DNA from: Deltaproteobacteria bacterium
Lineage (GTDB): Bacteria; Myxococcota; Myxococcia; Myxococcales; JAHFDP01
NCBI GenBank assembly: GCA_023248955.1
Contig: JAHFDP010000027.1
Location: forward strand, 1-47,036
Length of the DNA stretch: 47,036 nucleotides
Reading direction: 5' to 3'
This document shows positions 1-47,036 of this stretch, in pieces. A program made the translations under genes and the position numbers. Every line of letters starts with the position of its first letter. Positions within the stretch are counted from its first letter, which is position 1. The notes below the pieces were generated by a model. That model searched no databases and was not told the origin of the DNA. It saw nothing but the letters and a program-made list of their open reading frames with translations.

Positions 1-1
1 A

Positions 2-1828
<1,827 letters not shown>

Positions 1829-1905
1829 TCCCAAAACTCGCTTGACGTGTGGCTGCCCAACCCGTCAAGCCCGGCCATGACGGTCTCTTTGCATCGTCAC
1901 CGAAC

Positions 1906-2065
1906 TAGAGCGGTTTTCATTTGCGTTGAGCCGACTCTCTTCAGCCGTCATGGCCGGGCTTGACCCGGCCATCCACGTGCATCGTGCTGGCATCCACCGC
2001 GTGGATGGCCGGGTCGGGGCCCGGCCATGACGGGAGCGAGATCGACGCAAGTGAAAACCGCTCTA
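1906..2065. repeat. MITE-like palindromic element with nested REP palindrome
   Basis: The ends are 21-bp inverted repeats (1906-1926 and 2045-2065, one mismatch; the arm contains AGAGCGGTTTTCAT). Inside lies a second imperfect palindrome, 1947-1977 against 2000-2031, built on GGCCGGGCTTGACCCGGCC. A half copy of the same inner sequence occurs just outside at 1861-1881. The unit fills the gap between the convergent secA and kinase genes and has no coding potential that I can support. It could be a non-autonomous mobile element or act as a bidirectional transcription barrier. The function is inference; the symmetry is directly visible. Confidence 0.75.
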
Positions 2066-2082
2066 ATAGAATGCGTACTTAG

Positions 2083-2928
2083 CTAGCCCGCAAACGGGGC
2101 CAGCGCGTCGCGGAATGCTTTCGCCGACTCGTACCGATCGGCGGGGTTGGGACTGAGCCCCTTGTGCAGAACCGCACGCAGGCTCGGGTCGGTGACGCTC
2201 CTGAGAACGTCCCGTTGCTCGTGGATGCGCTCTAAGTCGGAACGGTTCACTCCCTGCTCCACCAGTCGTTCGGTCTCCTGAAAGGGCAGGCGTCCCGTGA
2301 GGAGAAACGCAAGAACCCCCGCTGCTCCGTAGAGGTCAGAGGACGGCGTGGCCTTGCCTGCCCTCCACTGCTCGGGCGCGCAGAAGGCAGGCGTCCCCTC
2401 TCCATGGACCGTTGTTCCAATCCGCTCGGTGAGGCCAAAATCGATCAACGTCGTTGATTCGGCGCCGCGCTGCGCGTCAAAGAAAATATTGCGTGGCTTG
2501 ATGTCGCGGTGGACATAACCCCGTCGATGGAGCTCGCCGAGGTGCGTGAGCAGCTGCCGAACGATCTGCACCGCCGTCGGTTGATGTTGCACGCCGATTT
2601 TTTCCAGCGTCTCGCCGTGGGCCCAATCCGTGATGAGGCCGCGGTTTTTTTGAAAAATATTTCCGTAGCGGCCGTGGTAGCGCGGCCATCCGTCATAGCC
2701 GTTCAGCTTTTTGAGCACGTCCGCTTCGTGCGCGGAGACGGCCGCGTCGTCGTTGAACTTCACAGCGAACGGTTTGTGGACGACGTCGTTGCCTTTGTAG
2801 ACTTTTCCAACGCCGCCTTTCTCGATCGGGTGCGCGGGGATGCGAACCCAGCCAATCGGAGCCCGGCCTGCCTGTGCGAGGGTCGAGAGTGAGAGCCCGA
2901 CGATAAGGACGAGGGAGCGCATGGTCAT
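2083..2928 (-). CDS. Exported eukaryotic-type Ser/Thr protein kinase-like protein
   Basis: This 281-residue protein carries a Hanks-type kinase domain over almost its full length. Expected motifs are present in order: glycine loop GGVGKVYKG (38-46), the ATP-binding lysine in AVKF (K57), HRDIKPRN with catalytic D142 and N147, DFG at 163-165, and the APE triplet at 184-186. It should therefore be catalytically competent. The N-terminus (MTMRSLVLIVGLSLSTLAQAG) looks like a cleavable Sec signal peptide with an AQA-type cleavage site near residue 20, and no other membrane span or sensor domain follows. That is unusual: bacterial Hanks kinases normally have a cytoplasmic kinase domain. If exported, it would face an ATP-poor periplasm or leave the cell. 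The start rests on the first in-frame ATG; an internal start at 2922 gives almost the same leader. It runs convergent to secA and stands alone. Confidence 0.85.
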   Translation of the reverse strand: MTMRSLVLIVGLSLSTLAQAGRAPIGWVRIPAHPIEKGGVGKVYKGNDVVHKPFAVKFNDDAAVSAHEADVLKKLNGYDGWPRYHGRYGNIFQKNRGLITDWAHGETLEKIGVQHQPTAVQIVRQLLTHLGELHRRGYVHRDIKPRNIFFDAQRGAESTTLIDFGLTERIGTTVHGEGTPAFCAPEQWRAGKATPSSDLYGAAGVLAFLLTGRLPFQETERLVEQGVNRSDLERIHEQRDVLRSVTDPSLRAVLHKGLSPNPADRYESAKAFRDALAPFAG

Positions 2929-3115
2929 GTGACGAAGGGCGCGAGGCTAAGCCCCGCTGCAGTGGCGAAGGGTCGCGCGGTCCTGTCGCGCCCGAGGTAA
3001 ATGGTTCCTATGGAACGGGGGCGTCTCACGCCCGTTACCCTATAGGCCGCGTTTACGCCGGCAACGGCGTGCTGAATAAATTGTCAAGCGTCGTGCAAAA
3101 GCACTGTCGCCCGGC

Positions 3116-4717
3116 TTACTTCCGCCGGCGATTCTTCTTCTTGTTCTGCCGCTCGCGCTTGCGCTTTTCTTTGAGCCGATCTTTTTCGTCGTCGCTCATC
3201 ACGCGCGCAGGTGGCGCGTAGCCCATTAGCCGCGCGCGCGCCATGGCGGCCGCATGCGATCCCTTGCCACCGGCCTGCGGAATCATCTCCGGCGACAGTC
3301 CGGCCAGCTCGTTGCCGAAGAGGTCCTTCATGTCCATTCCCTTCATCTGCCGCAGCTGCGCGATCTGCCGGAAGCCGGGTAGCCGCGAGAGCAGTCCCGG
3401 CGCGTCGCCGATCTGCCGCATCACTTTCTGCATGCCGAAGAAGCGGTGCAGAAGTCCGGTGACTTGCGCTTTTGATTGGCCCGAGCCTTTGACCACGCGG
3501 GCGATGCGCTTGTCGTTGAGCAGGTCGGGGTTCTGCCGCTCCTTCTGCGTCATCGAAGCGATGATGGCTTCGACGCGCCCGAGCTCCTTGTCGTCGAAGG
3601 TCATCCCCTCGGGCAGTTCACCGAAGAGCGGAAATTTCTCCAGCAGATCGTTGATCGATCCCATCTTCTTGACGAGCTTGATCTGCTCGACGAAGTCGTT
3701 GAGATCGAATTTCCCCGAGAGGATTTTTTCGGCGTCCTTCTCCGCTTTGTCCTCGTCGACGACCCTTTCGAAATCCTTCATCAAGCCGACGACGTCGCCG
3801 AATCCGAGAATGCGCGACGCCAGACCTTCGGGACGGAACTCTTCGAGCTTGTCGAGCCCCTCGCCAAGTCCGAGGAACTTGATCGGCTTGCCGGTGACTT
3901 CCTTGATGGACAGCGCCGCGCCGCCGCGGGCATCGCCGTCGAGTTTGGTGAGGATGAATCCCGAGAGCGAAAGCCGCCGATCGAATTCCACCGCGGTGCG
4001 CACGGCGTCTTGGCCGATCATGGCGTCGCAGACGAGCAAGATATTTTCCGGCGCGACGGTCGCTTTGACTTCTTCGAGCTCCGCCATCATCTCCGCGTCG
4101 ATGGCGAGTCGGCCGGCGGTGTCGTAGAGCACCACGTCGCAATGTTTTTCGCGCGCTTGCGCCAAGCCTTGCCGGCACAGCTCGGGCGGCCGAACACCGT
4201 CGGCAAAATGCACCGGAATGGAGAGCTTCTCACCGAGCTTGCGCAGCTGATCCACGGCGGCCGGACGGTAGATGTCCGCGGCGACCAGCAGCGGCTTGTG
4301 CCCTTTGTCGATGAGATGCCGCGCTAATTTGGCGGTGGTCGTCGTCTTCCCGGATCCCTGTAGACCGACCATCATGATGCCGGTGGGCCGCGGCTTCTCG
4401 GCGAAGGTGAGCCCCGTCTCCACTGGGCCCATGAGCGCTTCCAACTCGTCGTGGCAGATCTTGATAAAATGATCACCGGGCGTGGCGACCGCGCGCTTGC
4501 CGGTTTTGCCCGCGGCCCTGAGCGCCACCACTTCACCGACGGCCTTCTCCTTCACGCGCGCCAGAAAGCGGCGAGCAACCGTCAGCTCGACGTCGCCTTC
4601 GAGCAGCGAACGGCGAATGTCGCCGAGCGCGTCGTCGATGTTTTCTTCGGTGAGCTCGACCTTGCCGGTGAGCTTGTTTTTAGCGGCGCGAAAGCCCTTC
4701 GTGACGGCATCTAGCAT
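3116..4717 (-). CDS. ffh: Signal recognition particle GTPase Ffh (SRP54)
   Basis: Ffh binds signal sequences of nascent membrane proteins and, with 4.5S RNA and FtsY, delivers ribosomes to the translocon. The 533-residue protein has the N domain helical bundle, then the G domain with P-loop GLQGSGKTTT, DTAGR and TKLDGDARGG, and a C-terminal methionine-rich M domain (MQKVMRQIGDAPGLL... MKGMDMKDL) ending in a basic tail. I choose the ATG at 4717 over the in-frame one at 4753. The inner start gives the usual short N-terminus (MLDAVTKGF) and has AAGG about ten bases upstream, while the outer start has no ribosome-binding sequence. The gene is divergent from the desaturase. No 4.5S RNA gene was recognised in the window. 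Confidence 0.97.
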   Translation of the reverse strand: MLDAVTKGFRAAKNKLTGKVELTEENIDDALGDIRRSLLEGDVELTVARRFLARVKEKAVGEVVALRAAGKTGKRAVATPGDHFIKICHDELEALMGPVETGLTFAEKPRPTGIMMVGLQGSGKTTTTAKLARHLIDKGHKPLLVAADIYRPAAVDQLRKLGEKLSIPVHFADGVRPPELCRQGLAQAREKHCDVVLYDTAGRLAIDAEMMAELEEVKATVAPENILLVCDAMIGQDAVRTAVEFDRRLSLSGFILTKLDGDARGGAALSIKEVTGKPIKFLGLGEGLDKLEEFRPEGLASRILGFGDVVGLMKDFERVVDEDKAEKDAEKILSGKFDLNDFVEQIKLVKKMGSINDLLEKFPLFGELPEGMTFDDKELGRVEAIIASMTQKERQNPDLLNDKRIARVVKGSGQSKAQVTGLLHRFFGMQKVMRQIGDAPGLLSRLPGFRQIAQLRQMKGMDMKDLFGNELAGLSPEMIPQAGGKGSHAAAMARARLMGYAPPARVMSDDEKDRLKEKRKRERQNKKKNRRRK

Positions 4718-4828
4718 GCGCTCGGCCTTAACACCGTCTCGGGCGGGCGGCAATACAGTCGTGAAGGCAGGCGGTGCGCACGATTATTTCGCTGAACATT
4801 TTCGCGGCGGCGGGCGTAGTCTTTCGAC

Positions 4829-5677
4829 ATGCCAAGCCGCGCGCCCGATGAGCGCATCCACGTCCTCGCTTCACTCCCTTTTTTCGCGGTCCACCTCGTC
4901 GCGCTGGTCGGCGTCTTTCTGGTGCCGTTTCACTGGTGGTTGCCGCTCGCCGCGATCGCGCTCTACGTGGCGCGCATGTTCGCGGTGACCGCTGGCTACC
5001 ATCGCTACTTTTCGCACCGCTCGTTCAAGACCAGCCGCGCTTTCCAATTCGTGCTGGCGCTCACGGGTTCAACCTGCGCGCAGAAGGGCGTGCTCTGGTG
5101 GGCCGGCAACCATCGCCATCACCACAAATATTCGGACGAGTTGGAGGACATTCACTCGCCGACGCAAAAGGGTTTTTGGTGGTCCCACGTCGGTTGGATC
5201 TTGTCGCGCAAGTACGCGCGCACCGATGAGAACGCCATCAAAGATTTCGCCAAATTTCCCGAGCTTCGTTTTTTGGATCGCTGGCACCTCTTGCCAACGA
5301 TTTCACTCGCGGTGCTGCTCGCCGTTGCGGGTGGTCCGTCGCTGCTCGTGTGGGGATTCTTCGTCTCCACCGTGCTGCTCTGGCACGGGACGTTTACGAT
5401 TAATTCGCTTTCGCACGTCTTCGGATCGCGCCGTTACGAGACGACCGACACCAGCCGCAACAACTGGCTACTCGCGCTGATCACGCTCGGCGAGGGCTGG
5501 CACAACAACCACCACTACTACATGAGCTGCGCCAAGCAGGGCTTCTTCTGGTGGGAGATCGACGCCAGCTACTACACGCTCAAAGTGCTGTCGTGGATGC
5601 ACGTGGTGTGGGATTTGCGCAAGCCGCCGGCGCACATTCGCGACGCGTATTTGAAGTCGGCGCCCGTAGGGACGTAG
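4829..5677 (+). CDS. Membrane acyl-CoA/acyl-lipid fatty acid desaturase
   Basis: This 282-residue integral membrane di-iron desaturase is of the stearoyl-CoA delta-9 type, which inserts a cis double bond into a saturated acyl chain to tune membrane fluidity. The three histidine boxes that bind the iron pair are present: HRYFSH near residue 55, HRHHH near residue 93 and HNNHH near residue 227. Hydrophobic spans flank them (residues 10-50 and about 150-195). Length is typical of bacterial members that lack the fused cytochrome b5. It is transcribed divergently from ffh. The exact regiospecificity and whether the substrate is acyl-CoA or phospholipid cannot be told from sequence. No clear Shine-Dalgarno lies before the ATG at 4829. 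Confidence 0.93.
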   Translation: MPSRAPDERIHVLASLPFFAVHLVALVGVFLVPFHWWLPLAAIALYVARMFAVTAGYHRYFSHRSFKTSRAFQFVLALTGSTCAQKGVLWWAGNHRHHHKYSDELEDIHSPTQKGFWWSHVGWILSRKYARTDENAIKDFAKFPELRFLDRWHLLPTISLAVLLAVAGGPSLLVWGFFVSTVLLWHGTFTINSLSHVFGSRRYETTDTSRNNWLLALITLGEGWHNNHHYYMSCAKQGFFWWEIDASYYTLKVLSWMHVVWDLRKPPAHIRDAYLKSAPVGT

Positions 5678-5714
5678 GGTGGACTAAGTCCATAGACTAA
5701 GCTAGATTGGTTGG

Positions 5715-5948
5715 ATGACGATGAACATTCATGCGGCAAAGACGAACTTCTCCAAGCTCGTCGAGCGGGCATCCGAGGGCGAGGAGATCATCATCGCCAG
5801 GGCCGGGAAGCCGGTTTGCCGCTTGGTTCCGATCAAGAAAACACGGGCGAAGAAGAAGCGCATTTTTGGGCAGGACCAGGGAAAATTCAAGGTTCCGGAC
5901 AATTTTAATGATCCGATGCCGGAATCGTTCATGCGCTACTTTAAGTGA
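5715..5948 (+). CDS. Phd/YefM-family antitoxin
   Basis: This 77-residue protein matches the Phd/YefM antitoxin fold in its first 45 residues: the opening MNIHAAKTNFSKLVE followed by GEEIIIARAGKPVCRLVP is the classic DNA-binding half. The remaining lysine-rich and acidic tail (KKTRAKKKR then FNDPMPESFMRYF) is the kind of flexible segment that wraps around the toxin. It overlaps the downstream PIN toxin by four bases, the usual antitoxin-first arrangement. Members of the family bind their own promoter and repress the operon, more tightly with toxin bound. The start may be the ATG at 5715 or 5721; neither has a strong ribosome-binding site. Confidence 0.9.
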   Translation: MTMNIHAAKTNFSKLVERASEGEEIIIARAGKPVCRLVPIKKTRAKKKRIFGQDQGKFKVPDNFNDPMPESFMRYFK

Positions 5949-6334
5949 AAATTCTGCTCGACACCCACGTTTTCCTCTGGGCGAAGGCGCAGCTCCATCT
6001 GCTTTCTGCGGAAACGCTGGCGATGCTCGCCGATCCAGGCAACGCCGTATTTTTGTCAACGGCTAGCGTCTGGGAAATTGCTATCAAGCATGCGCTTGGC
6101 AACCTTACTTTACCGAGTGCGCCAAATCGCTACATTCCGCTGCGGATGTCCGAGTCGGGAATCTTCGCCTTAACGATTCTTAATGAACATGCGCTACGCG
6201 CCGGATCACTCCCGCGCCATCACGGCGATCCCTTTGACCGGTTGCTTGTTGCGCAAGCGCAGATCGAGCACATGACGATCGTGTCTGAAGATCCGAAGCT
6301 TCGTCACTACGACGTGCGGATAATGAAGCCGTAG
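5945..6334 (+). CDS. VapC-type PIN-domain toxin (Sll0205-like)
   Basis: This 129-residue PIN-domain protein is a predicted Mg-dependent endoribonuclease toxin. The acidic catalytic residues are visible: LLDTHVFLW (first Asp), SVWEIAIK (Glu), and HHGDPFDRLLVAQA (Asp), followed by VSEDPKL. The WEIAIK and HHGDPFDR signatures are typical of the Sll0205-like VapC branch. Translation starts with GTG inside a GTGA overlap with the Phd-type antitoxin stop, implying translational coupling. The RNA target is not predictable. Directly after its stop, the convergent small lipoprotein gene ends within a few bases. Confidence 0.92.
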   Translation: MKILLDTHVFLWAKAQLHLLSAETLAMLADPGNAVFLSTASVWEIAIKHALGNLTLPSAPNRYIPLRMSESGIFALTILNEHALRAGSLPRHHGDPFDRLLVAQAQIEHMTIVSEDPKLRHYDVRIMKP

Positions 6335-6336
6335 CT

Positions 6337-6567
6337 TTACTGGCAATACTTGCAATAGGTGTCGCACGCGCTCGGTGTTCCGGCGCAGGACGAGTCGCTC
6401 GGATCGCAGCAGCTCAGCTTGTCCTTGGGGCCGCCGTTGCAGTGGCACGATCCGTTGATGCACTCGTGATTTTCATTGCAACTTTGACTGGTATCCGTGC
6501 TGGTGCCGCCGCAGGCCAAAGCGAAGAGCAGCGCGAAGGCGGACAACGAGCGTTGGAAGGTCTTCAT
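6337..6567 (-). CDS. Small cysteine-rich putative lipoprotein
   Basis: This 76-residue protein has a short basic start, a hydrophobic stretch (AFALLFALAC) and a cysteine near residue 20 that could be the lipidated residue. The lipobox is degenerate (ALAC). The mature part holds ten further cysteines in about 50 residues, with the spacing C-x5-C-x4-C-x-C and paired CC, so several disulfides are likely after export. It resembles small Cys-rich lipoproteins common in Myxococcota, but I recognise no named family. A GGAG sequence five to six bases before the ATG supports the start. It lies downstream of the larger lipoprotein gene but is separated from it by a strong hairpin, so it may be transcribed on its own. 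Confidence 0.7.
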   Translation of the reverse strand: MKTFQRSLSAFALLFALACGGTSTDTSQSCNENHECINGSCHCNGGPKDKLSCCDPSDSSCAGTPSACDTYCKYCQ

Positions 6568-6631
6568 TGTTTCTCCGTTGTGGGATGGCGTGTTCTAAAC
6601 GCGCAGTAACTCAATCCGCAACACGAGAAAG

Positions 6632-6662
6632 ACACGGCGCCCTTTCGTTGTGGGCGCCGTGT
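6632..6662 (-). terminator. Perfect 11-bp hairpin, likely terminator after the 6693-8054 gene
   Basis: Arms 6632-6642 (ACACGGCGCCC) and 6652-6662 are perfectly complementary around a nine-base loop. On the minus strand the hairpin follows the stop of the lipoprotein gene by about 30 bases and is followed by a short pyrimidine run (CTTTCTC) rather than a full U-tract. It would separate that transcript from the downstream Cys-rich gene. Confidence 0.65.
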
Positions 6663-6692
6663 ATTCGAATCGATCGCAAATGTAATACGCGA

Positions 6693-8054
6693 CTAGGACG
6701 GAGGCGTCGCTCCACCACCACCGAACGTGTAGACCACCGTCCGCTGCACGTTGCCCAGTTGGATCGTTACCGTGTCCACCACGCCCGCTGCGCCGCCTGG
6801 AATCACGAACGAGGCGGTTCCGTTGGCGTCGGTCGTCGGCATCTGCGTGTTGGTGTACCCGTCGGTGCCAGACACGCTAAAGGTCACGCCGCAGCCGCCC
6901 ACGCTTGGGAAGGTCACGGCGGTGACCGTCACGCTCTGTCCAGCGGAAGGTGAGGCGGGCGTTGGTCCAGCGCTGATGGTCGACACCTCACTGCACTGCG
7001 TTCCCGTCGCGCTGGCCCCGTCCGTCGAACTGGCGTTGGTGTTACAGGCCTTGGCATCCACGGGTGAGGCCGCCGCTTTGGCCGGGTCGCAACCGGAGAG
7101 GTCGATGGTGATGCCGCTGGGGCCGATGGTCAGGTCCTTGGAGACCGGAGCGCCGTCCGGCAGGTGAACCGTTAGGTGGCCGGTGCCGGGCGGAACGGAG
7201 CAGATCATCACCTTGCGGCCATCGGCGAGCTGAATGACCGCCGTTTCGCACGACGCAAACGAGCACGAATCGCCACTGGTCGCGGGGCCCGCATGCTTGC
7301 CTACGCTGGTGCACCAGTCCCACAGCATTCCGACTCCCACGCCAACCGTGACGCCAACACCGACTACGACAATCACCGGCGCTTCCGCCGCGACTGCTGC
7401 AAGTCCAGCGATCGCTCCCGCACCTCCGGTAACCGTGGAGTCGATGCCGAGCCGTTCTGCGGCGGCCAGCGCGTCGTGCGTCAGCTTGTCGATGCACGCC
7501 TTGAGGCCATCCGGGTCGGTTTCGATGGGATGGTTTTTTTCGCAATCGGCGCGCCCGCCTTTCACGAACGCGATGAGCGCGCCCAGGTCCTGCCCGAGTG
7601 TGTGGTCACTGACCGATTGGGCCTGCGTGCTGGTACCACTGCCGGGCGGGTTGGCCAACGCTTGCTCATAGGTCGTGGTCGTTGAGTCGTAGGCTTGGAG
7701 CGACGCTACGAAGGCGTCACCGGCGTCCTCCAGCGCCTTAGCGTGGGCGACGGCATCGGCCGCGCTCAGTGACGCGGTGTTGCCACCGAAGAACGTGTTG
7801 TAGGCCTGAGCCAAGGTGAAGGATTTGGCGTTGAGATCTTTTTCCTGCGTGTTGAGTTGCGCAACGGTGGCTTGGTAGCTGGCCGCGCCGGTCGTACCAC
7901 CTGTCGTACCACCCGTGGTGCCACCTGTTGTCCCGCTGCTCGTGCCTCCCGTTGTGCCGGTGGTGGTTCCTCCACCTCCGCCACCGGTCGTTGAACCTCC
8001 CCCGCAACCGCACACAAATCCAATGACGAAGACCGCAAAAATGGATTGTCGCAT
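6693..8054 (-). CDS. Lipoprotein with Gly/Thr-rich linker and Ig-like C-terminus
   Basis: A 453-residue predicted lipoprotein of unknown function. The leader MRQSIFAVFVIGFVCGC ends in a cysteine that fits lipidation. It is followed by a low-complexity GGG/GTTGG linker of about 40 residues, encoded by imprecise short repeats around 7890-8010. A helical region follows (about 45-170), then a hydrophobic Ala/Val/Gly stretch (VIVVVGVGVTVGVGVGML, about 213-230), and a C-terminal beta-rich part whose pattern (AGQSVTVTAVTFPSVG... ANGTASFVIPGG) resembles a bacterial Ig-like (Big) domain. I prefer the ATG at 8054, with AAAGGGGG eight bases upstream, to the ORF's first ATG at 8069. No enzyme motif is seen; a surface-exposed or structural role is a guess. 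Confidence 0.75.
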   Translation of the reverse strand: MRQSIFAVFVIGFVCGCGGGSTTGGGGGGTTTGTTGGTSSGTTGGTTGGTTGGTTGAASYQATVAQLNTQEKDLNAKSFTLAQAYNTFFGGNTASLSAADAVAHAKALEDAGDAFVASLQAYDSTTTTYEQALANPPGSGTSTQAQSVSDHTLGQDLGALIAFVKGGRADCEKNHPIETDPDGLKACIDKLTHDALAAAERLGIDSTVTGGAGAIAGLAAVAAEAPVIVVVGVGVTVGVGVGMLWDWCTSVGKHAGPATSGDSCSFASCETAVIQLADGRKVMICSVPPGTGHLTVHLPDGAPVSKDLTIGPSGITIDLSGCDPAKAAASPVDAKACNTNASSTDGASATGTQCSEVSTISAGPTPASPSAGQSVTVTAVTFPSVGGCGVTFSVSGTDGYTNTQMPTTDANGTASFVIPGGAAGVVDTVTIQLGNVQRTVVYTFGGGGATPPS

Positions 8055-8205
8055 GAGGCCCCCTTTCATCTCGAAAAGCTTGGGTCTCCGGAGCCGTACG
8101 AACAGCGTGAAAGTATTTTCACGCGTGGGAACGCGCGGCGCACGCCGGGGCGAGGCTTGGACGAGCAGAGGGGACGAGCGATTTCTACGGCGACGTTACG
8201 TTACG

Positions 8206-11133
8206 TCAGACGCCGCGCAACCGAGCGCCGTCCTCCAGCGTGCGCTTGAGGAAATGTCCAGTGTAGCTTTTGGGTTCCCGCGCCACGTCCTCGGGCGTCC
8301 CTGTAGCTACAATGTGGCCACCTTCGTCGCCGCCCTCGGGGCCGACGTCGATGAGGTAGTCGGCGCACTTGATTACGTCGAGGTTGTGCTCGATCACAAT
8401 CACCGAGTTGCCCGCGTCGACGAGACGTCCAAGCACCGCCAAGAGTCGCCGAATGTCCTCGAAGTGCAGGCCGGTGGTCGGTTCGTCGAGGACGTACAAT
8501 GTGCGTCCGGTGTCGATACGCGCCAATTCGCGCGACAGCTTGATGCGCTGCGCTTCGCCACCCGACAACGTCGGCGAAGGCTGGCCCAGCTTGATGTAGC
8601 CGAGGCCCACGTCGTCGAGTGTCTTGAGGATGCGCACAATTTCGCGGTGCACCGAAAAGTGCTCCATCGATTCGCGCACCGAGAGGTTCAACGTCTCGGC
8701 GATGTTTTTGCCCTTGTAGGTGACCCGCAGTGTGGCGTCGTTGAAACGCTTGCCGAGGCAGACTTCGCAGGGCACGTAGACGTCCGCGAGGAAGTGCATC
8801 TCCACGACTTTCGAGCCGTCGCCAGAGCAGGCTTCGCATCGGCCGCCGGCCACGTTGAACGAAAAGCGGCCGGGCTCGTAGCCGTAAGCGCGCGCTTCCG
8901 GTGTGCGGGCGAAGACGTCCCGAATCGAATCGAAGACTTTCGTGTACGTGGCCGGATTGCTTCGCGGCGTGCGGCCGATGGGCTTCTGATCGATGTCGAT
9001 CACCTTGTCGAGCAGCTCGATGCCCGCCAGCGCTTTGTGCGCGCCCGGTGTGGCTTTGGATCCGTGAATGCTGCGCGCCAGCGCCGGGTAGAGGATGCGG
9101 TTGACCAACGTCGATTTGCCTGCGCCGGAAACACCACACACCGCGGTGAGCGTGCCCAGCGGAAATTCGGCATCAATATTCTTTAGATTATTCTCAGTGC
9201 ATCCGCGCAGCTCGAGCTTGGTTCCGTCTCCGGCGCGGCGGCGTGATGGCACGGCGATCTGTTGCCGACCCGAGAGAAAGGCGCCGGTGATTGAACGCTG
9301 GCTTTTGCGAATGTCGTCCGGCGTTCCTTCCGCCACAACTTCGCCACCTAACTCGCCCGCGCCCGGACCGAAGTCGACGATCCAGTCGGCTTCTTCCATG
9401 GTTTCCTGATCGTGCTCGACGACGATGACGGAGTTGCCGAGATCGCGTAGTCGTTTCAGCGTGGCGAGGAGCCGCGCATTGTCGCGCTGATGCAGTCCGA
9501 TCGACGGCTCGTCGAGAATGTAGATGACGCCCGTCAGCTCGCTGCCCATCTGCGATGCCAGGCGAATGCGCTGACTTTCGCCGCCCGACAGCGTGGGCCC
9601 CGGCCGATCGAGCGAGAGGTAGCTGAGTCCCACGTCGAGCAGAAATTTGAGCCGGTTGCCGATCTCTTTCAAAAGCTCAACGGCAATGGTGGCGTCGTTA
9701 CCCGCGAGCGGCAGCCCCGTCAAATAGTTGTGGCACGTGGTGATGGTCATCCCGCTCACGTCGACGATCGATTTCCCCTCGATGCGGACCGCGCGCGACT
9801 CGGGCCGTAGCCGCTCGCCGTGACACGCGTCGCACTTGGCGTTCGAAAAATACTGAAGATAATGTTGTCGCAATCCCTCGCTGGTCGACTCCTTGTAGCG
9901 GCGCCGAATCATCGGTATGACGCCCTCGAAACGCGCCTTGTACGTCCCGGTGCGGCCGCCTTCCGACCACTTGATCGCCATCTGCGCTTCGCCGGATCCG
10001 TGCAGCACCAGCTTGCGCTGCGTTTCGGAAAGTTCACGCCACGGCTTATCCAGCGGAATGGAGAACGACTGGCCGAGGCTCTCGATCATGCGGAATGTCC
10101 AGCCGCCGCCGCGATCCAGCGCGCTCGACCAGGGCTCGATCACGCCGCCGCGAATGCTTTTCGTTTCGTCCGTAATCACCAGCGCCGGATCGATGTCCGA
10201 CCGTGTGCCGAGGCCTTGGCAATCGGGACACATGCCGAGCGGGTTGTTGAACGAAAAGCTAGACGGCGTCAGCTCGGGAAACGAAACGCCGTCGATGGGA
10301 CAGGCTAGGTGCGCGCTGTAGACGTGTTCGGCGTCAGTGTGGGGGACCCGTCCCCCACCGCCGCCCGGCGTAGCCGTTCGGCTCCTGCCCCCTGGCTCAC
10401 TCCTGCCGTCGTTCGCGCCGACGAGCGCCAGCAAAACGCCTTTGCCTTCTTTGAGGGCGGTCTCCACCGAGTCGGTGAGGCGTCGTTCCATCTCGGGCTT
10501 CACCACCAACCGATCGATGGCCAGGTGAATCGTGTGCTTCTTTTTTTTGTCGAGCTCCGGCACGTCTTCCAGCGCCACCATGATTCCGTCGATGCGGGCG
10601 CGCGCAAAGCCGCGTTTCTTGGCGTCGGCAAGAATGTCGCGATGCTCGCCTTTTCGATTTTCTACGAGCGGCGCGAGCAGCGTGAGCTTCGTTCCCTCCG
10701 GCAACCGCTTCAGCTCGTCGACGATCTGCCCAGCCGACTGCTTGCCGACCCGTCGTCCGCACACATGGCAATGCTGCTTGCCGATCGACGCGAAGAGCAC
10801 GCGTAGATAATCGTGAATCTCGGTGATGGTGCCGACCGTCGATCGCGGGTTGTTGCTGGCCGATTTCTGCTCGATGGAAATCGTCGGCGAGAGGCCGCGG
10901 ATGATGTCGTAGTGCGGCTTGTCCATCTGCCCGAGGAACTGCCGCGCGTACGCGGAGAGCGACTCGACGTAGCGCCGCTGTCCTTCCGCGTAGAGCGTGT
11001 CGAAGGCGAGTGAGCTCTTGCCGGAGCCGGAGACGCCGGTGAAGACGACCAGGCGCTTTTTGGGAATCTCGAGCGTGACACCCTTGAGGTTGTGCTCGCG
11101 GGCGCCTTTGATCAGGATTTTTTCGGGTTCCAA
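8206..11133 (-). CDS. uvrA: UvrA excinuclease ABC subunit A
   Basis: UvrA is the DNA-damage-recognising ATPase dimer of nucleotide excision repair that loads UvrB. The 975-residue protein has two ABC ATPase modules, with Walker A GVSGSGKSS near residue 31 and GVSGAGKST in the C-terminal half, and signature motifs TLSGGESQRIRLA and TLSGGEAQRIKLS, each followed by a DEP-type Walker B. The C-terminal zinc hook is intact (CEACSGDG and CEVCLG). In the first zinc module C278 is kept but the partner position reads Asp (CPID, D281), where E. coli has Cys. A Gly/Arg/Pro-rich insert (about residues 236-270) just before it is encoded by a stretch containing a 9-bp-arm palindrome. The gene is monocistronic on present evidence. 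Confidence 0.97.
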   Translation of the reverse strand: MEPEKILIKGAREHNLKGVTLEIPKKRLVVFTGVSGSGKSSLAFDTLYAEGQRRYVESLSAYARQFLGQMDKPHYDIIRGLSPTISIEQKSASNNPRSTVGTITEIHDYLRVLFASIGKQHCHVCGRRVGKQSAGQIVDELKRLPEGTKLTLLAPLVENRKGEHRDILADAKKRGFARARIDGIMVALEDVPELDKKKKHTIHLAIDRLVVKPEMERRLTDSVETALKEGKGVLLALVGANDGRSEPGGRSRTATPGGGGGRVPHTDAEHVYSAHLACPIDGVSFPELTPSSFSFNNPLGMCPDCQGLGTRSDIDPALVITDETKSIRGGVIEPWSSALDRGGGWTFRMIESLGQSFSIPLDKPWRELSETQRKLVLHGSGEAQMAIKWSEGGRTGTYKARFEGVIPMIRRRYKESTSEGLRQHYLQYFSNAKCDACHGERLRPESRAVRIEGKSIVDVSGMTITTCHNYLTGLPLAGNDATIAVELLKEIGNRLKFLLDVGLSYLSLDRPGPTLSGGESQRIRLASQMGSELTGVIYILDEPSIGLHQRDNARLLATLKRLRDLGNSVIVVEHDQETMEEADWIVDFGPGAGELGGEVVAEGTPDDIRKSQRSITGAFLSGRQQIAVPSRRRAGDGTKLELRGCTENNLKNIDAEFPLGTLTAVCGVSGAGKSTLVNRILYPALARSIHGSKATPGAHKALAGIELLDKVIDIDQKPIGRTPRSNPATYTKVFDSIRDVFARTPEARAYGYEPGRFSFNVAGGRCEACSGDGSKVVEMHFLADVYVPCEVCLGKRFNDATLRVTYKGKNIAETLNLSVRESMEHFSVHREIVRILKTLDDVGLGYIKLGQPSPTLSGGEAQRIKLSRELARIDTGRTLYVLDEPTTGLHFEDIRRLLAVLGRLVDAGNSVIVIEHNLDVIKCADYLIDVGPEGGDEGGHIVATGTPEDVAREPKSYTGHFLKRTLEDGARLRGV
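10339..10358. repeat. Short perfect palindrome inside uvrA
   Basis: Arms GTGGGGGAC (10339-10347) and GTCCCCCAC (10350-10358) enclose two bases. The palindrome is in frame within uvrA and encodes part of a low-complexity Gly/Arg/Pro insert absent from E. coli UvrA at this place. Confidence 0.6.
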
Positions 11134-11252
11134 CGTCGTCTCCAGAGCGGAAAACGGCGGAGTCTAACAAGATGGAGCGGTTCTGTCTGGCGAGCCGATG
11201 CAATGAGCGACTGTTACGGAGGCGTAGGGGCGATCAAGCACGCCCCGATCAA

Positions 11253-12569
11253 TCATGGCCGAGGTTTGATGGCGAGCAGTGATCGTGCGTGCGACAATGC
11301 TGCTGGCAGCGCGCGATGAATCTCGCCGAATCGGAGGACCACTTCGAGGGCGGCCAACGCGACAAACGCCCACGCCACGGCGACGTGCGAATCGATGGGC
11401 GCGTAGGGCAACACACCGGGATAGCGAAATTGCAAGAGCCAGCCGCCGAGCACGACGAGCGCGTTGCCGAGCGTGAAGCGCAATTTCATGAGCGCCGCGC
11501 AACCGTAGAGCGTCATGGCGAACGAAAGAAAAACTTCGTCACGGTGCAGCGGCGACATCGGCACCGCCGCGAAGTGGCCGACACTCGCCGAGTAGACGAG
11601 CGGAATCATCGCCACCAGTGCCGTGTACTGACTCACCGTCGAGCTGATCATGTTGAGCAGAGCCATCGGCGCCAGCCGTACGGTGCGTGACCAGTAGAAA
11701 GCCGTCAGCTTCTCGGGAAACTCCGAAAGAAACGGCGCCACCCACTGAACGAACACGAATTGCGCGTGCATCACCGCCTCGTGCGTGCGCGCGCCGGAGA
11801 GTTGCACGGCGATCGTTTTCATCGAGGTGACAAACGGATCGGCGACGAAGAGAAGCGGGATCGCGCCCACCACGAACACGGCGAGGATCCATTCGCGGCG
11901 AAAGCGCACCGGACGCTCGATGAGGAAGCGCGCGGGCGCCAGCATGTCGTCGCCATTTTCGGTCTCCGGCGGCAGTCGCGCGAGGAGCCACAAATAGATC
12001 ACGAAGAAGCCACCGAGCACGATGGAATCCACCGGTGAGAGCGTGCCCTTGGCGAGCAATACAAGGTAATACGCGGAGCTCACGAGTAGAGCGAACACCT
12101 CGATGATGTGCTCTCGCGAAATTCGAATGCTACCGATGCCGCCTTTGCCCTTGAGGCGCGAGGCAATGTCGGCGGTGAAAAAAATTAGCGGCCATCCCAC
12201 GCCGATGAGGATGCGGTTGCTGCCGGTGGCGTTGGCGAACATCAGATCGACTTCGCGCCGCCAGGCGATGTTGGCCTCCACCATGAACTCGGGCATCACT
12301 TGGAGCAGCGCGATGAAGGCGACCGCTAGACCTTGGCTCACGTAAAACTGCGCGGCCTCGGCGCCCCAAGAGATGAGCAGCGCGCCAGCGACGACGGCGG
12401 CGAACGATAGCCCGGCGGTGGGCCAGGGCCCGAGTGGAGCGGTGCGCAACACTATGGCGCCGGCAACTGCGGCGAGGCCAAAGAGCGCGAAGATTCCGGC
12501 GATGCTGCTCCCGACGGCGGGCTTGGTCACGGCCGATGATTTACCACGGTGTTCCCCCGACGAGCGCAT
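11253..12569 (-). CDS. Sodium/calcium exchanger (CaCA) superfamily membrane protein
   Basis: This 438-residue polytopic membrane protein has the two inverted alpha-repeats that form the ion pathway in CaCA antiporters. The first is GAEAAQFYVSQGLAVAFIALLQVMPEF followed by NATGSNRILIGVGWP, in which the PE and GSN residues are the cation-binding positions. The second is APFLSEFPEKLTAFYW followed by LLNMISSTVSQY, with SEFPE matching the SE-x-PE pattern. About ten to twelve hydrophobic spans are visible, and a soluble loop follows each half. The ion is not certain (Ca2+ or another cation against Na+ or H+). I use the ATG at 12569, which has GGGG about nine bases upstream; the longer ORF would run into the divergent neighbour's leader. 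It is divergent from the caspase-like lipoprotein gene, with only 45 bases between starts. Confidence 0.85.
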   Translation of the reverse strand: MRSSGEHRGKSSAVTKPAVGSSIAGIFALFGLAAVAGAIVLRTAPLGPWPTAGLSFAAVVAGALLISWGAEAAQFYVSQGLAVAFIALLQVMPEFMVEANIAWRREVDLMFANATGSNRILIGVGWPLIFFTADIASRLKGKGGIGSIRISREHIIEVFALLVSSAYYLVLLAKGTLSPVDSIVLGGFFVIYLWLLARLPPETENGDDMLAPARFLIERPVRFRREWILAVFVVGAIPLLFVADPFVTSMKTIAVQLSGARTHEAVMHAQFVFVQWVAPFLSEFPEKLTAFYWSRTVRLAPMALLNMISSTVSQYTALVAMIPLVYSASVGHFAAVPMSPLHRDEVFLSFAMTLYGCAALMKLRFTLGNALVVLGGWLLQFRYPGVLPYAPIDSHVAVAWAFVALAALEVVLRFGEIHRALPAALSHARSLLAIKPRP

Positions 12570-12614
12570 CGCTCGCCCCAAAAAGAGCGGAACGATTCGT
12601 GGGATAATCTGCCG

Positions 12615-14639
12615 ATGCCAAAATTCTTTGCAGTCGCACTCGTTCTTCTTTTGGCCTGCCGCACAACCAAATCGCCGTCCGGCGGTCCGTCGGATGGTGG
12701 CCAATCGGACGGTGGCGCGGCGGACAGTGGCACCGCGGGATCAGCCGATCAGGATCAACTGATCGAGGGTGCGTTGAATTTTTACGACGCGCAAGCAAAG
12801 TCCAACGGTGCTGCGCAGGCCCGAGCGGCGCTCACTGGGTACCTGCAAAGCCGCCCGGAAATTGCGGAGGCGCACCAGACCGAAAGTGGATACGCCTGGC
12901 TCTTCACCACGCGCGTCGGTCAGCCGGGCCTGGTGATTCCCTACAATCAGATTCCCGATTGGGCCGAGCGCACGATTGCGTCGCGTACGCGCGAAGGTGC
13001 GGCCGACTCTTGTGCGCAACCAACGCCGCGCCGTTTTGGTGGGCTGGATCTCTCGCCCATCAAACGTAAGGCCGTTGTTCTCGACTGGGGCAAAGCTGAT
13101 CCGGATGAGCTCGCTGTGTGGAACGGGATGCGCGACGGCATTGTCGATGAGCTGAAACAGCTCGACGTCGCCGTGGAGGTGCACGAGAGCCCATCGCTTG
13201 ACGATATTCTTAATATCTCGGACGCTGGTCTCGTAATTCTCGTCGGCCACGGCCACTTCGAGACAGACAGCAAGGCGTGGTTGTGGACAGATACGAAATG
13301 GACGACCGCCGCGGCCTGGGCCGATGCGCAGACACCGCCGGCTCGCTGGCGTCAGAACGAAGACTGCAGCCGCACCATCACCACTTTCGACGATCCGGAT
13401 CATCATCTCTGTGAAATCGTGCCCGCGGGTCTCGACATCCCCGATGCGTTGAACAGTCTCCTCCACACGCGCTTCACCTACGTCACGCCGGCGTTCTTCA
13501 GCCGTCTGCGATCCTTCGCGGGCGGCCTGGTCATCGCCAACGTTTGCTGGGGCGCCAACGCCGGTTCGCAGATGCCTGCGATTTTTTTCCGTAAAGGTAT
13601 CGACGCCTTCATCGGCAACACGGCGCGCGGGTTCGCGTCGAAGGTGGGGCTTGTTACCAAGGGGATGGTCGACGCGATGGTCAATGATGCGTGGGATGCG
13701 CAGGGCGCGCTCAATGGGCTCAACGAGGGCGTGCGCACCGGTGCGCCGCGCCTGCCAGCAGAGTCGCACGCCTGCACGGAGATGCGACTGAACGAGGGTG
13801 TCAATTCGTCGGCGTTTCTCACCAAGCTCACGCTGGATTTTCAAAAAATTCCGGCCGATGCTACGAGCATTCACGTCAAGGCGACGCTGCCTTCGAGCGC
13901 GAATCCGGCGATCGACGTCTGGACGTTTGATGTGAAGAATGGTGCGTTGGTCGAGAGCAATGTGGTGTCGGTGGTCTCCACGACCGGGCTGGAAACGTAC
14001 GAAGCGACGGCGGTGCGCGGGGCGGGTAAGGCCACCGCGTTCGGGAAAATTTCGCCCAAGCACGAAGCAGAAAAACTGACGCTGACTTTCGGCCAGTCTT
14101 GCGACAACCAGTTCGGGATTATGCACTCCAACACCACAAGTTGCGCGAACGTTCGTAGCCCTCTCCCGGGGAACTTCGCCGTCATCGGCGACTTCGCTCC
14201 GGGCGACAAGATCGCAGTGGAGTTCAACAACGCTCAGAGCGATCCGATCTGCGGGACCTTCAGCGAGGTTTGGGTCTCGCACGCGCATCCGGTCCTTGCG
14301 GAGTCTGATCAATCGCCGGGTCTGAACTACGGCGCGAGTCGCACGCTCGGTGACATCTGGCCGCCTCAGACGAAGTGCGACGACATCTTTCTCTATTGGA
14401 ATCCCGATCCGCCGCCGGCGGGCGCCGTGGTGAACGTGACCGACACCTTGCCGCATAAAATCGTGTTTCAGATCGACAGTGACGCGGTGGCGGAATGCTC
14501 CACATGGGACTTGGATCCGAAATGCCCGCCGAGCTCGGACCCACAACACAACCTCCATGATCACGGACCGGCGGTAGTGATTCAGAACAATGGCCAGGGT
14601 CAAGCGGAAGTCCGCGGGTTCAACATCAGCGGCGGATGA
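12615..14639 (+). CDS. Lipoprotein with caspase-like (clan CD) His/Cys pattern
   Basis: A 674-residue lipoprotein candidate: MPKFFAVALVLLLAC is a good signal peptide with lipobox LLAC (lipidated C15), followed by a Ser/Gly/Asp-rich tether. The middle region has the hallmarks of a clan CD cysteine peptidase fold. A hydrophobic strand runs into a His-Gly pair (LVILVGHGH, H212/G213), and a second strand runs into a catalytic-type cysteine (LVIANVCWGA, C311), followed by a helix and strand ending in IDAFIGNTA, as in caspase/CHAT/gingipain-like domains. The C-terminal 270 residues are beta-rich and contain two repeats of a Cys/His-containing pattern, with no family that I know. The reaction and substrate are unknown and peptidase activity is inference. 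A GATAAT box at 12603-12608 lies only six bases before the ATG, with no Shine-Dalgarno. Confidence 0.7.
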   Translation: MPKFFAVALVLLLACRTTKSPSGGPSDGGQSDGGAADSGTAGSADQDQLIEGALNFYDAQAKSNGAAQARAALTGYLQSRPEIAEAHQTESGYAWLFTTRVGQPGLVIPYNQIPDWAERTIASRTREGAADSCAQPTPRRFGGLDLSPIKRKAVVLDWGKADPDELAVWNGMRDGIVDELKQLDVAVEVHESPSLDDILNISDAGLVILVGHGHFETDSKAWLWTDTKWTTAAAWADAQTPPARWRQNEDCSRTITTFDDPDHHLCEIVPAGLDIPDALNSLLHTRFTYVTPAFFSRLRSFAGGLVIANVCWGANAGSQMPAIFFRKGIDAFIGNTARGFASKVGLVTKGMVDAMVNDAWDAQGALNGLNEGVRTGAPRLPAESHACTEMRLNEGVNSSAFLTKLTLDFQKIPADATSIHVKATLPSSANPAIDVWTFDVKNGALVESNVVSVVSTTGLETYEATAVRGAGKATAFGKISPKHEAEKLTLTFGQSCDNQFGIMHSNTTSCANVRSPLPGNFAVIGDFAPGDKIAVEFNNAQSDPICGTFSEVWVSHAHPVLAESDQSPGLNYGASRTLGDIWPPQTKCDDIFLYWNPDPPPAGAVVNVTDTLPHKIVFQIDSDAVAECSTWDLDPKCPPSSDPQHNLHDHGPAVVIQNNGQGQAEVRGFNISGG

Positions 14640-14698
14640 GCGCCGCGCGCAACGCTTTTCTGGAGCCCGCGGCCCGGACCCTGTAGCCTTGCGTTTCC

Positions 14699-15949
14699 GT
14701 GTCCTCGCTCGCGCTCCTCGTTGTGGCCGCCGCCGCGCTGCTTTTGCGCGCGGTCGTGGCAGGGGCCGACGTGGCCATCGTGGCGGTGGGGCGCACGCGT
14801 GCCCAGGAGCTGGCGCGATCGGGCGATCCACGGGCGGCGCGGTTGCTGGCGCTCAAGCTCGATCCGGAGCGCGAAGCGGGTGGCGCACGCACGCTGACGG
14901 CGACGCTCTTGGCCACTGCTTCCGCCCTGGTTGCCCTCTGCGGTGTGCGACTGGCCGACGATGCGGTGGTCGCATTGTCGGCGGCGCTGATCACCGCGGC
15001 TTTCGCGCTGGCGGCCGATCTTTTCTTGCGATCGCTTTGCGCGGCGAAGCCGGAAATGTGGGCGCTCCGCCTGGCGCGCACGACGTACTGGGCCGCGGCG
15101 ATGGCTGCTCCCCTGGCGCGTTTTTACCGCGCCGCGGCTGGGCTCGCGCTCTCTCGTCTCGGTGCCGTGCCGCGCTTTTCCGCGCCGCATCCGCCGCTCG
15201 AAGATCTGGAGCGCTACCTCACCGCCGCCGCGCAGCGCGCGCCCGACGCGCCAGAGCCCGAGTTGATTCGCTCGGTGTTTGCCTTCGGCGGAAAGGTGGC
15301 CAAGGAGATCATGGTGCCGCGGACCGAAGTGGTCGCGGTGCCGATCGATGTTCCACCCGATGAAATTGTGCGCCTGCTCATCGAGGAAGGCCACACGCGG
15401 ATGCCCGTCTACAAGGGCGATCTCGATCACATTGTCGGCGTGTTGCACGGCAAAGACGTGCTGGGCCTCATCGCCAACCCGTCGCTTATCGTTCTGCAAG
15501 ATCTCATTCGGCCGGCCATGTTCACGCCCTGGTCCAAGCCCATTGCCGCGCTGATGCGGGAGATGCAGAGGACCAAGAGCCGCATCGCCATGGTGGTGGA
15601 TGAATACGGCGGCTTCATGGGCGTGGTGGCGCTCGAGGACATCATCGGCGAAATCGTTGGCGAGATGGGCGAGGAGACGCACCACGCGGAGCCGCAGGTG
15701 GAGAGGCTAGAGAGCGGCGCAGCGTTGGTGCGCGCGGACATGCGCATGGCGGAATTCAACGAGGTCTTTTTGGCGCAGGTGCCGGAGGGCGACGCCTACG
15801 AAACGCTCGGTGGATTCGTGTCGTCACTCGCGGGCGCGATTCCGGCGCAGGGGGACTGCTTTTACGCCAGCGGGCTCGAGCTCAAGGTGACGCGGCGGAG
15901 CGAGACGCGGGTGGTTCAGCTGAAGGTGACGCGGGTGAAGAAGGCGTAG
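14699..15949 (+). CDS. CorC/HlyC-type CBS-domain membrane protein
   Basis: This 416-residue protein follows the CNNM/CorC architecture. An N-terminal region of four hydrophobic segments (about 1-160) is related to DUF21, followed by a short cytosolic link with the conserved V-x-KEIMVPRTEV motif (about residue 200), a pair of CBS domains (about 200-325; EGHTRMPVYKGDLDHIVGVLHGKD and the IAMVVDEYGG segment), and the C-terminal CorC_HlyC domain (RADMRMAEFNEVF onward). Family members are linked to Mg2+ or Co2+ export and to membrane integrity. The membrane part is short and Ala-rich compared with canonical CNNM proteins, so transport is likely but not certain. The start codon is GTG at 14699, 59 bases after the preceding stop. 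Confidence 0.88.
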   Translation: MSSLALLVVAAAALLLRAVVAGADVAIVAVGRTRAQELARSGDPRAARLLALKLDPEREAGGARTLTATLLATASALVALCGVRLADDAVVALSAALITAAFALAADLFLRSLCAAKPEMWALRLARTTYWAAAMAAPLARFYRAAAGLALSRLGAVPRFSAPHPPLEDLERYLTAAAQRAPDAPEPELIRSVFAFGGKVAKEIMVPRTEVVAVPIDVPPDEIVRLLIEEGHTRMPVYKGDLDHIVGVLHGKDVLGLIANPSLIVLQDLIRPAMFTPWSKPIAALMREMQRTKSRIAMVVDEYGGFMGVVALEDIIGEIVGEMGEETHHAEPQVERLESGAALVRADMRMAEFNEVFLAQVPEGDAYETLGGFVSSLAGAIPAQGDCFYASGLELKVTRRSETRVVQLKVTRVKKA

Positions 15950-15967
15950 TGAGTAACCGTTCAGTCC

Positions 15968-16017
15968 GTCATGGCCGTCCCCGGGCTTGACCCGGGGATT
16001 GACGCGGCCATCCACGG
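15968..16017. repeat. REP-like palindrome between convergent genes
   Basis: A nested palindrome: inner arms CCCCGGG (15979-15985) and CCCGGGG (15991-15997) around CTTGA, and outer arms ATGGCCG/CGGCCAT. It belongs to the same sequence family as 1947-2031 and 33832-33891. It sits between two convergent genes, a common place for such elements. Confidence 0.7.
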
Positions 16018-16051
16018 AGCGGGACAGCATCGATACAAGCGAGCATGGGGA

Positions 16052-17269
16052 TTAGTACCGCCGCACCGTCAAAAGCGTCACGCGGCCGGGGTTGATTTCC
16101 ACGTCATGCTCCGTGGTCTTTCCGTGCCCTTCGACGTGCACGCTCATTTTTCCACTTGGCAACCGAAAACGCGCGATTTGAAATTCTGCGGGCAGCGAAA
16201 GCCACGAGCGCAAATCGGCCGCATTGAGCGCCGAAAGCAGAATAAACGTGAGCTCGCCGATCGCTTTACTGTCGGTCAGCTGCGCCGCGGCCACGCCGAT
16301 TCCGGCTTTCACCGCTGCGCCCGCGAGCTGTTTCGCGACCATGCGGCCGATGCGATCTTCGAGATGCGTCTTGGCTACTTCACGAAGCGACGTCACCGTG
16401 ACGGTTGGCTCGGCTGCATCGCCAATGCGAACGGTGACCTGCGGCGGCGCGCCGCGATCCTGGTAGGCGGGAACTTTGATGATCTCTACTGCGCCGTTGT
16501 GTTCTTCATGACGATCGGCCGGTTCCTTCTGCGGAGACAATCCGGCCTCGACCACCACCACGAGTTGTCCTTCGCTGCGCGTGAGGTCGGTTTCGTCGGC
16601 CGCCGGGTACTTAGTCTTCAACGTGCGGTAGGCGTCGTCTCGTCCCGTTCGTCTCGCCAGCCGCACCAGGGCGTCCGCCAGCGCGCCCAAATTTCCAGCG
16701 AGCCGTTCCGCTTCGCTGTAATCGATGAACGCCGCGTCTTCGTCGCCCTGATCTTCGTAGAGCACGCCGCCGAGATAACGCGCGATGGCCAGCTGCTGGT
16801 AAGGTTTTTTCTCCTCGTTGATCATCTTGCGCATGCGCTCGTTGACGCGGCGAATTTCCACCAGCGCATCTTCGTCGCGCTTGAGCTCGGCGTAGTTGAG
16901 CGCTTGCAATACACTCACCATCAGCTTCTCAAAATCTTCGCCGCGGTAGGCGCGCTCACGCTCGTTCGTCACCAGCGCCGACGCCTCTTCGCTCACCGAA
17001 GTGAAATCGAGTTGCTGCGAAAGCTTGTCGGCCTCCGCCAGCACTTTGATGCTCTCTTCGTATTTGCCGGCCGCGTGAAGAATCATTCCGCGATCGAGCA
17101 GCACGAGGAGCTTGTCGATGACCGGCCCTTTGTCCTCGGGCTCTAGCGCTTTGAGCGCGCCGGGGTAGTCGTACGATTCGTACGATTGTCGCACGCCGCG
17201 CGTTCTGGCGATGTAGTCACTCGCGCACGCCGACGTGGCGAGCGCCAGCAACGCCGCGGCCTTTCTCAT
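16052..17269 (-). CDS. TPR-like lipoprotein, COG3014 type
   Basis: A 405-residue putative lipoprotein: the leader MRKAAALLALATSAC ends in a lipidatable cysteine. The first 220 residues are a chain of helical hairpins of TPR type (for example AALEPEDKGP.. LLDRGMILHAAGKYEESIKVLAEA, and ALNYAELKRDEDALVEIRRVN). The second half contains a beta-rich stretch and a hydrophobic helix (about 320-350). The architecture matches the COG3014 proteins that I know to be encoded next to LpoB in several Gram-negatives; that match is from memory of family context, not from a search. It is the last gene of the LpoB operon, starting three bases after the lpoB stop. A scaffold or accessory role for LpoB is inference. 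Confidence 0.68.
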   Translation of the reverse strand: MRKAAALLALATSACASDYIARTRGVRQSYESYDYPGALKALEPEDKGPVIDKLLVLLDRGMILHAAGKYEESIKVLAEADKLSQQLDFTSVSEEASALVTNERERAYRGEDFEKLMVSVLQALNYAELKRDEDALVEIRRVNERMRKMINEEKKPYQQLAIARYLGGVLYEDQGDEDAAFIDYSEAERLAGNLGALADALVRLARRTGRDDAYRTLKTKYPAADETDLTRSEGQLVVVVEAGLSPQKEPADRHEEHNGAVEIIKVPAYQDRGAPPQVTVRIGDAAEPTVTVTSLREVAKTHLEDRIGRMVAKQLAGAAVKAGIGVAAAQLTDSKAIGELTFILLSALNAADLRSWLSLPAEFQIARFRLPSGKMSVHVEGHGKTTEHDVEINPGRVTLLTVRRY

Positions 17270-17272
17270 GCG

Positions 17273-17866
17273 CTACCAGCTCACGCCTTTTTTCTCGAAC
17301 TTCTTGCGCAGCTCTTTTTCGTCGGTCCACTCGACGACGCCGGACTTGAGGTTATGAAGCTTGGACGTCATCTTGTAATAGACGAGCTTGTCGGCGCCGA
17401 CCTCTTGCACGATGGAGGAAATCTCGCCGGTGAGCAGATAATCTACCGAGGCCTGATTGCCGGGCCCCTTCGCCTCACCTGGCTTCACGTAGCCCGATCC
17501 CTGGAATTCATATTCCTTGGCGATCTCTTCGCGCGCCTCTTTGTCCTGAAACGAAAATTTTCCGAGTCGTGAGAGCTGCACCTGAATCTTGTCGGCCAGC
17601 GATCGCATGTCGATGTGCTCGGAGGTGCTGTTCTTCATCTTGCCCACCACCAGCACGGGTTTGCCGGGAATTTGCGTGAAGGATGGCGACGTCTCCAGCG
17701 AGTCGACCATCTTCTTCGCGATGAGTTGCAAGTCGTTTTCGTTGAATTGATCGGAGAGCATCTCGATGGTGTTGGGATCTTCGTAGGTGCCACGCGTGAA
17801 GGCGCGCGGCCCGGCGCAAGCGGCGAGGGCGGATCCGACGAGAGCGATCTTTCTGAACGTCATCAT
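17273..17866 (-). CDS. lpoB: LpoB-like penicillin-binding protein activator lipoprotein
   Basis: LpoB is an outer-membrane lipoprotein that in E. coli reaches through the periplasm to activate PBP1B, driving septal peptidoglycan synthesis. This 197-residue protein has lipobox LAAC (C about residue 16) and the recognisable LpoB core: MVDSLETSPSF, VLVVGKMKNSTSEHID, LADKIQVQLSRLGKF, VDYLLTGEISSIV, VYYKMTSKL and VVEWTDEKELRKKFEKKGVSW. The disordered Pro/Gln-rich spacer of the E. coli protein is nearly absent, so the reach into the periplasm would be short. AAGGGAG placed just upstream of the tandem ATG ATG decides the start (17866 or 17863). It is the third gene of a four-gene minus-strand operon. 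No PBP1B gene is in the window. Confidence 0.9.
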   Translation of the reverse strand: MMTFRKIALVGSALAACAGPRAFTRGTYEDPNTIEMLSDQFNENDLQLIAKKMVDSLETSPSFTQIPGKPVLVVGKMKNSTSEHIDMRSLADKIQVQLSRLGKFSFQDKEAREEIAKEYEFQGSGYVKPGEAKGPGNQASVDYLLTGEISSIVQEVGADKLVYYKMTSKLHNLKSGVVEWTDEKELRKKFEKKGVSW

Positions 17867-17874
17867 GTTCTCCC

Positions 17875-18648
17875 TTAATTCCATTCACATTCGAAACGGC
17901 TTCCAGCGAAATTCCAGCGATCGGTGAGCACGGCGTCGCGTTGATAACCGGCAGTCAGCCGGCAGAGGCTCTGCATCGACGCGCGCGGATAGTCGAGCGA
18001 ATACGTTTGCGCTTTGGCGCGCTCGGTGGACGAGAGGCCGCTCGGATGCGTGAGTGTCGGATTGGCGGAGGCGGCGACCAGCACGGTGTGCGCGCCGTAA
18101 ATCTTGAGCGGAACTTCTCCGATCAGACGGATGCGCCGAACGGTGTGAGCAATCAAAAGGTCACTTTTGTCCACCATCGTTTCGTGCGCGAAACGGTGTG
18201 CCAGAAGATCGCCGAGGTTCGCGGAAAAGACGCGGGTAAGGTCGCCGTCGCTCACAAAGAAATAGAGAAAATTCTGCCGCGCCTCTTGGCTTTCGCCGGT
18301 GAGATCGAGCGTGAGGTCGAGCGTCAGCGCGCGGTTGGGCGCGAGCGAATGCAGCGAAACGGCGGCGATCACTTCTTTCGGCACGCCGTGATCCTTGAGC
18401 CGGATGAGACCGTCCGCCGAGGCGTCGCACGCGCAGCGCCGCTCGGAGATCATCTTCACCAGGGACGGTACGTCGAATCCGGCCTTCGACAATTTCACGA
18501 GCTCGTCGTCGGTGAGCGGTAGCTGCGCCGAGCGCTCGTAGATTTTCGGCAGCGCGTTGGCGTCCCACTGAATGATGTTGATGGTCTCGCTGTGCGCGTT
18601 CGGAAACGGCAGCGCGGCCAGTTGCGCGAGCAGAAGGGCGGCCAGCAT
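17875..18648 (-). CDS. Secreted protein of unknown function in the lpoB operon
   Basis: A 257-residue protein with a probable Sec signal peptide (MLAALLLAQLAALPFPNAHS). No family was recognised. A helical segment near residues 45-70 (LTDDELVKLSKAGFDVPSLVKMI) followed by a CACD motif and RLKDHGVPKEVIAAV looks like two short helical repeats. The rest is beta-rich, including LTLDLTLDLTG and IRLIGEVPLKIYGAHTVLVAA, and contains four cysteines, which in an exported protein would likely pair. Its start overlaps the stop of the upstream barrel gene by one base, and its stop sits inside the lpoB ribosome-binding region, so all three are tightly coupled. A role in envelope assembly alongside LpoB is guilt by association. 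Confidence 0.7.
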   Translation of the reverse strand: MLAALLLAQLAALPFPNAHSETINIIQWDANALPKIYERSAQLPLTDDELVKLSKAGFDVPSLVKMISERRCACDASADGLIRLKDHGVPKEVIAAVSLHSLAPNRALTLDLTLDLTGESQEARQNFLYFFVSDGDLTRVFSANLGDLLAHRFAHETMVDKSDLLIAHTVRRIRLIGEVPLKIYGAHTVLVAASANPTLTHPSGLSSTERAKAQTYSLDYPRASMQSLCRLTAGYQRDAVLTDRWNFAGSRFECEWN

Positions 18649-19184
18649 TAGAAACGCATCCCGATGTTCATGCCGATCTTGTGAGCAACGGTGATCGGGT
18701 TGCTGAACAAAATGTCGGGTGCGTAAAAAAGGCCGAGCGTCACGCGTCCGAGGAGAATGTCCGCGCCGACGTTGGGCTGGAGGCCGAAACGCAGCGCGCC
18801 GTCTGAGGCGAATGTCGCGCCGGCTTTGAGTCCGAGGCTGGTGCTGACCGGGTAGAATGTGGTGCGCATACGCGGGCCGGCCAGGACGTCGAAGTTCTTT
18901 TGGTAGAAGAGGTACGACGCGGAGACGTCGATCAGGAACCAGTCGTCCGCCCAGTAAGAACCGGTAAGACCGACGAAGAGCGGCGCGCCTGGTGAGGCCG
19001 GTGCAGCGCCGCCTGCGTAGCCCCAGTCGAGACCGAGCGAGTAGTTGCCGCCTCCGACGCGCTCGTAACCGCCTTTGCCAATTTCAGATCCTTCGGGACC
19101 GTCGGTGCGGCCATCGGCCAGCGCGGCGAGCGGAAAGGCGAGCGCGCAGCAGAGCGTCAGGTTGCGAATGTTGCGGTGGGTCAT
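18648..19184 (-). CDS. Putative outer-membrane beta-barrel protein, first gene of lpoB operon
   Basis: A 178-residue exported protein with signal peptide MTHRNIRNLTLCCALAFPLAALA. The mature part alternates hydrophobic/aromatic and polar residues (YSLGLDWGYAG, FVGLTGSYWADDWFLIDVSASYLFYQKNF, VTLGLFYAPDIL) and ends in a terminal Phe (GMNIGMRF), the typical signature for BamA-dependent outer-membrane insertion. Six to eight strands are likely, so this would be a small barrel. No specific family was recognised. Strong AAAGGAG eight bases upstream supports the ATG at 19184 and marks this as the first gene of the four-gene operon running to 16052. The promoter presumably lies in 19185-19270; I see no clear match to a consensus there. 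Confidence 0.72.
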   Translation of the reverse strand: MTHRNIRNLTLCCALAFPLAALADGRTDGPEGSEIGKGGYERVGGGNYSLGLDWGYAGGAAPASPGAPLFVGLTGSYWADDWFLIDVSASYLFYQKNFDVLAGPRMRTTFYPVSTSLGLKAGATFASDGALRFGLQPNVGADILLGRVTLGLFYAPDILFSNPITVAHKIGMNIGMRF

Positions 19185-19269
19185 GCAGGCTCCTTTAGCG
19201 GTACGGAAGGGACGTGACGCGGGGCAAGATATTCACGGCCCTTCGCTTACGTCCAAGTTTCGATTCGGT

Positions 19270-19505
19270 TTCAAGTCAAGAGTTGTCGATTAATTGCCAT
19301 CGACAACTCTTGACTTGAAGGGTCGGGCCGCCGCCCGCCCCTCTGCGCCGAGTGAATCGGCGCATGTGCGGCGCAGGTTAGAAACGCCGCCGGCCCGGAT
19401 GGAGGCGCTGGAAGCGCTCCGTCGGACCCCGGGCTCACCCCACCCGCCGCCGCGCTCAAGATTGCGCGTCGGATTGAAGAGCTGCCGATTAATCGACAGC
19501 TCTTC
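19270..19505. repeat. Structured dispersed repeat, copy 1 of 3
   Basis: The left end is a perfect 21-bp inverted repeat (19270-19290 and 19299-19319, eight-base loop). The right end is a 15-bp palindrome with one G:T wobble (19476-19490 and 19491-19505) that overlaps the stop codon of the ceramidase-like gene. Between them are further stems: TGCGCCGA/TCGGCGCA, GCGGCG (19368-19373) with CGCCGC (19385-19390), and GCGCT/AGCGC near 19404. A 53-bp block (19315-19367) is identical to copy 2. This element accounts for most of the 319-base gap before 19504. It may terminate transcripts from either side. Confidence 0.8.
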
Positions 19506-20739
19506 ATTGCGCGATCGCAACCGCGCGCGCCGCCGTGGCCAAGCCGTCCGCGATCACCGTGCCGAGTTGCGGACCGTAGTAGACGCGCTTCGCTTCGCCT
19601 TCGCCGCGCTCCCACATTTCGGGCGTTTCGACGTAGCCGATATAGTCGGAGGCCAGCGAAACGACCGCGGCGATTTTGGCGCCGGTGAGATCGCGCAACA
19701 TGTTGCGCCACGGCTCGCCGAATGCGCCGACCGGTTCGCCGGGGACGAACCCGAGCACGACGTCGCCGAGACGCAGCACGGAGACGACGGTGGTGCGGGA
19801 ACGCCAAGGGAGGAGGAGATTCGTTAGGAGACGTTGCAGCGGCCACGGGCCGGCGCGCATGCGGAGTGGTGGGAGGGCGATTTCGACACGGGCGAGGGAA
19901 ACCGGAGTGCAACGCAGTTGCTGCACTGGTGCCAGCCAAGCGTCGAGCGCGTCGCCGTCACGTAGAAGTTGTCCAGGGGCTGCGTCGCCCCCGGCTCCTT
20001 GGAAAACAAATCCGTGATCGAAATGGTCCGGCACGTCTCTGGAGAGCCGGGGTTCGCGCCCGGCGGTGGTCGGATGCGCGGCGAGGATGAGCGCATCGAA
20101 GCCGTCGAAGTCCTCGCTCAAATTCAAGACCGTAACAGTCTGGTCCGGATCGCGACCCGGCGTCCGTCCGGTATTGAACGTCGCGGTCGGAACCTGCGTT
20201 GCTTCGAGCACGCATGGCGAGCTGTCCTGGGATGGCGCGACAAGTGTGCGCTCGCTCGCGCTTACGATGGCGCTTCGGACCGTTGGATTGAAGCGGCCAA
20301 GCGCGCCGACTTCAAAAGGAAGCGCTTGGAAGTAGCCCCCTGGTCCGGAGTGTGTGTGCGTTGCAACAACGAGCACATTTCGATTGCCTGCACGCTCTTG
20401 AATCTCGCGCTCAAGTCCCGGGGCAATGAGAAGAAGGTCGAGCAGCACGATGGCTACAACCCGTTTCCCCGCCGAGTTGAACCGTAAAGTCCGAGCACCA
20501 ACGCTGCCTTGAATGCCTCCACTTGCCTCGCGATTTTTCCAGCCCGGATAGCCTGCAATATGGATTTTCGGAGGGAGGTCGAACGACTCGTTTGCGACTT
20601 CAACGGTCAGTTCGCTGTCGGCACGTACCGTCGGTACGGGTTGCACATTTGGCGGTTTCTCAAACCACTGCAAATCCACCGTTGCCAGCACGATCAGCAG
20701 CGCGACGCCAATGGATCCAACCAGACGCATTCGCCGCAC
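19504..20739 (-). CDS. Short neutral/alkaline ceramidase-like hydrolase
   Basis: A 411-residue protein related to the N-terminal catalytic domain of neutral/alkaline non-lysosomal ceramidases, zinc amidases that cut ceramide to sphingosine and fatty acid. The diagnostic motif THTHSGPGGYF (about residues 122-132) provides zinc histidines and the active-site Ser-Gly-Pro stretch, preceded by LLLIAPGLEREI. Late motifs such as FVPGEPVGAFG and SDYIGYVETPEMWE are also typical. Characterised enzymes are much longer because of a C-terminal Ig-like domain, which is absent here. An N-terminal hydrophobic segment (MRLVGSIGVALLIVLATV) is a membrane anchor or signal. The GTG at 20739, with AAGGA eight bases upstream, fits better than the far upstream ATG of the open frame. 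The stop lies inside the repeat's right hairpin. Confidence 0.82.
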   Translation of the reverse strand: MRRMRLVGSIGVALLIVLATVDLQWFEKPPNVQPVPTVRADSELTVEVANESFDLPPKIHIAGYPGWKNREASGGIQGSVGARTLRFNSAGKRVVAIVLLDLLLIAPGLEREIQERAGNRNVLVVATHTHSGPGGYFQALPFEVGALGRFNPTVRSAIVSASERTLVAPSQDSSPCVLEATQVPTATFNTGRTPGRDPDQTVTVLNLSEDFDGFDALILAAHPTTAGREPRLSRDVPDHFDHGFVFQGAGGDAAPGQLLRDGDALDAWLAPVQQLRCTPVSLARVEIALPPLRMRAGPWPLQRLLTNLLLPWRSRTTVVSVLRLGDVVLGFVPGEPVGAFGEPWRNMLRDLTGAKIAAVVSLASDYIGYVETPEMWERGEGEAKRVYYGPQLGTVIADGLATAARAVAIAQ

Positions 20740-20786
20740 AGTACGTCCTTTTCCTTCCGCTGTTACTGCCAGGGTGTTCCGATCGA

Positions 20787-21071
20787 TTAATGCTCGGGCC
20801 GGGCTTCGCAAAATAGGAAATGCGGATCGGCTGGACTGGCCGCGCGCACTCTTTTGAGGCTGACTTCCTTCATTCCTTTGATCTCGAATTCTTCTGGCGA
20901 CACTTCGAGCCAGCGTCCATCCGGTCGCCGGAAGAAGCCGTTGCTTTTCTGAATCCATTCTATTTCGACGTGGAACGAATCGAGCTGTCGGGCGACGTCA
21001 ATCTCGCATCGGAAGAGCCGCTTCTCCCCGAGCTCTACTGGACCATCTGGATTCACGGCGTGCAGTTTCAC
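20787..21071 (-). CDS. Possible small hypothetical protein upstream of ceramidase gene
   Basis: A 94-codon frame from GTG at 21071 to TAA at 20787, 47 bases upstream of the ceramidase-like gene on the same strand. The translation is hydrophilic and protein-like (VELGEKRLFRCEIDVARQL, then RWLEVSPEEFEIKGMKEVSL). No family is recognised and no clear Shine-Dalgarno is seen. An opposite-strand frame of 89 codons (20820-21089) covers the same bases, so the coding strand is not settled. If neither is real, 20740-21138 is a 399-base non-coding gap before purF. Confidence 0.4.
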   Translation of the reverse strand: MKLHAVNPDGPVELGEKRLFRCEIDVARQLDSFHVEIEWIQKSNGFFRRPDGRWLEVSPEEFEIKGMKEVSLKRVRAASPADPHFLFCEARPEH

Positions 21072-21138
21072 GAGCTGGCTGCCAAATAATTCACTCGTTT
21101 TTCCGCCTGCGCGCTTAAGCGCGTTACACTCTGCCGCG

Positions 21139-22533
21139 ATGCCAATTGACGAGCTCCACGAACATTGCGGCGTCTTCGGCGTCTTCGGCCATCCCGAGGC
21201 TGCGAATCTCACGTATCTCGGCCTCCATTCGCTCCAGCACCGCGGCCAAGAGGCAGGCGGCATCGTGGCGTGCGACGGCGGCAAGCTGCGCGCCGAACGC
21301 GTGCTGGGCCTGGTCTCGGAAGGTTTCGACGGCCCCACGCTGGCGCGGCTGCCCGGCGATCGCGCCATCGGGCACGTGCGCTACTCGACGGCAGGCGGCG
21401 GCGGCATTGCTAACGCGCAACCGTTTCTGGTCAGTGTGCGCGGCGAACAAGTCGCGCTTTGTCACAACGGGAACTTCACCAACGCGGTGGCGTTGCGCGA
21501 ACGGCTCGAGTCAGAAGGCGCGATTTTCGCCACCACCAGCGACACCGAAGTGCTCATCCATCTGCTCGCGAAAGAGCAGGGCGGATCGCTGGCCGAGCGG
21601 CTTTCTCGCGCGTTGTCGCACGTCGAAGGCGCCTATTCGCTCGCACTGATGACCGCCAAAGAGCTCGTGGCGGTGCGCGATCCGCTCGGCTTTCGGCCGT
21701 TGGTGCTCGGTACGCTCAAAGGCGCGACGGTGTTCGCTAGCGAGACCTGCGCGCTGGATCTTATCGAAGCGAAAACGACGCGCGAGATCGAGCCCGGCGA
21801 AATTTTTACGATCTCCGCCAGCGGCACTTCGTCCTTGCGGCTGCCCGCGCCGGCGCGACTCGGGCAATGTATTTTCGAGCTGGTCTACTTTGCGCGGCCC
21901 GACTCCACCGTCTTCGGTCGCAGCGTTTACCAAGCGCGCAAACGTCTCGGTGCTGCGCTGTGGAATGAATATCCCACCGTCGCCGACGTCGTTGTTCCCG
22001 TTCCCGACTCTGGCGTTCCCGCGGCGCTCGGCTACTCGGAAGCGAGCGGCATTCCCTTCGACTTCGGTCTCATTCGCAGCCACTACGTCGGCCGCACGTT
22101 CATCGAGCCGCGCGACGCCATTCGCAATTTCGGCGTCAAATTGAAACTCCATCCGGTGGCACAGGTCGTCGCTGGCAAACGCGCGGTGGTGGTCGACGAC
22201 TCACTCGTGCGCGGAACTACGTCGCGCAAAATCGTGAAGCTCTTACGCGAGGCCGGCGCACGCGAAGTGCACCTGCGCATCACCGCGCCGCCGACGGTCA
22301 ATCCCTGTTACTTCGGCATCGACACGCCGACGCGCGCGGAGCTGATCGCGAGCGCCCATTCCGTCGCCGAAATCGCGGCCTTTGTCGGCGCCGATTCGCT
22401 CGGCTACTTGAGCGTGGCGGGGCTGCACCGCGCGGTGAAAAACGATCGCGACGCTTTTTGCGACGCCTGCTTCTCCGGGGATTACCGCGTGATTCCGCCG
22501 GAAGAAAAACTCGTGTTGCTGGGCCGCGGCTGA
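21139..22533 (+). CDS. purF: Amidophosphoribosyltransferase PurF
   Basis: PurF makes 5-phosphoribosylamine from PRPP and glutamine, the first committed step of purine synthesis. The 464-residue protein begins with a nine-residue propeptide (MPIDELHEH) before C10, the glutaminase nucleophile exposed on processing (CGVFGVFG). Glutaminase motifs HRGQEAGG and GHVRYST follow, and the C-terminal half carries the PRPP loop VVVVDDSLVRGTTS. Cysteines matching the [4Fe-4S] ligands of the Bacillus subtilis-type enzyme are present (GQCIFELVYFARPDS, NPCYFGIDTP, and the pair FCDACFSGDY), so this is probably the oxygen-sensitive cluster-bearing form. The stop overlaps the next start (TGATG), implying translational coupling to the MshEN-domain gene. 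Confidence 0.97.
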   Translation: MPIDELHEHCGVFGVFGHPEAANLTYLGLHSLQHRGQEAGGIVACDGGKLRAERVLGLVSEGFDGPTLARLPGDRAIGHVRYSTAGGGGIANAQPFLVSVRGEQVALCHNGNFTNAVALRERLESEGAIFATTSDTEVLIHLLAKEQGGSLAERLSRALSHVEGAYSLALMTAKELVAVRDPLGFRPLVLGTLKGATVFASETCALDLIEAKTTREIEPGEIFTISASGTSSLRLPAPARLGQCIFELVYFARPDSTVFGRSVYQARKRLGAALWNEYPTVADVVVPVPDSGVPAALGYSEASGIPFDFGLIRSHYVGRTFIEPRDAIRNFGVKLKLHPVAQVVAGKRAVVVDDSLVRGTTSRKIVKLLREAGAREVHLRITAPPTVNPCYFGIDTPTRAELIASAHSVAEIAAFVGADSLGYLSVAGLHRAVKNDRDAFCDACFSGDYRVIPPEEKLVLLGRG

Positions 22534-23177
22534 TGTCCAAGCATTTGTTGTGCGAGACGCTGGTCACAGCGCGGCTCTTGCGGCCCGATCAAATGGCCGC
22601 GGTTCTCGATCGCTGCGCGTTCTCTGAAGCCTATCCCCAGACGGTGATTGCCGAGCTGGGTATCGCGACCGAGAATCAGACCACCATAATCCTGGCATCC
22701 GCGCTGAAGCTTTTGCACGTTGATCTGACCATGATGCCGCGCGATACCGAAGCGCTGTCATTGCTCGATGCGAACTACTGCCGTCGCCAAGCCGTGCTCC
22801 CGGTGGCCCTGCGCGACGATGGCCGCACGCTGTGGCTGGCTATGGCCGATCCGACAAATCAGGAGACCATCGCCACGGCGAAAGATCGGACGGGAAAGCG
22901 GATCCATCCGACCGTGGCCGAGCCGCGTCTTCTCCTGCGGACGATCGATACCGCTTACGGTTTGGCGCAACCACCGAAACCGACCCCAGCGCCGGTTTCG
23001 CTCGACGGAGAAGTGTTTACTGCCGCCGACCTCCTGCGTGTGCAGCACCTACAAGCGTCGATGCAAAAAACGGGAGACGTCCTCGGTGCGCTGGTGACGA
23101 TGCTCGACGAAAAAGGAATCGTGACCGCGAACGAGTTGCACGCGCAACGAAAAAAGCCGCGTGTTCCGAGTCGCTAG
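22533..23177 (+). CDS. Stand-alone MshEN/GspE N-terminal domain protein
   Basis: A 214-residue cytosolic protein made of the domain normally found at the N-terminus of type II secretion and type IV pilus ATPases (GspE/PilB/MshE). Residues 1-150 match that fold: a helical start (LVTARLLRPDQMAAVLDR), then ATENQTTIILASALKLLHVDL, YCRRQAVLPVALRDDGRTLWLAMADPTN and HPTVAEPRLLLRTIDTAYG. The LAMADPTN stretch is the family hallmark. Some MshEN domains bind c-di-GMP; the ligand motif is only partly visible here. No ATPase domain follows, only a Pro-rich link and helical tail. It is translated from the TGATG overlap with purF and ends convergently on the PLP enzyme gene with four bases of overlap. Function unknown. 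Confidence 0.8.
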   Translation: MSKHLLCETLVTARLLRPDQMAAVLDRCAFSEAYPQTVIAELGIATENQTTIILASALKLLHVDLTMMPRDTEALSLLDANYCRRQAVLPVALRDDGRTLWLAMADPTNQETIATAKDRTGKRIHPTVAEPRLLLRTIDTAYGLAQPPKPTPAPVSLDGEVFTAADLLRVQHLQASMQKTGDVLGALVTMLDEKGIVTANELHAQRKKPRVPSR

Positions 23178-24361
23178 CTGGGAATCCTCCGCAACGTTTC
23201 CGCCAATTTTCGGTACTGCCCTTCGTGGTTGTAGAGCTGCGCCGACACGCGAAGGAGGCGTCTCGGTGGCGCGGGCCAAGCAAAGACGGGCACTTCGATT
23301 CCGAATTCGTCGTGAAGCCGCGCTTGCAAGGCGTCGAGTCCGACCGGGCCGATCGGCGGCGCACCGTTGCCATCCGCGATCGGAACGGTCGCCATCGATC
23401 CCAGCATCATCTCTGGGCACGGTGGTTTCACGTCGAGCGTTTCGCACAATATCGTTCGCGCCTTCACCGCCAGCGCGTGGTTGTGCGTGCGCACCGCGGC
23501 TAGGCCGCCCGGCATTTGCCGACTCAAAAAATCAATCGCCGCCTTCACCGAGAGAAACGCGCTCGGATCATCGGTGCCGGCCCAATCGAATTCCAGGCGA
23601 AAGCGCGTGCGATCGGTGCGTGACGAGTTGGCGCCGTGACTGATGGAGAGCGGCCGCAGGCCCTTCTGGCGATCGCGCCGCGCGTAGAGAAACGCCGCGC
23701 CCTTCGGCGCGCAGAGCCACTTGTGACAATTGCCCGTGTAGTAGTCGGGCGCCAGCGCTTCGAAATCGAGCGCGACCATGCCCGGCGCGTGTGCGCCGTC
23801 GATCAGCACCGCAACACCGCGCGCTTGCAGCGCCCGCGTGATTTCGGCCACCGGAAAAATCAGCGCGGTCGGGCTGGTGACGTGATCGATCAGCGCGAGT
23901 TTTGTCTTCGGCGTGACGCGCGCCACCACTGCTTCGGTGATTTCCTCGGGTGACGAAATCGGAAACGGCACCTTCGCCACCACCACCTTCGCGCGGTGTC
24001 GCTCCGCGACGTAGAGCAGCGCGTTCTTGCACGCATTGTACGCGTGATCGGTCGTCAGAATTTCATCGCCCGGTTCGAAGACGAGCGAGCGCACGACCGT
24101 GTTCACGCCGGCGGTGGCGTTGCTCACGAACGCAATGTCGTCAGGATTGGCATGCACGAGTTCGCCGAGCGCGGCGCGCGATTCGTCGAGCAGCGGTTCC
24201 AACGTGCGCACAAAAAACGAAACCGGTTCTCGCTCCATCTTGGCGCGAATCTCGTCTTGCAACGCCACCACTTCGTGCGGGCAGGCACCGAACGATCCGT
24301 GATTCAAGAACGTGATGTGCGCGTCGAGGGACCAGGACTTTGCGAAAGGCGATTCGATCAT
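23174..24361 (-). CDS. Aminotransferase class V, isopenicillin-N-epimerase-like
   Basis: A 395-residue fold-type I PLP enzyme of the class V group, closest in pattern to CefD-like isopenicillin N epimerase proteins. Seen: FLNHGSFGACP (about 18-28), the cofactor-cradling NATAGVNTVVRS (81-92), LIDGAHAPG with D188 contacting the pyridine nitrogen, and TGNCHKWLCAPKG with K214 as the Schiff-base lysine. Most bacterial members are not linked to beta-lactam synthesis and act on unknown amino acids or as cysteine desulfurase-like or lyase enzymes. No biosynthetic cluster surrounds it, so the epimerase name should be taken as a family label. It ends convergently with the MshEN gene, and the ABC exporter gene lies just downstream of its start region on the same strand. 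Confidence 0.9.
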   Translation of the reverse strand: MIESPFAKSWSLDAHITFLNHGSFGACPHEVVALQDEIRAKMEREPVSFFVRTLEPLLDESRAALGELVHANPDDIAFVSNATAGVNTVVRSLVFEPGDEILTTDHAYNACKNALLYVAERHRAKVVVAKVPFPISSPEEITEAVVARVTPKTKLALIDHVTSPTALIFPVAEITRALQARGVAVLIDGAHAPGMVALDFEALAPDYYTGNCHKWLCAPKGAAFLYARRDRQKGLRPLSISHGANSSRTDRTRFRLEFDWAGTDDPSAFLSVKAAIDFLSRQMPGGLAAVRTHNHALAVKARTILCETLDVKPPCPEMMLGSMATVPIADGNGAPPIGPVGLDALQARLHDEFGIEVPVFAWPAPPRRLLRVSAQLYNHEGQYRKLAETLRRIPS

Positions 24362-24394
24362 GCGCGCGAGTTTACGCCGCGTGGGCGAGCAGCG

Positions 24395-26242
24395 TCACCG
24401 CCCCAAATCGTAGCCGCTCGCTTGTAGCGTATACAGCCGCGCATAGCGCCCATTCTGCGCCAGAAGCTCTTTGTGCGTTCCGAGCTCGGTGATGCGCCCC
24501 TTCTGCAACACGGCGATGCGATCGGCCATGCGCAGCGTGGAGAAGCGGTGCGAAACGAGCAGCGCACTCTTGCCCGCTGTGAGCGCGGCAAAGCGCGCGA
24601 AGAGATCATGCTCGGCCTCCGCGTCGAGCGAAGCGGTCGGTTCGTCGAGTACCAGCACTTCGGCTTCGCGCATGAACGCGCGCGCGGTGGCTACCTTTTG
24701 CCACTGGCCCGTGGAGAGTTCCTGGCCCGCTTCGAACCAGCCGCCGAGCACCGCGTCGAGTCCGTGCGGCACATTGGCAATGACTGAATCGGCGCCGCCG
24801 CGTTGCGCCGCCTCGGTAATGCGCGCGCGATCCTCGAGCGAGGGAAGCCAACCAAGCCCGATGTTTTCGCCGAGCGTGAATTGGTAGCGGACGAAGTCTT
24901 GAAAGACGACGCCGAAGCGCTGGCGCAGTTCGGTGGGATCCATGTCGCGCAGATCGACGCCGCCGTAGAGAATGGCGCCCGCCGTCGGGGAGTAGAGGCG
25001 CAGAAGCAACTTGATGAGCGTCGATTTCCCGGCGCCGTTGTCGCCGACCAGACCGATCTTTTCGCCGGGTTCGATGATCAGATTGACGCCGTCGATCACG
25101 TCCGAATCATTACCGGGGTAATGGAAATGGACATCACGAAATTCTAGTCGTTGGACGCCGCCTGACGCGCGTTTCGGGACCGCCAACCGTGGTGCTTCGC
25201 CCGTGGTCGGCAGATCGAGATAGGCAAAAAGATTCGACATGAAGAGCGCGTCTTCGTAGAGACCGGCCATCTGCCCGAGAAGTCCCTGAATCGCTTGCTG
25301 GCCCTGGCGAAACACGGCGACGTAGAGCGTCAGATCACCGAGCGAAATGGCGCCCGCCGCGGCGCGAAGTGCCATACCGACGTAGGCGCCGTAAAACGCC
25401 AGCAGCGACACGAGCGACAGCAAAAGCCCAAGCCCCGCGCGACGCAGCGCCAGCGCGCGATCCTCGGCGTAGAACTTCGCGAACAGCGCGCGGTAGCGAC
25501 CGAGGATCAGATCGGAGAGTCCGAAGAGCTTGACCTCCTTCACGTGCGTGTCGCGCGTCAAAATATATTCGAGATAATTCATGCGCCGCCCCTCGGGCGC
25601 ACGCCACGAATAGAGACGAAAAGCGCGCCGCGCCAGCGACGTCTCGGCGATGAAGGCAGGCACGCTCGCGAGCGCCAGCAGCGCGGTACTCCACGGCGAA
25701 AGCCGCGCCAGAAGCACCGCCAGCGAAGCGAGCGTGACGAGACTCTGCACCGCGCCGAGCAGTCCCGTGGCCAGCGAGAAAGGGCGCGCACTGGCCTCGC
25801 GCCGCGCGTTTTGCATCTTGTCGTAAACGGCGGCGTCGTCGAAATGCCTGAGCTCGAGCGTCACCGCTTTTTCGAGAATCGCTTCGTTGACGCAGTTGCC
25901 GAGGTTGGCGCGGAGCAGTTCACGCAAGAGCGACGAGAGCCGCGTGAGACCGGTCGAGGTGGCCATGAGCGCCAGCTCCAGCAATACGAGCCACAGGACG
26001 GCACGTCGCTCGCTCGCTTCGCCGGACTTCGCCGCGTGCACCACACCATCGACGATGAGTTTTCCGACCCAGGCGAGTCCCGCGGGAACGACGGCCGAGC
26101 TCATCGCTACGATCGCGATGGCTACGCCCGTTGCTGGGCCGGCTTGCCGCGCCAGGTGAAATGTTCGCGGGATGTGGCGAGCTAGCGACGCTGCTTCGCG
26201 GAGCTTGGATTGGGGGGCCACTGGCGTGGGGCGGTAGCACAT
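24395..26242 (-). CDS. ABC exporter, fused membrane and ATPase domains
   Basis: A 615-residue half-transporter: five to six membrane spans (about 35-330), then an ATPase domain (about 360-600). Walker A is GDNGAGKSTLIK (K406), the Q-loop is FGVVFQDF, and the signature motif reads ELSTGQWQKVATARAF, with Thr replacing the first Gly of the usual LSGGQ. Walker B is VLVLDEPTASLDA and the switch His lies in LLVSHRFST. This variant occurs in several type I exporter subfamilies whose gene products act as homodimers. The substrate is not predictable. The start at 26242 has no clear ribosome-binding site; a GTG at 26221 is an alternative. It lies upstream of the PLP enzyme gene on the same strand (33 bases apart), so co-transcription is likely. 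Confidence 0.92.
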   Translation of the reverse strand: MCYRPTPVAPQSKLREAASLARHIPRTFHLARQAGPATGVAIAIVAMSSAVVPAGLAWVGKLIVDGVVHAAKSGEASERRAVLWLVLLELALMATSTGLTRLSSLLRELLRANLGNCVNEAILEKAVTLELRHFDDAAVYDKMQNARREASARPFSLATGLLGAVQSLVTLASLAVLLARLSPWSTALLALASVPAFIAETSLARRAFRLYSWRAPEGRRMNYLEYILTRDTHVKEVKLFGLSDLILGRYRALFAKFYAEDRALALRRAGLGLLLSLVSLLAFYGAYVGMALRAAAGAISLGDLTLYVAVFRQGQQAIQGLLGQMAGLYEDALFMSNLFAYLDLPTTGEAPRLAVPKRASGGVQRLEFRDVHFHYPGNDSDVIDGVNLIIEPGEKIGLVGDNGAGKSTLIKLLLRLYSPTAGAILYGGVDLRDMDPTELRQRFGVVFQDFVRYQFTLGENIGLGWLPSLEDRARITEAAQRGGADSVIANVPHGLDAVLGGWFEAGQELSTGQWQKVATARAFMREAEVLVLDEPTASLDAEAEHDLFARFAALTAGKSALLVSHRFSTLRMADRIAVLQKGRITELGTHKELLAQNGRYARLYTLQASGYDLGR

Positions 26243-26300
26243 GGGTGGTCACTTTGGCGTGAGGCACAAAAAACTTTGATCGCCTGCGCGGCGGGCGAGG

Positions 26301-26432
26301 CGGGTCGCGACAGGCGGGCAAATTCCGTGCGGTGCGGTTTGGAGTCTCTCGCGCGGGGGCCCTTTGTAGCGACAAGTACGTCGGAGACGCCGGACGCGCA
26401 CCGCACGGAACCCGCCCGCCTGTCACGACCCG
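26301..26432. repeat. Long inverted repeat with 36-bp arms
   Basis: Arms 26301-26336 and 26397-26432 are reverse complements with four mismatches, around a 60-base spacer. The unit has the shape of a small non-autonomous element or of a strong cruciform/terminator. It lies in the 447-base gap between rimK (downstream side) and the ABC gene, where I see no coding potential. Confidence 0.75.
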
Positions 26433-26548
26433 AGGATAGTGGGTGGAATTAGGCGACTTGATTATTTAGCAAGTTGATATTTCAGCAAGCGTCTGCACGC
26501 TCACGACCTCTCATCTCCTCATCGAATCTAGATCCACCCAACCCACTT

Positions 26549-26629
26549 CCGCGACGCGCCGAGTGGGAGGAGTTCCGCAGCGAGCCGGGCCGTCCCGCGC
26601 GCTGCCCCCGCCCGCTCGGCGCGTCGCGG
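26549..26629. repeat. Second inverted repeat in the 26.3-26.7 kb gap
   Basis: Perfect 15-bp arms (CCGCGACGCGCCGAG at 26549-26563 and its complement at 26615-26629) flank a C/G-rich 51-base spacer. It is unrelated in sequence to the neighbouring 26301-26432 unit. It is placed about 60 bases past the rimK stop and could terminate that transcript. The remaining bases (26433-26548) are AT-richer than the surroundings and show nothing else I can name. Confidence 0.65.
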
Positions 26630-26689
26630 CCTCGCCCTCCGCGCAGGAGACACAAGTTTCTAAGCTAAGTGCCGCACGCCAAGTGTGAA

Positions 26690-27682
26690 TCAGAGTGGCC
26701 CAGCTCGCCGCCAGGCAGCAGCTTGGGTCTCCACCATCCTCGAAGCATGTGCCACCATTGCGCCAGCCACATCGACCCCAGTGGCCCGCTCGAGTCCTTC
26801 GAATCCGGGCGACGCGTTGACCTCCATCACCAACGGTCCGTTCTTGCTCTCGAGCAGATCGACGCCGGCGATTTCCAGTCCCAGCACCCGCACAGCTTTC
26901 ACCGCGACCTGCGCGTAGTTCGTTGGTAGCGTCAGCGATTCCCCTTCGCCGCCGCGGTGGATGTTCGAACGAAATTCTCCCGATCGCGCCACACGCCGCA
27001 TGGCCGCCACCACGCGTTTGCCGACCACCAACGCGCGCACGTCGCTTCCCTTCGACTCGGCGATGAACTCTTGCAAGATCACCTGCTGCCCCATGTTCTG
27101 CATCGTCTCGAGGATGGAGGCGATCTCGGCCATGCTGTGCGCGATCATCACGCCGACACCCTGCGTGCCTTGAATCAACTTGATGATGGCTGGCAGTCCG
27201 CCGATTCGCTCGACGGCCGTGGTGAGTGCGTCGGGCTCTCGCGCCATCACCGTGCGCGGAATCGGAATCGAAAAACGCGAGAGCAGTTGCAAGCAGCGCA
27301 TCTTGTCGCGGCTGCGGGCGATGGCCGATGCGCCGTTGGCCACCGGCACGCCCATCATGTCGAATTGGTTCACGACACAGAGGCCGTACCCGGTGATTGA
27401 AGCGCCGATGCGCGGAATCACCACGTCGACGTCTTCAACACTTTCACCGCGGTAAAAAAGTTGCGGCGTACCCGTGGCGAGCACCATCGACAGCTCGAGC
27501 GTGTCGTAGACCTTGGGTCGCAAACCCAGCGCCCGCGCGGCTTCCACGAGGCGTCGCGTGGAATAGAGCGATCGCTTGCGCGAAAGAATGGCGAGGCGGC
27601 GTTTGTGTTTGGCGGGCGGCAAGCCGGCGAGTTCTACTTGCGAATCGCTAACCGCGCCACCGCACCAGCTCCGCCACACCAC
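26690..27682 (-). CDS. rimK: RimK-type ATP-grasp ligase
   Basis: RimK adds glutamates to the C-terminus of ribosomal protein S6 using ATP. From residue 30 on, the sequence follows E. coli RimK closely: LAILSRKRSLYSTRRLVEAA, DVVIPRIGASITGYG, SRDKMRCLQLLSRF, the ATP-grasp segment IIKLIQGTQGVGVM, GSDVRALVVG, FRSNIHRGG and the metal-binding LVMEVNASPGFEGLE. The N-terminal 29 residues are extra and include a likely over-extended start. The reading frame opens with GTG at 27682, inside the end of the upstream metallophosphoesterase gene (35-base overlap). A TTG at 27622 is an alternative that removes most of the overlap; neither has a good ribosome-binding site. Co-transcription with the phosphoesterase gene is near certain. 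Confidence 0.9.
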   Translation of the reverse strand: MVWRSWCGGAVSDSQVELAGLPPAKHKRRLAILSRKRSLYSTRRLVEAARALGLRPKVYDTLELSMVLATGTPQLFYRGESVEDVDVVIPRIGASITGYGLCVVNQFDMMGVPVANGASAIARSRDKMRCLQLLSRFSIPIPRTVMAREPDALTTAVERIGGLPAIIKLIQGTQGVGVMIAHSMAEIASILETMQNMGQQVILQEFIAESKGSDVRALVVGKRVVAAMRRVARSGEFRSNIHRGGEGESLTLPTNYAQVAVKAVRVLGLEIAGVDLLESKNGPLVMEVNASPGFEGLERATGVDVAGAMVAHASRMVETQAAAWRRAGPL

Positions 27683-29159
27683 CCGCCACGCGCAGGTGCG
27701 GAAGTCCGTCGACGAGCGGGCCGTCGCGGTGCGCGTCTGTCCACGATCCGAGGTTGAAGTAGCGCGCGCTCGTCTCGGGAATCGTCTCGGAAACGGCGCG
27801 ATGCGAATGGCCCATCACGACGTAGCGGACGCGAAAAAGTTGGGCGATGCGTCCGGCGGCGGCGCGCAGTTTGGGATGCGATTCGGTGTCGCGGCGGCTC
27901 CCGAGCAGGGCGCACACGCCGGCGAACGCTAAGCCCACCGCCGAGAGCGAAGTTGCTTTTGCCGAAAGAGGCATATGCGTCAGAAGCAGGACCGTCGCCG
28001 CTGCCGCACTGGCACTGACCAGCGCGAATTGGTCGAGATAAAAAAGCTGCAGCAGATCGAACAGCGATCCGTTGGCGGGCCGTTTCAAGAGCCGCAAAAG
28101 TTCCTCGGTAGCGCCGCGCTCCGGCGTCCCGGCCAAGCGATCGAGCTGCGCGCGCAAGAGTCGAAAACGCTCCGCGGCGGGATCGACGCCATCGACGAAC
28201 GCGTTTCCAGCGGCGACGACCGCGCGTCGAGAGATCCGCACACTGGCGCGAATCGTGGGACCGAGCACGCGGCCGACCATGATGAGGTAGGCCCGCAAGA
28301 CAGCCAGCGGATTGCCCACGCGAATCGTGAGCCGCACGAAGTCGAAGAGGCCCATCGTCTCCGCGTCGAATTGGTGATCGAGCCCGAGATAGTGGTTGGA
28401 AAAGTAGCGCATCGCCTGCGACGAAATCGGCAGCTGCATGTCGCGCACGGGCCGCGGGGCCAGCATGTCATCGGTTGTAGACCATTCGTCATACACGTGG
28501 CCGTGCTCCATATAGAGGCCAGCCGGGTCGAGATAGAACCAGTCGTAAAATTCGATCCGCGCCGAAAACTCCTCGCGCTTGGGTCCAGGTGCGGGATACG
28601 CGCGATCAGCGAGAAGATCCTTGAACGTGCGCTGCACGGCTTCGAAGCGAACTTCCGCATCGTGGTTGCCGCGCACGAACACCAGCGAATGGCCGGCTGC
28701 AACGAATCGTGCAAGTGCCGTCATGACGACGTCATGTCGCTCGAAAACTTTGTGCAGCTTCCACACTGTCTTCGCTTCGTCGGCGGCCAGTCCGTAAACG
28801 ATGTCCTCGTCTGAGAGCGTAAAGCTCACCGCTTCACCCGGCGCGGGGCGCAGCGTGATGGCCACGAAGTCGATGATGTCGCCGTTGAGAACGAGTCGCC
28901 ACGGAAGTCCCTGCGGACGCTCGTCGCGGTGATGGTCGAGGAACGCGGCGAGTTGCCGATCGATGGCCGAGACCGTGCGCGGGCGCTCCGGCGAATCCCC
29001 CCCGCGCAGATCGGCGCCGAGATGAAGGTCGCTCACCGCGAGCACATTGTGGTGCGCGACATTCGACACAAGCGGCTGTACGGCCGCCACGGCACGCGCC
29101 ACCTTTTCGCGGTCGCGGCGAAGCAGGTAGGCGAAAATTTTTCGGATCGGCCACGGCAT
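27648..29159 (-). CDS. Calcineurin-like metallophosphoesterase with membrane segments
   Basis: A 503-residue protein whose N- and C-terminal parts together form a calcineurin-type di-metal phosphoesterase. Metal-ligand motifs appear in order: SDLHLG (D44, H46), NGDIIDF, RGNHD, the HGH in YMEHGHVYDEW, and MGHSHRAV near residue 460. Between the last two lies a long helical insert and a pair of hydrophobic segments (about 385-425) that should anchor it in the membrane. The substrate is unknown; relatives act on nucleotides, phosphoproteins, UDP-diacylglucosamine or nucleic acids. The ATG at 29159, with AAGGTG about eight bases upstream, is preferred over a TTG at 29198. It overlaps and precedes rimK. 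A structured repeat (29210-29385) lies immediately upstream of its start. Confidence 0.86.
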   Translation of the reverse strand: MPWPIRKIFAYLLRRDREKVARAVAAVQPLVSNVAHHNVLAVSDLHLGADLRGGDSPERPRTVSAIDRQLAAFLDHHRDERPQGLPWRLVLNGDIIDFVAITLRPAPGEAVSFTLSDEDIVYGLAADEAKTVWKLHKVFERHDVVMTALARFVAAGHSLVFVRGNHDAEVRFEAVQRTFKDLLADRAYPAPGPKREEFSARIEFYDWFYLDPAGLYMEHGHVYDEWSTTDDMLAPRPVRDMQLPISSQAMRYFSNHYLGLDHQFDAETMGLFDFVRLTIRVGNPLAVLRAYLIMVGRVLGPTIRASVRISRRAVVAAGNAFVDGVDPAAERFRLLRAQLDRLAGTPERGATEELLRLLKRPANGSLFDLLQLFYLDQFALVSASAAAATVLLLTHMPLSAKATSLSAVGLAFAGVCALLGSRRDTESHPKLRAAAGRIAQLFRVRYVVMGHSHRAVSETIPETSARYFNLGSWTDAHRDGPLVDGLPHLRVAGGVAELVRWRG

Positions 29160-29209
29160 GCGCACCTTGAGGATTTGCAGGGCGCGTGCCGCACGCAATC
29201 GCCTTCGCT

Positions 29210-29385
29210 CAAGAGTTGTCGATTATTTGCCATCGACAACTCTTGTCATTGAAGGGTCGGGCCGCCGCCCGCCCCTCTGCGCCGAGTGAATCGGCGCATG
29301 TACGGCGCTCAATGAAAGCGCCCTCGGCCGGAGTGGTGGCGCTTAGAAGCGCTCGATCGGACCCCGGGCTCACCCCACCCGACCG
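29210..29385. repeat. Structured dispersed repeat, copy 2 of 3
   Basis: It begins with a 14-bp perfect hairpin (29210-29223 and 29232-29245, loop of eight) and shares an identical 53-bp block (29249-29301) with copy 1. The following stem is GGCGCT (29304-29309) with AGCGCC (29317-29322), different bases from copy 1 but still paired. Then come GCGCTT/AAGCGC near 29339-29352 and the shared GGACCCCGGGCTCACCCCAC tail. It lies in the gap between two divergent genes, so it would be within the 5' leader of one or both. Confidence 0.8.
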
Positions 29386-29433
29386 GAACTTATTTCTGCC
29401 CCCCGCGACTTCGGTGGTACGATTTTCCTCTTC

Positions 29434-29440
29434 TAAGGAG
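29434..29440 (+). promoter_or_regulatory. Strong Shine-Dalgarno that fixes a TTG start
   Basis: AAGGAGG lies eight bases before TTG at 29449. This near-perfect match to anti-16S sequence supports the TTG rather than any downstream ATG as start of the FHA/sigma-54 activator gene. Confidence 0.8.
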
Positions 29441-29448
29441 GCTTCGCT

Positions 29449-30885
29449 TTGTCGAACCCACCGCCTGTCCTCGCCAAGGATTCGTCGCCGTTCGATCTCT
29501 TCGCCGAGGACGGACCCGAGGAGACCACAGGCTCACGCACGCTGGTGGTGGAGACGCGCACGACGTTGCATGTGCGCAAGTGCCGGCTCATCGTGCAGAG
29601 CGGGCCGCACGCGGGCAAGGTCGTGGAGACGGAAAAGGAGCATGTGCGCGTCGGTAAGGACGAGCGAATGGACGTGCCGCTCTCCGAAGACGCCACGATG
29701 TCGCGGCACCATTTCGACGTGCAGTACAGCGAAAAAGGCTACCTGCTCATTGACGCCAACTCCACCAACGGAACTTTTCTCGACGGCAAACGCATCGAGC
29801 GGGCCTACCTCACGCCGGGTGCGCACATTCAGGCCGGCGGCAGCACGATTTCTTTTGCACCGCTTGATGAAGAGATTCCCGTCGAGCCACAAGAGGGCGG
29901 CGTTTTTGGCGGTATGATCGGCCGCTCGCTGATCATGCGGCAGATCTTCGGTCTCTTGCGCAAAGTGGCGCCGATGGATGTGTCGGTGATCATCACCGGC
30001 GAAACGGGAACGGGCAAGGAGCTCGCGGCGCGCGCGCTGCACGAGCACAGCCCGCGCAAGAAGGGTCCGTTCGTGGTGCTCGATTGCGGATCGATTCCCG
30101 AGAATTTGATCGAGAGCGAGTTGTTCGGACACGAGAAGGGCGCGTTCACGGGTGCGCTCTCGTCGAGGCCGGGAGCGTTCGAGCGGGCGAGCGGCGGCAG
30201 TATTTTTCTCGACGAGCTCGGCGAGCTGCCGCTGCATTTGCAGCCGAAACTTTTGCGCGTGCTGGAGAGCCGCGAAGTTCGGCGTGTCGGTGGCAACCAG
30301 ACCATCGACGTCGATGTGCGCGTGATTGCAGCGACCAATCGCGATCTGCCGAAGGAAGTCGCCGAGGGAAAATTTCGCGAAGATCTTTTTTTCCGACTCT
30401 CGGTGATCAACGTGCAGTTGCCCGCGCTGCGGCAGCGTCGCGACGACATTCCGCACCTGTTGCGCTCGGCCATGTCGGAGCCGGAAACGCTGTCGCAGTA
30501 TGGAGAAAAACATTTTTCGCCATCGGCCACGGCGCTGCTCGCGGGCTATGCGTGGCCGGGCAATGTGCGCGAGCTGATGAACGTGGTGAGCCACGTCTTG
30601 ACATTTTCCGAGGGTCCCGAAATCGACGTGCGCCATCTGCCGCCGCGGTTGCAGGGGCAAACGACCGCGGGGCCGTTGCCGTTCAACGAGCACCTTTCGT
30701 TCAAGAAATCGAAAGAGCAGCTTCTCGAGACGTTCGAGCGTGAATATCTGTCGAGCATCTTGAAGCGCTGCGACGGCAATATTTCCCGCGCGGCGCGCGA
30801 GAGCGGGCTGCACCGCAAGTCGATCGAGCGGCTGGTGAAGAAGTACGAGCTCGATGCGCGGGCGCTGCGGACCAAGCCGGAGTAG
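29449..30885 (+). CDS. FHA-domain sigma-54-dependent transcriptional activator
   Basis: A 478-residue regulator that would remodel sigma-54 RNA polymerase. Domains in order: an acidic N-terminus, an FHA phosphothreonine-binding domain (about 45-135; RVGKDERMDVPL, ATMSRHHFDV, NSTNGTFLDG), the AAA+ domain (about 158-385) with Walker A GETGTGKE (184-191), the sigma-54-contacting GAFTGA (231-236), Walker B IFLDELGELP, and a C-terminal Fis-type helix-turn-helix (CDGNISRAARESGLHRKSIERLVKKY). FHA replaces a response-regulator receiver, so the input is likely a phosphothreonine made by a Hanks-type kinase; this layout is frequent in Myxococcota. The start codon is TTG. ileS follows after 63 bases; I do not see a sigma-54 promoter between them. 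Confidence 0.95.
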   Translation: MSNPPPVLAKDSSPFDLFAEDGPEETTGSRTLVVETRTTLHVRKCRLIVQSGPHAGKVVETEKEHVRVGKDERMDVPLSEDATMSRHHFDVQYSEKGYLLIDANSTNGTFLDGKRIERAYLTPGAHIQAGGSTISFAPLDEEIPVEPQEGGVFGGMIGRSLIMRQIFGLLRKVAPMDVSVIITGETGTGKELAARALHEHSPRKKGPFVVLDCGSIPENLIESELFGHEKGAFTGALSSRPGAFERASGGSIFLDELGELPLHLQPKLLRVLESREVRRVGGNQTIDVDVRVIAATNRDLPKEVAEGKFREDLFFRLSVINVQLPALRQRRDDIPHLLRSAMSEPETLSQYGEKHFSPSATALLAGYAWPGNVRELMNVVSHVLTFSEGPEIDVRHLPPRLQGQTTAGPLPFNEHLSFKKSKEQLLETFEREYLSSILKRCDGNISRAARESGLHRKSIERLVKKYELDARALRTKPE

Positions 30886-30948
30886 ATTTCCGCTCTTAGA
30901 ACTGCCAAGAACGGAGCGCGGCGCGCCTTGAAGCGCCCACATACGCCC

Positions 30949-33714
30949 ATGGACTACAAAGCCACCGTTCATCTCCCGCGGACCGATTTTCCGATGAAGG
31001 CCAACCTCGCCGAGCGGGAGCCGGCGCAGATTGCGCGCTGGGCCGCGGACGATGTGTACGGCGCGCTGATGGCCAAAGGCGCCGCGAAGCCGCGCTTCGT
31101 GCTGCACGACGGTCCGCCTTATGCGAACGGCCACCTGCACCAGGGACATTTTCTCAACAAGATTTTGAAAGACATCGTCGTGAAGTACCGCAACATGGCG
31201 GGGCAACTTTGCGACTTCGTGCCGGGCTGGGACTGCCACGGTTTGCCGATCGAGTTGCAGGTGGACAAAGCGCTCGGCAGCAAGAAGCGCGAAATGTCGG
31301 CGGCGGAATTTCGGCGCGCGTGTCGAGCGTATGCAGCGGAGCAGGTGGACGTGCAGCGCGAGGAGTTTCGACGGCTGGGCGCGCTGGCGCGTTGGAGCGA
31401 TCCGTATCTGACGATGGCGTATGGCTACGAGGCGCAGACGGTGCGCGAGCTGGCGGCGTTCGTGCGCGCGGGCGCGATGTACCGGCGCAAGCGGCCGGTG
31501 CACTGGTGTCCGCGCGATGCGACGGCGTTGGCCGAGGCGGAAGTCGAGTACGAGTCGCATAAGAGTCCATCGATTTATGTCGCGTTCAAGGTGGTGGAAG
31601 GCGGCGCGGCGCTGGCGGCGAAAGCGGGTGGGCGCGACGCTTACGTGGCCATTTGGACGACGACGCCCTGGACGATTCCGGCGAACTTGGCGGTGGCCGT
31701 GAATCCCGATGTGACGTACGCGTTGGTGCCGCTGGACGAAAAACGCGCGGTGGTGATCGCCAAGGATCTGCTGCCGAAATTTTTCGAAAACTGCGCGCGC
31801 ACGCCGACCGCGGCGCTCGCAGAAATTCCGGGCGCCGCGCTCGCCGGTATTAAGTATCTCCATCCGCTCTACGATCGCGTGTCGCCGGTCTTGCCCGCCG
31901 GTCACGTGACGACCACGGACGGCACCGGCCTCGTGCACACCGCGCCTGGTCACGGCGAGGACGACTACTGGTTAGGGCTCCAAAACGGACTTGACATTTT
32001 CGCGCCCCTCGACAACCGCGGCCGGTTTACCGACGAGGTGCCCGATCTCGTCGGCAAGTCGACCGACGAGGCGAACAAGCTCGTTCCCGAGCGGCTGAAC
32101 GAAGTCGGCGCGCTGCTCAACCCGATCGGCCAAACCATCGAGCACCAGTATCCGCACTGCTGGCGTTGCCACCATCCGGTGCTCTTTCGCGCCACCGATC
32201 AGTGGTTTCTTTCACTCGAGAAAAACGATCTGCGCGCGCGCGCGCTGGCGGCGATCGACGACGTGCGTTGGATTCCGAAGTGGGGCCGCGAGCGCATCCG
32301 CGGCATGATGGAGACGCGCCCCGACTGGTGCATCTCACGGCAGCGGCAGTGGGGCGTCCCGATTCCGGTGCTCTATTGCGACGGCTGCAACGAGCCGATC
32401 ATTTCCGCGGATGCGATGGAACATGTGGCGTCGATGTTCGAAATGGGTGGCGCGGACGTCTGGTACGAGCGCACGGCTGCGGAGCTTCTCGCGCCCGGAA
32501 CAAGCTGCGCGAAGTGCAACGGCGACGCATTTCGCAAAGAGAAAGACATCCTCGACGTCTGGTTCGACTCGGGCGTGTCGTCGGCCTGCGTGCTCGCCAA
32601 GCGCGATAACCTCGGGCTGCCGGCGGATCTGTATCTCGAAGGCAGCGACCAGCATCGCGGCTGGTTCAACTCGTCGTTGCTAGCTGGTCTCGGTGCGCGC
32701 GGCGCGGCGCCTTACAAGGCGGTGCTGACGCATGGATTCGTCGTCGACGGCTCGGGCAAGAAGATGTCGAAGTCGCTCGGCAACTACGTTGCGCCGGAGT
32801 TGATGATTAAGAAGTATGGCGCGGAGGTGGTGCGGCTGTGGGTGGCGTCCTCCGACTACCGCGACGATATCCGGCTCTCACCGACGATTCTCGACATGCT
32901 GGCCGAAGGCTACCGCAAGATTCGCAACACGCTGCGCTACTGCTTGTCGAACCTCGATGGATTCGATCCCGCGCAAGGCGTGGCGAGCGCTGAATTGTTA
33001 CCGCTCGATCGTTGGGTCGTGGGGCGGCTTGCGCGATTCGAGCGCACGGTGCAGGCCGCGTACGAGACGTACGAATTCCACACGCTCTATCACGCGACGA
33101 TCGATTTCTGCGCCACGGATCTTTCGGCGACCTACTTCGATATTCTCAAAGATCGATTGTACTGCGATGCCGTACGATCGCGCGCTCGCCGTTCGGCGCA
33201 GACGGTGCTCTTTGCCATCGCCGATCGTTTGTGCCGCTGGCTCGCGCCGGTGATGAGCTTCACCACGGAAGAGGCGTTTGCCTATTTGCCGGGCAAGCAT
33301 GCGGCATCGGTTTTTCTGGAGGGGTTGCCCGAACCGCTTCCGCCAGGCGATACGACCGACGCACAATTGGATATTCGGTTTGCGAAGCTTTTCGAAGACC
33401 GCGCGCGTGTGAACAAGGCGCTCGAGGATCATCGCAACGCGCAGCGCGAGCTGTCCGAGGAGCAGCGCATCGGCAACAACCTCGACGCACGCGTGGTGAT
33501 GGCCCCGAATGGAACGACCCCGGAAGAGATGGCCGAGTTGCTGCTCGTCTCACAGGTTGAATTCCAAGCGGGCGCCGAGGTGAAGATTGAGCTCGCGCGC
33601 GGCGCACGCTGCGTGCGTTGCCGTCGGTTTCGCGAAGGAGAAGTCGGCGCGCAACCGGGCCATCCGGAGTTGTGCAAGCGGTGCGGGGAAGCGATCGTGA
33701 TGGATGGCGGTTAA
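30949..33714 (+). CDS. ileS: Isoleucyl-tRNA synthetase
   Basis: A 921-residue class I aminoacyl-tRNA synthetase charging tRNA-Ile. Seen: the HIGH-type motif HQGH (64-67) in PPYANGHLHQGH, the editing-domain segments WTTTPWTIPANLAV and GTGLVHTAPGHGEDDYW, the WCISRQRQWGVPIPVLYC stretch, KMSKS (605-609), and a C-terminal zinc knuckle with C888/C891 and C909/C912. The editing domain marks it as the standard bacterial type. I take the ATG at 30949 over a TTG at 30928 because MDYKATVHLPRTDFPMKANL is the usual start. The next gene downstream is lspA, the order seen in many Gram-negatives, but a 286-base repeat-filled gap separates them here. Confidence 0.97.
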   Translation: MDYKATVHLPRTDFPMKANLAEREPAQIARWAADDVYGALMAKGAAKPRFVLHDGPPYANGHLHQGHFLNKILKDIVVKYRNMAGQLCDFVPGWDCHGLPIELQVDKALGSKKREMSAAEFRRACRAYAAEQVDVQREEFRRLGALARWSDPYLTMAYGYEAQTVRELAAFVRAGAMYRRKRPVHWCPRDATALAEAEVEYESHKSPSIYVAFKVVEGGAALAAKAGGRDAYVAIWTTTPWTIPANLAVAVNPDVTYALVPLDEKRAVVIAKDLLPKFFENCARTPTAALAEIPGAALAGIKYLHPLYDRVSPVLPAGHVTTTDGTGLVHTAPGHGEDDYWLGLQNGLDIFAPLDNRGRFTDEVPDLVGKSTDEANKLVPERLNEVGALLNPIGQTIEHQYPHCWRCHHPVLFRATDQWFLSLEKNDLRARALAAIDDVRWIPKWGRERIRGMMETRPDWCISRQRQWGVPIPVLYCDGCNEPIISADAMEHVASMFEMGGADVWYERTAAELLAPGTSCAKCNGDAFRKEKDILDVWFDSGVSSACVLAKRDNLGLPADLYLEGSDQHRGWFNSSLLAGLGARGAAPYKAVLTHGFVVDGSGKKMSKSLGNYVAPELMIKKYGAEVVRLWVASSDYRDDIRLSPTILDMLAEGYRKIRNTLRYCLSNLDGFDPAQGVASAELLPLDRWVVGRLARFERTVQAAYETYEFHTLYHATIDFCATDLSATYFDILKDRLYCDAVRSRARRSAQTVLFAIADRLCRWLAPVMSFTTEEAFAYLPGKHAASVFLEGLPEPLPPGDTTDAQLDIRFAKLFEDRARVNKALEDHRNAQRELSEEQRIGNNLDARVVMAPNGTTPEEMAELLLVSQVEFQAGAEVKIELARGARCVRCRRFREGEVGAQPGHPELCKRCGEAIVMDGG

Positions 33715-33737
33715 CACCACCGTGATCTCTTCGCGCA

Positions 33738-33828
33738 GCATGGACTTGCTCAGGTCCCGCTTGCACACGTCCCGCGGCATGGACTTGCTCAGGTCCCGCT
33801 TGCACACGTCCCGCGGCATGGACTTGCT
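33738..33828. repeat. 39-bp tandem repeat, about 2.3 copies
   Basis: Units begin at 33738, 33777 and 33816; the first two are identical over the whole 39 bases and the third is cut after about 13. The unit begins GCATGGACTTGCTCAGGTCC. It starts 24 bases past the ileS stop. The length is a multiple of three, but no start signal or neighbour suggests translation. Confidence 0.8.
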
Positions 33829-33831
33829 TAT

Positions 33832-33968
33832 GTCATCCCCGGGCTTGACCCGGGGATCCACGTGGATGGCCGGGTCAAGCCCGGCCATGACGAAGCGTGA
33901 AGCCCTGGCCATGACGAAATGTCAGAGCCCAGGGGCATGACGAAATATCAAGCCCGGGCATGACGAAA
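33832..33968. repeat. REP-like palindrome with decaying CATGACGAAA repeats
   Basis: Two 30-base arms (33832-33861 and 33862-33891) pair around CCACGTGG with about four mismatches and belong to the same family as 1947-2031. They are followed by spaced copies of CATGACGAAA at 33886, 33910, 33936 and 33959 (spacing 23-26 bases), which look like successive partial copies of the palindrome end. Together with the tandem array this fills the ileS-lspA gap. Confidence 0.75.
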
Positions 33969-34000
33969 TAAAGACGCGGCTGAAAGGTATAAAGAGGCCT

Positions 34001-34627
34001 ATGCAAACCAAGTGGAAAATCCTGATCGCGATTTTCACGCTCGTGGTTTTCGCCGACCAGGCCACGAAGTTCCTCGCTGTCAAACACCTTACCTACGGTT
34101 TCGACGTCGCCGGCGCCAAAACGCTCCCCGCGCAAATCGGCGCCTTCTACAGCGACCAAGATCTCCTCGATCACCATCTCTCCGCCGAGCCCGTCTACGT
34201 CGCGCGCAACTTCTGGGCTTTTCGCTATGCGCAAAACCGCGGCGCCGCTTGGGGCCTGCTCGCCACGCTGCCAGCCGGCGCGCGCGTGCCGTTCTTTCAC
34301 ATCGTCAGCATCGTCGCGGTCATTTTCATTCTCTCGTACGTTCGCAAGTTGCAACCGGAGCAGCGTTACCTGCAGGTCGCCTTTTCACTCGTGCTCGGCG
34401 GCGCCGTCGGCAATTTTATTGATCGCTTGGCGCGCGGTTACGTGATCGACTTCATCGACTGGTATTGGCACGACCCGCAATTTCTTGCCTACACGCGCCA
34501 CTGGCCGACATTCAATGTCGCCGACTCGGCGATCTCCGTCGGCGTGGTGTTGTTGCTCCTCGAATCCTTCTTGTCGAAAAAACACGCGCCCGATCCGAAA
34601 CTCCAAACGCGAACAAAGGTGGCCTAA
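34001..34627 (+). CDS. lspA: Lipoprotein signal peptidase LspA
   Basis: LspA is the inner-membrane aspartyl protease that removes the signal peptide from prolipoproteins after Lgt has added diacylglycerol. The 208-residue protein has four hydrophobic spans and the family blocks: ADQATK (D19, K23), AQNRGAAWGLL, GGAVGNFIDRLARGYVIDFID (catalytic D141) and FNVADSAISVGV (catalytic D175). It is longer than E. coli LspA because of an extra periplasmic stretch around 35-70 and a basic tail. It is followed by lgt with a TAATG overlap, so the two consecutive enzymes of lipoprotein maturation are translationally coupled. The many lipoprotein candidates in this window would be their substrates. Confidence 0.96.
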   Translation: MQTKWKILIAIFTLVVFADQATKFLAVKHLTYGFDVAGAKTLPAQIGAFYSDQDLLDHHLSAEPVYVARNFWAFRYAQNRGAAWGLLATLPAGARVPFFHIVSIVAVIFILSYVRKLQPEQRYLQVAFSLVLGGAVGNFIDRLARGYVIDFIDWYWHDPQFLAYTRHWPTFNVADSAISVGVVLLLLESFLSKKHAPDPKLQTRTKVA

Positions 34628-35667
34628 TGCTACCGGTTATTTTCCAAATCACGCTGTCGGTTTTCTGGGCGCGCGTGCTCGCCTACATCGCTTGCGCGGT
34701 CGCCGCCGCTTGGTCGCTCCGCCAAGCGCACGTCGCCACCGGCCGCTGGAAAGATGGCCTCACCAGCGCGCTGACATGGGGCCTCGGCGGCGCCGCAGTC
34801 TTTCACTTCGTCATCAAGATCGACTCCTTCGCCGAGCCCGTCCCGCTCCCGCTGCACACCTACGGCCTCCTCGTCGCCGGCGCGTTCACGACCGCGATCT
34901 ACCTGGCCGGCCGCGAAGCTCGTCGCACCGGACTCGACGGCGAAGCCGTGATGGACCTCTCCTTCTGGCTCCTCGTCTGCGGCATGGTCGGCGCGCGCAT
35001 CGTCTTCATCATGGTCAACTGGGACGACTACGCGCACGACTGGACGCAGGTCTTGGCCTTCTGGAAAGGTGGCCTCGTCTTCTACGGCGGTTTCCTCGGC
35101 GCGTTCGCCGGCGCAGTCTACTACATGCGCAAACACGGCATGCCCTTTCTGGCCTACGCCGATGTGCTGGCGCCCAGTCTCTCCATCGGCCATGCCATCG
35201 GCCGGCTCGGCTGCTTCTCGGCCGGTTGCTGCTGGGGTGACGTGGTGCACGGCGCGCTCCCGTGGGCCGCGAAGTTTCCGCCGGAGAGCCTGGCGTATCA
35301 GTCGCAACTCGCCGAGCACAAAATCGCCGCCGGCGCGCTGACGTCGTTGCCCGTGCATCCGACGCAGCTCTACGAATCACTCGGCGAGATGGCGATTTTT
35401 CTGATCCTGATCAACCTGCGCAAGGGCAAGCGCTTCCATGGGCAGATCCTGCTCAGCTATCTGATTCTCTATCCGCTCTTGCGCACAGTGGTGGAGCACT
35501 TTCGCGGCGACGACGAGCGCGGCCATCTCTTCGGCGCGCAAAACCACGCTTGGTGGAATCTCTCCACGAGCCAATTCATTAGCGTGCTGGTGGTGAGCGG
35601 CGGTGTGGCGCTGCTCGTTTCGCTTCTGCGAAAGTCGTCGCCGACGCCGAGCGCTAGCGCCGCGTAA
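34627..35667 (+). CDS. lgt: Prolipoprotein diacylglyceryl transferase Lgt
   Basis: Lgt transfers diacylglycerol from phosphatidylglycerol to the lipobox cysteine, the first step of lipoprotein maturation. The 346-residue polytopic protein contains the family blocks PLPLHTYGLLVA, GGLVFYGGFLGAFAG, HAIGRLGCFSAGCCWGD, HPTQLYESL and RTVVEHFRGDDERG. The signature after GRLG reads CFSAGCC instead of the E. coli NFINGE; this Cys-rich form is common in deltaproteobacterial-type Lgt. An N-terminal stretch of about 80 residues with two spans is longer than in E. coli. The ATG overlaps the lspA stop by one base, with AAAGGTGG just upstream. The next gene again overlaps by one base. Confidence 0.95.
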   Translation: MLPVIFQITLSVFWARVLAYIACAVAAAWSLRQAHVATGRWKDGLTSALTWGLGGAAVFHFVIKIDSFAEPVPLPLHTYGLLVAGAFTTAIYLAGREARRTGLDGEAVMDLSFWLLVCGMVGARIVFIMVNWDDYAHDWTQVLAFWKGGLVFYGGFLGAFAGAVYYMRKHGMPFLAYADVLAPSLSIGHAIGRLGCFSAGCCWGDVVHGALPWAAKFPPESLAYQSQLAEHKIAAGALTSLPVHPTQLYESLGEMAIFLILINLRKGKRFHGQILLSYLILYPLLRTVVEHFRGDDERGHLFGAQNHAWWNLSTSQFISVLVVSGGVALLVSLLRKSSPTPSASAA

Positions 35668-36242
35668 TGGACGAGCGGACGCCCGACAAAGCGACCGCAG
35701 TTGATGCCGAGCTGCGCGCGCTTGAAAGCGACCTGACGCTGCTTCGGCAGCACTACGAAGCTTATTTTTTGGGCATCGATCGCGTCGCGCCAACGGTGGA
35801 GCACACCGCGCTGCGACTGCGGTTCGACAAGGCCCGCAAGACGCACGTTAAGAATACCGTCGCACGTCACCGCGAAGAGATGCTGTGGCAACGATTCCTC
35901 GCGCACGAGCGATTGTGGGGCCGCATCTGCCGCGAAATCGAAGAGGGAACGTATCGGCGCGATCTCTTCAAAGTGAAGCTGCGCGCGTCCGAGAGCGGTG
36001 TTGAGACGAAACCTACGCAGCCAGCGGGGATCGACGATGCCAAGGTGCGCGGGATTTTTGACGCCTACGTGGAAGCGAAAAAAAACTTGGGCGAACCGCT
36101 GGGCGATTTGACGTTCGAGAAGTTGAAGTCGCGGCTTTCAGCGCAGCTGCCGGAGCTCACGAAGCAGCACGGTACGGCGATCGATTTCAAAGTCGCGGTC
36201 AAGAATGGGAAAGCGGTGATTCGCGCGGTGAAGGCGAAGTAG
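35667..36242 (+). CDS. MXAN_5187 C-terminal-domain-like protein
   Basis: A 191-residue soluble, charged, mostly helical protein. The first half matches, from memory, the domain named after the C-terminus of Myxococcus xanthus MXAN_5187: ELRALESDLTLLRQHYEAYFLGIDRVAP, NTALRLRF-like (HTALRLRFDKARKTH), and RLWGRICREIEEGTYRRDLFKVK. The second half has a short helical bundle and the beta-like end IDFKVAVKNGKAVIRAVKAK. Molecular role unknown; in Myxococcota the domain is found alone or fused to FHA or GAF modules. The ATG overlaps the lgt stop (TAATG), making it the third gene of the lspA-lgt operon. The domain name should be checked with a profile search. Confidence 0.78.
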   Translation: MDERTPDKATAVDAELRALESDLTLLRQHYEAYFLGIDRVAPTVEHTALRLRFDKARKTHVKNTVARHREEMLWQRFLAHERLWGRICREIEEGTYRRDLFKVKLRASESGVETKPTQPAGIDDAKVRGIFDAYVEAKKNLGEPLGDLTFEKLKSRLSAQLPELTKQHGTAIDFKVAVKNGKAVIRAVKAK

Positions 36243-36253
36243 CGGCGCGCGGC

Positions 36254-36418
36254 TCAGCCGGTCTTTTTCGAGGGGAACGTGTCGTACTTCGGCAAGGTTT
36301 CCGAGATCTCGTAGTAGTCGCCCTTGCTGGCCACATGGACATGGGCCTTCTTGCTTTCCGTCTGATTATCGATAAGATTTTCGTATGTCAAAAATAGTAT
36401 CGATACAAAACTCGTCAT
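36254..36418 (-). CDS. Possible 54-codon ORF antisense to abrB start
   Basis: A frame from ATG at 36418 to TGA at 36254 reads 54 residues with a protein-like C-terminal part (ESKKAHVHVASKGDYYEIS, then LPKYDTFPSKKTG). It overlaps the first 34 bases of the AbrB-type antitoxin gene on the other strand. It might be a remnant of a gene displaced by the toxin-antitoxin locus or a real small gene; no family is recognised. The first 12 residues fall in the operator-like region and are less convincing. Confidence 0.3.
   Translation of the reverse strand: MTSFVSILFLTYENLIDNQTESKKAHVHVASKGDYYEISETLPKYDTFPSKKTG
36367..36405. promoter_or_regulatory. Twin TATCGATA palindromes around the abrB start
   Basis: TATCGATA occurs at 36367-36374 and 36398-36405, 31 bases apart (three helical turns), bracketing the antitoxin ATG at 36385; the second copy is extended to GTATCGATAC. 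AbrB/MazE antitoxins autoregulate by binding palindromes over their own promoter, so this is a good operator candidate. On the minus strand a TTGACA box lies between them. Confidence 0.45.
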
Positions 36419-36618
36419 ACGTGACGGTATCGCCCAAATTTCAGGTCGTCATCCCGAGCCGCATTCGCGCCCAACTCGAACTGTTCCCGGGACAGAAACT
36501 GCAAGCCATCGCGCATGCCGGACGCATTGAGCTGGTTGTGGTGCGGCCGCTCAAAGGGCTGAAGGGCTTCCTTGCGGGCATCGACACCTCAGTCGACCGC
36601 GACGGCGACCGCGTATGA
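36385..36618 (+). CDS. AbrB/MazE-type antitoxin
   Basis: A 77-residue protein with the SpoVT/AbrB DNA-binding fold: VTVSPKFQVVIPSRIRAQLELFPGQKLQAIAHAGRIELVVV (about 13-53) is the swapped-hairpin half, where PKFQVVIP is the signature. The C-terminal FLAGIDTSVDRDGDRV is the toxin-binding tail. Its last four bases (ATGA) are shared with the PIN toxin start. Such antitoxins bind palindromes in their own promoter; two TATCGATA sites bracket this start. No strong Shine-Dalgarno precedes the ATG. Confidence 0.9.
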   Translation: MSKIVSIQNSSYVTVSPKFQVVIPSRIRAQLELFPGQKLQAIAHAGRIELVVVRPLKGLKGFLAGIDTSVDRDGDRV

Positions 36619-37001
36619 ACGTCGTTGATTCTTGCGGGTGGCTAGAGTTCTTCGCCGGCAGCGGCAACGCGCACTTCTTCGCTCCCGCGATTGAGGATGT
36701 GCGCCACCTCGTCGTGCCGACGCTGACACTTTTCGAGGTGTTCAAGCGCGTGCGCCAGCAGCGTGGCGAAAGCGACGCGCTGACCGCCATCGCGGCGATG
36801 CAGCAAGGACGGGTGGTCGATCTGACCGCAGCTCTTGCGTTCGAGGCGGCGGAACTCTCGCTGCTGCACAAACTTCCGCTGGCGGATAGCCTCGTGCTTG
36901 CCACCGCGCATGCGAACAAGGCGACGCTGTGGACGCAGGATTCGGATTTCGAGCACCTGCCGGGCGTTCGGTACCGCGCGGCGCCGACCCGGAAACGGTA
37001 G
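36615..37001 (+). CDS. VapC-type PIN-domain toxin
   Basis: A 128-residue PIN-domain endoribonuclease toxin. Catalytic acids are visible in VVDSCGWLEFF (D5), FEVFKRV (Glu about 41), LPLADSLVLATA (Asp about 96) and LWTQDSDF (Asp). Pairing with an AbrB-type rather than a VapB-type partner is common in VapBC systems. It starts in an ATGA overlap with the antitoxin stop. The insertion sequence begins only one base after its TAG, so any native terminator has been displaced and the insertion end is the immediate 3' flank. Confidence 0.92.
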   Translation: MNVVDSCGWLEFFAGSGNAHFFAPAIEDVRHLVVPTLTLFEVFKRVRQQRGESDALTAIAAMQQGRVVDLTAALAFEAAELSLLHKLPLADSLVLATAHANKATLWTQDSDFEHLPGVRYRAAPTRKR

Positions 37002-37002
37002 A

Positions 37003-38631
37003 GGATCGATTCCTAAATAACATATCAACAGCCGTTGACGGCTCTCGACTCGTCACAAAAAGCCGAATCGTGTCGATCGCTTGAGAATAATGTCTTGAGT
37101 ATGTTTAATTCTCTGCTTTGTTTGTCGAATGACAAAACTCTCGAAAGAAGCGGTTGGGAGTATCGTCGATGATTTTGCAGGCGCGGAGCTGGGGGATCCC
37201 CGACGTACGAAGCGAGTGCTGAAGATTCTGGATAAGCTCGCGCGACAGCCAGCAGCCTCGCTGCCTGCCGTGTTGGGAGACGAGGCGGATGTCGAAGGTG
37301 CCTATCGTTTGATGAATAGCGCGAAGGTCGACTTCAGCCTCTTGCAGAATGCGCACGCTTTGGCGACGAGCCAGCGGGCAAAGGAAGTCGGCAATGTGCT
37401 CGTGCTGCACGACACGACGCCGTGTTCGTTCCCGTATCTTTCGCCCGAGGAGATTGGCTATCTGCCGACGGGGAAGGCGGGATTTCTTCTGCACTTGTCG
37501 CTTGTGATTGACGGAGGCGTCTGGCGGCGACCGCTGGGCATCATCCATGCGGAAGCGCTGTCCCGGGCAAATCGCTCACGCCAAGGCCGGCGCAAATCGA
37601 AAGTCTCCGGAAGCGAAACCGCAAAGCAACACGACCGGGAATTCCTGCGATGGCGACGCGGCATGAAGGCGAGTTCCGATGCGCTCGCGCATTGCCAAAG
37701 AGTTGTCCATGTCGCCGACCGGGAGGGCGATAGCTACGAGCTGATGTCCGAGCTGCTGGCGGAGCAACAACGATTCATTATCCGCGTCCGTGTCGATCGC
37801 CGCGGAAACGAGATCGGAACTGGTACATCCGAATGGTCGACCGTTAAGCAGGTGGCCGCCGGTTGTGACGGGCTCGTTGAGAGAGAAGTTCCACTTTCGC
37901 GGCGGCGACAGAAGAGCGCGCCCGGGATGAATACGGCGCACCCACCACGCAACAAGCGTCTCGCAAAGTTGCGCTTCGCTGCAACGAAGATCGTGATTCC
38001 GCGCCCGCAATACTTGCGAGACCCGGTTCCCAGCACGCTGGAGATCGGGCTCGTGCACGTCATTGAGATAGACGCACCATCGGGCGACGTGCCCGTCGAG
38101 TGGTTCCTCTACACGACTGAACCGATCGATACGGCTGACCAAGTCACCGGCGTCGTAGACGACTACCGCGCGCGCTGGACTATCGAGGAGTTCAACTCGG
38201 CGCTCAAGACCGGATGCGCCTACGAGGCCAGGCAGTTCGAGACCCGCCACGCGCTGATGACGATGCTTGCTCTCTCGTTGCCGATCGCGTGCGAAGTGCT
38301 CTGGCTGCGCAGTCGTGCTCGCTCCCATGGCGCCGGCGACGGAAGTGCTAACATCGCTTCAGGTCCGGGTGTTGCGCTCCCTCGGCCCACGCAAACTCTC
38401 TGCAGCCCCAACCGCCCAGGATGCGTTGCTCGCGGTCGCCGCACTCGGCGGCCACTTGAAGTGCAACGGTGACCCAGGTTGGAAAATCCTTTCTCGCGGA
38501 ATGGTGCTCTTGCGTGCCTACGAGGCTGGATGGTTGGCTGCGAACTCCGCCGCTCGCCGGTCAACGGACTTGTGACGAGTCGAGAGACGTCAACGTCAAC
38601 GTCTGTTGATACGTTATTTAGGAATCGATCC
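37003..38631 (+). mobile_element. IS4-family (IS50/Tn5-like) insertion sequence, probably inactive
   Basis: A 1629-bp element bounded by long terminal inverted repeats. The left end (37003-37059) and right end (38569-38631) agree over about 57 bases with a few substitutions and one six-base insertion on the right; the outermost 19 bases (starting GGATCGATTCCTAAATAA) are identical. It carries one Tn5-like transposase gene with a frameshift near the 3' end. No direct target duplication is evident: flanks are AACGGTAGA on the left and ACCAGACGG on the right, against the nine bases expected for this family. The missing duplication and broken gene point to an old copy or to rearrangement at one end. 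Confidence 0.9.
37129..38575 (+). pseudogene. Tn5/IS50-type DDE transposase, frameshifted near 38,320
   Basis: The frame from ATG 37129 encodes the DDE core: the N-terminal helix-rich DNA-binding part (FAGAELGDPRRTKRVLKIL), the first Asp in VLHDTTPCSF, the second in VHVADREGDSYEL, and the YREK-type motif YRARWTIEEFNSALKTG with the catalytic Glu. After LWLRSRARS (about 38,320) this frame turns to nonsense and stops at 38472. The expected C-terminal domain (PATEVLTSLQVRVLRSLG, VAALGGHL, GWKILSRGMVLL) continues in the +1 frame to TGA at 38575. Single-gene IS4 elements are not known for programmed frameshifting, so the copy is likely inactive, unless a sequencing error near 38,315-38,335 explains it. 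The last bases lie in the right inverted repeat. Confidence 0.85.
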
Positions 38632-38714
38632 ACCAGACGGCCAACTAGCCGCCGCCAACCCGCGTGATTAACGTGATCGTCGGGGGTCGGCGCCTGCCGG
38701 CCAAGGGGGGCGTC

Positions 38715-39011
38715 GTGAGGGGAACTTGGCTTTTTGTCATGTTGGGTTTCGCTTGCGCAAAAGCTCCAACGCGCGTCGACACGCCGCTGTTTGTTGAGCT
38801 TGACGCCCTCGAAGCGCGGCTCACCGTGAGTGCGGTGGACCTGTCCAATGCCGAGCGGCTGAAGCGGCGTCACGGCGAAGTAGTGGCTTTCGCTTGTGGT
38901 GTGACCGATGTCCATCTGCGGGAAATGCAGCGGCTGGCGAGCGCGCAGGCGCAGAAGCGGACTTTGCTCAGACTTCGACGGGGGCAGCGCGAAACGAATC
39001 AGGCCCTTTAG
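38715..39011 (+). CDS. Small putative lipoprotein or exported protein
   Basis: A 98-residue frame with a short leader VRGTWLFVMLGFAC, whose cysteine near residue 14 could be lipidated (weak lipobox GFAC), followed by a helical, charged region (VELDALEARL, LREMQRLASAQAQKRTLLRLRRGQRE) that may form a coiled coil. AAGGGGGG just before GTG 38715 favours this start over the GTG at 38664. No family recognised. It is the first gene after the insertion sequence and converges on the exported protein gene. Confidence 0.5.
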   Translation: MRGTWLFVMLGFACAKAPTRVDTPLFVELDALEARLTVSAVDLSNAERLKRRHGEVVAFACGVTDVHLREMQRLASAQAQKRTLLRLRRGQRETNQAL

Positions 39012-39034
39012 CCGGAAACCAAAACTCTGCCGTT

Positions 39035-39553
39035 TTAATACCGCCCGCCAAATTCGAGGCGGAGATCCCACGTCGGCCAGTCGAAGAGCGACGCTTGGGC
39101 CACGGTGCCGACGAAGAGCGTCCGAGCGTTGTCGAGGTAAATCCGCGCTCCGGCACCCGCGGGGACGGAGAGATTCAAGAACCCGACCTGGTCATTGACC
39201 TTGGAGATGAGCGGCCCAATGCCGATGGTGGGGTAGACCTCAACCGTGACCGGCCCGGTGTTGATCTCGAACGGAAATTGAAACTCTTCGCCGAGGTAGA
39301 GCGTCCAATTTCCGGCGCCGCCCAATTTTTTACTGAGCTGAATGCGGGTCATCACCGCGACGAACCGCGCCTGCTTGCCGCCCCAGACGATGCCGCCGCC
39401 GTCGATCCACTGCGCGCTTTGGCTTACGCCCGGCGTGGCGGCCTTTTGCAAAAAAGGCGTGAACTGGCCAGCGATGTAATGATCATCGAATCCGGCGCTC
39501 GCGGGCGCCGCGATGAGCAGCGCGGCAACAATGGCAAGTTTAGAATAATACAT
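39035..39553 (-). CDS. Exported, probably outer-membrane beta-rich protein
   Basis: A 172-residue protein with signal peptide MYYSKLAIVAALLIAAPASA. The mature part is beta-rich with alternating patterns (WTLYLGEEFQFPFEI, VTVEVYPTIGIGPLI, ARIYLDNARTLFVGTV, WDLRLEFGGRY) and ends in an aromatic residue, consistent with a small outer-membrane barrel. Family not recognised. Its ATG directly follows the stop of the aldehyde dehydrogenase gene with no gap, so the two share a transcript, although a metabolic link is not obvious. Confidence 0.65.
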   Translation of the reverse strand: MYYSKLAIVAALLIAAPASAGFDDHYIAGQFTPFLQKAATPGVSQSAQWIDGGGIVWGGKQARFVAVMTRIQLSKKLGGAGNWTLYLGEEFQFPFEINTGPVTVEVYPTIGIGPLISKVNDQVGFLNLSVPAGAGARIYLDNARTLFVGTVAQASLFDWPTWDLRLEFGGRY

Positions 39554-41029
39554 TTAGTAGATATTCGTCTTCCGCGCGCCGCCGGTGTAGTCGAAAAACA
39601 CCGTCTTCAGATGCGTGAAGAAGTGCAGCCCCTCTTCGCCCATCTCTTTTTCGCCGACGCCGGTCTGCTTGATGCCGCCGAACGGAAGCTGCGCTTCGCC
39701 GCCGACGGTGGGCTGGTTGACGTGCACCATGCCGACTTCGCTCTGCTCGACAAAGCGCATCGCGCTGTTGGCGTCGCGCGTGTAGATGGACGCGGTCAGG
39801 CCGAAGTCCACCGCATTCGCCGCGGCCAGCGCCTCTTCGAAATTCGCCGCGCGCGTGAGCGACAGGACCGGTCCGAAAACTTCTTCGCGGAAGATGCGCA
39901 TCGACGGTGTGACGTCGGCGAAGACCGTCGGCTGCACGAAGAAGCCCGGCCCATCGACGCGACCGCCGCCGGCGAGAAGTTTGGCGCCTTCCTTCTTGGC
40001 GATGTCGATGTAGTCGAGATCGGTCTTGTGCTGCGACGCATCGACCGCGGGGCCCATCTGCACGCCGGCTTGGCGTCCGTCGCCGACTTTGATTGCTTTG
40101 GCACGCGCGGCGATGGCTTCGCAGAGCCTTCCGTAAACGCCAGGCGTAGCTATCACCCGGCTCGTTGCCGTGCAGCGCTGGCCGGTCGAGCCGAACGCGC
40201 CCTGCACGATGCCTTCCACCGCAATGTCCAAATCGGCGTCGTCGAGCACTACGACAGGATTCTTGCCGCCCATTTCGCAGGTCACGCGAGCACCGCGCGC
40301 AGCGGCCTTGGCGTAGGTCTTGAGTCCGATGTCGGTGGAGCCAGTGAACGAAACAGCGCGGACTTCGCGCGCGGTGATCAGCTCCTCGCCGACCGTCGAG
40401 CCGGGCCCGGTCACCACGTTGAGCACGCCCGGCGGCAGGCCCGCTTCCTCGTACGCACGCGCCAAGAGCGTCGTACAGAACGGCGTCAGCGACGCGGGCT
40501 TCATGACCACCGTGCAACCCGCCACCAGCGCGGGCGCGCTCTTCCACACCGGAATCGCGAACGGAAAATTCCACGGCGTCACCAGTGCGGCCACGCCGAC
40601 CGGTTGTCGAATGGTGCAGGTGAACGTGGACGGCATCTCGCTGGGTAGCGTTTTGCCATGTACGCGAAAACCTTCACCACCGTAGAACTCGAGGAGGTTT
40701 AGCGCTTTCAAAACTTCGCCGCGCGCCTCGGTGAGCGTCTTTCCCTCTTCGCGGCAGAGCGCCAACGCCAACTCGTCGACGCGGCCAGCGAGGATGGTGT
40801 GCGCTTTAGCGACGATGCGTCCGCGCGCGGGAGGCGGTGTTCGCGACCAGGCGGGGAAGGCTTTCGCGGCGGCTTCGATGGCGGCGCGTGCGTCGGCTTT
40901 GGTCGAGCGCGGCCAGCGGCCGATGACGTCGGACGGATCGGCGGGATTGACGTTGGGTTCGTATTCACCCGAAGCGGGCGCGGTCCACTTGCCGCCGATG
41001 AAGTTTTCGTAACGCGCGATGTCACTCAT
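39554..41029 (-). CDS. NAD(P)-dependent aldehyde dehydrogenase
   Basis: A 491-residue member of the aldehyde dehydrogenase superfamily, oxidising an aldehyde to an acid via a cysteine thiohemiacetal. Seen: cofactor-binding [26 protein letters not shown], the general base E252 in TCEMGGKNP, and the nucleophile C286 in [13 protein letters not shown], followed by the C-terminal GPVLSLTRA and [16 protein letters not shown]-like segment. The GQRCTA context is like 2-oxoglutarate-semialdehyde dehydrogenases, but substrate cannot be fixed from sequence. The ATG at 41029 is chosen because AAAGGAGG lies just upstream. The exported protein gene follows without a gap. Confidence 0.93.
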
Positions 41030-41093
41030 GGAGCCTCCTTTGGAAGCGCGGAAGCTAGCGAGGTGCGGCGCAGGCCGCAAGCGCTGCAGCTAA

Positions 41094-41675
41094 CTACTTC
41101 GCTCGCTCTTCGCCCCACAAGGGCAGCAGATCCAGCTCGACGGCGTCGAACGGCTCCGCGCGCACCAGCGCGTCGTTTTCGTACGCGCCAACCAGCATCC
41201 AGTGGCTGCTCTCGAGACGATAAACTTCGAGCGAGCGCTGGAGCGGATCGATGAGCCAAGCGTGTTGAACACCCACGCGCGCGTAAACAGGCATCTTGCG
41301 AATGCGATCGATCCGGCCGGTGCTTGGCGAGACGATTTCGCAAATCCAGTCTGGTGGAAGTTCAATCGCCGCGGTTTTCGGGGCTTGCGGCATTCGCGTC
41401 AGGCGCCATCCGGCCAGGTCTGGAACAAGAACATCTGCGGCAAAGTGCAGCTCCGGCTCATAGAGGATTCGCCAGCCGCCCGGACCTCCGCCCGAACCTC
41501 GGCCGAACGGACCACCAAGGCTTACCGTGAGCTCGGATGCGGCAACGGCATGCGGCACCGCTGGTCTCGGGCTCGCAAACAGCTCACCGCCGATGAGCTC
41601 CGCAACGAGATTGTCGGGAACCTTGATTAGGTCCGCATAAGTCGCCGGCAGTTTGGCTTTGGCTGACTGCGCCAT
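41094..41675 (-). CDS. Uma2-family (DUF820) PD-(D/E)XK nuclease-like protein
   Basis: A 193-residue protein of the Uma2 family, whose members have a restriction-endonuclease-like core but whose biological role is unsettled. Seen: YADLIKVPDNLVAELIGGELFASPRP at the start, the PD motif in ADVLVPDLAGWR, the E-x-[VS] motif in WICEIVSPSTGRIDRIRKMPVYARVGVQHAWLIDP, and LLPLWGE near the end. These fit the family well. The ATG at 41675, with GAGG upstream, replaces a much longer open frame that overlaps the divergent membrane protein. Such genes are often present in many copies in cyanobacteria, Chloroflexi and Myxococcota. Confidence 0.9.
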   Translation of the reverse strand: MAQSAKAKLPATYADLIKVPDNLVAELIGGELFASPRPAVPHAVAASELTVSLGGPFGRGSGGGPGGWRILYEPELHFAADVLVPDLAGWRLTRMPQAPKTAAIELPPDWICEIVSPSTGRIDRIRKMPVYARVGVQHAWLIDPLQRSLEVYRLESSHWMLVGAYENDALVRAEPFDAVELDLLPLWGEERAK

Positions 41676-43567
41676 GGCCTCAAGTATATCACGCCACCCG
41701 TTCTCCTTGCCCGTCCCCCGGGCGTGCTGGTACCTCCGCTCGATGCAAGCAGCGCGTGAAGGCGGGCAGCCAAGCTCGGGTTGGAGACGCTGGACCATGT
41801 TGCCAAACGCGCGGTTGGCAGCCGGCTTTGCGTTCGTCTTCGCCGCGTACCACCTCTTGCTCGGCCGCTTCTTTCCCAACGCGCACGACGCCATCGGGCG
41901 GGACTACTCGGGCGGTATGACTTACCTACTTGCCGGGTACAACTGGTGGCACAAGAACGGTTTTTTCGCCGTGCCCTGGTTCACGCCGGCTTTTTGCGGC
42001 GGGCTGCCGATGTTCGGCGATCCACTGGATATTTACTATTCAGTGGAGCAGCTGCTGACGATCGTTTTCGATCCGCTCACCAGCATCTACTTGACGATTC
42101 TGCTTTTCGCCGCGCTCGGATTCTGGGGCAGCTGGACGCTGCTCACGCGCGTTTTTTCGGTGGAGCGGCCAGCTGCGTTTTTCGGCAGCACGCTCTTTCT
42201 ATTCAATGGCTTCTTCGCCTGCCGCATGATCGTGGGCCACATCGGGTTTCACGGCTTCATGCTCTTGCCGTGGCTGCTCTTCGTGGTGCTCAAACCGGTC
42301 ACGCGCGGCTGGCGACTGGTTGGCGACTGTGCGCTGGCCGGGCTGATCGTCGCTTACTGGATCTACGCGGGTCTCGGCTCGATGATCGTGCCGGTTTCCC
42401 TCGGTGGCGCGGCGGTGGTGCTGCTTTTTCTTTGGCGCGGAGGGAGCGTTCGGCCGTTCGCGTTGCGTCTTTTTCCGACGGCTGCGATCGCGTTCGGTCT
42501 CACGGTTGCCAAACTCGTGGCGACGGGCGCGTTCCTATCGCACTTCGATCGCAGCTTGTACCCGCTTCCGGGTGCGAGCACGGTTCGTGGCGCGGCGAAG
42601 CTAATTTTCCGCGGACTTTTTCTCTCGACCAACGCGATTGGTCCCGACGCGCAGCGCGAATTCGTCAACATGAAGTGGGCCTTCGAACGGCACGAGCTGG
42701 AGTATGGCGTCACGCTGGTCCCTCTCTTTGTTCTTGTTGCCGCGCTTGTCCTGCGCGTTCGTCGCGGTGGCGCGCCTACCGATTTGCGCTGGCGACGAGT
42801 CGCTTGCATCGCCGGGCTGCTCTTGCTCTTCGCGATTCCAATCGCGCTCAACGTTTTCGATCCGCGCTGGAACGCGTTTTTGAAATCGCTTCCGCTTTTG
42901 CGTTCGAGCAGCTCACTGGTGCGTTGGTCCGTTCTCTATATTCCGCCGATTGTTTTCGGCGCGGCGCTGGCGTTGGAGTCGCTGAGCCAGTCGCCGCGCG
43001 TGCGCGAAACGATCGCGCTGATGGCCATCGCGCTGGTGGTGGTGCAGAACTTCGCCACCGATCGCAACGAGTATGACGAACAGTCCTATCGTCCGGAGAC
43101 CGTCGTTGCTGGTTACCGCGATGTGGCTTCCGGAAAAGTCGAGCCGCGCATCGCTGGTATTGAGGCCTTTCTCGATCCGCAAGGCAACGTGATGCTTCTG
43201 ACCGAGCGCAACGACACGCTCGCGCACGGCAAGTCCCAGCTCCTTTGTTACAACGCGATTTTCGGTTACTCGCTCGAGCATTTTCCGCTTGGCACGCTGC
43301 ATCCCGGCGATGCGCTCGAAGATGCGAGTGGCGTGCTCAACGTCAAAAATCCAGCCTGCTATCTTTTTCCGGAGGAGAATCGTTGCGTGGCCGGAGATCA
43401 CTTTCAGCTCGCGCAGAAAAAGTCGGCGGAGGCGTTTCTCGACTACCGGCCGTTTCCGTTTGAAATCTCGTCGCGGCAAATCGTCGCCAATCGGATGACG
43501 CAATTGACGCTGTTTCTTCTCGCGGCGCTGGGTCTTGGCACCGTTTTCGTTTGGCTGCGGTGTCGCT

Positions 43568-46542
<2,975 letters not shown>

Positions 46543-46544
<2 letters not shown>

Positions 46545-46790
46545 CCGGAAAACCACAATTGCCGTTACCTACGACGGTCGAGCGCAGCCCGTCTGCTTCA
46601 GTGCTTGCCGCGCATGTTGGAAGCGCGGCCGGCCCGATTGGTGGCGCTGGAAGCGCTCGATCACATAGCGGGCTCGTGCGGTGCCTCCTCAGCGCACCGA
46701 AAAGTGCGCTTCCGGGGGCTCCTCCTGCGCGCCTCGCATCCGAGCCGTGCTCGACCGTCTCGGTACCACGGCAACTGTGGATTTCCGGCT
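46543..46790. repeat. Structured dispersed repeat, copy 3 of 3
   Basis: Ends are 23-base inverted repeats (46543-46565 and 46768-46790, two mismatches) that start at the mreB stop. Inside, CCGCGC (46608-46613) pairs with GCGCGG (46623-46628), the same place as the covarying stem in copies 1 and 2, followed by the shared block GTGGCGCTGGAAGCGCTCGA (46631-46650). The outer ends differ from copies 1 and 2. It occupies half of the 492-base gap after mreB. Confidence 0.7.
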
Positions 46791-46899
46791 TAGTTTTCAC
46801 CGGCCTTCGGCGGTCCCCGACGCCGGAAACGGGTTCGAGTTTCTTCTTAGCCCGCACAGGGCGGGCGCACGACAGGTTGTGAGGAGCACCGAGTGAATC

Positions 46900-47036
46900 G
46901 CAGTCGATAGTCGATTTTCGAGGTCGGACTCGTAGTCGCGGACGTGGACGGCCATCGATGGTCGACAGTCGTCCGCGTCCGGTCGTCCGCGAGAATCGAC
47001 CATCGACAAATCGACCTCGATGGATCGTCGATGACG
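46900..47036. repeat. Interleaved short inverted repeats at the window end
   Basis: Several paired words occur: TCGAGGTCG (46918-46926) with CGACCTCGA (47012-47020), CGCGGACG (46937-46944) with CGTCCGCG twice (46970-46977 and 46984-46991), and TCGATGGTCGA (46955-46965) with TCGACCATCGA (46996-47006). The nested order would fold into one large cruciform or branched RNA. No gene is visible here, and the element may continue past the window. Confidence 0.6.

Follow-up and report, generated by a model that had tools for sequence, protein, structure and literature searches.

Escherichia coli LpoB (YcfM) is an outer-membrane lipoprotein that activates the peptidoglycan synthase PBP1B. It has been tied to the UB2H domain, with which it was said to have co-evolved, and its distribution was given as limited to enterobacteria (Typas 2010, PMC3060616). 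LpoA and LpoP, two other PBP activators, are likewise outer-membrane lipoproteins, and the N-terminal domain of LpoA is described as TPR-like (PMC9593243). A pairing of LpoB with a TPR lipoprotein has been published for Helicobacter and Campylobacter, where the two genes are encoded together (PMC11394524; PMC3100323); in the available portions of these papers the name LpoB is used in PMC11394524 only. By these descriptions, the pair is found in cj0089-cj0090-cj0091 of Campylobacter jejuni and in HP0018/HP1457 of Helicobacter, and many enterohepatic Helicobacter have a homologue of HP0018 next to one of LpoB (PMC11394524). The reported roles concern adherence and envelope shape. Cj0091 was reported to be an adherence factor (PMC3100323), while deletion of HP0018 leads to hypervesiculation and an altered shape, MltD and AmiA being potential partners of HP0018 as judged by co-immunoprecipitation (PMC11394524).

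The window considered here is the whole 47,036-nucleotide stretch of a Myxococcota contig (JAHFDP010000027.1). Between positions 16052 and 19184, its minus strand carries a tight operon of four genes, all four open reading frames being recovered at the coordinates of Table 1. The genes are transcribed in the order barrel, P3, LpoB, TPR lipoprotein, where P3 designates the four-cysteine secreted protein. This four-part make-up, as well as the tight coupling of the genes, had been proposed in a preliminary description of the sequence, and both are borne out. In addition to the two upstream joins given in the table, the lpoB start context reads TAA (stop of P3), GGGAG, AAC, then ATGATG, and 3 bases separate the TAG of LpoB from the ATG of the TPR gene. 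A promoter scan found none, and a terminator scan returned one site, scoring below the shuffle mean.

Table 1. Features of the operon (positions in the window).
Feature	Positions	Strand	Basis
First gene, small beta-barrel protein of the outer membrane (178 aa)	18648..19184	-	homologue in L175 matches OmpA_membrane
Barrel mature N-terminal tail, residues 25-40, GRTDGPEGSEIGKGGY, proposed docking peptide	19065..19112	-	between-group identity, motif counts
P3, secreted protein, 257 aa, four invariant Cys	17875..18648	-	without known family
TAATG, barrel stop/P3 start, one-base overlap	18646..18650	-	sequence
P3 stop TAA, then directly Shine-Dalgarno-like GGGAG of lpoB	17870..17877	-	sequence
LpoB lipoprotein, start 17866 or 17863	17273..17866	-	family profiles and match to E. 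coli LpoB structures
TPR lipoprotein, 405 aa	16052..17269	-	profile match to Aeromonas gene and AF2 model

The third gene product belongs to the same family as E. coli LpoB. It matches Pfam PF13036 over positions 1-146 of 147 (E 1.3e-37; 129.4 bits for a cut-off of 22.3) and the NCBIfam equivalog TIGR02722 (157.6 bits, cut-off 110.55), and a profile built from 24 LpoB relatives recovers the E. coli LpoB structures 4q6l and 2mii. Thus, the identification first made by reading the sequence is confirmed. Cys18, invariant in the 24 aligned LpoB sequences, marks the protein as a predicted lipoprotein like its E. coli counterpart. The protein had also been said to possess almost no flexible spacer. 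The segment is indeed short, with 28 positions from Cys18 to the start of the Pfam domain, whereas the matched core of 2mii starts at chain residue 86; it is, however, made of conserved sequence rather than of an empty linker. The segment preceding the domain is apparently shorter than in E. coli LpoB, where a long flexible linker leads to the folded domain. The present LpoB also differs from that of E. coli in its gene context, as its gene shares a four-gene operon with those of the barrel and P3.

Another difference from E. coli lies in the synthases, since no PBP1B bearing UB2H was found. In the source genome (95.6% complete), the two class A PBPs found show the organization Transgly / PCB_OB / Transpeptidase, and none carries UB2H. 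GT51 was present in the 16 of 16 named operon genomes tested (out of 45 named loci; genome completeness not given), with no UB2H match at a GT51 place. In 26 GT51 proteins of operon genomes and three of the source genome, the TM helix lies 54-63 residues from the catalytic motif, as compared to 149 residues in a UB2H-bearing control, which leaves no room for a UB2H domain. UB2H matches occur in 122 of 195 genomes of the phylum, most of them within open reading frames about 1,200 or 700 residues long, which we take to be the lengths of Mfd and UvrB. As PBP1B candidates these matches were mostly dismissed, and the two of the source genome are both away from GT51 places. The phylum does contain at least one genuine class A PBP with UB2H (G075, L111); the next-best match (G076, L112) scores 36.3 bits. 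Gating of peptidoglycan synthases was initially put forward for this operon; in the form known for LpoB it is unsupported, no UB2H being found on the class A PBPs of the genomes tested. One may still envisage an LpoB that reaches through the wall to switch on a class A PBP at a surface other than UB2H, for instance a PBP1A-like OB-type domain, the other operon products being accessory. The equivalog score and the presence of GT51 proteins, including class A PBPs with PCB_OB, agree with such a role. However, the published link of LpoB is with UB2H, and the short spacer would make the reach across the wall harder, so that we regard this mechanism as unlikely.

Is the gene set a peculiarity of this genome? 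A synteny search, suggested beforehand as a check on the proposed distinct assembly, showed that adjacency is not confined to the source genome. P3 was found in 67 and the barrel in 72 of 195 Myxococcota genomes. In 63 of the 67 P3-bearing genomes, barrel, P3 and TPR genes lie in the conserved order on the same strand of a single contig, leaving a gap of the size of lpoB. Ten loci outside Myxococcota, in records titled Latescibacterota, Gemmatimonad, Handelsmanbacteria or uncultured, contain all four genes in a different order; there are two gene orders for one gene set. Accordingly, a distinct and conserved set exists, and the range of LpoB extends beyond both this Myxococcota lineage and gammaproteobacteria. 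All four genes are present in 39 of 45 named loci; among the six incomplete ones, four (L160, L168, L184 and L186) run off the end of a contig, and no TPR gene is seen in L172 and L174. P3 is missing in three genomes that keep the other genes (G011, G031 and G034), and in more distant Myxococcota the LpoB-TPR pair occurs with neither P3 nor barrel nearby.

Myxococcus xanthus is among the organisms carrying the operon (L173). LpoB of strain AM003 scores 205.7 bits (E 6.3e-61) and is encoded inside the four-gene operon. This is contrary to a 2025 preprint in which M. xanthus is said to lack LpoA and LpoB, part of the argument resting there (PMC12132463). The same organism bears on the idea that the four proteins act as a mechanical tether between outer membrane and wall, with no enzyme target, loss of which would raise vesiculation. 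Two lipoproteins and a barrel encoded in one operon, together with the hypervesiculation described for the Helicobacter TPR lipoprotein mutant (PMC11394524), speak for a tether. Nevertheless, outer-membrane division in M. xanthus is reportedly not coupled to the wall (PMC12132463), although the species has the operon, and Pfam and NCBIfam searches detected no peptidoglycan-binding domain in any of the four proteins; a purely mechanical function seems improbable.

The TPR lipoprotein matches TPR families of Pfam only below cut-off. Its AF2 model (pLDDT 86.4, pTM 0.85) displays a TPR-like superhelix (residues about 24-220), followed by a beta domain that includes a long helix (295-332). The best Foldseek hit of the model is MamA (E 3.6e-4). 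With VIA-align, the matches listed are mostly TPR proteins (Z 12.2-15.0, rmsd 1.9-6.0, 134-230 residues), Z values under about 13 not being decisive for helical repeats. The family is presumably of the COG3014 type. No match to the LpoA or LpoP families was obtained with Pfam or NCBIfam; to our knowledge, neither of these activators is encoded together with LpoB. As a partner of LpoB, a TPR protein has precedents. The present one matches an Aeromonas gene near lpoB (hhalign probability 100, E 2.3e-40, 381 columns), and the pairing of a TPR lipoprotein with an LpoB homologue was already published for Helicobacter and Campylobacter. In Aeromonas caviae (L141), where LpoB is 38% identical over 177 aa, the locus resembles the present operon by its homologous TPR and LpoB genes and by a small exported protein encoded directly upstream of lpoB. 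It differs in that the order is TPR-YcfL-LpoB, the middle gene being a DUF1425 member with no sequence homology to P3. Since neither a barrel nor a P3 match was found in the 8-kb Aeromonas stretch searched, an LpoB-TPR core can exist without them. In the C. jejuni operon, Cj0090 is about 12 kDa, and the available portions of PMC3100323 and PMC11394524 mention neither barrel nor P3.

P3 itself matches no Pfam or NCBIfam family up to E 1. Its cysteines C72, C74, C229 and C254 are invariant across 36 aligned homologues, and its N-terminus leads us to propose that it is exported. The structure model shows helical hairpins (about 47-100) and a beta-sandwich (103-257). No clear fold match was obtained with Foldseek (best E 4.3e-3 at TM 0.22) or VIA-align (best Z 5.8, rmsd 4.4, 102 residues), the N-terminal half being barely covered by these searches. 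The VIA-align rows are scattered beta-sandwiches over 103-257, including TssJ-type lipoproteins and transthyretins, and support no fold assignment. Comparison of the P3 profile to PDB sequences gave short matches only (best E 0.0083, 47 residues), and an internal duplication of the two helical hairpins was not significant, its score being reached by 70 of 500 shuffles. Because both proteins are encoded directly upstream of lpoB, P3 was also tried as a relative of YcfL. This was rejected on sequence: none of the 36 P3 homologues scanned matched DUF1425, and hhalign of P3 with Aeromonas YcfL gave a probability of 0.9. The fold may still be shared; the DUF1425-like structure 3o0l was not among the rows listed for the P3 model in the fold searches.

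The presence of P3 raises the possibility of an export or assembly device, in which a CsgG/TolB-N-like LpoB and its partners would assist the transport of P3, or of further proteins, to the outer membrane or through it. P3 is co-encoded, probably exported and ends in a predicted beta-sandwich; TPR lipoproteins frequently act as scaffolds; and matches to CsgG and TolB_N, albeit under cut-off, are observed among LpoB members. Yet LpoB of this operon reaches 12.4 bits with CsgG, for a cut-off of 20.8, a barrel of 178 aa, signal included, is too small for a secretion pore, and the three genomes without P3 have kept the rest. Such a device seems improbable.

A strongly conserved element is found at the start of the mature barrel. 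The barrel has a signal peptide recognised by eye, then the N-terminal tail, and Phe as C-terminal residue. The protein gives no family match, but a homologue in a record titled uncultured bacterium (L175:7408-7977) matches Pfam OmpA_membrane (23.6 vs 21.0 bits). The tail peptide, GRTDGPEGSEYGKGGY, has a mean between-group identity of 84%, as compared to 21% in the barrel. Of 43 named loci, 42 contain the motif, and the single miss is cut by a contig end; it is also present in 17 of 19 loci of a second set, where L128 (T for S) and the orphan L138 are the misses. The tail is kept in the absence of P3 in G034, and in G011 with one S-to-T change, and in the absence of TPR in G002. It is degenerate in the barrels of G021 and G153, which have no P3, no TPR and no LpoB over cut-off (the one LpoB match of G153 scores 20.2 bits; cut-off 110.55). 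In the cases seen, the barrel tail thus follows LpoB, with the limit that the two degenerate orphan barrels belong to one genus, possibly reflect one event and have lost P3 and TPR as well.

These data lead us to favor, tentatively and at somewhat less than even odds, an outer-membrane-anchored assembly controlling peptidoglycan remodelling without UB2H. In this mechanism, LpoB and the TPR lipoprotein would be held by their lipids in the outer membrane, on its inner face. LpoB would be docked by the conserved periplasmic N-terminal peptide of the barrel, either by direct contact or via the complex; exported P3 would serve as adaptor, and a client would be recruited by the TPR superhelix. The complex would control hydrolases or a PBP1A-type synthase at the interface between outer membrane and wall, and this control of remodelling would couple wall growth to the outer membrane, the UB2H of a PBP1B playing no part. 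We infer the localisation, the physical complex, LpoB as partner of the tail and remodelling as the function, the structure predictions being monomer models; the peptidoglycan-related function is read by analogy from Helicobacter HP0018, whereas the adherence reported for C. jejuni Cj0091 is a different role. As for evolution, LpoB might be older than its partnership with UB2H in enterobacteria. It would then have belonged to an old outer-membrane complex, recognising the barrel peptide and working with the TPR lipoprotein and, in certain groups, with P3 as well; only later would this complex have been recruited to switch on PBP1B by way of UB2H. We consider this scenario rather doubtful.

Neither the four-gene set nor P3 nor the barrel tail turned up in the literature searched, which is weak evidence of absence. 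LpoB, known from textbooks for activating a wall synthase from the outer membrane, occurs here in genomes where no UB2H-bearing partner was found. With M. xanthus as a genetically tractable host, three genes for its partners and a candidate docking peptide of small size, the role of LpoB without UB2H becomes directly testable.

The four reading frames of the preliminary description were found as described when the sequence was re-read (table), and the organization is indeed that of a tight operon. The barrel and P3 genes overlap by 1 base, and the next intervals in the direction of transcription are 8 bases, where the ribosome-binding site of lpoB abuts the P3 stop, and 3 bases. The identity of the third gene as LpoB is secure. 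Its product matches almost the full length of the Pfam domain (E 1.3e-37) and exceeds the cut-off of the NCBIfam equivalog model; the solved E. coli LpoB is not matched by the single window sequence but is matched, at E 1.1e-6, by a profile built from 24 LpoB relatives. P3 and the barrel of the window match no Pfam or NCBIfam model.

Features of the operon and its upstream region in the window
Feature	Position	Strand	Length	Remarks
Palindrome pair	19265-19515			just upstream of the operon
Barrel	18648-19184	minus	178 aa	first gene; signal-like N-terminus, C-terminal Phe
Barrel tail	19065-19112	minus		residues 25-40; proposed docking peptide
P3	17875-18648	minus	257 aa	second gene; probably exported; four conserved cysteines
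LpoB lipoprotein	17273-17866	minus		third gene
TPR lipoprotein	16052-17269	minus	405 aa	fourth gene

In the AF2 model of P3 (pLDDT 82.9, pTM 0.74), a beta-sandwich is preceded by helical hairpins, and a fold search with this model gave no decisive match. The four cysteines are invariant in all 36 aligned homologues. A disulfide between C229 and C254 is plausible, since these residues would lie on strands neighbouring in sequence. The TPR lipoprotein is modelled with pLDDT 86.4 and pTM 0.85, and the N-terminal half of its model matches TPR proteins.

Two further ORFs of this genome (G000:C112:16137-16331 and G000:C114:13260-13472) show weak LpoB Pfam matches above the cut-off (31.9 and 27.1 bits), both being below that of TIGR02722. 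The two palindromes upstream of the operon, about 200 bases apart (stem folding z -9.6 and -4.6), are part of a dispersed element, whose 15-base core (at most 1 mismatch) has 37 matches in the genome versus 0 for the reversed control. In several places the element is paired, at 140-210 bases; it looks REP- or MITE-like.

The proposed four-gene set is a recurring, conserved unit. Searches of 195 Myxococcota genomes with the TPR protein, P3 and the barrel gave matches in 99, 67 and 72 genomes, respectively. From match coordinates, barrel, P3 and TPR follow in that order on the same contig and strand in 63 of the 67 P3-bearing genomes. The gap between P3 and TPR is 608-822 bases, and LpoB fills it in 14 of 14 opened loci (L088-L092, L094, L095, L105, L122-L127). 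As for the exceptions, the genes are split between contigs of fragmented assemblies in G102 and G150; no TPR gene of the operon type was found in G002; G024 has none on its 8.5-kb contig and one TPR match on a different contig. Three genomes (G011, G031, G034) retain barrel, LpoB and TPR with P3 absent. The LpoB proteins of G024 (L096 1563-2531, 322 aa) and G002 (L097 6087-6953, 288 aa) carry a C-terminal extension with hydrophobic stretches, and an adjoining TPR gene was seen in neither case; a second LpoB-like copy lies nearby in both, that of G024 being below cut-off. Diverged second TPR paralogues (L135 4878-6125, 33% identity; L136 5191-6453, 29% identity) occur in operon-bearing genomes, and no LpoB match adjoins them.

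When named genomes were scanned with the P3 alignment, 45 loci were obtained, 39 with all four genes (in L176 a contig end truncates the barrel), including that of Myxococcus xanthus AM003 (L173). Contig ends cut four of the six others (L160, L168, L184, L186), and no TPR gene was seen in L172 and L174. Ten of the 39 loci (L175-L183, L185) belong to MAGs that are placed by their record titles: Latescibacterota, Gemmatimonadetes, Gemmatimonadaceae, Gemmatimonas, Handelsmanbacteria or uncultured bacterium. Their P3 identity is 41-45% and their gene order is TPR-P3-LpoB-barrel. That the set recurs with its order changed points to a link by function rather than a mere inherited arrangement. A record titled Comamonas sp. 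KCTC 72670 (L161) also carries the operon; the title looks wrong, the contig being equal in length to C1 of G056, a genome that shares its genus group with Myxococcus-titled records.

The LpoB of M. xanthus AM003 scores 205.7 bits to TIGR02722. As regards LpoB, this contradicts a 2025 preprint stating that Lpp and LpoA/B homologues are absent from M. xanthus (PMC12132463). Similarly, the limitation of LpoB to enterobacteria, stated from more than 400 species with a 100-bit cut-off (Typas 2010; PMC3060616), is not borne out by the sequences of the present loci. A homologue outside gammaproteobacteria was already named in the HP0018 paper (PMC11394524).

LpoB also adjoins TPR in distant Myxococcota (L098-L101, L103, L106, L107, L129, L131, L132, L140), with no P3 or barrel match nearby. 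With the window LpoB as query, none was found beside TPR relatives in L102, L104, L130, L133-L137 and L139; with the family model, an LpoB scoring below cut-off does adjoin TPR in L102 (G022) and L104 (G005). In Aeromonas caviae (L141), the order is TPR lipoprotein, YcfL (DUF1425), LpoB; the first matches the window TPR lipoprotein across 381 columns and the last is 38% identical to the window LpoB over 177 residues. This 4.9-Mb record, labelled plasmid pKAM479_3 and carrying lpoB-type genes, is probably a mislabelled chromosome. In Campylobacter jejuni (cj0089-cj0090-cj0091), a TPR lipoprotein is co-operonic with Cj0091, in a paper whose main text does not use the term LpoB (PMC3100323). HP1457 is an orthologue of Cj0091, and in enterohepatic Helicobacter its homologue, an LpoB homologue, adjoins that of the TPR lipoprotein HP0018 (PMC11394524). 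Given these reports and the A. caviae case, the TPR-LpoB pairing is already known, and the parts added here are P3 and the barrel.

Directly after its signal-like stretch, the barrel carries a tail, GRTDGPEGSEYGKGGY, little changed among homologues: between 18 Myxococcota and 8 other-group sequences, mean identity is 84% in the tail versus 21% in the rest of the protein. Of 43 named loci, 42 carry the pattern T.G...S[EH].G.GGY, the one miss being a truncated barrel; among 19 phylum loci it is present in 17, the misses being L128 (T for S) and the orphan L138. The tail persists in the absence of P3 in G034 (L093) and, with the S-to-T change, in G011 (L128), and in the absence of TPR in G002 (L097). 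Two genomes, G021 and G153, have the barrel with neither P3 nor the TPR protein, and LpoB over the cut-off is absent from both (no match, and one match of 20.2 bits, respectively); both have a degenerate tail, which reads GRASAPEGSELDYGGY in G021 and SGGGVPEEAERGLGGY in G153. G152, of the same genus as these two, has the full operon and an intact tail. Because the tail outlasts loss of P3 or TPR and decays where LpoB over the cut-off is absent, LpoB would be the best candidate partner of the tail, from losses that are few and from one genus.

It had been supposed that the assembly gates peptidoglycan synthases. E. coli LpoB acts on PBP1B through the docking domain UB2H, and LpoB and UB2H are both termed recent, enterobacterial traits (PMC3060616). 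This known route was not found here, as no UB2H lies at the places of GT51, the glycosyltransferase domain of class A PBPs, and the distances from TM to catalytic motif are short. GT51 is matched at three places of this genome, corresponding to one short protein and two bifunctional class A PBPs. The latter read Transgly-PCB_OB-Transpeptidase without UB2H in a domain scan that detected UB2H in a positive control from another Myxococcota family. The two UB2H matches of this genome are weak (23.5 and 22.1 bits, both under the cut-off) and lie on contigs other than those of GT51. All 16 named operon genomes picked from the 45 loci contain GT51; UB2H matches occur in five, in ORFs of 1,197-1,385 residues, never on contigs of the GT51 places. 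The 16 genomes gave 46 GT51 matches, of which 30 were fetched as loci; among these 30, the ED motif of catalysis is present in 26. TM and motif are 54-63 residues apart in each of the 26, as in the three proteins of this genome, versus 149 in the UB2H control. A diverged or unassembled UB2H copy is possible, this genome being 95.6% complete and the completeness of the 16 not being given; possibly also, LpoB activates a synthase via another surface. A true UB2H-bearing PBP1B-type enzyme exists in another Myxococcota family (G075, L111 3-2031), of which G077 has a distant LpoB-TPR pair (L107). This lineage could test the link between UB2H and the LpoB-TPR pair.

The combination of two lipoproteins, an exported P3 and a barrel whose tail is conserved suggests an assembly that would sit at the inner face of the outer membrane. 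In Helicobacter, HP0018 has an effect on vesiculation as well as on shape, and its potential partners by co-immunoprecipitation are MltD and AmiA (PMC11394524). By analogy, the likeliest target of the assembly would be peptidoglycan remodelling, a proposal to which we give about an even chance.
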